Shown here piece by piece: positions 1-64,000 of a DNA stretch of 64,000 bases. Within the stretch, counting starts at the first letter, position 1. Each line of letters opens with the position of its first letter. This stretch comes from Runella sp. SP2. Its GTDB lineage: Bacteria; Bacteroidota; Bacteroidia; Cytophagales; Spirosomataceae. The stretch lies in the NCBI RefSeq assembly GCF_003711225.1, contig NZ_CP031030.1, positions 2,046,001 to 2,110,000 on the forward strand. The letters are read 5' to 3'. Under the pieces are notes generated by a model, which was not told the DNA's origin, did no database searches, and saw nothing but the letters and a program-made list of their open reading frames with translations. Position numbers and translations under genes: made by a program.

Positions 1-1
1 T

Positions 2-811
2 TTGAGCGCCCTTGGTGTAAATTCATTGAGTGAACGAACGTCCAACGAGCCCATTCCATTGACCAATCCTGAGCGGGAAAGTCCGTTTTTTAGTGATGTT
101 TTTGAGCAATCCATTCGCCAAGAAAACCTTGAATTACCAGTGTCGAAGCCCGTTTGGCAATGGCAGGCGGGTGGAGCCAAGCTGTTGAGTTTGCGGAGTG
201 GAGACGTTTTCTTGAGTCAGTCGGCCGTTCAGCGGGGCAAAGTTTATGTCTTGGCAAATCCGCTTACGGAAGCTTTTGGAAGTTTTGCGCAAAATGCACT
301 TTTTGTGCCCGTGATGTACAAAATCGCCGCACAGAGCGTACGTGAACAGCGTGCTGCGTATTCTTTTGATGAAAACAACATCGCACTGACTGTACCAGAT
401 TTGCCACAAAATACGATTTTTAAACTCAAAAAAGGTAAAATAGAGTTGATTCCAGTGCAACGCTTGAATGGAAATCAATTAACCCTCGAATTACCGAAGA
501 GTAACCAATTGACCACCGAACAAGACATGGAGTCGGGTTATTATGAGTTGCAAAAAGATGGACAAACCGTTCAATTGTTGGCCTTGAATCACGACAACCA
601 AGAATCGCAGTTAGATTATTACACTCCTGATGAACTTCGGAAACTATTCGCTAATCAGCCCAACGTACAAGTGTTTGACCACGTGGCGGACGGTGATTTT
701 GTGAAAGAGTTTCAAAAGCAAAACATTGGCGTTAGCCTTTGGAAATACTTCTTGTGGGCGGCGTTGGCGTTTTTGCTTTTAGAAATCTTAGTCATTCGCC
801 TGATAAAATAG
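2..811 (+). CDS. BatA-domain membrane protein, C-terminal part (5' end outside window)
   Basis: The reading frame is open from the first bases of the window, so the gene starts upstream; the TTG at position 2 is just an internal Leu codon. About 269 residues are visible. They end in a single hydrophobic helix (WKYFLWAALAFLLLEILVIRLIK), the usual tail of Bacteroidota BatA/von Willebrand-type membrane proteins of roughly 650-750 residues, whose BatA segment lies at the N-terminus. The visible part is mostly soluble beta-rich sequence that would lie outside the inner membrane. Family assignment rests on the tail and the overall style, so it is moderate. Biochemical role is unknown; BatA-type proteins often sit near MoxR-class ATPases, and none adjoins here in the visible part. 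Confidence 0.55.
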   Translation: MSALGVNSLSERTSNEPIPLTNPERESPFFSDVFEQSIRQENLELPVSKPVWQWQAGGAKLLSLRSGDVFLSQSAVQRGKVYVLANPLTEAFGSFAQNALFVPVMYKIAAQSVREQRAAYSFDENNIALTVPDLPQNTIFKLKKGKIELIPVQRLNGNQLTLELPKSNQLTTEQDMESGYYELQKDGQTVQLLALNHDNQESQLDYYTPDELRKLFANQPNVQVFDHVADGDFVKEFQKQNIGVSLWKYFLWAALAFLLLEILVIRLIK

Positions 812-823
812 TGCGTTTTCGTA

Positions 824-997
824 CCTCTGGTTTTGAGAAACCAGAGGCACACACGGGTGCTGCTTGTTTCTCGAACAGGTGTTGCTGGTTTCTCAAAACC
901 AGCGCAAACGCAGAATGTGCAAAGGTTTCTCAAACAGGTGCTGCTGGTTTCTCAAAACCAGCGTAAACGCAGAATGTGCAAAAGGTTTCTCAAAACC
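824..997. repeat. Palindrome-containing tandem repeat block
   Basis: Just behind the first gene is a perfect 10-bp hairpin (824-833 with 838-847, loop TGAG) built on CTGGTTTTGAGAAACCAG. The inverse form GCTGGTTTCTCAAAACCAGC (8-bp stem, loop CTCA) recurs at 884-903 and 943-962, exactly 59 bp apart. The sequence between them repeats almost identically, and a third unit runs out at about 997. The first hairpin could end transcription of the upstream gene, but no long T-run follows it. The rest looks like an expanded interspersed repeat. Confidence 0.8.
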
Positions 998-1121
998 TTG
1001 CCTATGAATGAAAAGCTAGTTTTTTTACCCCAATTTGAGGAAAAGTTTTCCCGTTTTGTAAAATATACGTTTGGCTCAAATTTTTGATAACTTGCAACAA
1101 ACGACTCTAAACTTTATAAAC

Positions 1122-1241
1122 ATGAATGACTTAATACGGGGATTATTGGCAGGCTACGGCGCAAAAAAATTAGGAGGAGGCTGTGTAAGCACAGTCGTTA
1201 TATTTCTAGTCCTTTGGTATGTTTTAGGACAATGTAGCTAA
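1122..1241 (+). CDS. 39-residue single-span membrane micro-protein
   Basis: The ATG at 1122 opens a 39-residue frame, beginning MNDLIRGLLAGYGAKKLGGG and ending in a hydrophobic stretch STVVIFLVLWYVLGQCS. The pattern is a short amphipathic start, a basic pair, a glycine run and one membrane segment. It is followed 10 bp later by a strong intrinsic terminator and has no overlapping better frame. The glycine-rich AGYGAKKLGGGC motif resembles small unnamed proteins I associate with Cytophagales, but I cannot verify this. Function is unknown. A chance ORF is possible, yet the composition (one clean helix, sensible codons, terminator) argues for a real gene. Confidence 0.55.
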   Translation: MNDLIRGLLAGYGAKKLGGGCVSTVVIFLVLWYVLGQCS

Positions 1242-1251
1242 AACGACCAAT

Positions 1252-1287
1252 AAAAAACGCCGTCAATTTTCACTGACGGCGTTTTTT
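1252..1287. terminator. Bidirectional intrinsic terminator
   Basis: A perfect 14-bp inverted repeat, arms 1252-1265 (AAAAAACGCCGTCA) and 1274-1287, with an 8-base loop. The A-run on one side and T-run on the other let it stop both the plus-strand micro-protein transcript and the minus-strand purL transcript. Confidence 0.9.
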
Positions 1288-1307
1288 ATTGGTGTAAACT
1301 GACCAGA

Positions 1308-3557
1308 CTAACTCATGATTTTACCCAATGAGTTGTCGTATAAATCTTTAGCTTCGGCTCCAGAAATAACCGTTTGTTTATCAACAACAAAACCTTCTTT
1401 CGTTACTTTACCAAGCAAGGCGTGCGTGATTTTAAGGTCGGCACCAAGCACTTTTTGGAATTCTGCTTGCTTATCAGGGCTTACACTGACCAACACGCGG
1501 CTTTGAGCTTCGCCAAACAAGAACGCATCGGCGCGGTAAGGACTTTGAGTTGCAACTTCAAAACCAAATCCGCGTGGCAAGGCAGATTCGGCCAAAGCCA
1601 CCATCAAACCACCATCCGAAACGTCATGAACTGACTCAACCAATTGCTTAGAAATCAATTGTGCCACTGCTTGTTGCAATTCAAATTCCTCGTCGAGGTC
1701 GAACGCGGGAGCAGGAGAGGCTTTTACGCCACGGTATGAGTACAAGTATTCCGACGAAGCGATGTCATTTTTCGGCTGACCTACTAAGAAAATCAAATCA
1801 CCTTCGTTTTTGAAGTCGAGTGTCATTTGGTTCTCAGGTTTTTCCATCAAACCAATCATGCCAATTGTTGGAGTTGGGAAAACAGGGCCGTCGTCCGATG
1901 ATTGATTGTAGAAACTCACGTTACCACCCGTCACAGGTGTACTGAATTTGCGGCAAGCTTCACCCATTCCTTTAACGGCATGAACAAATTGCCAATAAAC
2001 TTCAGGAACGTACGGGTTACCGAAGTTGAGGTTGTTGGTAATCGCCAACGGTTCAGCTCCTGTACAAACGAGGTTACGAGCTGCTTCCGAAACCGCGATT
2101 TGTGCACCCACAAACGGGTCAGCATTGACGTAACGAGCGTTACAGTCAACCGTCATGGCGATGCCTTTTTGGTAGTTCGGGCGTTCTACGTCGCGAATAC
2201 GAACCACTGCCGAGTCCGAAGGACGGTTGGTCGAGCGGTTGGCCGTACCTACCATCGAGTCGTATTGCTCATACACCCACTTCTTAGAAGCGATGTTCGG
2301 ATGCGACAGAAGGTGACGCGTCACAGCTGCAATTTCAGCTGCTGAATTTACGTCAGCTACCGAGTTAATATCGAATTTTTTAAACTCTTGGAAATAGGCA
2401 GGTTCACGGTATTCGCGGTGGTTTTGCGGAGCACCTCCACCCAACACAAGATCGTGAGCAGGTACGTCAGCAATCAATTCGCCGTGTTGGAAGAAATGTA
2501 AGCGGCCACCTTCAACCACTTCACCGATTTGGGCGCAGTGCAAATCCCATTTATCAAAAATGCCTTTGATGACATCTTCTTTGCCTTTTTCAACCACCAC
2601 CAACATACGTTCTTGTGATTCAGAAAGCAAAATTTCCCAACCTTTCATGTTGGCTTGGCGCGTTGGTACTTTATCGAGGTCGATAATCATCCCGTGTTCG
2701 CCTTTGGCACTCATTTCAGAGGTAGAGCAGATGATACCCGCAGCTCCCATGTCTTGAATACCCACTACATAACCTGTACGAATAATTTCAAGTGAGGCTT
2801 CCAAAAGCAATTTTTCCATGAAAGGGTCGCCTACTTGAACGGCTGGCAATTTCTCGGTTGATTTTTCAGAAATATCTTCCGAAGCAAAACTTGCTCCTCC
2901 GATACCGTCTTTGCCCGTGGCCGAACCTACAATAAATACGGGATTACCTACGCCATAGCTAATGGCGCGAGCTACTTCACCCGCTTTTACGATTCCTGCC
3001 GAAAACGCATTGACGAGCGGGTTGGTATTATAGCAATCATCAAAGAAAACTTCGCCGCCTACGGTTGGGATACCGAACGCATTACCATAATCGCCGATTC
3101 CTTTTACTACCCCTTTTACGAGCCATTTTGTTTTGGCTAATTCGGGGTTTCCGAAGCGGAGAGAGTTTAATTGAGCAATGGGACGCGCGCCCATCGTAAA
3201 AATATCGCGGTTGATACCGCCTACACCCGTTGCCGCGCCTTGATAAGGTTCAAGAGCTGAAGGGTGGTTGTGAGATTCAATTTTAAAGCTACACGCAAGG
3301 CCGTCGCCAATGTCAACCAGACCAGCGTTTTCTTCGCCAGCCTTGGCAAGCATACGGTCAGAGTCACGGGGGAGGGTTTTAAGCCAAACGATTGAGTTTT
3401 TGTACGAGCAGTGCTCCGACCACATCACCGAGAATATGCTCAACTCAGTGAAGTTGGGCGTGCGGCCTAGTATTTGTTTGATTTGTTCAAATTCTTCGGG
3501 AAGAATACCTAGTTTTTTGGCGGTTTCGACGGTTGGTAGTTGTTCTACGTGTTCCAC
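1308..3557 (-). CDS. purL: Phosphoribosylformylglycinamidine synthase, PurL subunit
   Basis: Catalyses the ATP-dependent conversion of FGAR to FGAM in purine synthesis, using ammonia delivered by the PurQ glutaminase. At 749 residues it is the small PurL type, which needs separate PurS and PurQ; neither is in the window. Family landmarks visible are the N-terminal WSEHCSYKNS motif, the HNHPSALEPYQGAATGVGG nucleotide-binding segment, the VGGEVFFDD and IQDMGAAG motifs of the first AIRS-like half, and TGGNVSFYNQ plus VHDVSDGGL in the second half. The gene stands alone between convergent terminator 1252-1287 and a predicted promoter at 3599-3630, so it looks monocistronic. Confidence 0.96.
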   Translation of the reverse strand: MEHVEQLPTVETAKKLGILPEEFEQIKQILGRTPNFTELSIFSVMWSEHCSYKNSIVWLKTLPRDSDRMLAKAGEENAGLVDIGDGLACSFKIESHNHPSALEPYQGAATGVGGINRDIFTMGARPIAQLNSLRFGNPELAKTKWLVKGVVKGIGDYGNAFGIPTVGGEVFFDDCYNTNPLVNAFSAGIVKAGEVARAISYGVGNPVFIVGSATGKDGIGGASFASEDISEKSTEKLPAVQVGDPFMEKLLLEASLEIIRTGYVVGIQDMGAAGIICSTSEMSAKGEHGMIIDLDKVPTRQANMKGWEILLSESQERMLVVVEKGKEDVIKGIFDKWDLHCAQIGEVVEGGRLHFFQHGELIADVPAHDLVLGGGAPQNHREYREPAYFQEFKKFDINSVADVNSAAEIAAVTRHLLSHPNIASKKWVYEQYDSMVGTANRSTNRPSDSAVVRIRDVERPNYQKGIAMTVDCNARYVNADPFVGAQIAVSEAARNLVCTGAEPLAITNNLNFGNPYVPEVYWQFVHAVKGMGEACRKFSTPVTGGNVSFYNQSSDDGPVFPTPTIGMIGLMEKPENQMTLDFKNEGDLIFLVGQPKNDIASSEYLYSYRGVKASPAPAFDLDEEFELQQAVAQLISKQLVESVHDVSDGGLMVALAESALPRGFGFEVATQSPYRADAFLFGEAQSRVLVSVSPDKQAEFQKVLGADLKITHALLGKVTKEGFVVDKQTVISGAEAKDLYDNSLGKIMS

Positions 3558-3598
3558 GAGCGGAGGAGTTGGGGGATTGGTGATTTGTACTAAAGGTG

Positions 3599-3630
3599 CA
3601 AAGTTAACTTTGACGGCACCTATTTTCTAA
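3599..3630 (-). promoter_or_regulatory. Predicted purL promoter inside a 14-bp palindrome
   Basis: On the minus strand TAACTTTG (3599-3606) matches the Bacteroidota -7 box TAnnTTTG, with TTAG (3627-3630) 20 bp upstream as an imperfect -33 box. This would start transcription about 35 bases before the purL ATG. The -7 box is half of a perfect palindrome CAAAGTTAACTTTG (3599-3612), so a -7 box also faces the other way. Confidence 0.45.
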
Positions 3631-4079
3631 CATTATTTTATATTTTCTTCCTTGCGTGCCTATTTGAGCGTCTTTTTTCAAGAAATACTCACTTCAATTT
3701 GCAAAGAATACTCATGTAAACTGGTCGAAAAAGTCGAAAAACTGGACCTGATTGAAAAAATGTAAAAACAGAATCCCGATTGGCAACTCTAATTAATGAA
3801 TTGTCAATGAAAATGGTGTTTTTTTGAAAAATATCTTATGAAACTAGATATTATTGCGAAAATATGAAATATTAATCTTTGGTATTATGAAATTGTAAAA
3901 TTCCAAGATAATTTGATATATTCTCAATATTTTAAAAATACAGGTACAATATTTGGCAAAAAGGTTGTTGTACCAAATAAATTTTTGTGTAACTTGCGTG
4001 AGATTAAAGTTCCGTAGAAGTACTTAGGCAACCAAGTGACGAATCGGAAGTCAACCAACCCCCAATATACAACAAAACC
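3631..4079. other. AT-rich purL-gltB intergenic region
   Basis: About 450 bases without a convincing frame on either strand. It is strongly AT-rich between 3780 and 3990. The last 90 bases before gltB are less AT-rich and are probably the gltB leader. I see no known riboswitch signature. Confidence 0.6.
3968..3996 (+). promoter_or_regulatory. Possible gltB promoter
   Basis: TTG (3968-3970) and, 19 bases on, TAACTTG (3990-3996), which is the TAnnTTTG box lacking one T. It would give a leader of roughly 80 bases. This is a weak match, offered because nothing better is present upstream of gltB. Confidence 0.3.
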
Positions 4080-7000
4080 ATGTTAGAATCTGCCCAACAG
4101 GGGTTATATCGCCCCGAGTTTGAACATGACGCATGCGGTATTGGTTTCCGCGCCAATATGAAGGGTCGCAAGTCTCACCAGATGGTCGCTGATGCGATTA
4201 CAATGCTCGAACGTATGGATCACCGCGGTGCTTGCGGTTGCGATCCTAACACGGGTGACGGTGCTGGAATTCTTATTCAAATCCCTCATGAATTTTTTGT
4301 GGAAGAATGTACCAAATTAGCCATTACCCTCCCCGCTGCGGGTGAGTACGGTGTTGGTATGATTTTCTTCCCTAAAGATGAAAAGCTTCGCAGTGAATGC
4401 CGCGATATCCTCAACCGAAAAATTAAAAAATTGGGTATGGAATTGCTAGGCTACCGCCGTGTTCCAACACTCAATGATGTTTTGGGAGAAGGCTCCTTGT
4501 CGGTAGAACCACAAGTAGAACAACTATTCATCAAACGTCCTGATTCAGTTACAGATGAGTTGGGTTTTGAGCGTAAGTTGTTTGTACTTCGTCAATACGC
4601 CACTCGTATAATTAATGATACTGTAGTGGGTGCCAAAGCGCATTTTTATTTCTCGTCGCTTTCGTGCCGTACTATTTCTTATAAAGGTCAGCTGACAACG
4701 AGTCAATTGAACTACTATTTTCCTGATTTACACAATGAATCAGTAGTTTCGGCTTTTGCCATTATTCACTCGCGCTTTTCTACCAATACATTCCCTTCTT
4801 GGAAACTAGCACAGCCTTTCCGCTATGTGGCTCACAATGGTGAAATTAATACCGTTCGTGGTAACGTCAACTGGATTCGCGCTGGCGAGAAGTCGTTCTG
4901 GACAGAGCACTTCACCAAAGAAGAAATGGACATGTTGTTGCCAATCTGTGATTTAACTAACTCGGATACGGCCAACTTGGACAACGCCATCGAACTCCTG
5001 TATTTGTCGGGTCGCTCATTGCCACACGTAATGATGATGGTGGTACCCGAAGCTTGGGATGGCAACGAGGCCATGGATCCAGAACGTAAGGCTTTCTACG
5101 AATACCACGCGGCTATTCAAGAACCTTGGGATGGGCCTGCTTCTATTTCATTCACGGATGGTAAAATCATCGGTGCTACCCTCGATCGTAACGGTTTGCG
5201 TCCTTCGCGTTATTGGGTGTTGGACGACGATACCATTATTATGGCCTCGGAAGCAGGGGTACTCGACATAGACCCTGCGCGCGTAGTGTCCAAAGGTCGC
5301 TTGCAGTCGGGTAAAATGTTTGTGGTGGATATGGAACAAGGCCGTATCATCCCCGACGAAGAGCTCAAAGCCGATATTTGTTCACGTCAGCCGTATCAAA
5401 AATGGTTGGATGAAAATAAAATCAAAATTTCTGACCTCGAACCTTCACAACGTCCGTTTGCACCGTATGACGATAAACTTCTACTAAAACGTCAAATCGC
5501 GTTTGGCTTTACTTCAGAAGACCTACGGATGGTGATTGGGCCGATGGCCGAAACTGGCTATGAGGCGATTGGCTCGATGGGTGTCGATGTGCCACTTGCG
5601 GTACTTTCTGACCAAAGCCAACACCTTTCTAATTACTTTAAGCAACTTTTCGCGCAAGTAACCAACCCGCCGATTGACTCTATTCGGGAGCGTTCGATTA
5701 TGTCTTTGATTTCGTTTGTAGGTTCTACCGAAAACCTATTGACCGAATCGCCGTTACATTGTCGTCAGATTGAGTTGGAACAACCCGTTTTGACCATCGA
5801 AGAATTTGATAAACTTCGTTGGGTTGATAAAGACCATTTCCAAGCCAAAACAATCAATACCTATTTCCGTGCCGACCAAGGTGGCAAAGGGCTGGCGCGT
5901 GCGTTAGAGCGTATTTGTACCTACGCCGAAGACGCGATTGAAGACGGTTTTGAAATCATTATTTTGTCTGACCGTGCCATTGACTCTGACCACGCACCGA
6001 TTCCGTCGTTGTTGGCTATGTCCACGGTTCACCATCACTTGATTCGTAAAGGATTGCGTGGTAAAGTTGGTATCCTTGTAGAGGCGGGTGATGTTTTTGA
6101 AACACACCATGTGGCAACACTCATTGGTTATGGCGCTGCGGGGGTTTGTCCGTACATGGCATTCCAAACCATCGCTTACATGAACCGCCAAAAGATGATT
6201 AATGGAGAGTTTGAAAATGCAAAACTCTACGCTAATTACATCAAGGCAATCGACAAAGAATTGCTCAAAATTTTCTCTAAAATGGGTATCTCTACGCTTC
6301 AGTCGTACCAAGGAGCGCAGATTTTTGAGTGTTTGGGTATCAACAAAGACGTGATTGACAAGTATTTCACAGGAACCATCTCGCGTATTGGCGGTATGGG
6401 TATCGAAGAAATCGCCCGTGAAGTATTGGTTCGCCATAAAGTAGCCTATCCAGAAACGCCGATGGTAAATCCTCACCTAGAAGTGGGTGGTTTTTACCAG
6501 TGGAAACAACGCGGAGAAGCACACATTTTTAACCCGCAAACAATTCACCTTTTGCAACAATCGACCCGCAAAGGTGGAGAAGAAGGGTATCAAATTTTTA
6601 AGAAATTCTCGAAACTTATCGATGATCAGACCCAAAAGGCTCTTACGCTTCGCGGTTTGATGCGTTTCAAGAAAGGAAAAGCGATTTCAATCGACGAAGT
6701 AGAGCCTGTTGAAAGTATCTTCAAGCGTTTTGCTACAGGTGCGATGTCGTTTGGTTCAATTTCGTGGGAAGCACACACAACGCTTGCCATTGCCATGAAC
6801 CGAATCGGTGGTAAATCAAACTCAGGTGAAGGAGGCGAAGATGAGATTCGTTATCAACCGCTTCCCAACGGCGACTTTATGTCGTCAGCCATTAAGCAGG
6901 TAGCTTCAGGGCGTTTTGGGGTAACAAGCCATTACTTATCAAATGCCCAAGAACTTCAGATTAAGATGGCTCAGGGGGCAAAACCTGGAGAAGGAGGACA

Positions 7001-8657
7001 GTTGCCAGGCCATAAAGTCGATGATTGGATTGGACGTACGCGTCACTCGACGCCAGGTGTAGGCTTGATTTCGCCGCCACCTCACCACGATATTTACTCA
7101 ATTGAAGATTTAGCTCAATTGATTTATGACCTTAAAAACGCTAACCGTGCTGCGCGTATCAGCGTGAAATTGGTATCTGAAGCTGGCGTAGGAACGGTTG
7201 CCACAGGGGTTGCTAAAGCGCACGCTGACCATATCCTTATTGCGGGTCACGATGGAGGAACGGGGGCCTCTCCGTTGAGTTCCATTCGCCACGCAGGTCT
7301 TCCTTGGGAGCTTGGGTTGGCCGAAACGCACCAAACGTTGGTGAAAAATAAACTTCGCGGACGAGTGACTGTGCAGGCCGATGGCCAAATGCGTACAGGT
7401 CGTGACTTAGCGATTGCGGCGTTATTGGGTGCCGAAGAATTTGGCGTAGCTACAGCCGCACTGGTTGCTACGGGCTGTATCATGATGCGTAAGTGTCACT
7501 TGAATACTTGTCCAGTGGGAGTTGCTACACAACGCAAAGAGTTGCGTGCACTTTTCACAGGAAAACCAGAACACGTCGTGAACATGTTTACGTACATGGC
7601 ACAGGAGTTGCGCGAAATTATGGCGCAGTTGGGCTTCCGTACCATCAACGAAATGGTTGGACAAGCACAATACCTCGAAATGCGTGATGATATAAAACAC
7701 TGGAAATACAAAGCATTGAACTTCAACGCGATGTTGTTCAAAGAGCCAGTAAGCCTTGATGTTGCGCAATTTAAACAAGAGGAACAAGACCACGGAATTG
7801 CAGAAGTAATTGACTGGCAATTGATGGAAGCCGCCAAACCAGCACTCGAAAAAGGAGAAGAGGTTTACGGAGAATATTCTATCAATAACCTCAATCGCTC
7901 GGTAGGAAACATGCTTTCCAACGAAATATCGAAAGTATATGGTGGCGTTGGGTTACCAAACGGAACCATTCACTTTAAATTCAGAGGAACGGCAGGACAA
8001 AGCTTCGGTGCCTTTAATACATCTGGCGTACGCCTCGAACTAGAAGGAGATGCCAACGATTATTTCGGAAAAGGACTTTGTGGAGCTGAACTCGTCGTCT
8101 ATCCAGACCGTGAAGCTTCGTTTGTGCCAGAAGAAAATATCATTATCGGTAACGTAGCCTTTTACGGAGCAACTTCGGGAGAAGCGTATATTCGCGGAAC
8201 TGCTGGAGAGCGTTTTTGTGTGCGTAACTCTGGCGCAAAAGTAGTCGTAGAAGGAGTAGGAGATCACGGTCTTGAGTACATGACAGGTGGTGTAGCGATT
8301 ATCCTCGGAGAAGTTGGACGAAACTTCGCAGCGGGTATGTCGGGTGGAGTTGCCTATGTTTGGGATAAAAACGCCGACTTTGCGCCAAAAGTAAATCCTG
8401 AAATGGTAAGCGTAGATGCCTTGACCGACGAAGATAAAACGATTGTGAAAGGTTTTGTAGAGAAACATTTCCAATATACCACCAGTAATGTGGCATTTAT
8501 GATGACCCAAGACTGGGATACGTACTTGAGTCAGTTTGTGAAGGTATTGCCAAACGACTTCAAGAAAGCCTTGGCAAGCCGTGGAATCAGCCTTTCGCAA
8601 CAGATTGCTGATAAAAACGTCGTCTATCAAGACATCGTTGTTGATGTAGCCCAATAA
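4080..8657 (+). CDS. gltB: Glutamate synthase, large (alpha) subunit
   Basis: Makes two glutamates from glutamine and 2-oxoglutarate with reducing power from GltD, completing the GS-GOGAT ammonia assimilation cycle in the cytoplasm. At 1525 residues it is full length. The start is followed by EFEHDACGIGF, so cleavage before Cys19 would expose the N-terminal nucleophile of the class-II glutaminase domain. The FMN-binding synthase domain lies around residues 840-1210. The [3Fe-4S] ligands are Cys1133, Cys1139 and Cys1144 in GCIMMRKCHLNTCPVG. The glycine-rich GXGXG-type helix domain fills the C-terminus. gltD follows after a 139-base gap containing a hairpin, and the two are likely co-transcribed. 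Confidence 0.97.
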   Translation: MLESAQQGLYRPEFEHDACGIGFRANMKGRKSHQMVADAITMLERMDHRGACGCDPNTGDGAGILIQIPHEFFVEECTKLAITLPAAGEYGVGMIFFPKDEKLRSECRDILNRKIKKLGMELLGYRRVPTLNDVLGEGSLSVEPQVEQLFIKRPDSVTDELGFERKLFVLRQYATRIINDTVVGAKAHFYFSSLSCRTISYKGQLTTSQLNYYFPDLHNESVVSAFAIIHSRFSTNTFPSWKLAQPFRYVAHNGEINTVRGNVNWIRAGEKSFWTEHFTKEEMDMLLPICDLTNSDTANLDNAIELLYLSGRSLPHVMMMVVPEAWDGNEAMDPERKAFYEYHAAIQEPWDGPASISFTDGKIIGATLDRNGLRPSRYWVLDDDTIIMASEAGVLDIDPARVVSKGRLQSGKMFVVDMEQGRIIPDEELKADICSRQPYQKWLDENKIKISDLEPSQRPFAPYDDKLLLKRQIAFGFTSEDLRMVIGPMAETGYEAIGSMGVDVPLAVLSDQSQHLSNYFKQLFAQVTNPPIDSIRERSIMSLISFVGSTENLLTESPLHCRQIELEQPVLTIEEFDKLRWVDKDHFQAKTINTYFRADQGGKGLARALERICTYAEDAIEDGFEIIILSDRAIDSDHAPIPSLLAMSTVHHHLIRKGLRGKVGILVEAGDVFETHHVATLIGYGAAGVCPYMAFQTIAYMNRQKMINGEFENAKLYANYIKAIDKELLKIFSKMGISTLQSYQGAQIFECLGINKDVIDKYFTGTISRIGGMGIEEIAREVLVRHKVAYPETPMVNPHLEVGGFYQWKQRGEAHIFNPQTIHLLQQSTRKGGEEGYQIFKKFSKLIDDQTQKALTLRGLMRFKKGKAISIDEVEPVESIFKRFATGAMSFGSISWEAHTTLAIAMNRIGGKSNSGEGGEDEIRYQPLPNGDFMSSAIKQVASGRFGVTSHYLSNAQELQIKMAQGAKPGEGGQLPGHKVDDWIGRTRHSTPGVGLISPPPHHDIYSIEDLAQLIYDLKNANRAARISVKLVSEAGVGTVATGVAKAHADHILIAGHDGGTGASPLSSIRHAGLPWELGLAETHQTLVKNKLRGRVTVQADGQMRTGRDLAIAALLGAEEFGVATAALVATGCIMMRKCHLNTCPVGVATQRKELRALFTGKPEHVVNMFTYMAQELREIMAQLGFRTINEMVGQAQYLEMRDDIKHWKYKALNFNAMLFKEPVSLDVAQFKQEEQDHGIAEVIDWQLMEAAKPALEKGEEVYGEYSINNLNRSVGNMLSNEISKVYGGVGLPNGTIHFKFRGTAGQSFGAFNTSGVRLELEGDANDYFGKGLCGAELVVYPDREASFVPEENIIIGNVAFYGATSGEAYIRGTAGERFCVRNSGAKVVVEGVGDHGLEYMTGGVAIILGEVGRNFAAGMSGGVAYVWDKNADFAPKVNPEMVSVDALTDEDKTIVKGFVEKHFQYTTSNVAFMMTQDWDTYLSQFVKVLPNDFKKALASRGISLSQQIADKNVVYQDIVVDVAQ

Positions 8658-8685
8658 TTAGCCCATCCCTTAATATTCGGCCTTG

Positions 8686-8705
8686 CAGGCAGGTTTTCCT
8701 GCCTG
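8686..8705 (+). repeat. Perfect hairpin in the gltB-gltD gap
   Basis: CAGGCAGG-TTTT-CCTGCCTG, an 8-bp perfect stem with a four-base loop, 28 bases after the gltB stop. No T-run follows, so it is not a classical terminator. It may be an interspersed palindrome or a stabilising or attenuating element between the two subunit genes. Confidence 0.6.
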
Positions 8706-8796
8706 TAGGGTTTTGAAAAACAAAGCAAATAAGCTAAGAAAAGCACATCTGGATTCATTTCTCAATCGCTCATTTAATCTTTTATTCAGTACTAAA

Positions 8797-10332
8797 ATGG
8801 GAAAACCCACTGGATTCATTGAATTTGGCCGTGAGTTGCCAAGTAAGCGTAGCGTAGAAGAACGCCGCTTAGATTATAAAGAAATTGAATTGCTAGGGAC
8901 AACGGATGATGCCAAAAAACAAGCAGCTCGCTGCATGGATTGCGGTATTCCCTTTTGCCATAATGGCTGTCCACTAGGAAATATTATCCCAGAATTTAAC
9001 GACGCTGTTTACGAAGAAAACTGGGAATATGCTTACCAATTATTGACCAGTACCAACAACTTTCCAGAGTTTACGGGTCGCATTTGCCCTGCCCCCTGCG
9101 AAGCTTCATGCGTGTTGGGTATCAACAAACCTCCCGTTGCTATTGAGTACGTGGAGAAATCGATTATCGAAACGGCCTTTGCGAAGGGTTATGTTAAACC
9201 ACGCATTCCTGCCAAACGCACAGGTAAGAAAGTAGCAGTGATTGGCTCAGGCCCCGCAGGTTTGGCGGCAGCTGCTCAGCTTAACTATGCTGGACACTTG
9301 GTGACGCTTTTCGAGCGTGCCGACGAGGTAGGAGGGTTGCTTCGCTATGGTATTCCTGATTTTAAATTGGAAAAAACGGTCGTGGCACGTCGCGCAGCGG
9401 TGATGGCCGAAGAAGGAGTTGAGTTCAAGACGGGCGTAAACATTGGTGTGGATATTCAGGCGGAAGAAATTTTGCGTGAGTTCGACGCGGTGGTACTCGC
9501 CATTGGTTCAACCGAGCCTCGTGATATTCGTATTCCTGGCTGGGATAAATACATCGGGAAAGGTATTCACCCTGCGATGGAGTTTTTGAGCCAACAAAAC
9601 AAACGGGTGTCTGACATCGCGCGGGTGGTTGATCACCGTGGGGATAAGTACGTGAATGGCGAAATTTTGGCCACTGACAAACACGTAGTAGTGATTGGTG
9701 GTGGCGATACGGGTTCTGACTGCGTTGGAACGTCAAATCGCCACAAAGCGGCGACCATTACGCAAGTGGAAGTAATGCCTGCGCCAAAATACGATGATAA
9801 ACTTCAACCTTTTTATAAAGTTCGTGACGAAAAAACGCCTTGGCCTCAGTGGCCGTTGACGAAACGGACGTCAACTTCGCATGAAGAAGGTTGTGATCGT
9901 TTTTGGGCGATTGCCGTTCAAGAGTTTGTGGGCGATGGCGAAAAATTGACAGGTTTGCGCATTGCGGATATTACGGGTGAGCGCACGTTGGAAGATGGTC
10001 GCAAAGCGCCAATTACAGAAAATGAACGCGTAGTAAACTGCGATTTGGCACTTATTGCGGCGGGTTTTGTGCATCCTCAACAGTATTTAATCGAACAATT
10101 TGGCATCGAAACAGATATGCGTAAAAACATCAAAGCGGCTGAAAATAGTTATGCTACTTCAGTAGGAAAGGTGTTTGCCGCAGGTGACTGCCGTCGTGGA
10201 CAATCGTTGGTCGTTTGGGCGATTTCAGAAGGTCGCGAAGCAGCCCGCAAAGTTGATGAGTTCTTGATGGGCGAGTCGATGCTTGAAGCCAAAGAAGTGG
10301 GCATGTTCAATCCTGTCTTCTCTCACGCTTAG
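8797..10332 (+). CDS. gltD: Glutamate synthase, small (beta) subunit
   Basis: Oxidises NAD(P)H and passes electrons via FAD and [4Fe-4S] clusters to GltB. I chose the ATG at 8797 (MGKPTGFIEF, 511 residues), since this is the family's usual N-terminus and the longer frame from 8683 runs through the hairpin region. Cluster cysteines are Cys46, Cys49, Cys54, Cys58 and Cys97, Cys101, Cys105. The FAD Rossmann motif VAVIGSGPAGLAAA is near residue 147 and the NAD(P)H motif VVVIGGGDTGSD near residue 297. It lies downstream of gltB in the same direction, and the strong hairpin at 10401-10463 closes the unit. Confidence 0.96.
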   Translation: MGKPTGFIEFGRELPSKRSVEERRLDYKEIELLGTTDDAKKQAARCMDCGIPFCHNGCPLGNIIPEFNDAVYEENWEYAYQLLTSTNNFPEFTGRICPAPCEASCVLGINKPPVAIEYVEKSIIETAFAKGYVKPRIPAKRTGKKVAVIGSGPAGLAAAAQLNYAGHLVTLFERADEVGGLLRYGIPDFKLEKTVVARRAAVMAEEGVEFKTGVNIGVDIQAEEILREFDAVVLAIGSTEPRDIRIPGWDKYIGKGIHPAMEFLSQQNKRVSDIARVVDHRGDKYVNGEILATDKHVVVIGGGDTGSDCVGTSNRHKAATITQVEVMPAPKYDDKLQPFYKVRDEKTPWPQWPLTKRTSTSHEEGCDRFWAIAVQEFVGDGEKLTGLRIADITGERTLEDGRKAPITENERVVNCDLALIAAGFVHPQQYLIEQFGIETDMRKNIKAAENSYATSVGKVFAAGDCRRGQSLVVWAISEGREAARKVDEFLMGESMLEAKEVGMFNPVFSHA

Positions 10333-10339
10333 TTGTGGA

Positions 10340-10363
10340 CTGTTAATTGTTAACAGTTAACAG
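10340..10363 (+). repeat. CTGTTAA/TTAACAG inverted and tandem repeat
   Basis: CTGTTAA (10340-10346), three bases, then TTAACAG twice in tandem (10350-10356, 10357-10363). A small hairpin eight bases behind gltD, likely part of its 3' end or a minor interspersed repeat. Confidence 0.5.
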
Positions 10364-10400
10364 CTCTGGGCCTCGTGTGCGCAAGCACTTAAAGGCGATA

Positions 10401-10463
10401 AAAAATAGACTCCTTCTTGTTTCGATGAGGTGTTACCTCAAAGAGCAAGAAGGAGTTTTTTAT
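10401..10463. terminator. Branched bidirectional terminator
   Basis: ACTCCTTCTTG (10409-10419) pairs with CAAGAAGGAGT (10446-10456), flanked by an A-run on the left and T-run on the right. The loop carries a second hairpin, GAGGT (10427-10431) with ACCTC (10435-10439). It separates plus-strand gltD from the minus-strand lipoprotein gene. Confidence 0.8.
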
Positions 10464-10512
10464 TGGATACTAACTAAAGTTGTTGAAGTGATATGCGACT
10501 TTTGCTGCAAAA

Positions 10513-11295
10513 CTATCGGTTTGTTATTGCCCCTATGGTCAATGCTTGCGTACCAGTACCGCCAACTCTACCCCTTAAAATAATTGTGTAAAAACGCCCT
10601 TTGATGGGAGAAAGGGTAAATGTAGCAGGAGCAAGATTGGTGGTGGTCCCATTTAGCCGAACTTGAACGGGCAAGGCTGCACCACCCGTTGCAACGGGCG
10701 TGATGGCCACAAAATCGGAAGCTTTTTTGTAACCAACGTTGGTCATGGCAGGTGCGTAAGTGCCATTGTAACCTACGTCGTAGCCCGTCGTTGCATTAAC
10801 AATCGTATTGACAACCCGTATGTAAGCTTTAGAGGTATCTGCTGGCGTAAGTTTGTCTTCTACCACTAGCGGCTCAAGCGTGGCAGTAGCCGCAGAACCC
10901 ACCGCAAAAACCGAGTAATATTTGTTGGCTTCTAGCGGAACTGTCCCAGTCAGAAGTGAAACTTGTTGGTTACTTCCACTGGCAGGAACTACTACCTCAA
11001 CTTTGGCACTGCCCGCATCAATCGTTGCATAGTCAACTGCTGGGTAAATATTCCCATAGGTGATAACGCCTGGTGAGGCAGGGGCGACGGTAAGTACCCC
11101 TGAAAACTGACGGTCATTTACCAAAATACTCACACCTGGGCCGTCCGAAACCATGTGGTGGAATTTGACGCGTGCTCCAGCGGCAGGGGTAACAATCGTT
11201 AATTGGTCGCTTGATTCACCTATACACGCAAAAAGTCCAGCGGAAAGCGCACCTGCGAGCAAAATGCTTTTTATTATGGATTGAAATTTCTTCAT
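10513..11295 (-). CDS. DUF4397-type lipoprotein
   Basis: 260 residues. The N-terminus has a lysine pair, a hydrophobic stretch and a lipobox ending at Cys24 (AGLFAC), so it should be a lipid-anchored envelope protein. Two similar beta-rich segments follow: VKFHHMVSDGPGVSILVNDRQF near residue 43 and the YIRVVNTIVNATTGYDVGYNG region near 158. This ARVxFxH..P-x-VDVxVNG pattern is the DUF4397 signature. It lies 43 bases downstream of the SusD gene in the same direction, making it the third gene of a SusC-SusD-lipoprotein operon. It may be a surface ligand-binding accessory; the ligand is unknown. Confidence 0.75.
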   Translation of the reverse strand: MKKFQSIIKSILLAGALSAGLFACIGESSDQLTIVTPAAGARVKFHHMVSDGPGVSILVNDRQFSGVLTVAPASPGVITYGNIYPAVDYATIDAGSAKVEVVVPASGSNQQVSLLTGTVPLEANKYYSVFAVGSAATATLEPLVVEDKLTPADTSKAYIRVVNTIVNATTGYDVGYNGTYAPAMTNVGYKKASDFVAITPVATGGAALPVQVRLNGTTTNLAPATFTLSPIKGRFYTIILRGRVGGTGTQALTIGAITNR

Positions 11296-11338
11296 TGTTT
11301 GTTTCTTTTGGATTCGTAATTGGTTGAAAAACCTACGA

Positions 11339-12895
11339 TTAAGGTTGCATAAACCAAATTTCTTTGGTGTGATAATCCGCGTTTAATGCGCCTATTTTGT
11401 CCAACGCTGCGCGGTTCCAAACGTATTCGGAGTTGAAGCGTGGACGCAAACGATACGCCAATTTACCACCATTATCAGGGAATAAGGTAGAGCCTGTTGG
11501 CGGAGCAAATCCCTTGAAAATATCAGGACTATACTTATAACGACGCATATCAACCCAGCTTTCCATGTGGCCATGAACAAACATTGAAATATATTTTTGG
11601 GTCATAATGTCACTGAGTGTCAATGCCGCTGACGTTTGGGCAACGGCACTACTTTTGAGGTAAGCCGCCCGTTCGGTTGTAAAATTAGCACGGCCTGCTG
11701 CGTCGGTTGATGACATAAGTGAAAACACCCAATCCAAGTGTGCATTGATTCCTTTGTTGTAGGCATCAAAAGCCATGGCTTTGTCGCCTTTGATGAATGC
11801 GGCTTCAGCTTTTACAAACTGCATTTCCCAGTAAGTAATAATCGGATGAGCAGTGCCATTATCAAAAATAGATTTTCCTGTGGCAGGCGTAGTAGCCGTA
11901 GGCTGTGATTGTCCCCAGAAGTTGGCTACTCGATTGGTGCGTCCTGCTACGTTGTTTGCATCACCAAGCCCTACGTTAACACCTCTAAATACTTTATCAT
12001 CGCTTGCTGTAAGCATGGCAGCCATACGTGGGTCGATGGCACCAGGGAAAAGTGTACCATTAAATAAGTTAACCAAATAGTTGCTTGGGCGGAAAGCGTT
12101 CATATTGTTACGAAGCGGTCCCCAAAAGTTAGCATCGGTTGTGTTAGTTCCTCCGTGTGGGATGTAAAAATTATCCGCATTGCTACTGAATGAGGCATCT
12201 ACAAACTTAATAACAGCATCAGGATTGTACGTTTTTTTGTTGCTGATGTGGTTGGCATTACGCGCCAAAATCGCATTTACAAACTTAATCCATTTGGTAC
12301 GGTCTCCTTTGTAAACCAAGTCGCCACGGTTAAGGGAAGCAACAGATACACCACCGTCGGTACGAGAGAGGTCGGCAAGGGCTTCCGTTCCGAGTCGGAC
12401 TACCTCTTTGTAAACGTCTTCTTGCGAATCGTACTCAAATACGTAACGGTTTGGCTCCCATGCCTGCTTCAAAATCATCTCGCCGTTGGCGTCGGTGGTG
12501 CTTTGCCAGCCCCAAGTACGGAGGGCTTTGGCCACACCTACATAGTCCCACTGTTGTTTGGCAGTCGCATCTTCGATGACCAAATCCACATTTTTACCGA
12601 TTGACCAATAGTGTGAACGCCACATTTCGCCGCCATTATCGCTTCCTGCTACGTAGCCGTGGCGATCCCAGGCATTTCCTGCGGCAGTTGCTAACCAATA
12701 TTGGCAGTATTGTCCCGTAAAACGACCGTCAAAAGTTTCGGCACGGGCCATTTGACTGAGCATTGGAGGAAGCAATGCAAATCCTTGGGATACTTGGGGG
12801 AAACTAGGGTCAAAATTTACGTCTAAGTATTTTTCACAACTTGTTAGTCCCACCCCTAGCAGGGTAACAAGTGATATAAGTTTTATCTTTTTCAT
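11339..12895 (-). CDS. SusD/RagB-family nutrient-binding lipoprotein
   Basis: 518 residues with a signal peptide and lipobox ending at Cys20 (GVGLTSC), followed by the EKYLDVNFDP start typical of the SusD-like group that includes the second pair in this window. SusD proteins sit on the cell surface and hand ligand to the partner SusC channel. Tetratricopeptide-like helical sequence spans the first half, and the C-terminus holds the aromatic-rich RPRFNSEYVWN segment. It lies 45 bases downstream of the SusC gene. No glycoside hydrolase or regulator flanks this pair, so the substrate cannot be inferred; pairs without enzymes may import peptides or other non-glycan nutrients. Confidence 0.88.
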   Translation of the reverse strand: MKKIKLISLVTLLGVGLTSCEKYLDVNFDPSFPQVSQGFALLPPMLSQMARAETFDGRFTGQYCQYWLATAAGNAWDRHGYVAGSDNGGEMWRSHYWSIGKNVDLVIEDATAKQQWDYVGVAKALRTWGWQSTTDANGEMILKQAWEPNRYVFEYDSQEDVYKEVVRLGTEALADLSRTDGGVSVASLNRGDLVYKGDRTKWIKFVNAILARNANHISNKKTYNPDAVIKFVDASFSSNADNFYIPHGGTNTTDANFWGPLRNNMNAFRPSNYLVNLFNGTLFPGAIDPRMAAMLTASDDKVFRGVNVGLGDANNVAGRTNRVANFWGQSQPTATTPATGKSIFDNGTAHPIITYWEMQFVKAEAAFIKGDKAMAFDAYNKGINAHLDWVFSLMSSTDAAGRANFTTERAAYLKSSAVAQTSAALTLSDIMTQKYISMFVHGHMESWVDMRRYKYSPDIFKGFAPPTGSTLFPDNGGKLAYRLRPRFNSEYVWNRAALDKIGALNADYHTKEIWFMQP

Positions 12896-12940
12896 TTTAT
12901 AGTCTGTTTAAAATCTCAATGAACTGTGCGTAAGCAGCTA

Positions 12941-15900
12941 CTAGAAAGAAAAATTCAAACCCGCAGTAATGGTACGTGGTAAGGCCAACGTTCCATAATC
13001 AAAACCACGTGCTCCGATACCCAGTGTACCCGCACTTGTTCCGTTTACATCGGGGTCAGCGCCTGTATAATTGGTTAAGAGGAATAGTTCATTTCCAGAA
13101 ACAAAGACGCTTCCTGAACGGAATATTTTCTGCTTGTCTAAGATAGACTGAGGGAAGCTGTAACGGAGCGTTACGTCGCGCAAACGAATCCAGTTGATGT
13201 CTTTTTCAACAAAACTTTCTTCGGTGAATGCCCCATAAAAATCGGAACGGAATTGCGGAGTAACTTGGATGGTATTTGGCGTAGGTGCGTCGCTGTCTTC
13301 ACGGCCATCGCGTAATACACCTTTGAAAACATAAGGATTATTGCGGTCGAGAACGCGCGTAGAAAGACCATTGCGGAACATGTACATTTCGTTTCCGTTG
13401 AAAACGTCACCGCCTTTACGAATGTCTAACAACACCGAAAGTGACCAATTTTTGAAGCGAACTGAATTTTGAAATCCTAACATAAAGTCAGGGTTACGGT
13501 CTCCGATGGGCAAGAAAACAGGGTTAGAAATAGGCAGACCTGTGCTTGGGCTGACAAGAATATCCCCGCGTTTGTTGCGCAAGTAGCTGTACCCTGCCAA
13601 TGCCGTAGTTTTACCCTCACCACGGGTGTTTACGTACGATAAATTAGGGTAGAAAGAGCTTTGGTTGGGCGCCATGGCACTTGCCCGAACGTTTCCGTAC
13701 AGCCATGTGTCCGAGTTGTAATATTCCGCCACTTCACCAGGAAGGCTCACTACTTCATTCAGAAGACGCGTAAAATTGAGGTTCATGTCCCACTGAACAT
13801 TCTTTGCTTTGATGGGCGTAATGTTCAATTGAGCTTCAAGTCCGCTGTTACGAATTTCACCACCGTTCAACAAACCAAAAATAAATCCAGTACCGTAGCT
13901 CAAACGTTGGGTGGTGATTTGGTCAAAATTGCTTTTGTTGAAGTACGTTACATCCAAACCTACGCGATTTTTGAAGAAACGTAGCTCTACGCCAGTTTCA
14001 AAACTCCGACCCCGCTCTGGGCGTAAGTTTTCGTTGCCTCCGTAGAAGTCATACAAAAAGCCACCACCCGTTGTGGTTTGTGGTACGAGGCGAGGACGCG
14101 TACGGTAAGGGGTTGCGTCGTTACCAACTTCAGCGTAGGCAAAGCGAACTTTTCCATAGCTCAAAATTTGTTGCTGCTCAAACGAAGGAAGCTCTGTGAA
14201 AACAAATCCTAAACTAACCGATGGATAAAAGAAAGAGTTGTTCTGAACAGGCAAGGTCGATGACCAGTCATTACGCCCCGTAACGGTTAAGTACAACATG
14301 TCGGCGTAGCTCAGATTTAGCGAGCCCAACACACTCACCAAACGGCGTTGAAGAAGGGTAGCTTTGTTACGTTGGGTGCTATTCAACGTGTTGTTGATAC
14401 TGTTGAAGTCGGGCAAATAAAGCTGCTCTCCGTAAATAGCCGTTGTTTCGTAGCGGCGGTCATCTACGGTTGTACCCACCATGAGAGATGTTTTTAGCTT
14501 GCCAAAATCTTTTTTAGCGGTAGCGCGGAAGTTACCGTTGAGTAATTGACTGTTTTCAGTAGCATTTTCCACAAACCCTTTGGCCGTAATACCTGCGTTG
14601 GATTCTGGATGTTGGAAGCGGTTATAACGCGTCGAGAAAACATCAGCCCCTAAAATTCCTGCTAACGTAAGCCAAGGTGTTACGTTATAGTCCAACTGAA
14701 TGTTCCCAACAGTGCGGTTGATTCGGTTGCTGTTGATGTTCTTATACACGTTGAAGAACGGGTTATCCAAGTCGTTGGCATCTTCGCCGAAAGTACGGAA
14801 ACGGCGGCCGTCTGCCGTGAGGTATTGTCGCGCATCTAAATAAAACGGGAATGCCAACATCCCAATTAAAAACCCTTGAGCACTACGAAGTGGTTGGAGG
14901 TTGTTGGTCCCGATGTAATTGAAGGAGGTGGTTGCCCGCAAATTCTTCGTAATTTGTCCTACTCCAGTCAAACGAATGTTAATCTGGTCCATTTTGTTGG
15001 TAGGTACCACTCCTTTGTCCGAAATATATGAAGTTGATAAGCGATAGGTCGCTTTTTCACTTCCACCTTCCACAGTTACGTTGTGCGACTGACGAAGTCC
15101 TTGTTGGAAGAAATTACCAACGTTATCAAAGACTTTGCCGCCACCTTCGCCGATTTGTGACACTTCACCCCCAAAATAAGAAAAGTTGTTTGGGTTAAAT
15201 ACGCCGTTGAAACCACGTCCGTAAGTGGTTTGTCCTTCAGGGAAACGATACACATCGCGAACACTCAATGAACCATTGTAGGTGATTTTGCCACGACCTG
15301 TGCCGCCTTTTTTGGTCGTGATAACAATCGCACCGTTGGCAGCTTCGATACCGTACAAGGCAGCGGCTTCTGGCCCTTTTAGGATGGTAACTGTCTCAAT
15401 GTCGTTGGGGTTAATATCCGCTGCACGGTTTTGGTAGTCCATGTCACGGTTGGGGCGGTCAGAAACCAATGCTCCTTGAGCAAAGGTGTTGTTTGAAATA
15501 GGCAAACCATCAACCACATAAAGCGGTTGGTTGCTATTTCCGATAGAACCCGCACCGCGCAACTGAATAACGGCCGAGCCACCCGCAGTACCGCTGGTTG
15601 GGGTCATTTGAAGACCTGCTACCCGTCCTTGAAGTCCCATCATGAAGTTGTCCCGCTGAGAGTCCAACAAATCTTGCCCTTTTACTTCCTGCACGGCATA
15701 ACCCAGCGCACGTTTCTCTTGTTTTACCCCAAGGGCAGTTACCACGACTTCATTTAAGATGTTTTCGTCGTTTTCTAGCAAAACATTGATGGTATTGTTA
15801 CTCCCAACTTTCACTTCTTGGCGAATGTAGCCAATGTAGCTAAAAATGAGTACTGCATTGTTAGGAGCATTTACCTTAAACTCTCCGTTGGCATCCGTGG

Positions 15901-16066
15901 TTGTACCTTTGGAAGTCCCTTTGACAACGATGCTTACACCTGGAAGCACGCTGTTGTCGGATGAACTGGTGACTTTTCCCTCGATGAGTCGCCCTTGTGC
16001 CCATGTCGTAAGACATGTGCCAAAAACAACTAGAAAAGCCATACTTCGATGAAGAAGTTTTTTCAT
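12941..16066 (-). CDS. SusC/RagA-family TonB-linked outer-membrane transporter
   Basis: 1041 residues. After a signal peptide (MKKLLHRSMAFLVVFGTCLTTWAQ) comes the carboxypeptidase-D-like regulatory domain (GKVTSSSDNSVLPGVSIVVKG), then the LNEVVVTALGVKQEKRALGYA segment before the plug, the plug itself (LRGAGSIGNSNQPLYVVDG and IETVTILKGPEAAALYG), and a long beta barrel ending in the C-terminal F. It works as the energy-dependent channel under the SusD lid. It is the first gene of the minus-strand operon running to 10513, and its upstream region carries iterated CGGATTT motifs. Confidence 0.93.
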   Translation of the reverse strand: MKKLLHRSMAFLVVFGTCLTTWAQGRLIEGKVTSSSDNSVLPGVSIVVKGTSKGTTTDANGEFKVNAPNNAVLIFSYIGYIRQEVKVGSNNTINVLLENDENILNEVVVTALGVKQEKRALGYAVQEVKGQDLLDSQRDNFMMGLQGRVAGLQMTPTSGTAGGSAVIQLRGAGSIGNSNQPLYVVDGLPISNNTFAQGALVSDRPNRDMDYQNRAADINPNDIETVTILKGPEAAALYGIEAANGAIVITTKKGGTGRGKITYNGSLSVRDVYRFPEGQTTYGRGFNGVFNPNNFSYFGGEVSQIGEGGGKVFDNVGNFFQQGLRQSHNVTVEGGSEKATYRLSTSYISDKGVVPTNKMDQINIRLTGVGQITKNLRATTSFNYIGTNNLQPLRSAQGFLIGMLAFPFYLDARQYLTADGRRFRTFGEDANDLDNPFFNVYKNINSNRINRTVGNIQLDYNVTPWLTLAGILGADVFSTRYNRFQHPESNAGITAKGFVENATENSQLLNGNFRATAKKDFGKLKTSLMVGTTVDDRRYETTAIYGEQLYLPDFNSINNTLNSTQRNKATLLQRRLVSVLGSLNLSYADMLYLTVTGRNDWSSTLPVQNNSFFYPSVSLGFVFTELPSFEQQQILSYGKVRFAYAEVGNDATPYRTRPRLVPQTTTGGGFLYDFYGGNENLRPERGRSFETGVELRFFKNRVGLDVTYFNKSNFDQITTQRLSYGTGFIFGLLNGGEIRNSGLEAQLNITPIKAKNVQWDMNLNFTRLLNEVVSLPGEVAEYYNSDTWLYGNVRASAMAPNQSSFYPNLSYVNTRGEGKTTALAGYSYLRNKRGDILVSPSTGLPISNPVFLPIGDRNPDFMLGFQNSVRFKNWSLSVLLDIRKGGDVFNGNEMYMFRNGLSTRVLDRNNPYVFKGVLRDGREDSDAPTPNTIQVTPQFRSDFYGAFTEESFVEKDINWIRLRDVTLRYSFPQSILDKQKIFRSGSVFVSGNELFLLTNYTGADPDVNGTSAGTLGIGARGFDYGTLALPRTITAGLNFSF

Positions 16067-16115
16067 AGTGAATGAATTTGGTTGTTAGAAATGATAAGTT
16101 GAGGTGAACTAAATT

Positions 16116-16226
16116 CGGATTTACTTCAAAAAAAATCAAAAACGTTCGGATTTGCAATGTTTTTCCGAATAAAATTGCATGAGTGTGCGGTTTAGAAGCT
16201 TAAATGATGCGGATTTGTGCGGATTT
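16116..16226. promoter_or_regulatory. Iterated CGGATTT motifs upstream of SusC
   Basis: CGGATTT occurs at 16116-16122, 16147-16153, 16210-16216 and 16220-16226, with the opposite orientation TCCGAAT near 16163. They lie within 160 bases upstream of the minus-strand susC start and could be operator half-sites. No regulator gene is adjacent. Confidence 0.35.
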
Positions 16227-16302
16227 TTGCACGGATGAAAGTAGGGGTGTAAATTCGCGGTAAATGTATATCCTTTTTGGTTCTTAAAATTCCGAACTTA
16301 CT

Positions 16303-17331
16303 ATGTCTGTAACCATTGCCCCGATTCAGGAGAGCCTCCCTGCGTACCTTTCAGCGCATCAGTACTCCAAAGTTGTCGTTATTGCCGATACAAATACCAA
16401 AAAGCACTGCTACGCTAAGGTAAAACCTCATTTGCCCAAACATGAACTGATTGTCGTGCCAGCGGGAGAGCAGCACAAAACCCTGGCAACTTGTGAAAAG
16501 ATTTGGGGCGAAATGACTAAAGCACAACTCGACCGTCACGCGGTTGTTTTTAACTTGGGTGGAGGAGTGATTGGAGACATGGGCGGGTTTTGTGCCGCTA
16601 CTTACAAAAGAGGGATTGATTTTGTTCAAATCCCGACGACGCTGCTTTCTCAAGTGGATGCCAGCGTGGGTGGAAAATTAGGAATCGACTTCCAAGGTTT
16701 TAAAAACCATTTAGGAGTTTTTACTCAACCAAAAAATGTTTTGATTGACGCATCCTTTTTGTCAACCCTTCCGTATATAGAATTGCGCTCTGGATTTGCC
16801 GAAATTGTGAAGCATTGTTTGATTGCGGATGCCGCCAAGTGGGAAGAAATTCGTAAAAAAGACTTTGAAGAACAAAATTGGAACAACCTGATTGCGCATT
16901 CGGTTGAAATCAAGAAAAAAGTTGTAGCCACAGATCCAACGGAAAAAGGGCTTCGCAAAATCTTAAATTTTGGACATACCATTGGCCATGCGGTAGAAAC
17001 CTATTTTTTGAGCAAACCTCCCAAAGAGCGGTTGCTGCATGGGGAAGCAATTGCGGCGGGGATGATTATGGAAACCTATTTGGCTTACCGCAAAAAAATG
17101 GTGGATTTGCAAACACTTGAGCAGGTTGAGGAGTTTATATTTTCAGTGTTTGGCAAAGCCGATGTCCAGTTTTCGGATGCGCCAACAGTGATTGCGCTGG
17201 CACAGCAAGACAAAAAGAACCGAGGAGGAGAGTTGCGTTTTTCACTGCTAGATGGCATCGGAACGTGTGCGTATGATGTGAAAGTGACACCAGCTGAAAT
17301 CCAACAAGCTATCGCTTATTACGTAGGTTAA
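16303..17331 (+). CDS. aroB: 3-dehydroquinate synthase
   Basis: Converts DAHP to 3-dehydroquinate, the second step of the shikimate route to aromatic amino acids, using NAD and a divalent metal. 342 residues, slightly short but complete. Landmarks: the nucleotide-binding NLGGGVIGDMGGF near residue 84, QIPTTLLSQVDASVGGKLGID near 109, the substrate/metal segment SGFAEIVKHCLI near 163, and LNFGHTIGHAVE near 221 with the metal-binding histidines. It is divergent from the SusC operon, with a 236-base shared upstream region. A lipoprotein gene follows 100 bases later, apparently with its own start signals. Confidence 0.95.
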   Translation: MSVTIAPIQESLPAYLSAHQYSKVVVIADTNTKKHCYAKVKPHLPKHELIVVPAGEQHKTLATCEKIWGEMTKAQLDRHAVVFNLGGGVIGDMGGFCAATYKRGIDFVQIPTTLLSQVDASVGGKLGIDFQGFKNHLGVFTQPKNVLIDASFLSTLPYIELRSGFAEIVKHCLIADAAKWEEIRKKDFEEQNWNNLIAHSVEIKKKVVATDPTEKGLRKILNFGHTIGHAVETYFLSKPPKERLLHGEAIAAGMIMETYLAYRKKMVDLQTLEQVEEFIFSVFGKADVQFSDAPTVIALAQQDKKNRGGELRFSLLDGIGTCAYDVKVTPAEIQQAIAYYVG

Positions 17332-17432
17332 TTTGGGTGATAGTAAGTTTTGCAGTAAAAAATTTGCTTTTGTAGAAAATTTCGTATTTTTAATCAAATA
17401 TTCTCTCAAACACCCCAAACCACGAACTATCT

Positions 17433-18002
17433 ATGAAGCTTGTCAAACTTTTACTGCTTGGATGTGTTGTTGTTATTGTGGCAGCAAGTTGCAACACGAG
17501 TCAGAAAATTTTTGTTGAACACGATTACAGTTACGAAACTAATTTCAAAGCCTACAGCACGTACGCTTTCTTGGAATGTGAACGTGATACGGGTAATGTG
17601 TGTACAGAAGTCTATAATGCCATCCACCGACAGATGCAAGCGCGTGGATATCGGCTTACTACCAATAAACCTTCTTTGTTGGTCAATTACGGTATTTTCT
17701 ACGATAATTTGCGCTACCAAGGGTACATGCAGCCCGTGATTAAAAACTGGGTGGATACTGAAGATGATTCGTTTAAATACGAACCCATTCGCTATTCGCT
17801 CGACAAAGGTACAATCATTGTATCGCTAATTGATGCAGATACGGATCAGGTTGTTTGGCGTGGATATGCGGCGGGCATTTTTAAGAATCCCAATGCTGCC
17901 AATAATTATTATCGAAACGTAGTGCGGACGATTTTTGACCAATATCCGCTGTTTGCATCGGGGTATGACCCACGAGGCGGTGGACAATCCAATGGTCGTT
18001 AA
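17433..18002 (+). CDS. DUF4136-type lipoprotein
   Basis: 189 residues with a hydrophobic signal and lipobox ending at Cys20 (VAASC). The body matches the DUF4136 pattern: DYSYETNFKAYSTYAFLE near the start, then AIHRQMQARGYRLTTNKPSLLVNYGIFYD, and VSLIDADTDQVVWRGYAAG near residue 132. Such proteins are small periplasm- or outer-membrane-facing lipoproteins of unknown role, common in Bacteroidota and Proteobacteria. It is a single gene ending at the strong convergent terminator 18015-18050. Confidence 0.75.
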   Translation: MKLVKLLLLGCVVVIVAASCNTSQKIFVEHDYSYETNFKAYSTYAFLECERDTGNVCTEVYNAIHRQMQARGYRLTTNKPSLLVNYGIFYDNLRYQGYMQPVIKNWVDTEDDSFKYEPIRYSLDKGTIIVSLIDADTDQVVWRGYAAGIFKNPNAANNYYRNVVRTIFDQYPLFASGYDPRGGGQSNGR

Positions 18003-18014
18003 TTGCTGAGATAC

Positions 18015-18050
18015 ACAAAAAAAGGACGTCCAACGACGTCCTTTTTTTGT
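18015..18050. terminator. Bidirectional intrinsic terminator
   Basis: A perfect 16-bp stem: ACAAAAAAAGGACGTC (18015-18030), loop CAAC, and its complement to 18050. A- and T-runs on the two sides serve both the plus-strand DUF4136 gene and the minus-strand gene ending at 18074. Confidence 0.92.
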
Positions 18051-18073
18051 GCTAAAGCTTTTTCGCAAGCTGA

Positions 18074-18637
18074 CTAATAGATGGTTCCTACAATAGAAAA
18101 CGATTTTTTATCGGTTAAAGACAGGTGCTGAAAACCAGAAATTTCGTACGTTTTTATTAACCAAACCCCTTCTGGTCGCATTCCACAGGTGAGGCGGAGC
18201 TGTTTTTCAGAATCATACAGTTTATTTTCTTCTTTCAACGAAACTTCGATGATGGAAGGCATCTGGGTTTTATCATCGAAGATCACCTTCAAAGACTGAA
18301 CGGGCTGATTTTCGCCTTTTTTGAGGGAATAAAGGTTGGTTTTGGGCGCTGGTTGCGTGGTTTCGTAGCTAGATTGATATGCCTGTTTGTTAATATCCGC
18401 CTGGATAAACAGGTCTAATTCTTTGGCCCAATTAATTTCATTTGTTTGCTTTGATTCGCTTTCACCATCAAGCGACATTTTTTTGTCAACCGTCGGTTTG
18501 CGTTTTTCTAATTCACGAAGCTGTGATTCGATGAAGCCTTTTAAATCAAAATACGACTTAACTTGGTTGGTTTCGGTTTGGGGCTGGCAGGCAGCGAGGA
18601 AAACGAGCGCGACGAAAATACAAAAAAGTGGTTTCAT
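18074..18637 (-). CDS. Hypothetical lipoprotein
   Basis: 187 residues with a clear type-II signal, LVFLAAC ending at Cys17. The mature part starts with a charged, probably helical segment (KGFIESQLRELEKRKPTVDKKM) and ends in a beta-rich region (LTCGMRPEGVWLIKTYEISGFQHLSL). I recognise no family. It lies 37 bases downstream of gpmI in the same direction and is probably the last gene of the eno-to-gpmI cluster, closed by the terminator at 18015-18050. Confidence 0.75.
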   Translation of the reverse strand: MKPLFCIFVALVFLAACQPQTETNQVKSYFDLKGFIESQLRELEKRKPTVDKKMSLDGESESKQTNEINWAKELDLFIQADINKQAYQSSYETTQPAPKTNLYSLKKGENQPVQSLKVIFDDKTQMPSIIEVSLKEENKLYDSEKQLRLTCGMRPEGVWLIKTYEISGFQHLSLTDKKSFSIVGTIY

Positions 18638-18674
18638 GGCTCAATAACCCTCACCGCCTGCAAAAAGTTCGGTA

Positions 18675-20210
18675 TTACAACAAGCTTACACCCGTCATTT
18701 CGGCTGGTTGAGCAACGCCCAAAAGTGCTAAAATGGTTGGTGCGATGTCAGCTAACTTGCCATCTTTCGGTTGCCCAGTGTATTCGTTGCCTACAAAAAT
18801 GCAAGGAACAAGGTTGGTACTATGGGCGGTGTTTGGTGTTCCATCGTCGTTTCTCATGTAATCAGAGTTGCCGTGGTCAGCAATAATGATGGAAGTATAA
18901 CCGTGCGCCAGACCTGCAGTGGCAACGGCTTCGGTGCATTGGTCAACCGTTTCACAGGCTTTGATAACGGCCTCAAAAACACCCGTGTGGCCTACCATGT
19001 CAGGGTTGGCAAAGTTGAGACAAATAAAATCAGCAGTTTCTGCTTCGATTTCAGGAAGAATGGCATTACGAATGTCGAAAGCGGCCATTTCTGGTTTCAA
19101 GTCGTAGGTTTTTACATCTTTAGGCGAAGGGCATAAAAGTCGTTTTTCGCCTTCAAATGGCACTTCGCGGCCTCCTGAGAAGAAGAAAGTAACGTGCGGG
19201 TATTTCTCAGTTTCTGCAATGCGGATTTGGGTTTTACCTGCTCCTTCAAGCACTTCTCCTAGGGTATTTTTAAGGTTGTCTTTGTCATAAATCACTTTCA
19301 CCCCAACAAACGCATCGTCGTAGTTGGTCATGGTGAGGTAATACAAGTCTAATTTCGTTGTTCCTTGTTCGGGGAAATCTTGTTGGGTAAGCATTTCGGT
19401 GATTTCGCGTCCACGGTCGGTGCGGAAATTGAAACACAACACGACGTCGCCCTCGGCAATGGTCGCTACAGGAGCACCTGCTTCGTCCACAACCACGATG
19501 GGTTCAATAAACTCGTCGGTTACACCTGCTGCGTAAGAAGCCTCAATTGCGGATACAATTTGACTATCTACAACCGATTGACCCACGCCATTGACCATCA
19601 CATTATAGGCTTTTGCCACGCGTTCCCAACGTTTGTCGCGGTCCATGGCGTAGAATCGCCCCGTTACACTGGCAATTTTACCCGTTGTGGTTGCCAATGA
19701 AGCCTGCAAATCGGTCAAAAATCCTGCGCCGCTTTTAGGGTCACAGTCGCGCCCATCAGTAAAAGCATGAACATATACGTCATTAAGTCCTGCTTCTTGT
19801 GCGGCTTTGCAAAGCCCTTTGACGTGGTTGATGTGAGAGTGAACCCCACCATCGGACACCAGACCGATGAAGTGAACTTTCTTTTGATTGTCTTTGGCGT
19901 ATTCAAAAGCTTCAACGAGTGTTGGTTCTTGGGCGATAGAGCCTGATTCGACCGCTAAGTTGATTTTCACCAGGTCTTGATACACAATACGACCTGCGCC
20001 AAGGTTAGTATGACCCACCTCCGAATTTCCCATTTGTCCGTCAGGAAGCCCAACGGCTAATCCGCTTGCTTCGAGTTTGCTGTGAGGGTATTGTTGAAGG
20101 ATTCGGTCGTAAAAAGGCGTGTTTGCGGCGATGATGGCAGAGCGGTTTTCTTCGCCATTTTTAGCGATACCCCAACCATCCATGATGATAAGAATTACTT
20201 TTTGACTCAT
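18675..20210 (-). CDS. gpmI: 2,3-bisphosphoglycerate-independent phosphoglycerate mutase
   Basis: Interconverts 3- and 2-phosphoglycerate in glycolysis with two Mn ions and a phospho-serine intermediate. 511 residues, the family's normal length. The N-terminal metal motif is ILIIMDGWGI; the phosphorylated serine is in QMGNSEVGHTNLGAGR near residue 62; VHSHINH near 122 and DGRDCDP near 152 are substrate and metal motifs; the C-terminal metal ligands are in FANPDMVGHTG and ADHGNSDYM. Sixteen bases separate it from the upstream phosphatase gene. It belongs with enolase in a minus-strand cluster. Confidence 0.96.
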   Translation of the reverse strand: MSQKVILIIMDGWGIAKNGEENRSAIIAANTPFYDRILQQYPHSKLEASGLAVGLPDGQMGNSEVGHTNLGAGRIVYQDLVKINLAVESGSIAQEPTLVEAFEYAKDNQKKVHFIGLVSDGGVHSHINHVKGLCKAAQEAGLNDVYVHAFTDGRDCDPKSGAGFLTDLQASLATTTGKIASVTGRFYAMDRDKRWERVAKAYNVMVNGVGQSVVDSQIVSAIEASYAAGVTDEFIEPIVVVDEAGAPVATIAEGDVVLCFNFRTDRGREITEMLTQQDFPEQGTTKLDLYYLTMTNYDDAFVGVKVIYDKDNLKNTLGEVLEGAGKTQIRIAETEKYPHVTFFFSGGREVPFEGEKRLLCPSPKDVKTYDLKPEMAAFDIRNAILPEIEAETADFICLNFANPDMVGHTGVFEAVIKACETVDQCTEAVATAGLAHGYTSIIIADHGNSDYMRNDDGTPNTAHSTNLVPCIFVGNEYTGQPKDGKLADIAPTILALLGVAQPAEMTGVSLL

Positions 20211-20225
20211 TGTGGGTTTTATTTT

Positions 20226-20720
20226 TTATACTAAATTATGTTCCTTTATTAAGTATTCCAAGAAATGTTCACCGCACCGACTTACGATTTGAAAAACATC
20301 TTCAAAGGCTGACATGTCATCGTAGTAAGGGTCTGGTACATTGGGAGAATCGGCTTGGTCGTCAAAATCGCGGTAAAGAAGCACGCGCCCTTCTTCGGGA
20401 TAAAAACCCGTGGAGCGATAGCTTTGGGTTTGGATGTTTTCAAGGTTGGATTCATCCATAGCAACGATGTAGTCAAAGTTGGCAAAATCGTCGCTAGAAA
20501 GTTTTCGGGCGTGATGGGTGAGGGTAATGCCATAATCGGCCGCGACGCGGCGAGAGCGACGGTCGGGGGGGGCACCAATATGATAACCATGCGTACCAGC
20601 AGAATCGCAAGAAATGCTATCTGATAGCCCTTTTTGAGCAACGAGCTCTCGAAAAGTGCCTTCTGCAAGGGGAGATCGGCAGATATTGCCGAGGCAGACG
20701 AAGAGTACTTGAAGTTTCAC
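20226..20720 (-). CDS. Low-molecular-weight protein-tyrosine phosphatase
   Basis: Removes phosphate from tyrosine residues in the cytoplasm; bacterial members often regulate capsule or envelope kinases or stress responses. I start it at the GTG at 20720, giving 164 residues and placing the P-loop VCLGNICRS (Cys9, Arg15, the CX5R signature) at the usual distance from the N-terminus. An ATG at 20777 would add 19 residues of unlike sequence. The general acid is in VPDPYYDD near residue 128. It lies between the ftsB-like gene and gpmI, spaced 74 and 15 bases. No tyrosine kinase is in the window, so the substrate is unknown. Confidence 0.88.
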   Translation of the reverse strand: MKLQVLFVCLGNICRSPLAEGTFRELVAQKGLSDSISCDSAGTHGYHIGAPPDRRSRRVAADYGITLTHHARKLSSDDFANFDYIVAMDESNLENIQTQSYRSTGFYPEEGRVLLYRDFDDQADSPNVPDPYYDDMSAFEDVFQIVSRCGEHFLEYLIKEHNLV

Positions 20721-20794
20721 GAATGTTGAAAATGGGCCAATTTGAAAATGAAAATTAGCACACCTCGTCATTTTCAACTGACCAAATGAACGAA

Positions 20795-21109
20795 TTATTT
20801 TTCAAACGGTTCCCCATTTTTATCTACCAACACAAACACCTCCTCACTGTCTTTTTTCATGAAATACTTTTCACGGGCATATTTCTCCAGGAGTTTGTCG
20901 GTACCAAGGGTGGATGCTTGTTCTTTTTTGAGCAGCACGATTTGTTCTTCATAGTATTCTTTCTGAGACTTCAATTCTTGAAGTTCCCACCAGTTCCCAA
21001 TTTGGTCAGGAATACTATTCAGTTCAAAAAACATCAACCAGATAAGCAAACCTAGTGCACTTGCTTTGTAGAAATCTTTGAGAAATCGGAAACGTTGGAG
21101 GAACTGCAT
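20795..21109 (-). CDS. Septum formation initiator, FtsB/DivIC-like
   Basis: 104 residues: a short cytoplasmic start, one membrane segment (ASALGLLIWLMFF) near residues 17-29, then a coiled-coil stretch (WELQELKSQKEYYEEQIVLLKKEQ) and a compact end (YAREKYFMKKDSEEVFVLVDKNGEP). This layout is that of FtsB/DivIC, which joins FtsL and FtsQ/DivIB at the division site. Position supports it: enolase lies immediately upstream, as in many bacteria including E. coli eno-ftsB. A palindromic repeat sits between the two genes here. Confidence 0.87.
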   Translation of the reverse strand: MQFLQRFRFLKDFYKASALGLLIWLMFFELNSIPDQIGNWWELQELKSQKEYYEEQIVLLKKEQASTLGTDKLLEKYAREKYFMKKDSEEVFVLVDKNGEPFEK

Positions 21110-21157
21110 AAGTGTAGAAGATAAAAAGTGACACCTGTTTGATGCAGAAAGAGAATG

Positions 21158-21237
21158 TCGAGTGCCGACGGAGTTACCCGTACGATGCAGAATGTCGATT
21201 AATTATTTTTATTCGACATTCTGCATTTGACACTCGA
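21158..21237. repeat. Palindromic repeat, copy 1 (eno-ftsB gap)
   Basis: Inner arms ATGCAGAATGTCGA (21185-21198) and its exact complement (21213-21226), with an AT-only loop. Outer arms are TCGAGTG (21158-21164) and CACTCGA (21231-21237). The core is nearly identical to the element at 47767-47833. No T-run follows on either strand, so it is more likely a dispersed repeat than a terminator. Confidence 0.8.
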
Positions 21238-21243
21238 TACTAA

Positions 21244-22877
<1,634 letters not shown>

Positions 22878-23558
22878 ATGAAGAAAATTTTACTAAGCCT
22901 TGGCTTGGCATGGGTGGTATTGCTATCTGTGGAAGCCCGACCAAAGGAAAATTGGTCAAAAGGAGAAATCAAGCTCACGACGGGCGAACGAATGAAGGGG
23001 GAACTGTTGTATGCTCCCGAAGTTGAGGTCGTATCAATAAAACTTGATGATGGTCGCCACCGCGCCTACGGAAGCCGACAGCTGGAGTCTTTTTCATTTT
23101 GGGATAATAAAAAACAGCAGACCCGTCATTTTGTTAAAAGCCATTTGCCGCACAGTGGGCGTGAAGTGCTTTTTGAAAATATAGCAGACGGGGCTTTGAA
23201 AATTCAACGTTTCCTCAAGCCTTATTCACGAAAACGGCTTCTTACTTTTACTTCAACTACGATTGATGAAGCTCCTGAAACAGCCCATGAACATGGTCGT
23301 TATCAGTATTATGTTCAAGATGGGGAGCAATTGATGACCATAGAGCACTTTTTGCGAAGAAGGTTCTCGACATCAACAAAAAGGTGGCAAAAAGAATTGG
23401 AAGAATATCGTTATTATAACAACCTAGATAACGGGATTGCGAGTTGGCTCAAGGTACTTTTATACTATAACGTATTGGAAGCGGATCATAATCCAAAGGA
23501 ATACGAAGGCAGGCCATCTGTTGGGGCGTCTTTTATTTTGATGGGCAACTTGAATTAG
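22878..23558 (+). CDS. Hypothetical secreted protein
   Basis: 226 residues with a cleavable signal peptide (MKKILLSLGLAWVVLLSVEARP). The mature part opens with a motif common to small Bacteroidota envelope proteins, KGEIKLTTGERMKGELLYAPEVEVVSIKLDDG, a short beta-barrel-like region, followed by a basic, helix-prone middle (LRRRFSTSTKRWQKELEEYRYYNN). No named family is recognised. It is convergent with the aminotransferase gene, 16 bases from its stop, and is a single-gene unit with its own predicted promoter. Confidence 0.75.
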   Translation: MKKILLSLGLAWVVLLSVEARPKENWSKGEIKLTTGERMKGELLYAPEVEVVSIKLDDGRHRAYGSRQLESFSFWDNKKQQTRHFVKSHLPHSGREVLFENIADGALKIQRFLKPYSRKRLLTFTSTTIDEAPETAHEHGRYQYYVQDGEQLMTIEHFLRRRFSTSTKRWQKELEEYRYYNNLDNGIASWLKVLLYYNVLEADHNPKEYEGRPSVGASFILMGNLN

Positions 23559-23574
23559 AAGTTGCCCATTTTCT

Positions 23575-24732
23575 CTAGGCTTTCAGACGCTCAATGGCTT
23601 GCCAAATGCGTTCGGCAGGCATACAAAGTGAAACCCGAATGTAGCGTTGGCCTTTAGGACCAAAAATAAACCCAGGGGCGATGAAAATATGTTTTTGGTA
23701 TAATAAATCGTCCACAAGTTGTTCTGCCGAGGCAACTTCATCAGGGAGTTTTGCCCACAGAAACATCCCTTCTTGGGTCGAATCGAAAGTACAGTTTAGG
23801 GTTTTTAAGAAGGTTTTGGCAGCATCTAATCGACTGTGATACACGGCATTTTGGGCGGCGTGCCATTCTTCCGAATTTTGAAGTGCGGCCACGGCGGCTT
23901 GTTGAATGCCTAAAAACATGCCAGAATCCACGTTACTTTTTATTGTAAGTACAGCGTCCACGTATTCTTTAGCCCCTGTTAACCAGCCTATTCGCCAGCC
24001 CGCCATGTTGTGAGATTTTGACATGGAGTTGAGCTCAATGGCCACCTCTTTTGCTCCTTCAATTGAAAGCAGGCTAATGGGAGGTTTCTGGTTGAGTATC
24101 AGGCTGTAAGGATTGTCGTGGCATAATAAAATGCCATGCTCTTTGGCAAAGCGAACGGCATTTTCAAAAAGCTCGCGCGTGGCAGGGGCACCCGTAGGCA
24201 TGTGTGGATAATTGAGCCACAAAATTTTTGTTTTCGAGCTTACAATGCCTTTCATCGCTTCCCAATCGGGCTGCCATTGGTTATTTTCTTGAAGGGGATA
24301 TTCAATGACCGTTGCCCCCACCATTTCGCTTACAGCACGATAGGCAGGATAGCCAAGTTCGGGAACAAGCACTTCGTCACCTTCGTCTAAAAAGGTCAAA
24401 CTGATGTGCGTTATGCCTTCTTTTGAACCAATTAAGGGCAAGATTTCGTGTTCGGGGTCAAGCTGTACGCCATACACACGCTCATACCATTTTGATATAC
24501 CTTGACGAAGAGCAGGAATGCCTTTATACGATTGATAACCGTGGGTATTGGTAAGTGAAGCCGTATTCTTTAATGCTTCAATGGTTGCTTCTGAGGGAGC
24601 TTGGTCAGGATTTCCAATCCCCATATTGATGACATCATGTCCTGCGGCAAGTAGCTTTCGAACCTCGGCGAGCTTCACCGAGAAGTAGTATTCCTGCGCT
24701 TGAGTGGCGCGTTTTGCAAGAGAAATAACCAT
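23575..24732 (-). CDS. PLP-dependent class I aminotransferase
   Basis: Transfers amino groups between an amino acid and a keto acid with pyridoxal phosphate. I start it at 24732 (MVISLAKRATQAQEYYFS, 385 residues); an ATG at 24768 adds 12 residues. The PLP lysine is in SMSKSHNMAGWRIGW, the fold type I signature, and the phosphate-binding IGSKEGITH lies near residue 100. The normally conserved NPxNPTG segment reads LNYPHMPTGA, so Asn before PTG is Met. Specificity is unclear: it resembles the LL-diaminopimelate/methionine aminotransferase group. It is the last gene of a five-gene minus-strand operon. Confidence 0.85.
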   Translation of the reverse strand: MVISLAKRATQAQEYYFSVKLAEVRKLLAAGHDVINMGIGNPDQAPSEATIEALKNTASLTNTHGYQSYKGIPALRQGISKWYERVYGVQLDPEHEILPLIGSKEGITHISLTFLDEGDEVLVPELGYPAYRAVSEMVGATVIEYPLQENNQWQPDWEAMKGIVSSKTKILWLNYPHMPTGAPATRELFENAVRFAKEHGILLCHDNPYSLILNQKPPISLLSIEGAKEVAIELNSMSKSHNMAGWRIGWLTGAKEYVDAVLTIKSNVDSGMFLGIQQAAVAALQNSEEWHAAQNAVYHSRLDAAKTFLKTLNCTFDSTQEGMFLWAKLPDEVASAEQLVDDLLYQKHIFIAPGFIFGPKGQRYIRVSLCMPAERIWQAIERLKA

Positions 24733-24779
24733 GGATGGGTGCAACGTTGCGTCGAAATATTTCAACAACGTCGTTTATT

Positions 24780-25934
24780 TTACAATACAACGAAAGGTTT
24801 TGGACTAAAACAGAGAACAAAGATAATCAAAGCTAACCAACCTACGACTTTTCTGGAGTTACTTAACGGAGCAATGTCGTCCGTTGAGGGATGATACACG
24901 CCTAAAACACGACCAATCAAGAACCCGAACGCTAAAAATCCTGAGTAACCTTCTACGGTTGGAAACAGTAGAGAAAGCCCGAGTTGAATCGTGACCGTTA
25001 ATAGGGCTAACATCCACTTAGTGAGCGCATTATTTTCGTCGATTCGGCTATAACATAATTGGAGGAAAATAATGTAAATCCCCAGTGAGGCGAGTTGTTC
25101 CCAAAATAAATTGGCGTTAGCAATCGCGAATTCATCGGCGCGATACATGCCAAGACCTGCGTAAGTAATAAAGACAAAAAACAAAATGGGAGAAACAACT
25201 CGGTAGTTTTTGTTGCCAATAAGCCCGTACAACACATGTCCTCCGTCAAGTTGTCCAATGGGAATAAGGTTGAGCGAAGTGAAAAATAGTGCCAAATAAC
25301 CCGCCAAAAGCAGCGGATAGTGCATGATTTCTTGGGGTGGAGGAAGGCGAGTTGGATCGGCGACGTAGGTCTTAAAAAAAGTAAAAAGCAGATTATCGCC
25401 CAATAAGATATTTCCAGCTTGGTTTTTGGTATAGACCACGCGTGCAAAGCCCATCCCGTATTTTTGGTACTCAGGGTGAATTTTGAAAATATAATCAAGG
25501 GTAGGAAGGGTGGCAAAGCCATACCAAAGAACGCCGACGGCAACCACAAACCCCGCAAGTGGCCCTGCTATCCCAATATCAAAGTATTTTTCGCGCGAGC
25601 GAATAAATTCTTTGATACGAATAAATGCCCCAAGGGTACCGATGGTTTGTCCAATTCCAAGCCAAAGCGGAATGTAATAGGGGAGGGTCACTTTGACTTT
25701 GTGGTATTTGGCCGCAAAATAATGTCCGAACTCGTGAACGGTCAAAATCCCCAAGAAAGGAATCGAAAATCGGAAACCTTGCCAAAAATGTTCCCAGCCT
25801 AATGGATTTTCAATCTGGTAAAATGGAAGGTCAAAAGGTCGCCCAAACATCCATTCGGCGCCTGCTAAGGACGTACTTATGATGGTGAGTACAAACAGTA
25901 GGAGCTGGAGGAGTAGGGTGCGGGTAGAGTTCAC
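24780..25934 (-). CDS. Site-2-protease-type metalloprotease (M50)
   Basis: 384 residues with about eight hydrophobic segments. The zinc motif HEFGHYFAAKYH (HExxH) sits in a membrane helix near residues 65-76, and the second ligand motif NLIPIGQLDGGH near residue 222. Such proteases cut within the membrane and typically release membrane-held regulators or process peptides. It lacks an obvious PDZ domain, which places it near the short archaeal/cyanobacterial-like subgroup. Its start directly abuts the stop of the HAD gene, so it is surely co-transcribed with it. No anti-sigma factor or obvious substrate is nearby. Confidence 0.88.
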   Translation of the reverse strand: MNSTRTLLLQLLLFVLTIISTSLAGAEWMFGRPFDLPFYQIENPLGWEHFWQGFRFSIPFLGILTVHEFGHYFAAKYHKVKVTLPYYIPLWLGIGQTIGTLGAFIRIKEFIRSREKYFDIGIAGPLAGFVVAVGVLWYGFATLPTLDYIFKIHPEYQKYGMGFARVVYTKNQAGNILLGDNLLFTFFKTYVADPTRLPPPQEIMHYPLLLAGYLALFFTSLNLIPIGQLDGGHVLYGLIGNKNYRVVSPILFFVFITYAGLGMYRADEFAIANANLFWEQLASLGIYIIFLQLCYSRIDENNALTKWMLALLTVTIQLGLSLLFPTVEGYSGFLAFGFLIGRVLGVYHPSTDDIAPLSNSRKVVGWLALIIFVLCFSPKPFVVL

Positions 25935-26561
25935 TTAAAAATCTTTTAGGTATTCGGTAATCGAGGTTGGTTTTTGAACGTGGATGGTCTGAATACCAAC
26001 TTCGCCTGCGGCTCTGATGTTATCGGCATTGTCGTCCAAAAACAAAGACTCATGCGGTAAAATTCCAGCTTCTGTTAATACACCGTGGTAAATGTCATGG
26101 TGAGGTTTCATCACACCCATTTCGTACGAAAGAAAAAGCTTTTCAAACAACGCATCTAATTTTGGGATGCCAGTCGTACGGTGAAGAATGCGATTGACTT
26201 CCTCAACGTGAATTGAACTAGTATTGCTCAGTAGAAAAAGCCGATACCCTTTTTGGGCTAAAGCGACGATTGTTTCAACCCGTTGGGGAGGAATATCGAG
26301 TAAGAGTGAATTCCAAGCTTCGTCGATTTGGTCGTCTGTCCATTCAGGATGGGCAAGGAGCTCACGAATGTAGTTTCTAAAATCAGGGGCAGATAACTGC
26401 CCCGTCTCAAACTTCTTAAAAACCTCATTGTGCTGAATAAGCCGTTGAACATCTTCCAGTGGAAGCTGACTCAGCTCCGCAAAAGACTGTGCTGCACGTG
26501 GAACGTCAATGTTGATGATGACGTCACCGAGGTCAAAAATGATGTTTTTTATTGCTTTCAT
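25935..26561 (-). CDS. HAD-superfamily phosphatase (YihX-like)
   Basis: 208 residues. Catalytic motif I is [14 protein letters not shown] with Asp nucleophile near residue 11 and the +2 Gly-Asp variant; motif II is LFLLSNTSS; motif III Lys and motif [15 protein letters not shown] follow. This combination fits the YihX/haloacid dehalogenase-like group that dephosphorylates small sugar phosphates or FMN. It overlaps the accA stop by four bases (ATGA), showing translational coupling with accA. The link to fatty-acid synthesis is positional only. Confidence 0.87.
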
Positions 26562-27511
26562 TCCGTAAAGACCCCCATCGAACAGAACTTGTCAATCCGC
26601 TGATTGATTCGTTCTTCGGGCGTTAGCTTTTGGAGTTCATTAATACTGCCTAAAATGACATTTTTCAGGATATTCGCCATGGCTTGATGGTCTAAGTGTG
26701 CACCACCGAGTGGTTCTTCTACAATTCCATCAATCAATCTTGCCATTGTCATATCCGAAGCCGTTAAGCGGAGAGCTTCGGCTGCTTGTTCTTTAAAATT
26801 CCAGCTACGCCAAAGAATAGATGAACAAGATTCTGGCGAAATTACTGAGTACCAAGTGTTTTCGAGCATGAGAACACGGTCGCCAATGGCAATTCCTAAC
26901 GCTCCACCTGAGGCACCTTCACCGATGATAATACAGATGACGGGTACTTTAAGCATAAACATTTCTTTCAAGTTGCGCGCAATGGCTTCACCTTGACCAC
27001 GTTCTTCTGCTTCTAAGCCAGGAAAGGCGCCTGGGGTATCAATAAGTGCAACGATGGGTTTGTTGAACTTTTCGGCTAATTTCATCAAGCGAAGGGCTTT
27101 GCGATAGCCTTCTGGGTTAGCCATCCCAAAGTTGCGGTGTTGGCGTTGCTTGGTATTACGGCCTTTTTGCTGACCAATGATGAGCATACTTTGACCATCA
27201 ATGTTACAAAATCCACCGACCATGGCAGGATCGTCGCGTACGGTACGGTCACCGTGAAGTTCGATAAACTCCTCACACATTAGTTCGATATAATCGAGGG
27301 TATAAGGGCGGTCAGGGTGGCGAGAAAGCTGTACCCGTTGCCATCTAGTGAGGTTTTGAGCCGTATCTTTCCGTAATTGTATAATGCTGTCTTCGAGTCT
27401 AATAACAGCTTCCGAAACGTCAACTTGTGTTGTATCGGCGAGTTTTTTTAACTCGGCAAGCTTGGATTCTAGCTCTGCCACAGGTTTTTCAAAATCTAAA
27501 TAAGTTGGCAT
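26558..27511 (-). CDS. accA: Acetyl-CoA carboxylase carboxyltransferase, alpha subunit
   Basis: Transfers the carboxyl group from biotin to acetyl-CoA, forming malonyl-CoA for fatty-acid synthesis, together with AccD (not in this window). 317 residues, the normal length. Motifs include [17 protein letters not shown], the CoA-binding region [43 protein letters not shown] and [32 protein letters not shown]. It follows the beta-CASP nuclease gene by 12 bases and overlaps the HAD gene by four. Confidence 0.97.
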
Positions 27512-27523
27512 AAAGTTGGTTGC

Positions 27524-28966
27524 TTACAATTCAAAAGTTTGTCCCTTTGTAGGGATCTCGATATTTTCGTAACCGACTGATTGTAAAGTGTTTTTAAAGT
27601 GGTCCATACTTGGCTTTTCCCCGTGGACAAGGAAGATTTTTTTTAACTCGGCAGGTGCCTGTTGCTGAACAAACGTCAGAAGGTCTTCTTTGTCTCCGTG
27701 GCCGCTAAATACGTCAATTTTTTCGATATTGGCCAATACTTGCTCGTCTTTCCCTCGAATGCGTAGTGTCGTTTGGCCATTGAGAAGCCTCCATCCGAGT
27801 GTTCCTTCGGCACAATAACCAATGAGTAAAATGGTACAGTAAGGGTTGCTAATGTTCTGAGCCACATGGTATTCGACGCGTCCACCCTGCACCATTCCAG
27901 AGGAAGAAATGATGATACAAGGCTCTACATGGTTTGAAATAGCACGGCTGGCGTCTGTACTTTCGAGGTAGATTAAATTTTCAAAGTCAAACAAGGATTC
28001 ATTCTCTTCATTAAACTCACGGGCCTCGCGGTTTAGCATCCGAACGTTCCGCTGATAGACCCGCGAGCTTTCAAAAGCAAGTGGACTGTCGGCAAAAACC
28101 TTAATGGGAGGAAGTTGCTGATTATTATATAATTTATTCAAAGTATATAATAATGCTTGGGTTCGGCCCACGCTAAAAGACGGAATAATAAGCCGCCCTG
28201 GAATGTCAACGCAGGTACGTTTGATAACATCTGCCAAAGCCAAATCAGGCGAAATTCCTTTTTCATGCAAACGATTTCCGTAAGTTGTTTCACATACCAA
28301 GAAATCAACTGGGGGCAAAGTGGCGGGGTCAATAAGTAGTGGATAGCCTTTACGGCCCACATCACCCGAAAATCCAATGGTTTTTTTCTGCCCGTTTTCC
28401 CAAACTTCAACTACGATATGTGCTGCACCTAATAAATGCCCCGCAGGGATAAAAGTAATGATGACATTGTCGGATACCCTAAAACGGCGATTGAATGCAA
28501 GTGGAACAAAGTTTTCGAGTGCTTGACGTACTTGTTTTTCGAGGTATAAATCTTTAGGAAGCTCTTTTTTTTTGCCTTTTTTTCGTTTACGTTGCGAATC
28601 CGCACTGTTCAATTCATTGATTCGCTTCTGATTCAGCATTGCTGCATCTTTGAGCAATATACTGGTTAGAGCAAAAGTAGAATCAGTACATAGTACTTGT
28701 CCTTCGTATCCATCTCGATACAAGTTTGGGATATTTCCAGAGTGATCAATATGGGCGTGAGTCAGTAATACTACGTTAATTGACGGAGCTTCAAAAGGGA
28801 AAAGTGCATTTGGAAATGGGGATGGGGTATCGTTGAGCGCGCGTCTTCGGTCGCCGCTTTCAAAATCAGAACCACAGTCAATCAAAATACGGTAATCGTT
28901 TTCCAATTCTAGGAGGTACATGCTACCAGTAACCTGTTGTGAAGCCCCCCAAAAAGTTAATTTCAT
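27524..28966 (-). CDS. Metallo-beta-lactamase/beta-CASP RNA-processing nuclease
   Basis: 480 residues. The metallo-beta-lactamase core shows LTHAHIDHSGNIPNL (HxHxDH) near residue 70 and AGHLLGAAHIV near residue 175. The beta-CASP insertion has motif A (VCETTYGNR), motif B (IIISSSGMVQGGRVEYH) and the C-terminal RMMBL segment with motif C histidines (VFSGHGDKEDLL and FLVHGE). This is the bacterial relative of CPSF-73/YSH1, acting on RNA in the cytoplasm. It heads the operon that continues with accA. A basic insert (SQRKRKKGKKKELPKDL, near residue 125) may bind RNA. Confidence 0.9.
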   Translation of the reverse strand: MKLTFWGASQQVTGSMYLLELENDYRILIDCGSDFESGDRRRALNDTPSPFPNALFPFEAPSINVVLLTHAHIDHSGNIPNLYRDGYEGQVLCTDSTFALTSILLKDAAMLNQKRINELNSADSQRKRKKGKKKELPKDLYLEKQVRQALENFVPLAFNRRFRVSDNVIITFIPAGHLLGAAHIVVEVWENGQKKTIGFSGDVGRKGYPLLIDPATLPPVDFLVCETTYGNRLHEKGISPDLALADVIKRTCVDIPGRLIIPSFSVGRTQALLYTLNKLYNNQQLPPIKVFADSPLAFESSRVYQRNVRMLNREAREFNEENESLFDFENLIYLESTDASRAISNHVEPCIIISSSGMVQGGRVEYHVAQNISNPYCTILLIGYCAEGTLGWRLLNGQTTLRIRGKDEQVLANIEKIDVFSGHGDKEDLLTFVQQQAPAELKKIFLVHGEKPSMDHFKNTLQSVGYENIEIPTKGQTFEL

Positions 28967-29111
28967 ATGAAGTCAGTTATTCCTCTTATGTACTCAATGC
29001 GGAACAAGAGGATAGTTCGTTACGTTTCCTTCAACGGTTTAAACACAATAGTGTGAATAAGCGATTGAAGAAGGGTTTCTGCAAAAGTATCAAAAACAGC
29101 TTAAAAAAACA

Positions 29112-29588
29112 TTATTCTGCTAACGGAATAGGGCGGGCGATTCGTTCCTCTAAGGAGATAAATGTTTCGGTTCGTTGAATACCACCTACTTTTTGAATTT
29201 TATCGTGAAGAACTTGCCGCAGATGTTCAGTATCACGACAAACGATTTTAGCAAAAATGCTGTAAATACCCGTAGTGTAATGAATGTTAACTACTTCTGG
29301 AATACGTTCTAGCTCAATGGCTACTTCTTCATAGAGCGAGCTTTTATCTAAATATATACCTAAAAAAGCGCTAATATCCCAGCCTAATTTAGTTTGATCA
29401 ACCAATAATTGTGCCCCTTTTACAATTCCAAGCTGTTCAAGTTTTTTCATTCGCACATGAACTGTCCCTCCTGAAACATGAACCCGTTTGCCAATTTCGG
29501 TGTAAGCTAGGTGTGCATCTTCTAAAAGAAGCGCTAAAATTTTTAAGTCAGTTGCGTCAATTTTATCAATTTCTAAATTTCGTTCCAT
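29112..29588 (-). CDS. Lrp/AsnC-family transcriptional regulator
   Basis: 158 residues. The N-terminal winged helix-turn-helix (IDATDLKILALLLEDAHLAYTEIGKRVHVSGGTVHVRMKKLEQLGIV) is followed by the RAM ligand-binding domain (FLGIYLDKSSLYEEVAIELERIPEVVNIHYTTGIYSIFAKI), where amino acids usually bind and set the oligomer. The recognition helix region GGTVHVRMKKL differs slightly from the common TVxxRIxxL. A perfect 17-bp inverted repeat 18 bases upstream of its start (29607-29646) is almost certainly its own operator. Targets beyond itself may include the divergent RNA gene and the DUF819 gene. Confidence 0.93.
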   Translation of the reverse strand: MERNLEIDKIDATDLKILALLLEDAHLAYTEIGKRVHVSGGTVHVRMKKLEQLGIVKGAQLLVDQTKLGWDISAFLGIYLDKSSLYEEVAIELERIPEVVNIHYTTGIYSIFAKIVCRDTEHLRQVLHDKIQKVGGIQRTETFISLEERIARPIPLAE

Positions 29589-29606
29589 GATGAAGTGGTA
29601 AAATTA

Positions 29607-29646
29607 GATTTCATTCAACAAAAGTGCTGTTTTGTTGAATGAAATC
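29607..29646. promoter_or_regulatory. Perfect inverted-repeat operator upstream of the Lrp gene
   Basis: GATTTCATTCAACAAAA (29607-29623), a six-base spacer GTGCTG, then the exact complement (29630-29646). It is a 40-bp site with 17-bp perfect arms, located between the lrp start and the divergent RNA promoter. Lrp-family regulators commonly bind such AT-rich inverted repeats and repress themselves. Confidence 0.75.
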
Positions 29647-29673
29647 AAAATTTTTAAAAATATTTATGGAAAA

Positions 29674-29705
29674 TTTGCAACAAAAAATAATATCCATTAG
29701 TTTTG
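29674..29705 (+). promoter_or_regulatory. Predicted promoter of the tRNA-like RNA
   Basis: TTTG (29674-29677), 20 bases, TAGTTTTG (29698-29705): an exact match to the Bacteroidota -33/-7 consensus and spacing. Start of transcription is expected near 29710, which coincides with the base of the 5' hairpin described for the RNA. Confidence 0.65.
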
Positions 29706-29709
29706 CATT

Positions 29710-30014
29710 GTCAATTAATCAAAAAAGCACTTGGCAACAAGTAAATTAGTTGACTTTAGTTCTTTATACTGTAGGATGATGAAACTTGGCAGCCATGCCC
29801 TCCTGTCTCGGGGGTGGTGAGTTCAGGATAAACACGATATAATGCCGGCACTCTAGTCGACTGGGGTAGACCACCAAACTTTGTATCGCGGCTAACTGCA
29901 CCGTGGGCGGTTCGAATCCCCCTCCTACAGCATTCATGTGAATGGTAAAACAATTACCATCACAACCCTAAGGATAGCTTGTTTAAATGATTCATTTCAA
30001 CAAGTTATCCTTTT
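29710..30014 (+). ncRNA. Structured RNA with a tRNA-like domain and oversized variable region
   Basis: Seen: a 5' hairpin (GTCAATTAA 29710-29718 with TTAGTTGAC 29746-29754, capped by CTTG-GCAA-CAAG, a GNRA loop). Then a tRNA layout: acceptor-like TGTAGGA (29770-29776) with TCCTACA (29923-29929), extended by C29769-G29930; bases TG; D arm ATG-AAACTTGGCAGC-CAT (29779-29796) with the GG and A14 of type-II Leu tRNAs; a hairpin CCCTC-CTGTCTC-GGGGG (29798-29814) in the anticodon place, reading GUC; and a T arm with loop TTCGAAT (29911-29917) whose 3' strand CCCCC abuts the acceptor strand. Between anticodon and T arms are about 90 nt with further stems (29815-29819 with 29872-29876; 29850-29856 with 29861-29867; 29887-29891 with 29901-29905). 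No CCA is encoded. The T stem has a C-C mismatch or bulge. Inferred: a tRNA-derived RNA, not a normal decoding tRNA. No known family recognised. Confidence 0.6.
29970..30014 (+). terminator. Terminator of the tRNA-like RNA
   Basis: AAGGATAGCTTGTT (29970-29983) pairs with AACAAGTTATCCTT (29999-30012), 14 bp including one G-U, with a 15-base loop and TTTT at the end. Two smaller hairpins precede it (29931-29944 and 29942-29960, overlapping alternatives). Confidence 0.7.
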
Positions 30015-30203
30015 AAAATATAAAATGAAGTGTCCAATTGACACTTATTTAAAAGAAAAACTATTTGGTTTTTAGTTTGTTGATGAAGTGTAATTGCGAC
30101 ACGCAGGCTCAGCTTTGAGGCCTGTGTGTTTTTTTTGTGCCTATACCTAGTTATTCTCAAAAGAATGGTTTATTTGCCAACTTTTCGATTTTTAACTTGA
30201 CAT

Positions 30204-31451
30204 ATGTTACTTCTCACTGTTTTTACTTCTGACGCCGTCGTTCTTGGCTTACTTTTTATCATTTTGGCAGGTGTTTTTTATACGGCTAATTTAAAACACC
30301 CACTTTGGACAAAGTTTTACGCAATTTTTCCTCCCTTACTTCTTTGTTATTTTATCCCAGGAGTTTTAAACTCTTTTAAAATCATTTCAGGAGAGGAGTC
30401 CAAACTCTATTCAGTGGTTTCCCAATATTTTTTACCAGCGTGTTTGGTTTATTTTACGCTTGGGATGGACTTTAAAGCGGTAGTACGTTTAGGGCCGAAA
30501 GCACTTCTTGTGTTTTTGGCAGGAACGTTGGGGGTGATGCTTGGTGGTCCAATAGCAGTAGCGATTGTTAAAACGTTTGCTCCTGAGGTGGTTGGCGGCT
30601 CAGGCTCTGATGCTGTTTGGAGGGGGCTATCTACCATTGCGGGAAGTTGGATTGGGGGAGGGGCAAATCAAACTGCGTTAAAAGAAGTTTTTCAACCAAG
30701 TGATCGTCTTTTTTCGCAAGTGATTGCAGTAGATGTCATTGTGGCGGAAATTTGGATGGCGGTACTAATTTACGGTGCAGGAAAAGCTGCTAAAATTGAT
30801 TATTATTTTAAAGCAGATGCTACTGCTATTGATGAATTAAAAACAAAGCTTGAACTAGAACACAAAATATCTCAGAGAATTCCAACACTAAATGATTTGA
30901 TGATGATTGCCGCGGTTGGTTTTGGCGCTACGGCCTTTGCTCATTTTGTGGCAGACTTGGTTGCTCCTTGTCTCAAACTTAATTATCCTTCTCTTGAAAG
31001 GTTTAGCTTAACTTCGTCGTTTTTCTGGGTTGTTTCGGTCGTTACATTTTTGGGTATTTTACTCTCTTTTACCCGATTGCGCCAACTTGAATTTGCGGGA
31101 GCTTCAAAAATTGGTAGTTTATTCCTCTATGTACTTGTGGCAACCATTGGGATGAAAATGGATATTTTTGCCGTGGCCGAAAACCCTGGATTATTTCTCG
31201 TAGGGATTCTATGGATGACCATACATGTAATGGTTACCTTGTTGGTTGCTAAATGGTTAAGAGCACCTTTTTTCTTTACAGCAGTGGGTTCGCAAGCCAA
31301 TGTAGGAGGTGCTGCTTCGGCACCAGTTGTTGCCGCGGCTTTCCATCCTTCGCTGGCATCTGTCGGTGTGTTACTGGCAATATTGGGGTATGCGCTAGGA
31401 ACGTATGGGGGGTATTTGACTGGATTGATGATGCAATGGGTAGCAGAATAA
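30204..31451 (+). CDS. DUF819-family integral membrane protein
   Basis: 415 residues with about ten to twelve hydrophobic segments in two repeat-like halves, each with glycine-rich re-entrant stretches (IAGSWIGGGANQTALKE near residue 147 and AVGSQANVGGAASAPVVAAAF near 362). The paired G-rich signatures resemble inverted-repeat secondary transporters, and this is the DUF819 family, whose substrate is not established. The gap of 189 bases to the upstream RNA terminator holds no obvious promoter match. Proximity to an Lrp regulator makes an amino-acid or related metabolite a guess only. It converges with the T9SS protein gene, one base apart. Confidence 0.85.
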   Translation: MLLLTVFTSDAVVLGLLFIILAGVFYTANLKHPLWTKFYAIFPPLLLCYFIPGVLNSFKIISGEESKLYSVVSQYFLPACLVYFTLGMDFKAVVRLGPKALLVFLAGTLGVMLGGPIAVAIVKTFAPEVVGGSGSDAVWRGLSTIAGSWIGGGANQTALKEVFQPSDRLFSQVIAVDVIVAEIWMAVLIYGAGKAAKIDYYFKADATAIDELKTKLELEHKISQRIPTLNDLMMIAAVGFGATAFAHFVADLVAPCLKLNYPSLERFSLTSSFFWVVSVVTFLGILLSFTRLRQLEFAGASKIGSLFLYVLVATIGMKMDIFAVAENPGLFLVGILWMTIHVMVTLLVAKWLRAPFFFTAVGSQANVGGAASAPVVAAAFHPSLASVGVLLAILGYALGTYGGYLTGLMMQWVAE

Positions 31452-31452
31452 A

Positions 31453-33534
31453 TTAGCGTTCGAGCAAAATAGCCCCTCTGAACTCGGAAATTGACTCACT
31501 ATTTTGAATCTTGTATTGTAAAAGGTAAACATAGGAGCCATTGGGAGCAGCAGCATCTTTAAATGTCCCGTCCCATTGGGGATCTTTACTTTGTTCAAAA
31601 TAGACAGGATGTCCCCAGCGGTTATAAACTGTAAGGCTAACGATTTCACCCCCCACCATGATGGCTTTGAAAGAATCATTGACGCCGTCAGCGTTTGGAG
31701 TAAAGATATCTGGAACATAGAATCGGGGGTTACATGGCCCTGAAACGGTAATGGTTCGAAGTAGAGAACAGCCAAATTGATTGGTTACTTTCACTCGATA
31801 AATACCGTCGGGTTGTGCTTGTATCGACCTCGTTGTCTCTCCTGAATCCCATAAATAGGTTAAATCACTATCGTCGTTTTCAGCGGCGAAAAGCGGTTTT
31901 TCATTACATGTAGTTACTTCTCTAGCGATATTAGGTAATGGATGGTTCCTCACAATGATAGTGTCGCGGCCAGCACAAGGCCCTTGTGTCGCTGTTAAAA
32001 TATATTGACCACTTTGTGATACTCTTGTTTCGATACCTGTGCTTCCGTTCGACCAACTGTAGTTGATGCTCCCACCCGAAGCATTTACGTTGGGACGTAA
32101 GGTGACAGCCTCACCTTCACAAGTAATTTTGTCAAGCCCTAAATCAACTTGTGGAGTTGGCAATACGGTAATGGTTTTGCTTGTAACACATCCGCCACCC
32201 AGCGTACTTACCTTTACAGTGTATGTTCCAGGTTGGAAAATAGTTACTTGAGGGTTGGTGGTATTGGAAGATGCCCAAAAATACGAATAAGTATTAGTTC
32301 CTAGTGCTCCTGCATCCAAAACCATTGAAGGAGATGAAAAACAAAGGGTTTCATTTGGTTTTAATTCAGGTGGTTTACCAACGACAACGGTGGTAGAAAA
32401 TGATTTAGAACAAGCACCATTAGAAACGGTTAGTGCATAAGTTCCTGTTTTTGCCACGTTGATTTTTGAGGTAGTCTCTCCTGTCGTCCATTTGTAAGAA
32501 ACAGGGAGATTATTGGGGGTAATAGTTGGAGATAGCTCTACGATATTTCCTTCACAGAATTCGTTGGTTGGATTAAAAGTGACTTGAGGTAAGCCGATTA
32601 CACTCAAATTCAAGGTTCGACTACTATCGCAGCCTAGGGCTGTTTTAAAGTTATCTTTATAAGTTCCGCTGGACGAATACCCCTCATAGATTTCGCCTTG
32701 ACAAATGGTTTTATTAATAGTAGCGTCTTGTACTTTGGGGGGGACATTAACAACTTTTAGGGCGATTGAAGTACAACGATTAGCGTCTGTTGCGGTTACG
32801 GAGTAAACCCCGCTCTCCTCGAATGTATTGGTTGCATTCGTGGGATTTTTTCCGCCAGACCATCTATAAGAAGTGCCGCCACTCGCGGTTAAAACAGTAC
32901 TTCCACATGATTTTGAGTCTTCGGTTATTTTAACAGGAAAGATAGGAGGTTGAAGCCCCCAAGTGATATTTGTGTAATTCTCGGGTGTATCTGAGAAAAT
33001 GGTTAAACAGGTAAAAGTGCCAGGAAATAATAATATGGCATAACCTTCTTCCCCAGTGATTGAATAACTACTGACATTTTTGATTCCAGGGCCATTGAAA
33101 CCGACGACAAAAGGCTCAGAAAAGCGAAGTGTCACGGGGCTATAAACAAAACTGCCTAGGGAAGAAATGAGTAATAGAGGGTTTGTGACTGGTTCAGAAA
33201 AACACATGGTTGTTTGTCCCCCTGTACCAGCAACCCACTCTGTTTTGGGAACAGTTGTATTTGGAATGGCCGCAACCCCGCTATAACTGCTAAAATTCTC
33301 AAACCCATATATTTTATCCGTAGAACCAAACTCGTAATTGGCGCTCATGGTAACATTTACAGGGCGGCCGTTGACTTGGATAGTGCCAGTGGCTTCTCTT
33401 CCTTTAAAGTTACTCCACGTTGCCCAAGAGTAGTCTTGTTTACACTGGGAGAAACAGTGCAAATGAATAAAATACGTAAAAAATAAAACTAGTGTAAATT
33501 TCCAACACATCTTCAAACGGTTCATAATCAGCAC
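31453..33534 (-). CDS. Large secreted protein with type IX sorting domain (gliding-motility C-terminal type)
   Basis: 693 residues. A signal peptide ends near FSQC. The middle consists of repeated Ig/PKD-like modules, each with a YxWSxG[ES]T core (YRWSGGKNPT, YKWTTGETTS, YSWSNGSTGI, YLWDSGETTR). The last 90 residues (FYVPDIFTPNADGVNDSFKAI...VYNRWGHPVYFEQSKDPQWDG) are the CHU/T9SS type-B C-terminal domain that routes proteins through the type IX system to the surface. Two internal ATGs (33525 and 33510) are equally possible starts. Likely an adhesin or surface-layer component; no enzyme domain is visible. Confidence 0.9.
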   Translation of the reverse strand: MLIMNRLKMCWKFTLVLFFTYFIHLHCFSQCKQDYSWATWSNFKGREATGTIQVNGRPVNVTMSANYEFGSTDKIYGFENFSSYSGVAAIPNTTVPKTEWVAGTGGQTTMCFSEPVTNPLLLISSLGSFVYSPVTLRFSEPFVVGFNGPGIKNVSSYSITGEEGYAILLFPGTFTCLTIFSDTPENYTNITWGLQPPIFPVKITEDSKSCGSTVLTASGGTSYRWSGGKNPTNATNTFEESGVYSVTATDANRCTSIALKVVNVPPKVQDATINKTICQGEIYEGYSSSGTYKDNFKTALGCDSSRTLNLSVIGLPQVTFNPTNEFCEGNIVELSPTITPNNLPVSYKWTTGETTSKINVAKTGTYALTVSNGACSKSFSTTVVVGKPPELKPNETLCFSSPSMVLDAGALGTNTYSYFWASSNTTNPQVTIFQPGTYTVKVSTLGGGCVTSKTITVLPTPQVDLGLDKITCEGEAVTLRPNVNASGGSINYSWSNGSTGIETRVSQSGQYILTATQGPCAGRDTIIVRNHPLPNIAREVTTCNEKPLFAAENDDSDLTYLWDSGETTRSIQAQPDGIYRVKVTNQFGCSLLRTITVSGPCNPRFYVPDIFTPNADGVNDSFKAIMVGGEIVSLTVYNRWGHPVYFEQSKDPQWDGTFKDAAAPNGSYVYLLQYKIQNSESISEFRGAILLER

Positions 33535-33710
33535 AATTCAGAAAGGAATTAATTACGACTAGCCATAAATCAACTTCATCGTTTTGCTTAATGAACAGAA
33601 TATGTTCAGGTTCTGAGAAGAGTATTTATGGATTATTGGCCGTAAAAATAGTTAATCTTACGACGCTTTGCATCCTTTGAAAGTAACATTTTATTTTACG
33701 GAAGCGCCCA

Positions 33711-36236
33711 CTAAATATTAAACCAAAACGAAAACTTCACCGCAAAAGGCGTGACATTGGGGTTTTGGCGATAGGTGAGGCGATGAACTGCGTCAACTCT
33801 GAGTACCTTAAAAATATTGTCAATGGCATATCCAACCTCTACGTAAGGGGTGTTTCCTAAGCTATTAAATCCAAGGACTGTTTGACCCTGTGCGTTAGTA
33901 GGAGCAAGCAGATTCATGTTGGAAGGGTGAATACTGCCATACAAAACTTTTGCATTGGCTAAGAATCGCCATTTAAGCCTTTTGATAGCGGGTAAGCGGT
34001 TAAAGAGAAGTCCTTCAAAATTGTGCTCGTATCGTAATTGAAGATAACGGTCGCTCACAAATTCAAAGTAGTTCATCAGGTTAAAGGCATTGTCAACGTA
34101 AAAAACTGACTCGTTTCCAAGTGGGGTATATAGTAAAGGATAGGGGAGGGTGGATGGAATATATCCCATGGTGATGTTATAGTTGGAACGCCCCCAAATA
34201 CCCACTCTAAAGCTTTGTTTAACATTGAGCGACAAGCGATGGTAGCTAAAATCACTGTTGAGAAACTTGCGCAAACCAAGTTGATAACGAAAAACTACCA
34301 AAGGCCACTTTTGTGTGCCCAAAGTTAGCCGTTCATTTTCGTTATAAATGAAAATTTCATCTTTACCCCAACGTGTTTCAAAGAATAATTCAGCCGTTTC
34401 ATAATTACTCTGAATAGGTGACCGATCGCCAAGAGATGGGGCTGTTTTGAACGCAAAAGGATAGATGGGCTGAAAAGTTCGGTGACGTAGCCCAACCGTT
34501 TGGGTTAATCCTCTTAATAATTCTCGCTTGAGGTAAGCAGAAGTGATTCCCTCAAAATACCCCCTTCGTACATTTCCCCATTTTGTTAGTGCACCAAATA
34601 AAACGTTATTGCCAATCGCTTCAGAGGACAAACCTACGCGTTCGAGGTCATAACTATGGCTAATACCCCCAATGGTCCAGGGTTTTCGACTGAAAATATA
34701 ATCAACATTAAAATTATATTTCCATTCTTTGTCGAGGGTACCATAGGCCGTCGAACCGCTCAATACCCATTTTCGACTGAAATCTGGGTTGGTTTTGGCT
34801 CCAATGCGAATGCGGTGCCCTTCAATCGCATTGTTTGAGTATAGGTATAGAAAAGGACCAACGTCTATGTTGACTTTCGGAATACGTTTATAGCCATTAA
34901 CAAACATGTTAAATACTTCGATGTATGTACGCATGATTGGTACCTGTTTTACGGAGTCAATGAGCCTATACGCTGTTTGTTCTCCAGCTGTTAGGGGTTC
35001 GTGGCGTGCCTTGTCCCAATAATCAGCGGGGTACTCTTTGTAACTTTCTGATAATTCTATGGGATAATCATAAAACTTGGGAGGGTGTGGTTTATTGGGA
35101 ATAATGTTCCGATTTGAAGTATAAAACTTAACCAACATGCCTGCGGTAGAGTCCGTCAGTTCGGCTACGTCAATAAGTACCCGCGATTTCACTGGCATCC
35201 AAGTACTATCGCCAATTTGCTCATATTCTTGTTGTAGTTTTATCTTTTCTACAAAGTTAATATTCGCGCTTTTTCCAACCGACGCATCTATTTGCACCAA
35301 CGCGTGGCTTAGGGTATCCACCCAAAATGAGCCACTAAAAGCCAAGTCTTGGGGTCGTTTTGGTTCATAATCAATATGATAACACCAATATCCCGCCACA
35401 AAGGTGGTATCGATTAAATAATAGTCGTAGGTGTTTTTCCAGCCGTCGGCAATGGGAGAATGGAAATCTTTATCAAGAACACTAAGCCAATTTTGGTAAA
35501 AATTATACTGTTGAAAAGAAGATCCAATCATCTGTGAAATCAAGCTGCCGTCTGTCACAGCAATGCCAGATATTTTGGTTTTGAGAATATGTTCTTTCTT
35601 TTTTCGAGGGTCTTCGCGGAAATAATAGTTGGAAATGGATTCTGACAAATATATTGGAATAACAGGGCGCCCATCTTCGCCCGCGATTTTATCAAATTGC
35701 TCAACAGCGCCTGTGATTTGCTTCATCGCTCTCCGTTTCTTAAAACGTTCTGAGAGATTGTCAACATCCACTTCTATTTTACTGTAACTTTCGTATTCGT
35801 ACGCTTGGAGTCTATTGGGATTGTGCAATGGTTTTTGCTTAACAACTCTCCTTAAAATGTTATAGGCAGGGTTTTCGCCTGCGTAAACTTTTACTTCTTG
35901 AAGTTTAAATTCCGAGCCTTCAAGTTGGAAATCAATGGTTTGAGTGAGTTGATTCGGTACAATTGCTTTCGCTCGTTTTCGATACGACATGGACGAAACC
36001 ACCAATGAATCACCAATTTGGGTTGTTTTAAGGGTATAAAAACCCTCAAAGTTGGTCGTTACTCCTACCGTTTTTCCTTTGATTGCGACTGCAGCAAAAG
36101 GCACTGCTTCACCCGTTTGAGCGTCTGTGATTCTGCCCGAAATGGTGTAGGTTGTTTGGCCAAAACCTTCATTCCAACATAGTAAAATGGAGATGAGTAA
36201 GGGAATAGCTTTGTTGATGAATAGATGTTTAATCAC
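33711..36236 (-). CDS. DUF5686 outer-membrane protein with carboxypeptidase-like regulatory domain
   Basis: 841 residues. After a signal peptide (ending FGQ) comes a carboxypeptidase-D-type beta sandwich, ISGRITDAQTGEAVPFAAVAIKGKTVGVTTNFEGFYTLKT, then a long DUF5686 region with VKVYAGENPAYNILRRVVKQKPLHNP. The C-terminal half has alternating aromatic strands and ends in FSFWFNI, typical of an outer-membrane beta barrel. TonB-type plug is absent, so it is not a SusC. Role unknown; the family is phylum-wide and often linked to envelope maintenance. It is alone on its strand, with 176 bases to the T9SS protein gene. Confidence 0.88.
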   Translation of the reverse strand: MIKHLFINKAIPLLISILLCWNEGFGQTTYTISGRITDAQTGEAVPFAAVAIKGKTVGVTTNFEGFYTLKTTQIGDSLVVSSMSYRKRAKAIVPNQLTQTIDFQLEGSEFKLQEVKVYAGENPAYNILRRVVKQKPLHNPNRLQAYEYESYSKIEVDVDNLSERFKKRRAMKQITGAVEQFDKIAGEDGRPVIPIYLSESISNYYFREDPRKKKEHILKTKISGIAVTDGSLISQMIGSSFQQYNFYQNWLSVLDKDFHSPIADGWKNTYDYYLIDTTFVAGYWCYHIDYEPKRPQDLAFSGSFWVDTLSHALVQIDASVGKSANINFVEKIKLQQEYEQIGDSTWMPVKSRVLIDVAELTDSTAGMLVKFYTSNRNIIPNKPHPPKFYDYPIELSESYKEYPADYWDKARHEPLTAGEQTAYRLIDSVKQVPIMRTYIEVFNMFVNGYKRIPKVNIDVGPFLYLYSNNAIEGHRIRIGAKTNPDFSRKWVLSGSTAYGTLDKEWKYNFNVDYIFSRKPWTIGGISHSYDLERVGLSSEAIGNNVLFGALTKWGNVRRGYFEGITSAYLKRELLRGLTQTVGLRHRTFQPIYPFAFKTAPSLGDRSPIQSNYETAELFFETRWGKDEIFIYNENERLTLGTQKWPLVVFRYQLGLRKFLNSDFSYHRLSLNVKQSFRVGIWGRSNYNITMGYIPSTLPYPLLYTPLGNESVFYVDNAFNLMNYFEFVSDRYLQLRYEHNFEGLLFNRLPAIKRLKWRFLANAKVLYGSIHPSNMNLLAPTNAQGQTVLGFNSLGNTPYVEVGYAIDNIFKVLRVDAVHRLTYRQNPNVTPFAVKFSFWFNI

Positions 36237-36384
36237 TGGTGGGTATGGTTGTTCACGGTCTGGTTTTCTTACAAGGACTCGTTAAAAATAAAAAAGTTTT
36301 AACGAATTGTCAATTTTTTGATAGCTCAACCTCTTTTTACGACAAATAGAGGGGGAAGCGTTGCAATTTTCAAAGTTGAATAAC

Positions 36385-36425
36385 GAAAAATCCCTTCGCT
36401 GTATTGAGAAGCGAAGGGATTTTTC
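36385..36425 (-). terminator. Terminator behind the DUF2452 gene
   Basis: A 16-bp perfect stem, 36385-36400 with 36410-36425 (core AATCCCTTCGCT), A-run on one side and T-run on the other, nine-base loop. It lies 29 bases past the stop of the minus-strand gene. Confidence 0.88.
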
Positions 36426-36453
36426 ATAACCTATAGTAAAGCTTCTTTTAGCC

Positions 36454-36891
36454 TTAATCTTGGCTTTCGTTGTATTCAACGTGCCATGTATGGTCGGCGA
36501 GCATGGTCACTTTGGCAATAAAACGGCTAAATTTGTAGGCACGCCCCCATTCATTTGGTGCAACCATTGACAAAACGTCTTTTCCATCTTCCTTTTCATA
36601 TACATAGTACGTTTCGTTCAAGACGGGTTCAAAATTCATTTGGGCACCGTAAATTCTTTCTGATACATCAACACGTTGACGAAGTTCTTTGGCTTGCTGT
36701 GCCAATGTTGCCATTTGCTGATAAATTTGATTAAGTTGGCGCTCGGTCTGTTGACGCATGGCCAACACGGCTTTCCCTTTTGCTTTGCCCATGTCAACAG
36801 GCTTAATGACTGCCCCACCGACTGAGTGGGCATAGGCCATGAGTCCAGGGTTTTCAGCTACTTTATCAGGATTTATTGGGTTTTTCTCCAT
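36454..36891 (-). CDS. DUF2452 cytoplasmic protein
   Basis: 145 residues, no signal peptide. It starts NPINPDKVAENPGLMAYAHSVGGAVIKPVD, passes a helical, glutamine-rich coiled-coil segment (AMRQQTERQLNQIYQQMATLAQQAKELRQRV) and ends with a conserved-looking YYVYEKEDGKDVLSMVAPNEWG... region. This is the DUF2452 pattern. Function is unknown. It appears as a single gene with a terminator at 36385-36425; a minus-strand TAATTTTG (36929-36936) 38 bases upstream may be its -7 box, though no -33 box is seen. Confidence 0.85.
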   Translation of the reverse strand: MEKNPINPDKVAENPGLMAYAHSVGGAVIKPVDMGKAKGKAVLAMRQQTERQLNQIYQQMATLAQQAKELRQRVDVSERIYGAQMNFEPVLNETYYVYEKEDGKDVLSMVAPNEWGRAYKFSRFIAKVTMLADHTWHVEYNESQD

Positions 36892-37206
36892 TGGAAAAGA
36901 AATTATATTGACTTGCTCTTTAACGTAACAAAATTACATATTGTTTAAAATTTAGAGAGAATAAATAGGGTATATTCTTAAAATTAAATAATTATAGTCG
37001 CTAAAAGCAGCTCTAAAATAGATATTTTTTTTGTAAAAACGTATTTAAAAAGATAATATGTATTAATTGAATATGCTTAAATTTTAACCATACAAATAAG
37101 CTATTTGAAAATATTTAAAACCATATTGGCACAACGATTGCATACTTTTAGTCCGTAGAAAACGTTACTTTTACGGTTGAAAATCTAACAGTTTAAGAGC
37201 AAGCTC
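36892..37206. other. AT-rich divergent gap with a sigma-54-like site
   Basis: About 315 bases, extremely AT-rich, with no frame worth calling. It holds the minus-strand start signals of the DUF2452 gene and, at 37126-37142, the sigma-54-like element of the porW-like gene. Confidence 0.6.
37126..37142 (+). promoter_or_regulatory. Sigma-54-like promoter element
   Basis: TTGGCAC-AACGA-TTGCA matches the -24/-12 consensus TGGCAC-N5-TTGC[AT] at every fixed position. It lies 83 bases before the ATG at 37225. No TAnnTTTG box with good spacing is nearby. RpoN must exist elsewhere in the genome for this to matter. Confidence 0.45.
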
Positions 37207-37224
37207 TTGAAAGTGAGTTATTTG

Positions 37225-39453
37225 ATGAAAATTAGAAATCGCCTCATTCCTTCTCAGTATTATCTCCCCCTCGTTATTTTTGGGGTTTCTGCACTATTTT
37301 TTGGCTGTTCTCAGTACAGTACAAGCGGTTTGAGTGTAGGGTATCACAACCTTACAGCCAAATACAATGCCTATGTCATCGCTCGTGATAAGATGAAAGA
37401 GGCGGACATTGCCTTGAAAAAAAATAGGAAAGAAAATTATAATCAACTTCTTCCAATTTTGTACCCGTTGGACTCGATGGAGGCAAAAAGTGTGGATGCG
37501 CTTTTGCAAGATGTCATAAAAAAAGGGTCACTGATTCCTGACCGCCACCAAAATAGCCGTTGGGTGGACAATGCCCTTGTTTTGATTGGTCGCGCGCGGT
37601 TGTACAAAGGACAGTTTACCGATGGGATTGAGACATTGCGTTATGTCAATGCCAAAGGCAAAGATGATGATGATAAACATGAAGGTTTGATTTGGCTCAT
37701 GCGTGCGTACGTGGAAACCAAAGACTACAACAGCGCCCTCAGCGTAGCCGAACACCTCAGAAGCTTGCCTTTGAACGAAAATAATACCCGTGATTTTTAT
37801 TTAGTAAAAGCCTATTTGCACCAACAAAAGCAGGAGATTCCGCTGGCACTTGGGATTTTGGAGGAAACGTTTCCGTTGCTTTCTAAAAACGAAGAAACCG
37901 CCCGAATTCATTACGCAGCGGCCCAAATGTACGATCTTATTGAGAAGCCTTTGGCCGCCAATATTCATTACAAGGCTGTCTCAAAAAATAGACCTTCGTA
38001 CGATTTGGAGTTTTTTGCCAAAATGAACTCTCTCCAGAATGAAGCCCTGACCAACTCCTCGATTTCTACCGAAGATGGTTTCAAAAAACTCCTGAACGAC
38101 CGCAAAAACAACGACTTGATTGACCGCCTGTATTACTCGATGGGGGTGATTGAAACCCGCAAAAAAAATTATAAAAAAGGGCTTGAGTTCTTTGGCAAAT
38201 CGGTTCGTGAAACCACTACCAATACCACGCAAGTTCCTTTTACTTATCTGGAAATGGCGAAAGTGTATTATGATAAGCTTCAAAATTATGAGTTAGCAAA
38301 AGCATATTTTGATAGTGCGCTTGTGTTGTTGCCAGTTGCTTCACCACAGCGCCAAAAAGTAGCCGAACGAAAAGATGTTTTGGATGAGTTTGTGAAGCAA
38401 ATTACCACGATTCGGACGGAGGATAGCCTACAACGATTGTCTCAGATGAATCCTGCAACGTTGGATAAATACTTAGATAAGGTAATTGAGGACGAGATTG
38501 CGGATTACAAACGAAAAGTGAAAGAGGCTGAAATGCTGGTTTCGCAAGCGCAGAGTTTGAGTGCTAATGCGTCTAATTTTGATGGAAATCCCGCCGAACG
38601 TTTTCCTTTGTATGATTTGACGTTGGTTAATACGGGAAAAGTGGAGTTTAGACAGCGTTGGGGAAATCGAACGTTGGAAGATGATTGGCGCCGAAGTGCC
38701 AAAATAGCTACCTTAATGACTCCCGCGGATAACAACATTACGGCAGTACCAACCACCCCAGGCCAAAGCCCTACCATTCAAATCGCAGGGGATGATTTGG
38801 TGAAAATGACCAAAGACTCACCCGAATGGAAAGCTAAAAAAGATGCGCTCTACCGTAATATTCCCCTGAAAAAGCAAGAGTTAGATGCCTCAAACCAGCG
38901 ATTGGAAGATGCACATTATAAATTAGGAAAGATTTATAAGTTTAACCTTGAAGAACCAGACAATGCAGTCAAAACGTTTGAAACAACTTTGTCCCGTTTT
39001 CCAAACACAAATTATAAACCCGAAATTTATTACCTGCTTTTCTTAACGTCGGCCAAAAATAGCCAATCCTGGAAAGATAAGTTGCTGGCTGAATTTCCAA
39101 ATTCGTCCTTTACGCGCCTTCTGACCAAAAATGGTGGCGCTGTCGCAGCTTCAGGTAATATTGAGCTGGAAGCAATGAAGGACTATGAAAAAATCTTAAC
39201 CCTGTATCAATCGAATAATTTCTCAGAAGCATATGCTCAGCTCGAAATGGCGATGGTCACTTACTCGGGTAGTAAAATTGAGGATAAGTACGCTTTGCTT
39301 CGGATTTATTTACTAGGAAAGTTACAAGGAAAAGAGGCATATTTGAAGGCTCTGAACAGTTTTGTGAAAGATTATCCTTCTAGTGCCCTCCTGCCGAGGG
39401 TTCGGGAGGTACTAGAGTCGCAGCAATCGACATCAAGTAAGAAAAATGGTTGA
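37225..39453 (+). CDS. TPR lipoprotein, PorW/SprE-like (type IX secretion/gliding)
   Basis: 742 residues from the ATG at 37225; a TTG at 37207 is a less likely start. The lipobox FFGC ends at Cys28. The first mature residues (STSGLSVGYHNLTAKYNAYVIARDKMKEADIALKK) are the hallmark of PorW/SprE-type proteins, followed by tetratricopeptide repeats through the middle (YSMGVIETRKKNYKKGLEFFGKSV, ALLRIYLLGKLQGKEAYLKAL). PorW/SprE assists type IX secretion and gliding, tying in with the T9SS-sorted protein at 31453. Its stop codon overlaps the -33 box of the rpsO promoter. Confidence 0.8.
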   Translation: MKIRNRLIPSQYYLPLVIFGVSALFFGCSQYSTSGLSVGYHNLTAKYNAYVIARDKMKEADIALKKNRKENYNQLLPILYPLDSMEAKSVDALLQDVIKKGSLIPDRHQNSRWVDNALVLIGRARLYKGQFTDGIETLRYVNAKGKDDDDKHEGLIWLMRAYVETKDYNSALSVAEHLRSLPLNENNTRDFYLVKAYLHQQKQEIPLALGILEETFPLLSKNEETARIHYAAAQMYDLIEKPLAANIHYKAVSKNRPSYDLEFFAKMNSLQNEALTNSSISTEDGFKKLLNDRKNNDLIDRLYYSMGVIETRKKNYKKGLEFFGKSVRETTTNTTQVPFTYLEMAKVYYDKLQNYELAKAYFDSALVLLPVASPQRQKVAERKDVLDEFVKQITTIRTEDSLQRLSQMNPATLDKYLDKVIEDEIADYKRKVKEAEMLVSQAQSLSANASNFDGNPAERFPLYDLTLVNTGKVEFRQRWGNRTLEDDWRRSAKIATLMTPADNNITAVPTTPGQSPTIQIAGDDLVKMTKDSPEWKAKKDALYRNIPLKKQELDASNQRLEDAHYKLGKIYKFNLEEPDNAVKTFETTLSRFPNTNYKPEIYYLLFLTSAKNSQSWKDKLLAEFPNSSFTRLLTKNGGAVAASGNIELEAMKDYEKILTLYQSNNFSEAYAQLEMAMVTYSGSKIEDKYALLRIYLLGKLQGKEAYLKALNSFVKDYPSSALLPRVREVLESQQSTSSKKNG

Positions 39454-39480
39454 TTTTTAAAACAAAATCGTCTATCTTTG
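39450..39480 (+). promoter_or_regulatory. rpsO promoter
   Basis: TTG (39450-39452), 20 bases, TATCTTTG (39473-39480): full consensus. The -33 TTG overlaps the stop codon of the upstream gene (39451-39453). Start of transcription is expected near 39486, about 50 bases before the rpsO ATG. Confidence 0.75.
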
Positions 39481-39534
39481 CAGGCGTTTTTGTTTTTTAT
39501 ATTTTTCACGTTTAAACAATCTGAGGTTACAATC

Positions 39535-39804
39535 ATGTATTTAACATCGGAAGTAAAAAAAGACTTGTTCAAAAAATTTGGCAAGTCTGAAAGCGACACT
39601 GGTTCTTCAGAATCACAAATCGCACTTTTCACTCACCGTATCAATTATTTGACGGAGCACTTGAAGCAGCACAAGCATGACAATGCTACGCGCCTTGGCC
39701 TTTTAAAGTTGGTAGGTAAGCGCAGACGCTTGTTGAACTATCTTCTCAAGAATGACATCAGCCGTTATCGTGCTATCATCGCTGAACTGAATATCAGAAA
39801 GTAA
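39535..39804 (+). CDS. rpsO: 30S ribosomal protein S15
   Basis: 89 residues, full length. I use the ATG at 39535 ([16 protein letters not shown]); an upstream extension is not family-like. It binds 16S rRNA in the platform. Motifs [29 protein letters not shown] and [24 protein letters not shown] are diagnostic. It has its own promoter, and a 12-bp hairpin separates it from pnp, the conserved rpsO-pnp neighbour order. In E. coli S15 regulates its own translation; I see no clear counterpart here. Confidence 0.97.
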
Positions 39805-39814
39805 TGCGATACTT

Positions 39815-39855
39815 CAAACAGGGAATGTCAGGCAACTGGATTCCCTGTTTGTTAT
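39815..39855 (+). terminator. Hairpin between rpsO and pnp
   Basis: CAAACAGGGAAT (39815-39826) pairs with ATTCCCTGTTTG (39840-39851), followed by TTATTTAT. Likely a terminator or processing site for rpsO mRNA. Confidence 0.75.
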
Positions 39856-39963
39856 TTATCTTCACCTAAGTAAGTAAATAATATCTTTTTGCGGTTTTAT
39901 AAATAATAACCTATCATGTTCGCTGAAGGATAGGTTTTCAAGCGGTTTTTTAATTCTTCTTTC

Positions 39964-42186
39964 ATGTTTAACATCATCACAAAGACTATCAACCTGCCCG
40001 ATGGTCGTATCATTACAATTGAGACAGGAAAGCTTGCTCGTCAGGCCCACGGTTCGGTCGTGGTTCGTATGGGGAATGCCATGCTCCTAGCTACAGTTGT
40101 ATCTAATCCCGAGGTAAGACCTGGTACAGATTTTTTACCACTATCGGTTGATTACCAAGAAAAATTTGCTTCGGCTGGCCGTATTCCTGGAAGTTTCCAG
40201 AAACGCGAAGGCCGTTTGTCAGACCACGAAGTTTTAGTGAGTCGTTTGGTGGATCGAGCTTTGCGTCCCATGTTCCCAGACGACTTTTATGCAGATACGC
40301 AAGTCAACGTTTTCTTAATTTCAGCAGATCCAGAGGTATTGCCTGATGCCCTTGCTGCGTTGGCTGCCTCTTCAGCATTGATGATTACAGACGTACCTTT
40401 TAATGGACCAATTTCTGAGGTGCGTGTTGCCAAAATCAATGGTGAATACATCATTAACCCGCCTACGTCACAACTGAAAAATGCTACTTTAGATCTTATC
40501 GTAGCCGCTTCCGAGAAAGACATCTGTATGGTGGAAGGTGAAATGAATGAAGTCTCAGAAGAGGAAATGGTAGAAGCTCTGAAAGCTGCCCACGAAGTGA
40601 TTAAAATCCAGTGTGCCGCTCAAAAAGAATTTGAAGCAGAAGCTGGGAAAACCGAAAAACGCTCTTTTGAGTACGTAGTACACGACGAAGAGCTTCGTGC
40701 ACAAGTACGTGAGGCTTGTTATGATAAAATTTATGCAGTTGCTCGCCAAGGCAGTGCCAATAAGCAAGTGCGTAAAGATGGTTTCAAAGCCGTTATTACT
40801 GAGTTTTTGGAGAAATTCAAAGAAGAGAATCCAGAAACGTACGACGAAAAAGTAGGTCTTATCAAACGTTATTACCACGATTTAGAGTGGGAAGCGTCGC
40901 GCCGTTTGGTGTTGGATGAGCGTACTCGTCTTGATGGGCGTGCATTAGACCAAATCCGCCCAATTATGTGCGAAGTTGACTTCTTGCCTACACCGCATGG
41001 TTCGGCCTTGTTCACCCGTGGTGAAACACAGTCGTTGACGACGGTGACATTGGGTACAAAACTCGATGAACAAATCATTGATACAGCGATGTTTTATGGA
41101 TATGGCCGTTTCTTGTTGCACTATAACTTCCCAGGCTTTTCAACGGGTGAGGTAAAACCAAACCGTGGTCCTGGTCGTCGCGAAGTAGGACACGGAAACT
41201 TGGCGCACCGTTCGTTGAAAAAAGTATTGCCTCCAGATGAAGAAAATCCATACACGATTCGTATCGTTTCGGATATCTTAGAGTCAAACGGTTCGTCGTC
41301 AATGGCTACTGTGTGCGCAGGTACGCTTGCTTTGATGGACGCTGGGGTGAAAATTAAAGCGCCAGTTGCAGGTATTGCCATGGGCTTGATTACTGACGAA
41401 CAAGGAAAATACGCCGTACTTTCTGATATCTTGGGCGATGAAGATCACCTTGGTGACATGGACTTCAAAGTGACGGGTACTGAAAAGGGCATTACTGCTT
41501 GTCAGATGGACTTGAAAGTTAACGGACTTTCGTACGAAGTATTGGTAGAAGCACTTGACCAAGCTCGCCGTGGACGTTTGCACATCTTGGGCGAAATGAA
41601 GAAAGCGATTACTGAAGTTCGTCCAGAGCTTAAACCACAGACTCCTCGTGCGGTAGTTATCCAAATTGCGCAAGACCAAATCGGTGGCGTCATTGGACCA
41701 GGTGGTAAAGTGGTTCAAGAAATTCAGCGTGTTTCTGGTGCTACTGTGACCATCGAAGAGCGTGATAGCATGGGCTATGTAAGCATTTTTGCCAACAATG
41801 CCGATAGCATGGACATCGCCGTAAAACGTATCAAAGGCATTGTGGCAATTCCAGAAGTAGGTGAAGTTTATACGGGAACAGTGAAGACGCTTCAACCTTT
41901 CGGGGCCTTTGTAGAATTTATGCCAGGCAAGGATGGATTATTGCACATTTCCGAGATTACGTGGGAGCGCCTAGAAACCATGGATGGCGTTCTTCAGGTA
42001 GGAGACGAGGTGCAAGTGAAACTTGTGGAGCACGATAAGAAAACGGGTAAATTCCGCTTGTCACGCAAGGTTTTACTACCCAAACCCGAAGGATTCGTTG
42101 AAAGACCACCCCGCGAAGACCGTGGCGATCGCAACGATAGAGGTGGAGATCGTCGTCGTGATGACAACCGTCGTCGCGATAAGTAG
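39964..42186 (+). CDS. pnp: Polyribonucleotide nucleotidyltransferase (PNPase)
   Basis: Degrades RNA 3' to 5' using phosphate. 740 residues: a first RNase PH domain ([29 protein letters not shown]), a helical linker, a second catalytic RNase PH domain ([52 protein letters not shown]), a KH domain ([27 protein letters not shown]) and an S1 domain ([29 protein letters not shown]). The tail is short and rich in Arg, Asp and Gly (about 25 residues), perhaps an RNA- or partner-binding extension. Confidence 0.98.
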
Positions 42187-42288
42187 ATTTTTGTTTTTTT
42201 AACTTAAATTAGAAAGTAAAAAATCAACTTTTGATTCGCTTTTTACGTTACACTCTTGTAATAGTACAAAGCACCAAAGTAAAGATAG

Positions 42289-43152
42289 ATGAGACAGCTT
42301 AAAATTAGTAAGCAGATAACCAACCGCGAAAGCCAGTCGCTTGACAAGTATTTACAAGAGATTGGTAAGGTGGATTTGCTAACTCCTGATGAGGAGGTGA
42401 CTTTGGCGCAGCGAATTCGAGAGGGAGACCAACAAGCTTTGGAACGACTTACCAAAGCTAACCTTCGATTTGTGGTATCTGTAGCAAAACAATATCAGAA
42501 TCAAGGTCTTTCGCTTGGTGACCTTATCAATGAAGGTAACCTCGGTTTGATTAAAGCCGCTCAACGCTTTGACGAAACCCGTGGTTTTAAATTCATCTCG
42601 TACGCTGTATGGTGGATTCGTCAGTCCATTTTGCAAGCGTTGGCCGAACAATCTCGTATTGTCCGCCTTCCACTCAACCGTGTTGGGTCATTAAATAAAA
42701 TATCGAAGACATTCTCAGATCTTGAACAAAAATTTGAGCGTGAACCATCACCCGAAGAACTGGCCGAAGTATTGGATATTTCAGCCAATGAGGTGGTGGA
42801 TACACTCAAAATTTCTGGCCGCCACGTTTCGATGGATGCGCCGTTTGTGCAAGGGGAAGAAAATAGCCTCCTCGACGTTCTTGAAAACGACATGGAAGAG
42901 AAGCCTGATCAAGGGCTTATCAATGATTCTCTTCGTAAAGAAGTTGCCCGCGCTTTGTCAACCCTCACGCAACGTGAGTCGGATGTGATTGCGCTTTACT
43001 TCGGATTGAACGGAGAACATCCCATGACGTTGGAAGAAATTGGAGAGAAATTTAATTTGACCCGCGAACGTGTTCGCCAAATCAAAGAAAAAGCGATTCG
43101 CCGCCTACGCCATACTTCACGCAGTAAAGCGTTGAAGACGTACCTCGGTTAA
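42289..43152 (+). CDS. rpoD: Primary RNA polymerase sigma factor
   Basis: 287 residues, without region 1.1, as in the primary sigma of Bacteroidota. Region 1.2 is [31 protein letters not shown]; regions 2.1-2.4 run [43 protein letters not shown] to [30 protein letters not shown]; region 3 is short; region 4.2 is [29 protein letters not shown]. It directs transcription from the TTG/TAnnTTTG promoters noted in this window. It stands alone after pnp and ends at a strong terminator. Confidence 0.96.
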
Positions 43153-43171
43153 AAGACGTACAAGCATTTCT

Positions 43172-43203
43172 AAAAAAGCCACTGCAAAGTGGCTTTTTTT
43201 TTA
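43172..43203 (+). terminator. rpoD terminator
   Basis: AAAAAAGCCACT (43172-43183), loop GCAA, complement 43188-43199, then more T: a 12-bp perfect stem with a long T-tract. Confidence 0.92.
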
Positions 43204-43251
43204 TACCTTGTTCCAACCTTTTACGGTAAAAAAAAGTCATACTAGAAAAAT

Positions 43252-43809
43252 ATGGCTATGAAAAAGACAATGATTACATTAATGGCTGGCTGTTTGGTCG
43301 CAGTGCTGGGAGCTTGCGAAAGCCAAAACGTGGAACAAAAAGCCCAAAAGTTAGAAAACAATGAACTTGCTGGTACCTGGGTGTTGAAAAGTATCCTACT
43401 TGGCGATATGATGGATTTGCCATGTGGCATTCCTAATGAAGGAAAGTTTGAGCCAATCACGCTAGAGTTGACGACAACAAAAGACGAAACGGGAGCAGTT
43501 CTGTTATTGAATGGCCGCTCGTCGGTGAACCAGTATTCTGGTAGTTATGCGTTAGAATCGTACGACGAAACTACCAAAACGGGCAAACTTAAAATGTCTC
43601 CAATTGGAAGTACAAAAATGGGTGGTTCGCCAGAGTTGATGCAATGCGAATCTCGCTATTTTTTATTGTTAGGCCAAGCAGTTGATTATCAGTTGAGCAC
43701 CATCAATGGAAAACAACAACTTGAATTGGGGGTTTTGAGTACGCAGAAATCAGCCGCTCCCATTGGAGGAAAAGGAAATTTTTTGATTTTTGAAAAACAA
43801 TCCAAATAA
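43252..43809 (+). CDS. META-domain lipoprotein
   Basis: 185 residues; ATG at 43252 or 43258 (MKKTMITLM). The lipobox is VLGAC, Cys22 from the first ATG. The domain matches META/HslJ-like proteins: LAGTWVLKSILLG near residue 39, a central NGRSSVNQYSGSYAL and GSTKMGGSPELMQCESRYFLLL. META-domain proteins are envelope or secreted proteins, some linked to stress or antibiotic tolerance; the role here is unknown. It sits between the rpoD terminator and its own terminator at 43821-43852, so it is monocistronic. Confidence 0.75.
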   Translation: MAMKKTMITLMAGCLVAVLGACESQNVEQKAQKLENNELAGTWVLKSILLGDMMDLPCGIPNEGKFEPITLELTTTKDETGAVLLLNGRSSVNQYSGSYALESYDETTKTGKLKMSPIGSTKMGGSPELMQCESRYFLLLGQAVDYQLSTINGKQQLELGVLSTQKSAAPIGGKGNFLIFEKQSK

Positions 43810-43820
43810 GTAAAATAAGA

Positions 43821-43858
43821 AGCCTGACTTAGTCATTTTGCTAGGTCAGGCTTTTTTA
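43821..43858 (+). terminator. Terminator after the META lipoprotein gene
   Basis: AGCCTGACTTAG (43821-43832) pairs with CTAGGTCAGGCT (43841-43852) with one G-U, then a T-run. Confidence 0.88.
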
Positions 43859-43913
43859 TGAACTTAAACATACCATTCGAGCACTTTGAAGTGCAGTTCG
43901 TGGGTTGCCCATT

Positions 43914-43941
43914 TTGAAATATAGGGAAGAAAGTAGTTTTG
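43914..43941 (+). promoter_or_regulatory. Possible promoter of the subtilase gene
   Basis: TAGTTTTG (43934-43941) is an exact -7 box 24 bases before the ATG at 43966. The nearest TTG (43914-43916) gives a 17-base spacer, shorter than usual. Confidence 0.4.
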
Positions 43942-43965
43942 TAAGGTAATTAATTTAAACGCCTT

Positions 43966-45705
43966 ATGAAACGAATTACAACTCTCTCAGTCGCTTCTTT
44001 GCTAACGCTCTTCGTTGCTTCTTGCGAACAAAAAATCATTCTTGAGCCTGTTTCCAGTACCCCTGACCAAGTGCACGCGAGTACGCGCACTGATATTCTT
44101 ACAAAAAAACAGTTGGAAGAGCGAATGGCAGCTATCGCCTTCAAAAACAATGACGAATTTGATTGGCGATTGGCAGATGATGTCATGATTTTTTCTGGAC
44201 TTAAACACGCCAAAGATGGAAATATCTTGATGATTGGTTACAAATTACCCACGGTTAAGGGCGATTATGGCTGGGATTTGAATCAAAGTGCGACCAAAGA
44301 TTGGTTGATGGTTCGAGAAAAATTACTCAACATTGCTTTTGAAGAAGAACAAAAATACAATCCTAAGCTGAAGAGCCCCAACGAAATTCTAGTGGCTGCC
44401 AGTAAAGAAATGCCGAATTTCGATTTACGGATAACGGAGTTAAGCACCATTCAAAAATTACGCGAAACGGGACTTATCCGCTATATGGAACCTACTTTTG
44501 TTCCTGATAATTATATCGGTTCAGAAAAAGGACAGGCCAAGAGTGGAGGCGGTTTTGGTTGTGGAGAAAATACGGGAGTTCATGGGCTTCGGGTGGACGA
44601 AGATTATTTTTTGGCAGTTCAAGGAACGCAACGCAAGGTGTCGTGGCAGCTACGCGACCATAATACAGACTTTGCTTGGTTTTTGGGAGCAAACGGTTAT
44701 TCTCCAACGGCCAATAAGCGCTTTACCATTGCTTACGTGGACACGGGACTTTCTTCGATTCAACCCATCATGAATCAAAATTTTGACGATGGCGATTCAC
44801 AAGGTCGATTTGTGGCAAGCTTCAGTACAGTGCCTAATGGACGCGGAGGGGTAATTTCCCCTGAAGATGTATGCGGACATGGTACCGCTTCGGCTTCGAT
44901 TGGTACTTCGCCCTCGTATGACAATAAAATAATTGGCGTTGCGCACAAAGCAAACTTGGTTTCGGTAAAGGCCGCTCACGACGTGCTATTGTCTGAATGG
45001 TCAGAATATCGAGGGGTAGCGGATGCTTTTTCGGGATTGGCGCGCACTACCGTAGATGTGATTAGTATGTCGATGGGGACAGTGTTAATTGGATATTCGT
45101 TGGCCAATAACCAAGTTTATCGTATGGCGATTAATTCCATTCGAGATGGGGTAATGCTGGCGAAGTATAACAATAAGTTGATGTTTTGTGCCGCAGGGAC
45201 GATTCCTCCCGCTGTGGGATTGGCGATGGAGCAATTACCTAGTTATTTGCAAAATCTTGACATTCGTCACCGAATTATTTTCCCTGCCTCTATGAACAAC
45301 GAAGTATATGCCGTGACTGGAGTACAACGTCAAGTGAATAACAATAATGCTGCTTTTGGCCTCAAACAATATACCAACATTACAACTTGTACTTCGTGCT
45401 GTTATCACAATGATGTTGATTTTGGCGTAGTTATGCAAAAAAGAACAGGAGCTTCCAAAGTGATTTTATCCCTTCAAAATGACCAAAGCGATATTCCTTC
45501 CAACTTTGGTGGCTCTTCGTCCGCCACGGCTACGATGTCGGCGATGGTGACGGCGGTTTGGTCGAAGTACCCAACCTTAAATAGTACCGAAATTATGAAC
45601 CATATTAAGTTCCATAGTAGTCGATATGGCGCACTACATCCAAAAATTGGCTATGGTATGCTGGATATGTTTGAAGCGACTCGTTATGCACAGCCTGCCC
45701 GTTAA
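43966..45705 (+). CDS. Subtilisin-like (S8) serine peptidase lipoprotein, atypical oxyanion site
   Basis: 579 residues. The lipobox FVASC ends at Cys20. Residues 21-200 form an N-terminal region without known domain, possibly a propeptide. The peptidase domain has Asp259 (AYVDTGL), His305 (CGHGTASAS) and Ser518 (FGGSSSATATMSAMV), in subtilisin order. The usual oxyanion Asn region AAGN reads FCAAGT, with Thr412 at that position, and the Pro after the catalytic Ser is Ala. A cysteine cluster (TTCTSCC) near residue 475 may form disulphides. It is likely exported; activity is uncertain given the substitutions. Confidence 0.82.
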   Translation: MKRITTLSVASLLTLFVASCEQKIILEPVSSTPDQVHASTRTDILTKKQLEERMAAIAFKNNDEFDWRLADDVMIFSGLKHAKDGNILMIGYKLPTVKGDYGWDLNQSATKDWLMVREKLLNIAFEEEQKYNPKLKSPNEILVAASKEMPNFDLRITELSTIQKLRETGLIRYMEPTFVPDNYIGSEKGQAKSGGGFGCGENTGVHGLRVDEDYFLAVQGTQRKVSWQLRDHNTDFAWFLGANGYSPTANKRFTIAYVDTGLSSIQPIMNQNFDDGDSQGRFVASFSTVPNGRGGVISPEDVCGHGTASASIGTSPSYDNKIIGVAHKANLVSVKAAHDVLLSEWSEYRGVADAFSGLARTTVDVISMSMGTVLIGYSLANNQVYRMAINSIRDGVMLAKYNNKLMFCAAGTIPPAVGLAMEQLPSYLQNLDIRHRIIFPASMNNEVYAVTGVQRQVNNNNAAFGLKQYTNITTCTSCCYHNDVDFGVVMQKRTGASKVILSLQNDQSDIPSNFGGSSSATATMSAMVTAVWSKYPTLNSTEIMNHIKFHSSRYGALHPKIGYGMLDMFEATRYAQPAR

Positions 45706-45730
45706 GTGAACGATTTAAAAAGATTTTCTG

Positions 45731-45764
45731 AAACTTCTATCTGTAGAAAGGTAGAAGTTTTTAC
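45731..45764 (+). terminator. Hairpin after the subtilase gene
   Basis: AAACTTCTA (45731-45739) pairs with TAGAAGTTT (45752-45760), followed by TT and A. A modest terminator. Confidence 0.6.
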
Positions 45765-45785
45765 TTTTAAGGAAAATCAACACAA

Positions 45786-46829
45786 ATGGCTTGGATTATC
45801 GCTACTCGTCTGAATACGAATATCTTACAAATATTATTTTGGGGTATGATTTGGGTACAATATGGTTGTACGCGCCCCTCGCCTCCAGTGTATGCGGGTG
45901 CTAAAATGAAAGGCGTTAATTTGGTTGCTCCGCCAGAACCGATTGATTCAGCGGCTTTTGTGCCACTAAGTACACTAAAAGCGGAATGGGTGGCGGTGGT
46001 GCCCTACGGTTTTTGCCGTGAAAATGAGCCTCATTTTTACTTTAATTCCAACAAAATGTGGTGGGGGGAGTCAATTGAAGGAATTGCTAAAACCATTGAA
46101 TTAGCCCATAGAAACAAGCTTAAAGTAATGCTAAAGCCCCATGTTTGGGTAGGACGTGGGATGTACACGGGAGATTTTGATTTAAAAACGGAAGCCGATT
46201 GGCAGACTTTTGAAAAAGACTTTGGTAATTACATTTTGACCAATGCGCGAATTGCGGATTCTTTAAAAGTGGAACTGTTCTGCATCGGCACTGAAATGGA
46301 TAATTTTACCCAAAAAAGGCCTGCTTTCTGGAAAAATATAATCAAGGAGGTTCGTAAAATATACCAAGGACAACTTACTTACGCCGACAATTGGAACCAT
46401 TATCCCAAAAACCCCTTTTGGAATGAGCTAGATTTTATCGGAATTGACGCTTATTTTCCTTTATCTTCTGAAAAACATCCGACCATTGAAACATTACAAA
46501 AGGGGTGGAAGCCGCATTTGAGCGAAATTGAAAACTTTGCGGGAAAATACCAAAAACCTATTTTGTTTACCGAAATAGGCTATCGAAGTGTTGATTTTGC
46601 CACCGAGAAACCGTGGGAATCGCATGATGAAAAACCCGAAAATTTGGCATTACAAGCCGATGCTTACCAAGCATTTTTTAACGAAGTGTGGCCCAGAAAA
46701 TGGCTCGCGGGAGCTTTTGCTTGGAAATGGTTTTTACAACAGCCTAAACGCCAATTTCACCGTGATACGTTTTCCCCTCAATTTAAACCTGCCGAAACGG
46801 TGCTCCAAAACGCCTTTGGACAGCGGTAA
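45786..46829 (+). CDS. Glycoside hydrolase family 113-like protein
   Basis: 347 residues with a hydrophobic N-terminus ending near YGC (possible lipoprotein). The body is a TIM barrel of the GH113 beta-mannanase type: MKGVNLVAPPEP, the strand LKVMLKPHVWVGRG near residue 116, the acid/base Glu in FCIGTEMDNF near 168 and the nucleophile Glu in ILFTEIGYRS near 261. Closely related barrels occur as domains of non-mannanase proteins, so substrate is not proven. It converges tail to tail with the zinc-ribbon gene, four bases apart. Confidence 0.82.
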   Translation: MAWIIATRLNTNILQILFWGMIWVQYGCTRPSPPVYAGAKMKGVNLVAPPEPIDSAAFVPLSTLKAEWVAVVPYGFCRENEPHFYFNSNKMWWGESIEGIAKTIELAHRNKLKVMLKPHVWVGRGMYTGDFDLKTEADWQTFEKDFGNYILTNARIADSLKVELFCIGTEMDNFTQKRPAFWKNIIKEVRKIYQGQLTYADNWNHYPKNPFWNELDFIGIDAYFPLSSEKHPTIETLQKGWKPHLSEIENFAGKYQKPILFTEIGYRSVDFATEKPWESHDEKPENLALQADAYQAFFNEVWPRKWLAGAFAWKWFLQQPKRQFHRDTFSPQFKPAETVLQNAFGQR

Positions 46830-46833
46830 TTTA

Positions 46834-47190
46834 TCAGGGGGTTTTTCGATCTTTTACGACTAAATATTGCTCATTTTCGAGCGGTAAGTAGCCATATTCA
46901 TACACAAAAACGTATGTAGCACCTTTTTGGGTGGTGCGGGTACTGGTAAAATAAGTAAAGTCAAAACCTTCTCTCAGCAACGCGTTTTTTGAGATTTTTC
47001 CCTTGTCATCTTCCTTACAGGCTTCCTCCAAGATTCGGCGATTTTTACGAAGTGTGTTATTGATGTTCCGAACAAAATTGTTGGAGTCCGAATTGAGTTT
47101 GTTGTTGTACGCGTTGCGGCACGCATCCGAACAAAATTTTTTGTCGGAACGCCCCATTATTTTTTCTCCACATTCAGGGCAAGTTTTCAT
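46834..47190 (-). CDS. DUF2116-type zinc-ribbon protein
   Basis: 118 residues. The N-terminus is a zinc ribbon, CPECGEKIMGRSDKKFCSDAC (Cys pairs CxxC and CxxxC), resembling the C-terminal treble-clef of FYVE-less DUF2116 proteins. A helical middle (FVRNINNTLRKNRRILEEACKED) leads to a beta-rich end (FTYFTSTRTTQKGATYVFVYEYGYLPLENE). The small size and nucleic-acid-like zinc ribbon hint at DNA or RNA binding, but this is inference. Found in many Bacteroidota. Confidence 0.75.
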   Translation of the reverse strand: MKTCPECGEKIMGRSDKKFCSDACRNAYNNKLNSDSNNFVRNINNTLRKNRRILEEACKEDDKGKISKNALLREGFDFTYFTSTRTTQKGATYVFVYEYGYLPLENEQYLVVKDRKTP

Positions 47191-47435
47191 GGCAAGAATT
47201 AGAAGTTATTTTTAGTTAATAGCTTGATATTCAGCAAGTTTTGTTTTTAGGAATTGCAAATAATACCCTAAATATATAATTTTTTATCCGTTTGTAAACG
47301 GTTACAAACGTTTTTATTCAACTAGAAACGCGTACGAACCGAATCGAGTGGCGGTGAGGCTGCACCTTTGTATCGTCGATTGAGAGACAGTTGACGAAAC
47401 AAAATCAAATCACTCAAATACAAACTTTTAGGAAC

Positions 47436-47750
47436 ATGAACAAGGTAACATTAACAGGCAACGTAGGTAAAGATTTGAACGTACGTACATTTGAAAACGG
47501 AAAGTTGGCGTCTTTTACGATGGTGACCAAGGAAACCTACAAGAATCGTAAAGACGAAGAAGTGGAAAGCAAAACGTGGCACAACCTCGTCGCGTTTGGC
47601 AAAGTAGCGGAAGTATGCGAACGCTTGATTACGAAAGGGAAAAAAGTGTCGGTAGAAGGAAAACTGAATTACCGCTCGTACAAAAATAAAGAAGATAAAA
47701 CCGTCTATGTGACCGAAATTCAGGTCTATAAAGTGCAGGAAGTAGAATAA
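47436..47750 (+). CDS. ssb: Single-stranded DNA-binding protein
   Basis: 104 residues from the ATG at 47436 (MNKVTLTGNVGKDLNVRTFENG). The OB fold is complete: LTGNVGKDLNVR, FTMVTKETYKNRKDEEVESKTWHNLVAFGKVAEVCERLITKGKKVSVEGKL and YVTEIQVYKVQEVE. It lacks the acidic C-terminal tail that recruits partners in the main SSB (no DDDIPF-like end), so it is probably a second, accessory SSB. A leader of about 245 bases separates it from the zinc-ribbon gene. A palindromic repeat follows. Confidence 0.88.
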   Translation: MNKVTLTGNVGKDLNVRTFENGKLASFTMVTKETYKNRKDEEVESKTWHNLVAFGKVAEVCERLITKGKKVSVEGKLNYRSYKNKEDKTVYVTEIQVYKVQEVE

Positions 47751-47766
47751 ATGGGAATGACAAAGT

Positions 47767-47833
47767 GTCGAGTGCAGAATGCAGAGTGTCGAATTGTTAT
47801 TTTTTATTCGACATTCTGCATTCTACACTCGAC
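47767..47833. repeat. Palindromic repeat, copy 2 (ssb-gnd gap)
   Basis: Arms 47767-47793 and 47807-47833, 27 bases each with two mismatches, built on TCGAGTG, GAATGCAGA and TGTCGAA, and a T-rich loop. It shares its core and loop with 21158-21237. It fills the gap between convergent ssb and gnd and may serve as their shared 3' end. Confidence 0.85.
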
Positions 47834-47838
47834 ATTCA

Positions 47839-48738
47839 TTAATGTGCTTTTTCTACGGCGTGGCCGCCGAATTCGTTGCGAAGTGCCGCTACGACCTTGC
47901 CCGTAAAGGTATCATCTTGTTGTGAACGATAACGCATCAACAGTGAAAGTGCAATTACTGGCGTTGGAACACCCATGTCAAGGGCTGTTTCCAACGTCCA
48001 TTTGCCTTCGCCCGAAGAGTGCATTACCCCTTTGATGGCGTCCAATTTTGGATCTTTGGAAAAAGCCTTTTCGGTAAGTTCCATCAACCAGCTGCGAACA
48101 ACTGAGCCGTGGTTGAATACGCGTGCAACCTGTTCTAAATCAAGATTGTATTTTGATTGTTCCATCACTTCAAAACCTTCTGCAATGGCCTGCATCATGC
48201 CATACTCGATGCCATTGTGAACCATTTTGACAAAGTGGCCACTTCCTGGGCCACCTGCGTGAAGCCAACCGTTGGGGAGTGAAATGTCATTAAAAACGGA
48301 TGCACAATAGTTGAAAACTTCCTCTTCACCGCCAATCATGGTACAAGCGCCGTTCAAAGCACCGTCCACACCGCCGCTTGTACCGCAGTCCAAATAATCA
48401 ATCCCTTTGGCTTTAAGGTATTTATATCGACGAACTGAGTCGTTGAAGTTGGAATTGCCGCCATCAATAATGATATCGCTGGCTGATAAAAATGGAATCA
48501 ATGTCTCGATGCAGTCATCAACGGGCTTTCCCGCAGGAACCATCAGCCATATTACCTTTCTGCCATTGAGCTGTTGACAAAGTTCCTCCAAACTGAAAGC
48601 GGGAGCAATGCCTTCAAGGAGAATATTTTTGACGTTTTCGGTTGCTACATCGTATGCAACTACTTCATAACCGTGACGATGCAGGTTTAGGGCCAAGTTG
48701 TACCCCATTTTGCCAAGACCAACAAATCCAATTTGCAT
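47839..48738 (-). CDS. gnd: 6-phosphogluconate dehydrogenase, decarboxylating (short, GntZ/YqeC type)
   Basis: 299 residues from the ATG at 48738 (MQIGFVGLGKMGYNLALNLHRHG). It oxidises and decarboxylates 6-phosphogluconate to ribulose 5-phosphate. The NAD(P) Rossmann motif is GLGKMG; the substrate loop is IIDGGNSNFNDSVRRY with CGTSGGVDGALNG; the catalytic lysine and Asn are in HFVKMVHNGIEYGMMQAIAEG. The roughly 300-residue form is the NAD-linked type rather than the 470-residue pentose-phosphate enzyme. Gluconokinase at 54679 makes its substrate, and the SusCD pair lies between, so the locus looks dedicated to gluconate. Confidence 0.93.
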   Translation of the reverse strand: MQIGFVGLGKMGYNLALNLHRHGYEVVAYDVATENVKNILLEGIAPAFSLEELCQQLNGRKVIWLMVPAGKPVDDCIETLIPFLSASDIIIDGGNSNFNDSVRRYKYLKAKGIDYLDCGTSGGVDGALNGACTMIGGEEEVFNYCASVFNDISLPNGWLHAGGPGSGHFVKMVHNGIEYGMMQAIAEGFEVMEQSKYNLDLEQVARVFNHGSVVRSWLMELTEKAFSKDPKLDAIKGVMHSSGEGKWTLETALDMGVPTPVIALSLLMRYRSQQDDTFTGKVVAALRNEFGGHAVEKAH

Positions 48739-48828
48739 TAAAGATGACGTTTTATAAATGGATAGATGAGTGGGAAAAGGCAAAAATAGGACTATAGTTA
48801 CTCAATCCCCACTCATCAGTATTTAAAA

Positions 48829-50367
48829 TTATTTATCCCACCAAACTTTTGTGTCTAAATCGTCAGCTCCTTGGCGAGTAATTGCCTCTCTCACGTGAAC
48901 TGTGTTGGCTGAAATTTCCGAGTTAGGATAGGTCAGTCGTTTGATAAAATCCCCTTTAATTCCCTTTCCAGGAAAAGGGTTAGGCGTAAGTTTAGGAAAA
49001 CCGCTCCGACGGAAGTTGGCAAATGCTTCTGGGCCGTTTAAGAACGAAGCCACCCAATATTGGGTATTGATTTGTTCTAAAGCAGTGGCTGCCACATACG
49101 GATTTGCTTTCAAATAAGTGTCAATATCTGCCGCTGCTACTGCTGAGTTTGCGTCAAACAGTGCCATTTGTTCCATGTGCAGGCGAACACCACGGTTGTA
49201 GTACGTTTCAGCGCTGGTACCCGTTACCCAGTTTCTTTGCGCTGCTTCGGCCAACAAAAGCTGCGTTTGAGCTGCTGTTACTAAAAACGTCGGCGCGGTC
49301 ATTTTGACCATGCGAGTACGGTCAACTTGCGTAAAATCGTAGAAACTAGCCAATTTGTTTTTTGCTACTTCGGCCGAAATGGTGTTGTTGTCAAACCCTA
49401 ATGGCATTCCAACTTGGACAGCTGGGTCGGTTGAAGCACGAGAAGCTACTTGTTCTGGTCCCGATTTAGCCCCCACGTAGCGTACGGCAATTGACTTGAG
49501 GCGCGGGTCGTTGGTTTTTTTGAGGTAATCTACAAACGGTGCAGCAAGGTAAATGTTGGCAGCTTCTGTGGCATTCAACATGTTGCCAATCCCATTTACG
49601 TAATTAGCGTCATGCTTAATGATAGCATTATCAGCGTTTGATTCCATTACCCCGCCTTGCAATGCCTTGACAACCACTTGTTGGGCTTGTGCGGCGTCCA
49701 CCTTACTCAAACGCATTCCTGCACGAAGTAGTAGCGAATTGCCATACTTTTTCCAAAGAGCAATATTTCCCGAATAAAGTACATCAGCCGATTCAACCGT
49801 CTTAGAGGCATCAAGGGCAGCGGTAGCTTCCGTCAACTCCTTGATAATACCTGCATAGACAGCTTGCTGAGTGTCATATTTTGGTAAAAATATTTGATTT
49901 GTATAACCCTTCTCTGCATCGGTGTAAGGGATATCACCGTATGAATCAGTTAAAATCATGTACGCATTGGCTTGGATGATGCGAGCCATGTTGTACAAAT
50001 TACTGCGTGACGCCACCGCTTGTGTTTGATTGATTACATCTTGCGAGTTACGGATCACGTTGCGGTAATATTTTTGCCAATTTTGAACAGTATTGTCGCG
50101 GCTATCTTGGTTAAAGTTAGCCCCAGTTAATACCCCTGAGTTGGGTGAAATCATTTGCTGGACAATGCCCGTTTCGTAGATAACTGAACCCGTCGTAAAG
50201 GCTGAGTTAACTGTCGCATTGTTCAAGATAAACACTGGGTTGACCGAAAGTGCGGCGGTTTTGTTGATATTCAGTTCATCAAAACCTTGGTCGCAACTTA
50301 CCATCCCGACAACAGTTGCTGCCCAAAGTGGGAGTAAGAGGGCCGATTTTTTTAATATACGTTTCAT
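48829..50367 (-). CDS. SusD/RagB-family lipoprotein (gluconate locus)
   Basis: 512 residues, lipobox MVSC ending at Cys25, then DQGFDELNINKTAALSVNPVFILNNATVN, the start of the SusD-like_2 group. TPR-like helices in the first half (IRNSQDVINQTQAVASRSNLYNMARIIQANAYMILTDSYGDIPYTDA) form the SusC contact. It is downstream of its SusC partner by 64 bases that include a CCCCC-TTC-GGGGG hairpin, which may tune the SusC:SusD ratio. The ligand is inferred from neighbours to be gluconate or an aldonate-containing saccharide. Confidence 0.9.
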   Translation of the reverse strand: MKRILKKSALLLPLWAATVVGMVSCDQGFDELNINKTAALSVNPVFILNNATVNSAFTTGSVIYETGIVQQMISPNSGVLTGANFNQDSRDNTVQNWQKYYRNVIRNSQDVINQTQAVASRSNLYNMARIIQANAYMILTDSYGDIPYTDAEKGYTNQIFLPKYDTQQAVYAGIIKELTEATAALDASKTVESADVLYSGNIALWKKYGNSLLLRAGMRLSKVDAAQAQQVVVKALQGGVMESNADNAIIKHDANYVNGIGNMLNATEAANIYLAAPFVDYLKKTNDPRLKSIAVRYVGAKSGPEQVASRASTDPAVQVGMPLGFDNNTISAEVAKNKLASFYDFTQVDRTRMVKMTAPTFLVTAAQTQLLLAEAAQRNWVTGTSAETYYNRGVRLHMEQMALFDANSAVAAADIDTYLKANPYVAATALEQINTQYWVASFLNGPEAFANFRRSGFPKLTPNPFPGKGIKGDFIKRLTYPNSEISANTVHVREAITRQGADDLDTKVWWDK

Positions 50368-50410
50368 TTTTTGTTTCTTTTTTGAGTGTCCCCGAAAGCT
50401 TGGTTATAAG

Positions 50411-50423
50411 CCCCCTTCGGGGG
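50411..50423 (-). repeat. GC hairpin in the susC-susD gap
   Basis: CCCCC (50411-50415), TTC, GGGGG (50419-50423), 9 bases before the susC stop end on the other side and 44 bases before the susD start. No T-run; perhaps a processing or stability element. Confidence 0.45.
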
Positions 50424-50431
50424 TTTGGGGG

Positions 50432-53400
50432 TTAAAACTTCGCATTAAGGTTAAAACCAATACTACGCGTTGTTGGCAAACCAGTTGATTCCATTCCGAC
50501 AAGGTTGTCTGACGAATACCCAAATGAATCTGGATCAATGTTGTCAACCCACTTCTTAATCAAAAATACGTTGTTGGCAACTGCACTAAGCTTTAGGTTT
50601 TTAACTGGGAAGTTTTTCGGCAAAAAGCGGGTAAAGTCGTATCCAGCAGTGATTTGGCGAAGCTTCCAGAAGCCTCCATCATAAACAACTGGTTCAATAA
50701 GTGCCAGTGAGCGAACGACTGACCAATAATCTTGAACAGGAGCTTTGACGGTGTTTGTCTCACCTCTTGCGTTAACTCCAACGCCCAATACACCACCTTC
50801 GCGGCCCACTAGGGTCATTTTGTGCAATCCATGGCGTACTGCGTTGAAGTTAGTACCCGAAAGCATCGTGTTGCCAAGTTTGAAATCAACCAAGAACGAC
50901 AGGTTAATACCTTTGTAATTGAAAGCGTTGTTGATACCACCGTTCCATTTTGGTAAAGCAGAGCCGTACGAAATAAGGTCGTCGGTGCGAAGCGGGATAC
51001 CGTTGCCGCCAAATATCATTTGTCCGCTGGCATCGCGCTTAAAGCCAAAACCATAAATCTGACCCATTTCTTGACCAACCACTTGACGAAGTTCCCCGTT
51101 GAAAACGTGCGTACCTACGGTGATACGTTCGCCTGGCGTGTCAGTCAAGAGGCTTAATACTTTGGTTTTGTTGTATGAACCATTCAAGGTCAAATCCCAT
51201 TGGAAATTAGGCGTTTTTACAGGAACAAGATTCAACAACATTTCAAAACCACGGTTTTGGCTTTTTCCGCTGTTGATAAGGGTCGTAATAAAGCCTGAGG
51301 CATCCGAAATTTGTGCCGATACAATTTGATCATTGGTGATTTTGTTATAAACCGCGGCATCCAACGAAACGCGGCTATCAAACAATTTGAGCTCTAACCC
51401 AAGTTCGGTTTCGGCCGTACGCATAGGGCGGAGGTTGGCGTTGGGAAGCGTAGTTGTTCCTGAAGAACCACCCACAGGCTGCCCGCCGAAGAGGTTGGCA
51501 TTGATACCGTAAAACAAGTTGTTTGAGTAAGGGGATACGTCGGTATCGCTTCCCACTTCAGCATAAGCAGCGCGGAGTTTTCCAAAGGTAAGCCAAGTAG
51601 GAACACTGTTGAATGCTTGTGAAAATACAAAACTTCCTGAAACTGAAGGATATAAAATGCTGCGGTTGGCGGGAGAAAGGGTTGAAAACCAGTCGTTACG
51701 CGCAGTAGCGTTGACAAACAAAACATTTTTGTATGAAAATTCTGCCGAACCATACACCGAGTTAACTGCTCGCTCCGAAAGCCCATAAATAGGGTCTTTT
51801 ACCCGTCCGTTCATCACGGTATATAAACCTCTTACGACAAAGTCTTGGACAAGTACGCTGTTTAAATCCGAACGACGGTACATTTTGTTTCCACCCAAGT
51901 TGAAATCAACCCCAAAATCACCAAACTTTTGGGTACCAGAAATCAAGATGTCGGTATTAATTTCTCTAAACCGTCTTGACTCTTGGGTATAGGTACCATT
52001 TACAAAACCTGATGGCGCGGCGGCAATAGAAGCTTGGCCTGTTGGGAAGTTGTTGTAATCCTGATCGCGCGACCAAAAATCTTGCCCCACACGACCTTGG
52101 ACAAACAACCATGGAAGCAGGTTGTATTTTACCGAAATGTTGCCAAAAATACGGTCGCGTCTAATATTTTGAAACTGTTCAGAAAGGGTAAAGTAAGGGT
52201 TGGTACGGTTTTGGAATCGCGAATAGATGTACTCATTTCCTGCTGCGTTGAATTTCTTCGCTTCCAACAAATCCAAAGGCATAGAGTTGGCTAGGTTGTA
52301 AAGCGCCGTCGGAATAGAGTTATCTTGGTTGGCGATGTTCGGTGGGTTTTTGTTGTACTCGTTCGAATAGTTGATGTTTCCTGAAAAACTCAATTTTTTT
52401 GATAACTCGTAAGAATACCCAAGGTTGATGGTTTTGCGGTTAAAACTATTATTGGGTACAATTCCTTTACTGTCCATGTTAGCAAACGAAAGGTTAAAGC
52501 CACCTTTGTCACTGGCCGAGGACAAGCTAACGGTGTTGGTAAAATTTGAACCGTTGCGGAAAAACTTACGAATACGGTTATAGACAGGCACGTATGGAAC
52601 GGTTACGTTGTCAAACAACACCTGCGTCATACCTGGTTGGAATTTTTCCCCAAACGACCACTGACCTGAGGTTGGGTTGGGGGTCGTTGGACGAACGCCG
52701 TTTTCACCTTGGCCGTATTCGTACTGATAATCCGTAAAATCAAGCGGTGTTTCGTTCGTATAGTTACTGTTAAAACTCACGCCGATACCCTTGCCACTAC
52801 CCTTTGTTTTGGTCGTGATCATAAGTACCCCGTCTTTTGCCCGTGAACCGTATAATGCGGCAGCAGTAGCACCTTTGAGGACAGTCATACTTTCGATGTC
52901 ATCGGGGTTAATGGACGACAAACCATCGCCACCGTCTGAGGTATTTCCCCCGCCTCTTACGCCAATCGAGTTGTCGGCGGCGGCATTTCCAGGGTTTGTA
53001 CCAAAGTTAGTGTTGTCGATTGGGATACCATTGACGACAATAAGCGGGTTATTTTGCCCAGAAATAGAAGATTGACCACGGATACGAATCTTAGAAGTTC
53101 CCGCGGGTCCAGTTCCTAATCCCGAAATATTTACCCCCGCAATTTTGCCTTGCAGTGAGTTTATAAAATTGGGCGTACGATTTTCAGTGAGCGCGTCAGC
53201 GTTGATAGTTGCTGTAGCATAACCAAGTTTTTTCGCTTCTTTTTTGATACCCAAGGCCGTCACTACGACTTCGTTGAGGGCCTCGGCACTTTCTGATAGC
53301 GAAATGTCAATGCGAGTTTGGTTCCCTACTGAAATTTCCTTTGAACCATAACCAATAAAGCTAAATACAAGGGTTGCGTTATTGGGAACAGAAAGGTTAT

Positions 53401-53599
53401 AATTTCCACTGCCGTCGGTAGATGTTCCTGTGGTACTTCCTTTTACAACAACTGAAACTCCTGCGAGGGGAGATTTGTCGGCGGAATTTGTCACCGTTCC
53501 GCTAATTCGATTTTGGGCCCAAAGTGTGGTTGTGAGTGCCAGAAAAGTCATCATGACTAAAATGACTTTGGGCAAGAGTAGAAATTTTCTCATCTTCAT
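50432..53599 (-). CDS. SusC/RagA-family TonB-linked transporter (gluconate locus)
   Basis: 1055 residues from the ATG at 53599 (MKMRKFLLLPKVILVMMTFLALTTTLWAQ); the frame extends upstream to 53686 but that part lacks signal-peptide character. Carboxypeptidase-D-like domain (ISGTVTNSADKSPLAGVSVVVKG), pre-plug LNEVVVTALGIKKEAKKLGYA, plug with IRIRGQSSISGQNNPLIVVNG and IESMTVLKGATAAALYGSRA, and a long barrel ending NLNAKF. It imports its ligand across the outer membrane with TonB energy. Divergent from the AraC-type regulator, with paired AGTGCAAAAAA direct repeats upstream. Confidence 0.93.
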   Translation of the reverse strand: MKMRKFLLLPKVILVMMTFLALTTTLWAQNRISGTVTNSADKSPLAGVSVVVKGSTTGTSTDGSGNYNLSVPNNATLVFSFIGYGSKEISVGNQTRIDISLSESAEALNEVVVTALGIKKEAKKLGYATATINADALTENRTPNFINSLQGKIAGVNISGLGTGPAGTSKIRIRGQSSISGQNNPLIVVNGIPIDNTNFGTNPGNAAADNSIGVRGGGNTSDGGDGLSSINPDDIESMTVLKGATAAALYGSRAKDGVLMITTKTKGSGKGIGVSFNSNYTNETPLDFTDYQYEYGQGENGVRPTTPNPTSGQWSFGEKFQPGMTQVLFDNVTVPYVPVYNRIRKFFRNGSNFTNTVSLSSASDKGGFNLSFANMDSKGIVPNNSFNRKTINLGYSYELSKKLSFSGNINYSNEYNKNPPNIANQDNSIPTALYNLANSMPLDLLEAKKFNAAGNEYIYSRFQNRTNPYFTLSEQFQNIRRDRIFGNISVKYNLLPWLFVQGRVGQDFWSRDQDYNNFPTGQASIAAAPSGFVNGTYTQESRRFREINTDILISGTQKFGDFGVDFNLGGNKMYRRSDLNSVLVQDFVVRGLYTVMNGRVKDPIYGLSERAVNSVYGSAEFSYKNVLFVNATARNDWFSTLSPANRSILYPSVSGSFVFSQAFNSVPTWLTFGKLRAAYAEVGSDTDVSPYSNNLFYGINANLFGGQPVGGSSGTTTLPNANLRPMRTAETELGLELKLFDSRVSLDAAVYNKITNDQIVSAQISDASGFITTLINSGKSQNRGFEMLLNLVPVKTPNFQWDLTLNGSYNKTKVLSLLTDTPGERITVGTHVFNGELRQVVGQEMGQIYGFGFKRDASGQMIFGGNGIPLRTDDLISYGSALPKWNGGINNAFNYKGINLSFLVDFKLGNTMLSGTNFNAVRHGLHKMTLVGREGGVLGVGVNARGETNTVKAPVQDYWSVVRSLALIEPVVYDGGFWKLRQITAGYDFTRFLPKNFPVKNLKLSAVANNVFLIKKWVDNIDPDSFGYSSDNLVGMESTGLPTTRSIGFNLNAKF

Positions 53600-53658
53600 G
53601 TTAAATTGTTGGTAAGTTAAAAGGGTATGTTGAACAGAACTGATAGGATAAAGAACTG

Positions 53659-53690
53659 AGTGCAAAAAAATAGCAGAGTAGTGCAAAAAA
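53659..53690. promoter_or_regulatory. Direct-repeat operator for an AraC-type regulator
   Basis: AGTGCAAAAAA at 53659-53669 and 53680-53690, exactly 21 bp apart (two helical turns), in the divergent gap between susC and the araC-type gene. Spacing and orientation are those of AraC-family half-sites. Confidence 0.55.
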
Positions 53691-53769
53691 CTTCTACGAA
53701 TGGACGATGTAGGATTTTGTAATATTTTGATGATTTATTTAAAAAATTTAATAAATAGGTTTTCTGTAA

Positions 53770-54651
53770 ATGAATAAAACCACACTGACCCATCTCCCTT
53801 CTTCCGAATTTTCCCACATTAGGGAATTGGTTCGTGTTAAGAATCAGACAGTTAAACTGAATGATTGGCCTGTGCAAGTGAAAGGTGGAATCTATATTTT
53901 GTGTGTCTTAGAAGGGAAATATGAGTGGATTATTGAGCATCATCGTTACGTTTTATACCCCAATGATGTCGTTGTTTTATGCCCTTGGCAGCAGCTTGGG
54001 AGTCCCACAAATACCTTAGAAATTGGAAGTTTTGTTTGGCTAAAACTAGAACCAGCCATTTTTGAGCCCACAAAAGAGCTACAATTGGGCAGTTGGTCGG
54101 CGATTCACGAGAACGAACAAAAGCTAATGGGGCGTCTCATGGGTACGCACGCCCCGATGGTGCTGAACCAACTGAAACAAGTCAATGAGCTGATTACAAA
54201 AATTGAGCAAGAACTAAAACAACTAGAGTTTGCTTACCAAACCCGCGTGAATCAACTGCTGGATGAGCTATTAGTAACGATTGTACGGCAGCAAAGTCAA
54301 CAACAAAACCAACGACGCGATTTTCCGCAAGCATTTGAACAACTCGAAAAAATGCTTCGTCAAAGCTTGGATCACCCTTGGACGGTGGAAGAAATGGCGA
54401 CCGTCGTAGGGTTGGGAAGTACGGCTTTTACCGAAAAAGTAAAGGCGTATTCGGGCTTTTCTCCGCTTAACTATCTGATAAATATTCGTATTGCTGAGGC
54501 AATGCGCCAACTCCGCCAAACCGATAAAAGCCTGACAGATATTGCCCTCGATACAGGTTTTTATTCATCTCAACATTTTTCTACGACTTTTAAGAAACTA
54601 ACAGGCTATACCCCTGGGCATTATAGAAAACGCCAAACGGGGGACAACTAA
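53770..54651 (+). CDS. AraC-family transcriptional regulator
   Basis: 293 residues. The N-terminal 110 residues are a cupin-like sensing domain (VKGGIYILCVLEGKYEWIIEHHRYVLYPNDVVVLCPWQQLG). A coiled-coil linker (LNQLKQVNELITKIEQELKQLEFAYQTRV) probably dimerises. The C-terminus has two helix-turn-helix units: TVEEMATVVGLGSTAFTEKVKAYSGFSPLNYL and SLTDIALDTGFYSSQHFSTTFKKLTGYTPGHYRK. It lies between the divergent susC gene and gluconokinase (27 bases downstream), so it is the likely regulator of both and may sense gluconate. Confidence 0.93.
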   Translation: MNKTTLTHLPSSEFSHIRELVRVKNQTVKLNDWPVQVKGGIYILCVLEGKYEWIIEHHRYVLYPNDVVVLCPWQQLGSPTNTLEIGSFVWLKLEPAIFEPTKELQLGSWSAIHENEQKLMGRLMGTHAPMVLNQLKQVNELITKIEQELKQLEFAYQTRVNQLLDELLVTIVRQQSQQQNQRRDFPQAFEQLEKMLRQSLDHPWTVEEMATVVGLGSTAFTEKVKAYSGFSPLNYLINIRIAEAMRQLRQTDKSLTDIALDTGFYSSQHFSTTFKKLTGYTPGHYRKRQTGDN

Positions 54652-54678
54652 TTTTATTTATTTATATCAAAAATCTAT

Positions 54679-56193
54679 ATGGAGTGTGTCATAACCATTG
54701 ATATTGGTACTACAAAAGTCAAAGCATCGGCATTTGATTTTTCAAATAATTTGATTGGCGCGCGGCAAGGGTCGTACCCAACGTTTCATCCTCAGCCTGA
54801 TTATAGCGAACAAGACCCAGAACAGATATTTTTGACAGTTTTGTACGCGTTAAAAGGACTAATTAACGACGAACTTTCCAAAAAATATCGTCCAGTTGCC
54901 TTGGTTTTTAGTGCTTCGATGCACAGTGTGTTACCCATCGACAAACACGGTGTGCCGCTTCGTAACGCCGTCATTTGGGCTGATAACCGAGGTCGTGATG
55001 AAGCAACTACCCTTAAAAATTCTGAGCTAGGGGTGAAGTTATACGAACAAACAGGCACCCCGATTCACCCCATGTCGCCTTTGGTCAAAATTCGGTGGTT
55101 TGGGACAAACTCCCCAACGGCTTGGTTTGAAAAAGTCTTTAAGTTTATTTCTATCAAAGAGTATATTGTTTATCAATTGACTGGTCAGCTGGTGGTTGAT
55201 CATAGCTTGGCGTCTTCCACTGGCTTGTTTAATATTCATCATTTGTCTTGGGAGTCCTCGGCGCTTGATTTCGCTGGAATTAAACCGCAGCAGTTGTCAG
55301 AACCAGTAGCCATTGATTTTGACGAACTTAAACTTAAAAAAGAATACCTGCGGCTATTCCGTTTGCCCAATACCCTCAAAGTGATTGCAGGGGCGAGCGA
55401 TGGCTGTTTGGCAACGCTTGGGGCAGGCGTAGTGACAGAAGGAGACGCTACCATTACCATTGGGTCGAGTGGTGCTGTGCGGGTAGCGGCTAAACAGGTG
55501 TTGGTGGACGAAAAACAGCGTTTTTTTAACTATATCCTCACCGAAGGAACTTACATTTCGGGCGGGCCGACTAACAACGGCGGCGTGGTTTTTGAATGGT
55601 TTGTTCAGCAATTTGGGGCATCTGGACTCCATTTTGACATGGACTATGCCGTACAGCAATTGTTAATGGAAGCCGAACGCGTTCCAGCGGGAGCGGGGGG
55701 GCTTTTATTTTTGCCCTATTTGTTAGGCGAACGTGCTCCGTTGTGGAATGCCAATGCCCGAGGTGCTTACATGGGCGTAAATATTACGCACGAACGTCGG
55801 CATTTTATTCGGGCAACCGTCGAAGGTATTGTATATGAGGTATATAGCATTGGCAAATTGCTGCAACAATACCGCTCGATTGAAAATCTGTATATCAACG
55901 GAGCCTATGCTACGCTGCCGTTGTTTGCCCAAATTCTGTCGGATGTATTTGGTAAAACGGTATATATCAATGACAAACACGATAGCGCAAGTGCAGGTGC
56001 GGCATTGTTGGCTTTGACAAAACTTGGAAAATATGAAGACTTAGTGGCAGCCGCCCAAACCATCAAATCGGTAGAAACGTATTCTGCCAATGAGAAAAAC
56101 CATAAACGTTATGGACAATTTTCTGAAATTTTTGACCGACTAAGCCATAAATTAGCCGATGATTTTGACGCATTGGTGGCTTTGCAAGGGTAA
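54679..56193 (+). CDS. gntK: Gluconokinase, FGGY family
   Basis: Phosphorylates gluconate to 6-phosphogluconate with ATP. 504 residues, usual length. The ATP-binding DIGTTKVKASAFDF is near residue 8; the substrate region FSASMHSVLPIDKHGVPLRNAVIWADNRG is typical of the gluconokinase branch; PLVKIRWF follows; the second half has IGSSGAVRVAA, GGPTNNGGVVFEW and ERAPLWNANARGAYMGV. Gluconate rather than xylulose or glycerol is chosen because of the MHSVLP/NAVIWADNR pattern and the gnd gene in the same locus. Confidence 0.93.
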   Translation: MECVITIDIGTTKVKASAFDFSNNLIGARQGSYPTFHPQPDYSEQDPEQIFLTVLYALKGLINDELSKKYRPVALVFSASMHSVLPIDKHGVPLRNAVIWADNRGRDEATTLKNSELGVKLYEQTGTPIHPMSPLVKIRWFGTNSPTAWFEKVFKFISIKEYIVYQLTGQLVVDHSLASSTGLFNIHHLSWESSALDFAGIKPQQLSEPVAIDFDELKLKKEYLRLFRLPNTLKVIAGASDGCLATLGAGVVTEGDATITIGSSGAVRVAAKQVLVDEKQRFFNYILTEGTYISGGPTNNGGVVFEWFVQQFGASGLHFDMDYAVQQLLMEAERVPAGAGGLLFLPYLLGERAPLWNANARGAYMGVNITHERRHFIRATVEGIVYEVYSIGKLLQQYRSIENLYINGAYATLPLFAQILSDVFGKTVYINDKHDSASAGAALLALTKLGKYEDLVAAAQTIKSVETYSANEKNHKRYGQFSEIFDRLSHKLADDFDALVALQG

Positions 56194-56264
56194 TTATGAG
56201 TTGGCATGATTTATGATAGACATTGTTGAGTGTTTATAACTAATCATGTCAACCTCAACGACCC

Positions 56265-56825
56265 ATGAAAAAATTAATCATCTCTTTTTTGATTGTAATC
56301 GCTACCATCATTGCCGTTTGGGGGCAAGATTCAACTTCGGTTTTATCAAAATCTGAGTGGCGTGTGTCAACCAATGGTAAAATTGAGCGTTTGGTCAATG
56401 AACATTGGGAGTCTGCTTCGGTTCCTACTTCGCAGACATTTTCTTCTTTGTACCTGTTTTCGGCGGATTTTGGCTGGGCTGTGGGTAAAAACGCCACAAT
56501 ATTGCGCTGGGATGGCGAACAGTGGAGCGAAGTATTGGTTTTTGCCAACGAAGATTTGAACTCAGTATTTTTGCTGAGTCGAGATGAAGGTTGGGCTGTG
56601 GGCAATAAAGGCACTATACTTCGCTGGAACGGTATAAGTTGGGACGAAGAAGTGTCGCCAATTACCGAAAATTTAGTCCGAGTAGAGGCAATTCCGACGG
56701 GTGGGGTACAGATTTTCGCCGAAAATGGAGTACTCCTTCATCGTTTGGGAGAAAATTGGCAAGTACAACCCGCTGCCTCCTTGAGCTCAGTTAAATTGTC
56801 AGCTTCTGCAAAACACATCGAGTAA
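56265..56825 (+). CDS. Secreted Ycf48/BNR-like repeat protein
   Basis: 186 residues with a signal peptide (MKKLIISFLIVIATIIAVWGQ). Two repeats of the Ycf48/photosystem-II-stability type follow: LYLFSADFGWAVGKNATILRWDGEQWSEV and VFLLSRDEGWAVGNKGTILRWNGISWDEE, with a third degenerate one. These WAVGxxGTILRWxG units build beta-propeller blades, but three are too few for a full propeller. Role unknown; it is a separate gene 72 bases after gntK and converges with the TPR gene. Confidence 0.75.
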   Translation: MKKLIISFLIVIATIIAVWGQDSTSVLSKSEWRVSTNGKIERLVNEHWESASVPTSQTFSSLYLFSADFGWAVGKNATILRWDGEQWSEVLVFANEDLNSVFLLSRDEGWAVGNKGTILRWNGISWDEEVSPITENLVRVEAIPTGGVQIFAENGVLLHRLGENWQVQPAASLSSVKLSASAKHIE

Positions 56826-56829
56826 GGCG

Positions 56830-57966
56830 TTATTTTAAGAAGTTTTTAGCCTCTTTGAGCGTGCCTTTGTATTCTGCCAAATCACTGACGATTTTGTAAT
56901 ACTCGGTAGCTTTTCTTTTATCTCCTGCCCGAATGGCAATTCGTGCCAAACCTGCATACGCAAAGGCTTGGTACTCTTTGGTATATTCTTCGTCGCGCGG
57001 CTGACGAATGGCCGTTAAGTACAATCGTTGAGCAGCTTGGTCGTTGCGTGATTGTTTTTCGAGGTACATTCCTTCCAGTGTGTGTGAAACGAGTGAAAAG
57101 AACGACTCGTTTCGTTTTTTTAATTTTTCAATAAAAGGTTGAGCCTCGTCGTATTTTCCCAAAAGAAGCAATGCTTCGGTGTGTTTCATCAAAAAAATGG
57201 GATTGTTGGGGTACTTTTCTACGAGATTCCCCAAGTAGCTACTGGCTTTGTCGTAACGCTGCTCGTGTTTAAGGTAGATACGGGCCAAGTAAAACGAAGA
57301 TTCGGTGCGCGTGAACATCCCTTTTTTGGACGCAATGTCCATTTGTCGAAGCCCTTCCTCGCGGTTACCGTCTTTGAAAAACAGCACAACGGGTTTTACG
57401 ATTGGATGGTCTTCGGGGTAGCGAATCATGTAGTAATTGTAAAGACCAGAGGAAAAATAAAACTCAGGATTGTTATTCATGTATTTGAATCCTGACATGA
57501 CATAATCGTAGGCTTTTTTTGCTTCACTGGCAGCCTTCATTTTTTCATCATTGTAGTTGTGAATCAACGCAATATATCCATGTCCCGCCATTGAGAAAAA
57601 CGCAGCTTCGGGACGTGTTTTTTCGTTTTTTTCTAACACTTTTGCTTTGGCAATACATTCCTCAAGGAGTTTTGCGTACTGCCCACTCATGGCTTTATTG
57701 TCTTTTACGGGTAAGTATTGCCATTGCATTTGCATGGCTTTGAGCATGGCATTCACGGGGTGGTTAGGATATTTGGCACGTATTTGACGAGCAACGGGTT
57801 CTACTGCCGCAAATTCATAATTGTAAATACGGTCGATGGCTTCCAGTACCAATTCTTGCGTGGGCGTATCGTATAAAATTTGTGCGCGGACAGGAAGTGG
57901 AGGGAAAGATAAGGCGATGAATAAAAAAATAACCAATTGAGTAACTACTAAAAACATTCGTTTCAT
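56830..57966 (-). CDS. Secreted tetratricopeptide-repeat protein
   Basis: 378 residues with a signal peptide (cut near VRAQ). The mature part is wholly helical with TPR-like units: YNYEFAAVEPVARQIRAKYPNHPVNAMLKAMQ, SYLGNLVEKYPNNPIFLMKHTEALLLLGKYDEAQPFIEKL, and FAYAGLARIAIRAGDKRKATEYYKIVSDLAEYKGTL. It probably acts as a periplasmic scaffold. No partner is suggested by the neighbours, and it is divergent from the M16 peptidase gene over a 135-base gap. Confidence 0.8.
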   Translation of the reverse strand: MKRMFLVVTQLVIFLFIALSFPPLPVRAQILYDTPTQELVLEAIDRIYNYEFAAVEPVARQIRAKYPNHPVNAMLKAMQMQWQYLPVKDNKAMSGQYAKLLEECIAKAKVLEKNEKTRPEAAFFSMAGHGYIALIHNYNDEKMKAASEAKKAYDYVMSGFKYMNNNPEFYFSSGLYNYYMIRYPEDHPIVKPVVLFFKDGNREEGLRQMDIASKKGMFTRTESSFYLARIYLKHEQRYDKASSYLGNLVEKYPNNPIFLMKHTEALLLLGKYDEAQPFIEKLKKRNESFFSLVSHTLEGMYLEKQSRNDQAAQRLYLTAIRQPRDEEYTKEYQAFAYAGLARIAIRAGDKRKATEYYKIVSDLAEYKGTLKEAKNFLK

Positions 57967-58101
57967 GGAGCTGTACCTGCGAAATAGATAGAAAATGCTA
58001 TTTTTGAGCGTAGGGTTAGAAACCTTTCGCTTTGGTTCTAACGTTAGACAACCAACAAAGAGTTTATTAACTTCTGTTTTTTTGATAGATAATTATTTTC
58101 G

Positions 58102-59340
58102 ATGATTCACTACGACCATTTTACCCTTGACAACGGGCTCAAAGTATTTGTCCACGAAGACCACACAACTGCTTTGGCCGCTGTAAATATTCTCTACAAT
58201 GTGGGTTCTCGCGATGAAGAGGAAAAACGTACTGGTTTTGCCCACTTGTTTGAACATTTAATGTTTGGGGGGTCAAAAAATATTCCATCCTACGATGAGC
58301 CACTTCAAACCGTAGGCGGCGAAAACAACGCATTTACTTCGGCTGATATTACCAATTACTACATCACCCTACCCGCTGTTAATCTCGAAACTGCTTTCTG
58401 GTTGGAATCAGACCGAATGATGAGTCTATCTTTTGATCCAAAAGTACTCGAAATTCAACAAAAAGTGGTGGTGGAAGAGTTTAAACAGCGCTATTTGAAC
58501 CAACCCTACGGCGACGTTTGGTTGAAACTTAGACCATTGGCTTATCAAGTACATCCGTATCGTTGGGCAACAATTGGCAAAGAAATTAGCCATATCGAAG
58601 AGGCTACGATGGAGGATGTCAAAGCGTTTTTCTACAAATATTATTTGCCAAACAATGCCATCATGGTTGTGGCAGGGGATGTCACTGTTCCACAAGTGAA
58701 AGCATTGACCGAAAAATGGTTTGGTTCTATTCCTGCGGGGGAGCAATACGTACGCAATTTACCTGCCGAACCACTCCAAACGTCGGCACGTTTTTTAGAA
58801 ACTGAAGCCAAAGTGCCGCTGAATGCGCTATATAAAACGTACCACATTCCTGGGCGTTTTGAGGACGACTTTTACACGGCCGATTTATTAAGTGATATCT
58901 TAGGAAGAGGAAAATCGGCGCGTTTGTACCAAAAACTACTGAAAGAAAGACAGTTGTTCTCCAATATCAATGCCTACAATACCTCGTCCATTGACCCAGG
59001 TTTATTAGTAATTCAAGGAAATCTCAATGCTGGAGTAACGTTGGATGAAGCCAATGCTGCCGTGGAGGATGTTTTGCAGGAGTTGGTGGAGGTTGCGTTG
59101 GATGAAAAAGAATTGGCAAAAGTGAAAAACCAAGCAGAGTCAACGTTGGCGTTTTCGGAAGTTGAATTACTCAATCGTGCGATGAACTTAGCCTATGCCG
59201 CTAACGCTGGGAATCCAGATTTAGTCAATCAAGAAGCGGCTAAAATTCAGGCAGTAACGGCCAAAGACATTCAAGAAATGGCCCAAAAAGTGCTTTCTAA
59301 AAACAATTGTTCAACGATGTATTACCGCGCAGTAAACTAA
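58102..59340 (+). CDS. M16-family zinc metallopeptidase
   Basis: 412 residues, no obvious signal peptide. The inverted zinc motif HLFEH is in GFAHLFEHLMFGGSKN near residue 48, with the downstream Glu in VVVEEFKQRY near residue 126; this is the catalytic half of an M16 peptidase. The remaining half lacks a second zinc motif, so it is the active member type of a dimer or single chain. M16 enzymes cleave small peptides in envelope or cytoplasm. ispF follows seven bases later in the same direction and may be co-transcribed. Confidence 0.9.
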   Translation: MIHYDHFTLDNGLKVFVHEDHTTALAAVNILYNVGSRDEEEKRTGFAHLFEHLMFGGSKNIPSYDEPLQTVGGENNAFTSADITNYYITLPAVNLETAFWLESDRMMSLSFDPKVLEIQQKVVVEEFKQRYLNQPYGDVWLKLRPLAYQVHPYRWATIGKEISHIEEATMEDVKAFFYKYYLPNNAIMVVAGDVTVPQVKALTEKWFGSIPAGEQYVRNLPAEPLQTSARFLETEAKVPLNALYKTYHIPGRFEDDFYTADLLSDILGRGKSARLYQKLLKERQLFSNINAYNTSSIDPGLLVIQGNLNAGVTLDEANAAVEDVLQELVEVALDEKELAKVKNQAESTLAFSEVELLNRAMNLAYAANAGNPDLVNQEAAKIQAVTAKDIQEMAQKVLSKNNCSTMYYRAVN

Positions 59341-59347
59341 CAAACGT

Positions 59348-59824
59348 ATGAAATATAGAATTGGACAAGGCTACGACGTGCATCAATTGGAAGAAGGGCG
59401 AGATTTTTGGTTGGGTGGAATTAAAATCCCCCACACCCACGGAGCCAAAGGTCACTCCGATGCCGATGTAGTTTGTCACGTGCTGTGTGATGCCCTCCTT
59501 GGGGCGGCCAATATGCGCAATATTGGGTACCATTTCTCGGACAAAGATCCCCAATGGAAAGGCGTTGATAGCAAGTTGTTGTTGGCGAAAGTCATGGAAA
59601 TGATTCGTGAAAAAGGCTACGAAGTTGGGAACGTTGACGTGACAGTCGTGCTTCAAGAACCCAAACTTAATCCGCACATTCCGACGATGAAGGAATGCCT
59701 TTCGAAGGTCATGGCCATTGATATTGAGGATATTTCTATAAAAGCCACTACTTCTGAGCATTTGGGTTTTGTTGGAAAAAAAGAAGGCATTGCCGCCCAT
59801 TGTGTTGCGTTGATTTATAGTTAG
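59348..59824 (+). CDS. ispF: 2-C-methyl-D-erythritol 2,4-cyclodiphosphate synthase
   Basis: Forms the cyclic diphosphate in the MEP route to isoprenoids. 158 residues, complete. The zinc ligands are Asp10 and His12 (GQGYDVHQL) and His44 (SDADVVCH), matching Asp8, His10 and His42 of E. coli. Other motifs are LGAANMRNIGYHFSDKDPQW, NVDVTVVLQEPKLNPHI and the C-terminal KATTSEHLGFVGKKEGIAAH. The M16 peptidase lies seven bases upstream. A repetitive AT-rich stretch follows. Confidence 0.97.
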   Translation: MKYRIGQGYDVHQLEEGRDFWLGGIKIPHTHGAKGHSDADVVCHVLCDALLGAANMRNIGYHFSDKDPQWKGVDSKLLLAKVMEMIREKGYEVGNVDVTVVLQEPKLNPHIPTMKECLSKVMAIDIEDISIKATTSEHLGFVGKKEGIAAHCVALIYS

Positions 59825-59849
59825 CAATTTTTGATAAATATGAAAATGT

Positions 59850-59939
59850 AAACACATAGTCCATATAGAATTTTTCACATAGCGCACAAAAGACTGTCTA
59901 TGTTTACTATGTGTTTATCCTACTATTTTCTATGTGTTT
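59850..59939. repeat. CTATGTGTTT repeats behind ispF
   Basis: AAACACATAG at 59850-59859 and its complement CTATGTGTTT at 59907-59916 and 59930-59939, plus partial copies between (CACATAG near 59877, TCTATGTTTA near 59898). The inverted pairing could fold into a loose hairpin. Position is 25-115 bases past the ispF stop. Confidence 0.55.
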
Positions 59940-60062
59940 TAAAAAAAACGTTACCATATCGTGCATTTAACCATACATCCGTGTAGCACATGCTATGTTT
60001 GAAGAAGCAAAAGTTTTTGTAACGCAAATTGAAAGTTATCTAAATTCCTTGACACAAAAATA

Positions 60063-61196
60063 ATGATGAAAAAACACTTCACCTTTCTGTATTTATTGGG
60101 CTCACTTAGTGCTGTTGCTCAGACCAACGGAGGACAAATTGAGCAACCTCTAGGTTTTGAAGAATACGACCCCGTCTCGACGCTGAAAGTATCGGAACAT
60201 AAGCTTACGCGTTCTAAATACCCTTTTATCGACATCCACAACCACCAATACAGCATGTCAAACCAAGATTTGTCAAAATTGGTGGCTGAGATGGATGCTT
60301 TGAATATGGGTGTAATGGTAAATTTGAGCGGACGCGGATGGTCGCAGCAGTGGGAAGAAGGAACAACGACTATAAAAGGAATGCTTGACAACGTAAAAAA
60401 GAATTATCCTAAGCGTTTTATGGTGTTCACCAACCCTGAATTAAAAGGAGTAGGTTCGCCAGGCTACGGTGAGAGAGCCGCCAAACAAGTTGAGGAAGAC
60501 GTGAAAGCGGGAGCGGTAGGGATGAAAGTATATAAAAGTTTGGGTTTTAGTGGAATAAAAGATACCGATGGAAAACGCGTAGCCGTAAGTGACCCGCGTT
60601 TAGACCCAATCTGGGCAAAGTGCGGAGAACTTGGTATCCCCGTCATTATTCACACAGCCGACCCTAAATCGTTTTGGGATCCCCTCGACCGATACAATGA
60701 ACGTTGGTTAGAGCTTAAAACCCACGCAGGACGCAAGCGTGGTAATAACGACCCCGTTCCGTTTGATTCGTTGATGAAGGAACAACACGCGGTTTTTGCG
60801 CGTCATCCCAAAACCAAATTTATTAATGCCCACATGGGTTGGTATCCTAATGATTTGCGAAAACTAGATAGTTTGATGACCCGTTTTCCAAATATGTACG
60901 TGGAAATTGGCGCTGTTATCGCCGAGTTGGGGCGTCAACCCCGCGCGGCTAAGCAGTTTTTTGTAAAATGGCAGGATAAAATTCTTTTTGGAAAAGACAG
61001 TTGGGTTCCTTCTGAGTACGCTACGTATTTCCGAGTACTAGAAACGGAAGATGAATACTTTCCCTACCACAAAAAATACCATGCTTTCTGGCGTATGTAC
61101 GGCATGGGTTTGCCTGACGAAGTGCTGAAAAAAGTGTATTATAAGAATGCCATCAAACTCATTCCTGCCATTGATAAATCGCAGTTTCCTGAGTAA
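60063..61196 (+). CDS. Secreted amidohydrolase-family protein
   Basis: 377 residues with a signal peptide (MMKKHFTFLYLLGSLSAVAQ). The fold is the amidohydrolase-2 TIM barrel: metal motif PFIDIHNHQYS (HxH) near residue 57, IIHTADP near residue 198, FINAHMGWYPNDL near 260, and LFGKDSWVP with the catalytic Asp near 315. Such enzymes hydrolyse or decarboxylate small ring compounds. It is exported, so the substrate may be an environmental amide or lactone, but I cannot name it. The start overlaps a tiny upstream frame (59995-60063). Confidence 0.85.
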   Translation: MMKKHFTFLYLLGSLSAVAQTNGGQIEQPLGFEEYDPVSTLKVSEHKLTRSKYPFIDIHNHQYSMSNQDLSKLVAEMDALNMGVMVNLSGRGWSQQWEEGTTTIKGMLDNVKKNYPKRFMVFTNPELKGVGSPGYGERAAKQVEEDVKAGAVGMKVYKSLGFSGIKDTDGKRVAVSDPRLDPIWAKCGELGIPVIIHTADPKSFWDPLDRYNERWLELKTHAGRKRGNNDPVPFDSLMKEQHAVFARHPKTKFINAHMGWYPNDLRKLDSLMTRFPNMYVEIGAVIAELGRQPRAAKQFFVKWQDKILFGKDSWVPSEYATYFRVLETEDEYFPYHKKYHAFWRMYGMGLPDEVLKKVYYKNAIKLIPAIDKSQFPE

Positions 61197-61200
61197 AAGA

Positions 61201-61424
61201 GACGAGGTCAGACCGTTGGTCAGACCTCGTCAGACCAACGGTCACAAGGGAAACAGGGTCAGACCGACGGTCAGACCGCATAAAAATTAAAGAATCAGGT
61301 CAGACTTTGTCTAACAAATAAGATAAAACCAGGTCTGACCTGGTAAAACGCATCGGGTTGTGAGCAACCCTCTGCACTTCAATTAATTAAGATAAAACAA
61401 GGTCTGACCGTTGGTCTGACCTTG
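61201..61424. repeat. Cluster of GGTCWGACC palindromes
   Basis: Palindromic units based on GGTCAGACC or GGTCTGACC occur at 61206-61214 and 61218-61226, 61257-61265 and 61269-61277, near 61297, at 61331-61340 and at 61401-61409 with 61413-61421. Several pair with flanking bases into hairpins (61201-61231, 61328-61344, 61398-61424), plus a separate GGGTTG-TGAG-CAACCC at 61355-61370. The block fills the gap from the amidohydrolase stop to the moxR-type start. Confidence 0.85.
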
Positions 61425-61443
61425 TAAAACTCGACACTCAAAA

Positions 61444-62361
61444 ATGTCTCAAACCCTTGCCTCCGTCCAGACTTTGCTCCAAACTCGGGGATATATTGCC
61501 GACGAGTACGTGGCTATGTCGGTCTATTTAGCCATGAAACTTCGTAAACCCTTGCTCATTGAAGGGCCAGCGGGAGTCGGAAAAACGGAGATTGCAAAGG
61601 TGATGGCGCAGGCACTGGAAACAGAACTGATTCGTTTGCAGTGCTATGAAGGATTAGATGCAAACCATGCTATTTACGAGTGGAATTATCAACATCAATT
61701 GTTGTATTTGAAAGTAGCACCCTTGCCCCCAACGGGAGAATATAGCAATGAAGACCCTTTTGGGAAGATAGAAAATACGCTGTTTAGCGAAAAATTTTTG
61801 CTAAAACGACCGTTATTAAAAGCGTTGACGCAACCGAAAGCACCTGTGCTTTTGATTGATGAAGTAGATCGGGCAGACGAAGAATTTGAAAGTTTTTTGC
61901 TTGAGATGCTGTCGGACTGGCAAATTACCATTCCAGAAATTGGTACAATCAAGGCAACGCATATTCCCCACGTAATTTTGACAGGAAACCGTACCCGCGA
62001 ACTTTCGGAGGCACTTCGGCGTCGGTGCTTGTATTTGTGGATCGATTATCCGCCGTTTGAAAAAGAACTAGCCATTGTCAAATCAAAAGTGGAACAAATT
62101 GACGCTACGCTTGCGCGTCAGATTACGGCGTTTATGCAAGAGCTTCGCCAACAGCGACTTAACAAAGTACCAGGCATCGCCGAAACCCTCGATTGGGCCG
62201 AAGCATTGGCGGGGATGCACATCCAACACCTCGAAAAATCGTTGGTGGAATCAACCCTAGGCGTAGTGCTAAAAGATTGGCAAGATATTCGTCAGACCCA
62301 GTTGAGCTTGTCGGAACTTTTCGAGAAAGTAGGAATCAAGTCGAAGTGGGAGGACGCTTAA
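61444..62361 (+). CDS. MoxR-family AAA+ ATPase
   Basis: 305 residues. Walker A is IEGPAGVGKTEIAKVMAQAL near residue 40; Walker B is PVLLIDEVDRADEEF near residue 137; sensor 1 is HVILTGNRTRELSEALRRRC near 179. The segment RLQCYEGLDANHAIYEWNYQHQLLYLKV is the mark of the CoxD-like subgroup of MoxR ATPases, which act as chaperones in assembling metal enzymes (such as molybdenum hydroxylases), often with a vWA partner encoded next to them. No vWA gene is visible downstream here, so its partner is unknown. Confidence 0.9.
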   Translation: MSQTLASVQTLLQTRGYIADEYVAMSVYLAMKLRKPLLIEGPAGVGKTEIAKVMAQALETELIRLQCYEGLDANHAIYEWNYQHQLLYLKVAPLPPTGEYSNEDPFGKIENTLFSEKFLLKRPLLKALTQPKAPVLLIDEVDRADEEFESFLLEMLSDWQITIPEIGTIKATHIPHVILTGNRTRELSEALRRRCLYLWIDYPPFEKELAIVKSKVEQIDATLARQITAFMQELRQQRLNKVPGIAETLDWAEALAGMHIQHLEKSLVESTLGVVLKDWQDIRQTQLSLSELFEKVGIKSKWEDA

Positions 62362-62475
62362 AAATTGTATAAGCCGATAAAATCGCCCATTTTTGTGCGT
62401 AAAAATTGCAAGCATTATGCAACTTTCAGCCCAAAATATCCAGCAAATGATAAATTGGGTGACAATATAAAAACA

Positions 62476-62511
62476 GCCTCGGAGAGGCAAAACCTTTGTA
62501 GAAACAGAAAA
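62476..62511 (+). repeat. GCCTC-GGA-GAGGC element before kdsA
   Basis: GCCTC (62476-62480), GGA, GAGGC (62484-62488), followed by AAAACCTTTGTAGAAACAG. It is 75-110 bases upstream of kdsA. The compact palindrome plus the fixed tail looks like a short dispersed or regulatory element; only one copy is in the window. The rest of the 223-base gap has no frame. Confidence 0.35.
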
Positions 62512-62584
62512 AAAACTCCCAAAACCCCATTTGGGCGGCGGACGTTTGGTGAAAATTGAAAACATACTGAATCAATTATAAAAA

Positions 62585-63436
62585 ATGCAAAAGAAAATCG
62601 TTCGCGTAGGCGATATTGAGTGCGGAACCGACGAGTTGTTCTTGATTTCGGGGCCATGTGTCATTGAAGACGAGAAAATTATGATGACCGTGGCTGAACG
62701 TTTGAAAGAAATTTCGGAACGTTTGGGAATTAAAATCATTTACAAGTCTTCGTTTATGAAAGACAACCGCAGTAGCCTAGACTACTACATGGGGCCTGGA
62801 TTGGAAGAAGGAATTCGTATTTTGGCAAAAGTGAAGGAGCAATTCGGCTTCACGCTTTTGACTGACGTACACTATCCTGAACAATGTGCGCCCGTGGCCG
62901 AAGTGGTTGATGTACTTCAAATCCCTGCGTATTTGTGTATGCAAACAACCCTCGTGGTGGCCGCTGCCAAAACGGGTAAAGTGGTGAATTTGAAGCATGG
63001 TCAGTTCTTGGCGCCTGAGAATATGAAGCACCCTGTGAAGAAAATCGAAGACAGTGGCAATGACAAAATTATCTTGACGGAACGTGGCTATACGTTTGGA
63101 TACAACGATTTGATTGTGGATCCACGTAGTTTTTACCACATGAACAAAACGGGTTATCCTGTCGTATTTGACGTGACCCACGCCATTCGTAAGTATGGTA
63201 TTCCGTCGAAAGACAGCAAGGGAGGCGCGCGCGAGTATTTGCCAGTTTTGGCACGTGCGGGCGTGGCAGCAGGGGTAGATGGTCTTTTTGTAGAAGCACA
63301 TACTTGCCCGTCTGAAGCCCTTTGCGATGCCGCTAGTCAGTTGGATATTAATTACTTAGAAGAGTTTTTGAAGCCGTTGATTGAATTGCACAACGTAGAA
63401 GTAAAATACCGTGCTTCGGCTCAAGAATTGGCTTAG
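62585..63436 (+). CDS. kdsA: 3-deoxy-8-phosphooctulonate synthase (metal-dependent type)
   Basis: Condenses phosphoenolpyruvate with arabinose 5-phosphate to KDO 8-phosphate for lipopolysaccharide core. 283 residues. The ISGPCVIEDE motif has Cys25 where the metal-free E. coli type has Asn, so this should be a metal-using enzyme. Further motifs: IIYKSSFMKDNRSSLDYYMGPGLEEG, TDVHYPEQ, LKHGQFLAPENM, LTERGYTFGYNDLIVDPRS, VFDVTHA and VDGLFVEAHTCPSEALCD, with the metal-binding His and Glu. It ends at a perfect 16-bp terminator shared with the convergent lipoprotein gene. Confidence 0.95.
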   Translation: MQKKIVRVGDIECGTDELFLISGPCVIEDEKIMMTVAERLKEISERLGIKIIYKSSFMKDNRSSLDYYMGPGLEEGIRILAKVKEQFGFTLLTDVHYPEQCAPVAEVVDVLQIPAYLCMQTTLVVAAAKTGKVVNLKHGQFLAPENMKHPVKKIEDSGNDKIILTERGYTFGYNDLIVDPRSFYHMNKTGYPVVFDVTHAIRKYGIPSKDSKGGAREYLPVLARAGVAAGVDGLFVEAHTCPSEALCDAASQLDINYLEEFLKPLIELHNVEVKYRASAQELA

Positions 63437-63444
63437 TCGTTGTT

Positions 63445-63492
63445 AAACCTATGAGGTTTTATCATAAAATTTGTCAAAAACCTCATAGGTTT
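63445..63492. terminator. Bidirectional terminator (kdsA / lipoprotein)
   Basis: AAACCTATGAGGTTTT (63445-63460) and its exact complement (63477-63492), a 16-bp stem and 16-base loop between two convergent genes. Confidence 0.85.
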
Positions 63493-63503
63493 AAGTATAA
63501 AAT

Positions 63504-64000
63504 TTACTCTGCGGTGATGCTGTCCATCGGGATAGTTTGGTTTCTATCCCACAACGCCGTGACATTTACAATTTTCCATTTACCGTCTTGTTTTTCCATA
63601 ATACGGGTTTCGGTACTGTGAATAAAATGCTTCATTTTCTTGTCGGCATTGTACTGGTGCCAAATTAAATAAGCGACATTGTCGCCGAAAAACTTCACAA
63701 TCATTCCTTTGCGAATCACTTTCGGGTTATTACTACCGCCTTGTCCTACTTTGTTGTCTTCAATATACCGTCCAATTTTATCGTCCACCTCATTCCAGCC
63801 GATTTTGGGGTCGAATGCACCGCTTGCATCACTCCAAACTTGAAAAGCATAATTGGCTTGAATGAAATTTTCTTTCCAACAATTGTAGTCACCGTTAAAA
63901 AAACAGTTCGTTTCGTTTTCAATCGTTTGCAAAATCGCTTTTTTCTCTTTTTCCTCGTCTAGGTTTGAAGTAGCCTTGCTATCGGCAGTTTGACATGAAG
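63504..64000 (-). CDS. Lipoprotein with NTF2/SnoaL-like fold (5' end outside window)
   Basis: The frame stays open to the right edge, so the start is missing. About 165 residues are visible. At the edge it reads SCQTADSKATSNLDEEKEK, where Cys is a probable lipobox residue, so only the signal peptide is cut off. The body (AILQTIENETNCFFNGDYNCWKENF, then a beta-rich half with VIRKGMIVKFFGDNVAYLIWHQY and MEKQDGKWKIVNVTAL) has the helix-then-sheet plan of SnoaL/NTF2-like proteins. Catalytic role is unknown. It converges on kdsA. Confidence 0.65.
   Translation of the reverse strand, partial: SCQTADSKATSNLDEEKEKKAILQTIENETNCFFNGDYNCWKENFIQANYAFQVWSDASGAFDPKIGWNEVDDKIGRYIEDNKVGQGGSNNPKVIRKGMIVKFFGDNVAYLIWHQYNADKKMKHFIHSTETRIMEKQDGKWKIVNVTALWDRNQTIPMDSITAE

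Follow-up and report, generated by a model that had tools for sequence, protein, structure and literature searches.

What role could a tRNA-like RNA have whose loop presents the aspartate anticodon GUC, whose D arm is of the leucine type and whose variable region extends to 90 nucleotides? Such an RNA is encoded on the forward strand at 29770..29930 of the 64,000-nucleotide stretch of the Runella sp. SP2 genome (7.6 Mb) analyzed here (hereafter, the window); as delineated from the sequence and a covariance model, its mature part without CCA comprises 161 nt. The preliminary description of the locus gave 29769..29930, of which the end stands and the start lies one base further in, and took the RNA to be tRNA-derived with no matching known family. 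Our searches bear this out: over the window, there was no Rfam match at the gathering threshold, including the tRNA and tmRNA models, and ARAGORN found no tRNA or tmRNA gene. At E ≤ 10, Rfam yields 28 matches, all under gathering, those on the RNA itself being psbNH (14.7 bits) and snoPyro_CD (12.8 bits). An open-access literature search turned up no title or abstract start describing this RNA. We demonstrate below the structure, conservation, neighborhood and co-occurrence of the RNA, which represents a large conserved family and is, as an RNA, new.

The cloverleaf at 29770-29930 consists of a 7-bp acceptor stem (5' strand, 29770..29776; 3' strand together with the discriminator G73, 29923..29930), a leucine-type D arm (29779..29796) with a 3-bp AUG/CAU stem in which two of the three pairs covary, an anticodon-like arm (29798..29814) with a 5-bp stem and the 7-nt loop CUGUCUC at 29803-29809 (U33, G34, U35, C36, U37, C38), and a T arm (29905..29922) with the loop UUCGAAU, all on the forward strand. 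The core signature of the family is U8, A14, GG in the D loop and UUCGA in the T loop, and the core features of a canonical tRNA (U8, A14, GG, T loop, acceptor and T stems) are all present, as the preliminary description had it, along with the GUC loop followed by U37 and the lack of an encoded CCA at the 3' end. The C-C clash that it saw in the T stem is better read as a one-base bulge (C at 29908; GGG-C-GG/CCCCC): among the 28 rows of an alignment, 16 have extra bases in this stem (one in 14, two in 2) and 12 have a plain 5-bp stem. The variable domain (29815..29904) does measure 90 nt and has stems of its own, with compensatory changes in each of its helices; it is a layered arm of V1 (4 bp), V2 (3 bp), the internal loop GAUAAA/CUAA, V3 and an apical part. 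In the family, the internal loop reads GAYAAA/CUAA and is kept in most copies but altered in some viral ones, and the apical part varies in size, being a short loop at one extreme (L038, L042, L140) and at the other a long extension that includes an element of the approximate pattern GGGNUNGACCAC, represented in the window by GGGGUAGACCACC (29863..29875, forward strand).

Positions were tabulated in three sets. One comprises 116 distinct host sequences whose loci came from BLASTN or model searches, with no loop pattern used; the other two, of 115 host and 56 viral sequences, were retrieved with a pattern in which GUCUC is fixed. The tabulation excluded rows shorter than 100 nt, and 2 of the 289 rows could not be parsed. 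The pattern for the apical element matched 55 of the 56 parsed viral rows, 64 of the 116 pattern-free host rows and 71 of the other 115. A pairing of its GAC with the GUC of the loop was considered and remains an idea, because the element is missing from all 15 pattern-free rows without G34 but also from 37 rows with G34. An anti-Shine-Dalgarno decoy formed by the stem sequence CCUCC was dropped, given that CCUCC turns into CCGCC or CCGUC with matching changes on the opposite side.

The folding energy of the single sequence does not exceed chance (z -0.54; 53 of 200 shuffles fold equally well), and the window copy has a minimum-energy fold other than the cloverleaf. Across 121 distinct aligned rows, compensatory two-sided changes occur in each of the eight helices and in 24 of the 33 pairs, with 97.4% of the cells paired, compared with 49–56% of cells and 8–10 two-sided pairs for slid partners; in total, 636 cells carry two-sided changes that preserve pairing, all these figures leaning in favor of the structure, to which the alignment had been fitted. 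The V1 changes GGUG/CACC, GAAG/CUUC and GGAG/CUCC are also visible in an unfitted MAFFT alignment, on which RNAalifold by itself reproduces the acceptor and T stems as well as V1, V2 and V3, with covariation in 16 pairs, and favors other local pairing for the D and anticodon region. The homologue search and covariance check of the stems that the preliminary description proposed thus turned up homologues with compensatory changes. A decayed tRNA-Leu pseudogene with random insertions could draw on the leucine-type D arm and on the weak scores, up to about 57 bits, that the model gives to ordinary tRNAs, but is at odds with the pairing-preserving changes and with the wide distribution of the family; already refuted by the covariation, this reading has a negligible probability.

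Using a covariance model built from 28 diverse copies, we obtained strong matches (E ≤ 1e-18, counted by hand) in 139 of 194 genomes of the order and in 40 of 395 genomes of a phylum sample; the raw tallies, 166 of 194 and 301 of 395, include weak matches to what look like ordinary tRNAs. The strong count omits a 76-nt form in genome G047 (64.8 bits) and a contig-split copy in G049, which was nevertheless entered as RNA-positive in the table of relatives used below. In the phylum sample, scores fall from 85 bits to the 65-bit form of G047 and then to tRNA-sized matches of at most 57 bits; in viral loci, such matches coincide with tRNA-Leu, tRNA-Asp and tRNA-Glu genes called by ARAGORN. With BLASTN alone, 42 of 59 related genomes gave matches, which beyond the genus were mostly confined to the RNA region. 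Tandem arrays are common, with six copies in L130, L131 and L141, five in L129 and L207, and four in L128 and L145.

Several loci show unusual forms. The 76-nt relative in G047 (L144, 1839-1914), with the loop CUAUCUC, U1, G73 and almost no variable domain, is perhaps a shrunken form. In L110, two partial copies (975-1042 and 1293-1360) retain part of the variable domain and the start of the T arm without the acceptor and anticodon-like arms, and belong to a unit a few hundred bases long that is repeated downstream of an intact copy. Separately, a tRNA-Val cluster of the host (L045, G000:C1:1632400-1633300) includes three normal copies and four units, one of them 5'-truncated (counted by eye), that share an identical GC-rich insertion in the T-arm region, some of which ARAGORN still calls as tRNA genes; this looks like a small insertion spread by duplication.

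The family extends to viruses. A pattern scan of IMG/VR gave 88 stretches with 80 loci listed, and all 80 listed loci match the covariance model with at least 86 bits. ARAGORN, run on 41 viral loci, detected at least one tRNA or tmRNA gene in 26, at least five in 14 and a tmRNA in 9. Ten long ORFs from ten viral loci matched terminase (3), DNA polymerase (2), primase/helicase, RNA ligase, ATPase and GroEL, with one weak match of unknown function as the tenth, which indicates that at least most of these ten are viral. BLASTN with the window copy found no match among INPHARED phages or PLSDB plasmids.

What could recognize the RNA is suggested by its conserved positions. In the accessible part of PMC9976931, the AspRS determinants are given as G73, G34, U35, C36 and C38, the amidotransferase determinant as U1-A72 with G1-C72 and U20a as antideterminants, and aspartate identity in bacteria is said to depend crucially on G1-C72. 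All five AspRS determinants are present in the window copy. For positions 34-38, only the pattern-free host set is informative because the pattern behind the other two fixes GUCUC. Among its 116 sequences, many of which are close relatives or tandem copies and which were found in part with a model built from sequences with these bases, U35, C36, C38 and G73 are invariant, G34 is present in 101 (A, U or C in the other 15), U33 in 99, and position 37 is U in 107, C in 7, G in 2 and never A; altogether, 30 deviate from U33-G34-U35-C36. AspRS recognition should weaken in the 15 sequences without G34. The acceptor end UGU...ACA-G is likewise invariant, with U1, G2 and U3 and the pair U1-A72, in place of the G1-C72 of bacterial tRNA-Asp, in 116 of 116; U1 also occurs in 114 of the 115 other host rows and 55 of the 56 viral rows, and two viral rows, one of them L320, change the third pair (TGG...CCAG) while keeping U1-A72 and G2-C71. 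The two normal tRNA-Asp(GUC) genes of the host have G1-C72, and its tRNA-Asn has U1-A72. The D loop GGCAG presumably puts A at 20a by class II numbering. If G1-C72 is as crucial as stated, U1-A72 could lower charging with aspartate. A non-discriminating AspRS acting on the host tRNA-Asn, which has U1-A72 as well, is a possible alternative route.

Canonical decoding tRNAs have a conserved U33 and a purine at 37, and this family departs from both. An ordinary tRNA-Asp isoacceptor with an oversized variable arm would agree with the GUC anticodon, the U33 of most copies, the intact tRNA core and the viral copies beside tRNA genes. Nevertheless, normal tRNA-Asp genes are present in the host and also in the viral loci L313 and L322, more than a quarter of the pattern-free sequences (30 of 116) are off U33-G34-U35-C36, position 37 is never A, the D arm is of the leucine type and the first pair is U1-A72 rather than G1-C72, so that we regard a decoding role as very unlikely. 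The preliminary description had called GUC a mismatch for any decoding role: the RNA is indeed probably non-decoding, but the mismatch is not meaningless, given that GUC matches the AspRS determinants.

The neighborhood of the RNA gene points in the direction of asparagine. On the reverse strand, at 29112..29588, an ORF divergent from the RNA gene encodes an AsnC/Lrp-type transcription regulator (Pfam AsnC_trans_reg, 1.6e-18; best NCBIfam match AsnC PRK11179, 157 bits against a cut-off of 227). Of 215 distinct loci, 159 have a divergent AsnC-type gene upstream, at most 374 nt away from the core (median 199), with products 47–100% identical to that of the window; because loci were merged only when the 200 nt around the core were identical, close relatives weigh in these counts. 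The neighbor is missing at the other 56 loci, 47 of which had at least 900 nt of upstream sequence. Among 23 RNA-less genomes, the best AsnC relative shows 57–58% identity in G340 and G224, 50% in G038, 39–48% in ten members of families f25 and f26, and at most 32% in seven, and is absent in three; that is, 13 have relatives of 39–58% and 10 none above 32%. In E. coli, asnC is divergent from asnA. By eye, one AsnC relative in G274 is divergent from an ORF whose start resembles that of a glutamine-dependent asparagine synthetase, and no AsnC-like ORF start lies alongside the AsnA loci L356-L361.

Read by eye, a probable Bacteroidota-type promoter, TTTG-N20-TAGTTTTG, precedes the RNA gene at 29674..29705 on the forward strand; the Bacteroidota consensus is TTTG / TAnnTTTG, and -7 boxes similar to that of the window were seen by eye in several relatives. 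The region that separates asnC from the RNA gene contains a 17-bp inverted repeat (29607-29646; 6-nt loop), varied in close relatives, which is possibly an AsnC operator. Downstream, on the forward strand, an AT-rich hairpin, AAGGAUA...UAUCCUU, followed by a U-rich stretch (29969..30013), may be a processing or termination signal, and a conserved 30-nt box, TTTGGTTTTTAGTTTGTTGATGAAGTGTAA, is followed, by eye, by a GC hairpin and a T run (30064..30136); a terminator scan reported neither hairpin. With up to 6 mismatches allowed, the box was found at 56 of 215 loci, where it follows the RNA core at a distance of 137–314 nt and is nearly letter-identical in many cases; its region has the look of a small RNA in its own right or of a conserved 3' tail. 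A beta-CASP metallo-hydrolase with an RNA-specificity domain is encoded at 27524-28966 (best NCBIfam matches below cut-offs), and its cluster is an upstream neighbor at 13 loci. As judged from ORF clusters and first residues only, recurrent neighbors other than AsnC differ by lineage.

The RNA also co-occurs with GatB, from which the presence of GatCAB was judged. All 40 RNA-positive genomes of the 395-genome phylum sample encode GatB. Among the 65 listed genomes of the host's class, 23 have both, none has the RNA without GatB, 3 (G263, G371, G415) have GatB without the RNA and 39 have neither (Fisher p 1e-14, phylogeny ignored), with 74 and 43 further non-matching genomes lying outside this table; the association also holds within families f23 and f24. 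Beyond this class, GatB without the RNA is the combination in most genomes, as would be expected wherever GatCAB serves tRNA-Gln or tRNA-Asn. Among 39 relatives, the RNA is present in 26 of the 28 that encode both GatB and GlnRS, the exceptions being G002 (83% complete) and G021; GlnRS makes GatCAB dispensable for Gln-tRNA, and it is in such genomes that the RNA is nearly always found. Eight relatives have GatB without GlnRS: four carry the RNA (G044, G045, G049, G050), G047 carries the short form, and G037, G038 and G042, which would need GatCAB for Gln-tRNA, carry none. The three relatives without GatB all lack the RNA.

The host itself encodes AsnRS, GlnRS and GatB, and a profile search of its genome found no AsnA and no AsnB above the cut-off, the best AsnB-model match reaching 52.8 bits against 267 and covering model positions 1-180 of 517. 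Among 16 RNA-positive genomes tested for both synthetases, 10 have AsnB over the cut-off, 4 have AsnB-like matches of 168–229 bits, and only G000 and G017 have nothing above 53 bits; AsnA-type matches occur in 5 of 35 RNA-positive genomes (G064, G161, G221, G379 and, below the cut-off, G045) and in 1 of 22 RNA-less ones. Given AsnB in many RNA-positive genomes, an RNA-based route may be one of two, and two parallel asparagine routes are discussed for GatCAB in other bacteria in the accessible part of PMC4206432.

The preliminary description suggested a regulatory mimic sensed by a synthetase or RNase P. Nothing that we found points to an RNase P decoy. The synthetase part is plausible in a specific form: AspRS, perhaps also GatCAB, would bind or charge the RNA, and the charge would report on aspartate and asparagine supply and control AsnC, AspRS or other targets, the RNA then being no metabolic carrier. 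The conserved AsnC-type neighbor, the AspRS determinants and a large variable domain whose conserved internal loop could accommodate a partner are all compatible with such sensing. The tandem arrays of up to six copies and the viral copies beside tRNA genes, however, fit a dose-dependent carrier better, and sensing alone does not explain the GatB link, so that we consider it unlikely. As for a passive mimic, the neighborhood and GatB suggest asparagine formation instead.

Because determinants for both AspRS and GatCAB are combined on one RNA that has an AsnC neighbor and a GatB link, we lean, with modest confidence, toward a non-decoding, tRNA-derived carrier for tRNA-dependent asparagine formation. 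The transcript would be trimmed like a pre-tRNA and receive CCA, after which ordinary AspRS, reading G73 and G34 U35 C36 C38, would load aspartate and GatCAB, reading U1-A72, would amidate it to asparagine on the RNA. An asparagine carrier with an aspartate anticodon would mistranslate and so needs to be kept from the ribosome, perhaps by the large variable domain, the non-A37, the relaxed U33 and, in this copy, the bulged T stem. More speculatively, the asparagine could be released or passed on, to be available to AsnRS and for general use; to supply bulk protein synthesis, a carrier would have to turn over fast and would hence need a releasing activity, for which no enzyme is known. The divergent AsnC-type regulator would adjust the RNA to asparagine status, and the phage copies, many of them beside tRNA genes, might support asparagine supply in infection. 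Against the carrier count the AsnB of most tested RNA-positive genomes, the 15 of 116 sequences without G34 and the presence of U33 in 99, as well as the RNA-less genomes with GatB or with AsnC relatives and the 56 of 215 loci without the AsnC neighbor.

Aspartate or asparagine on the RNA could also be destined for a non-ribosomal product, such as a cell-wall bridge, a lipid or a peptide. The non-proteinogenic tRNA-Gly of staphylococci is a precedent, and the AspRS/GatCAB determinants, the non-decoding look and the carriage by viruses would suit a dedicated donor; with no transferase-like gene among the recurrent neighbors, as seen from ORF clusters and first residues only, we hold this to be distinctly unlikely.

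Returning to the carrier for asparagine formation, a bolder version, to which we give somewhat less than an even chance, is that of a recycled RNA cofactor: AspRS, the RNA and GatCAB would together replace asparagine synthetase, with the RNA gene taking the place, divergent from an asnC-type gene, that asnA has in E. coli, and the phage copies would be metabolic helper genes. If so, this would be a tRNA that evolved to make an amino acid, not to decode, and a whole branch of Bacteroidota would make asparagine on a non-decoding RNA carrier, which would explain the persistence of GatCAB in Bacteroidota that have AsnRS and GlnRS. The metabolic and decoding roles of tRNA would be separated, which bears on theories of the growth of the genetic code, and viruses would show that a phage auxiliary metabolic gene can be an RNA. 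Should the function be a different one, the family is still strongly supported and missing from Rfam and tRNA annotation.

Among known systems, class II tRNAs such as tRNA-Leu share with the RNA the leucine-type D arm, the long variable region, the L-shape signatures and weak model cross-matches; tRNA-Leu has the discriminator A73, whereas the RNA has G73, a NUC loop and a much longer, structured variable domain with a conserved internal loop. Like tmRNA, the RNA is tRNA-like, non-canonical and present in hosts and viruses, but it has D and anticodon-like arms and U3-A70 in place of G3-U70, the alanine determinant of tmRNA; a substitute for tmRNA is ruled out, since tmRNA is present separately in 38 of the 39 relatives and elsewhere in the host genome. 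Allo-tRNA, selC* tRNA-Cys and tRNA-Sec have forms of the 8/4 and 9/3 type. They too are natural odd tRNAs with long variable arms, with lengthened acceptor stems or branches, whereas the RNA here is 7/5 with a bulge, and the accessible part of PMC7609411, on tRNAs of odd architecture, makes no mention of it. The closest parallel to the proposed function is the indirect asparagine pathway, AspRS and GatCAB acting on tRNA-Asn, which agrees with the RNA in the expected enzymes, U1-A72 and G73; in a survey, as given in the accessible part of PMC4206432, 18 of 547 genera had AsnRS, GlnRS and GatCAB without AsnA/B, with Bacteroidetes among the clades. In that pathway, the carrier is a decoding tRNA-Asn and a non-discriminating AspRS is required, whereas the RNA described here seems to be non-decoding and, with its aspartate loop, could make do with an ordinary AspRS; the system as a whole would represent a variant of tRNA-dependent asparagine formation that uses a purpose-built carrier.
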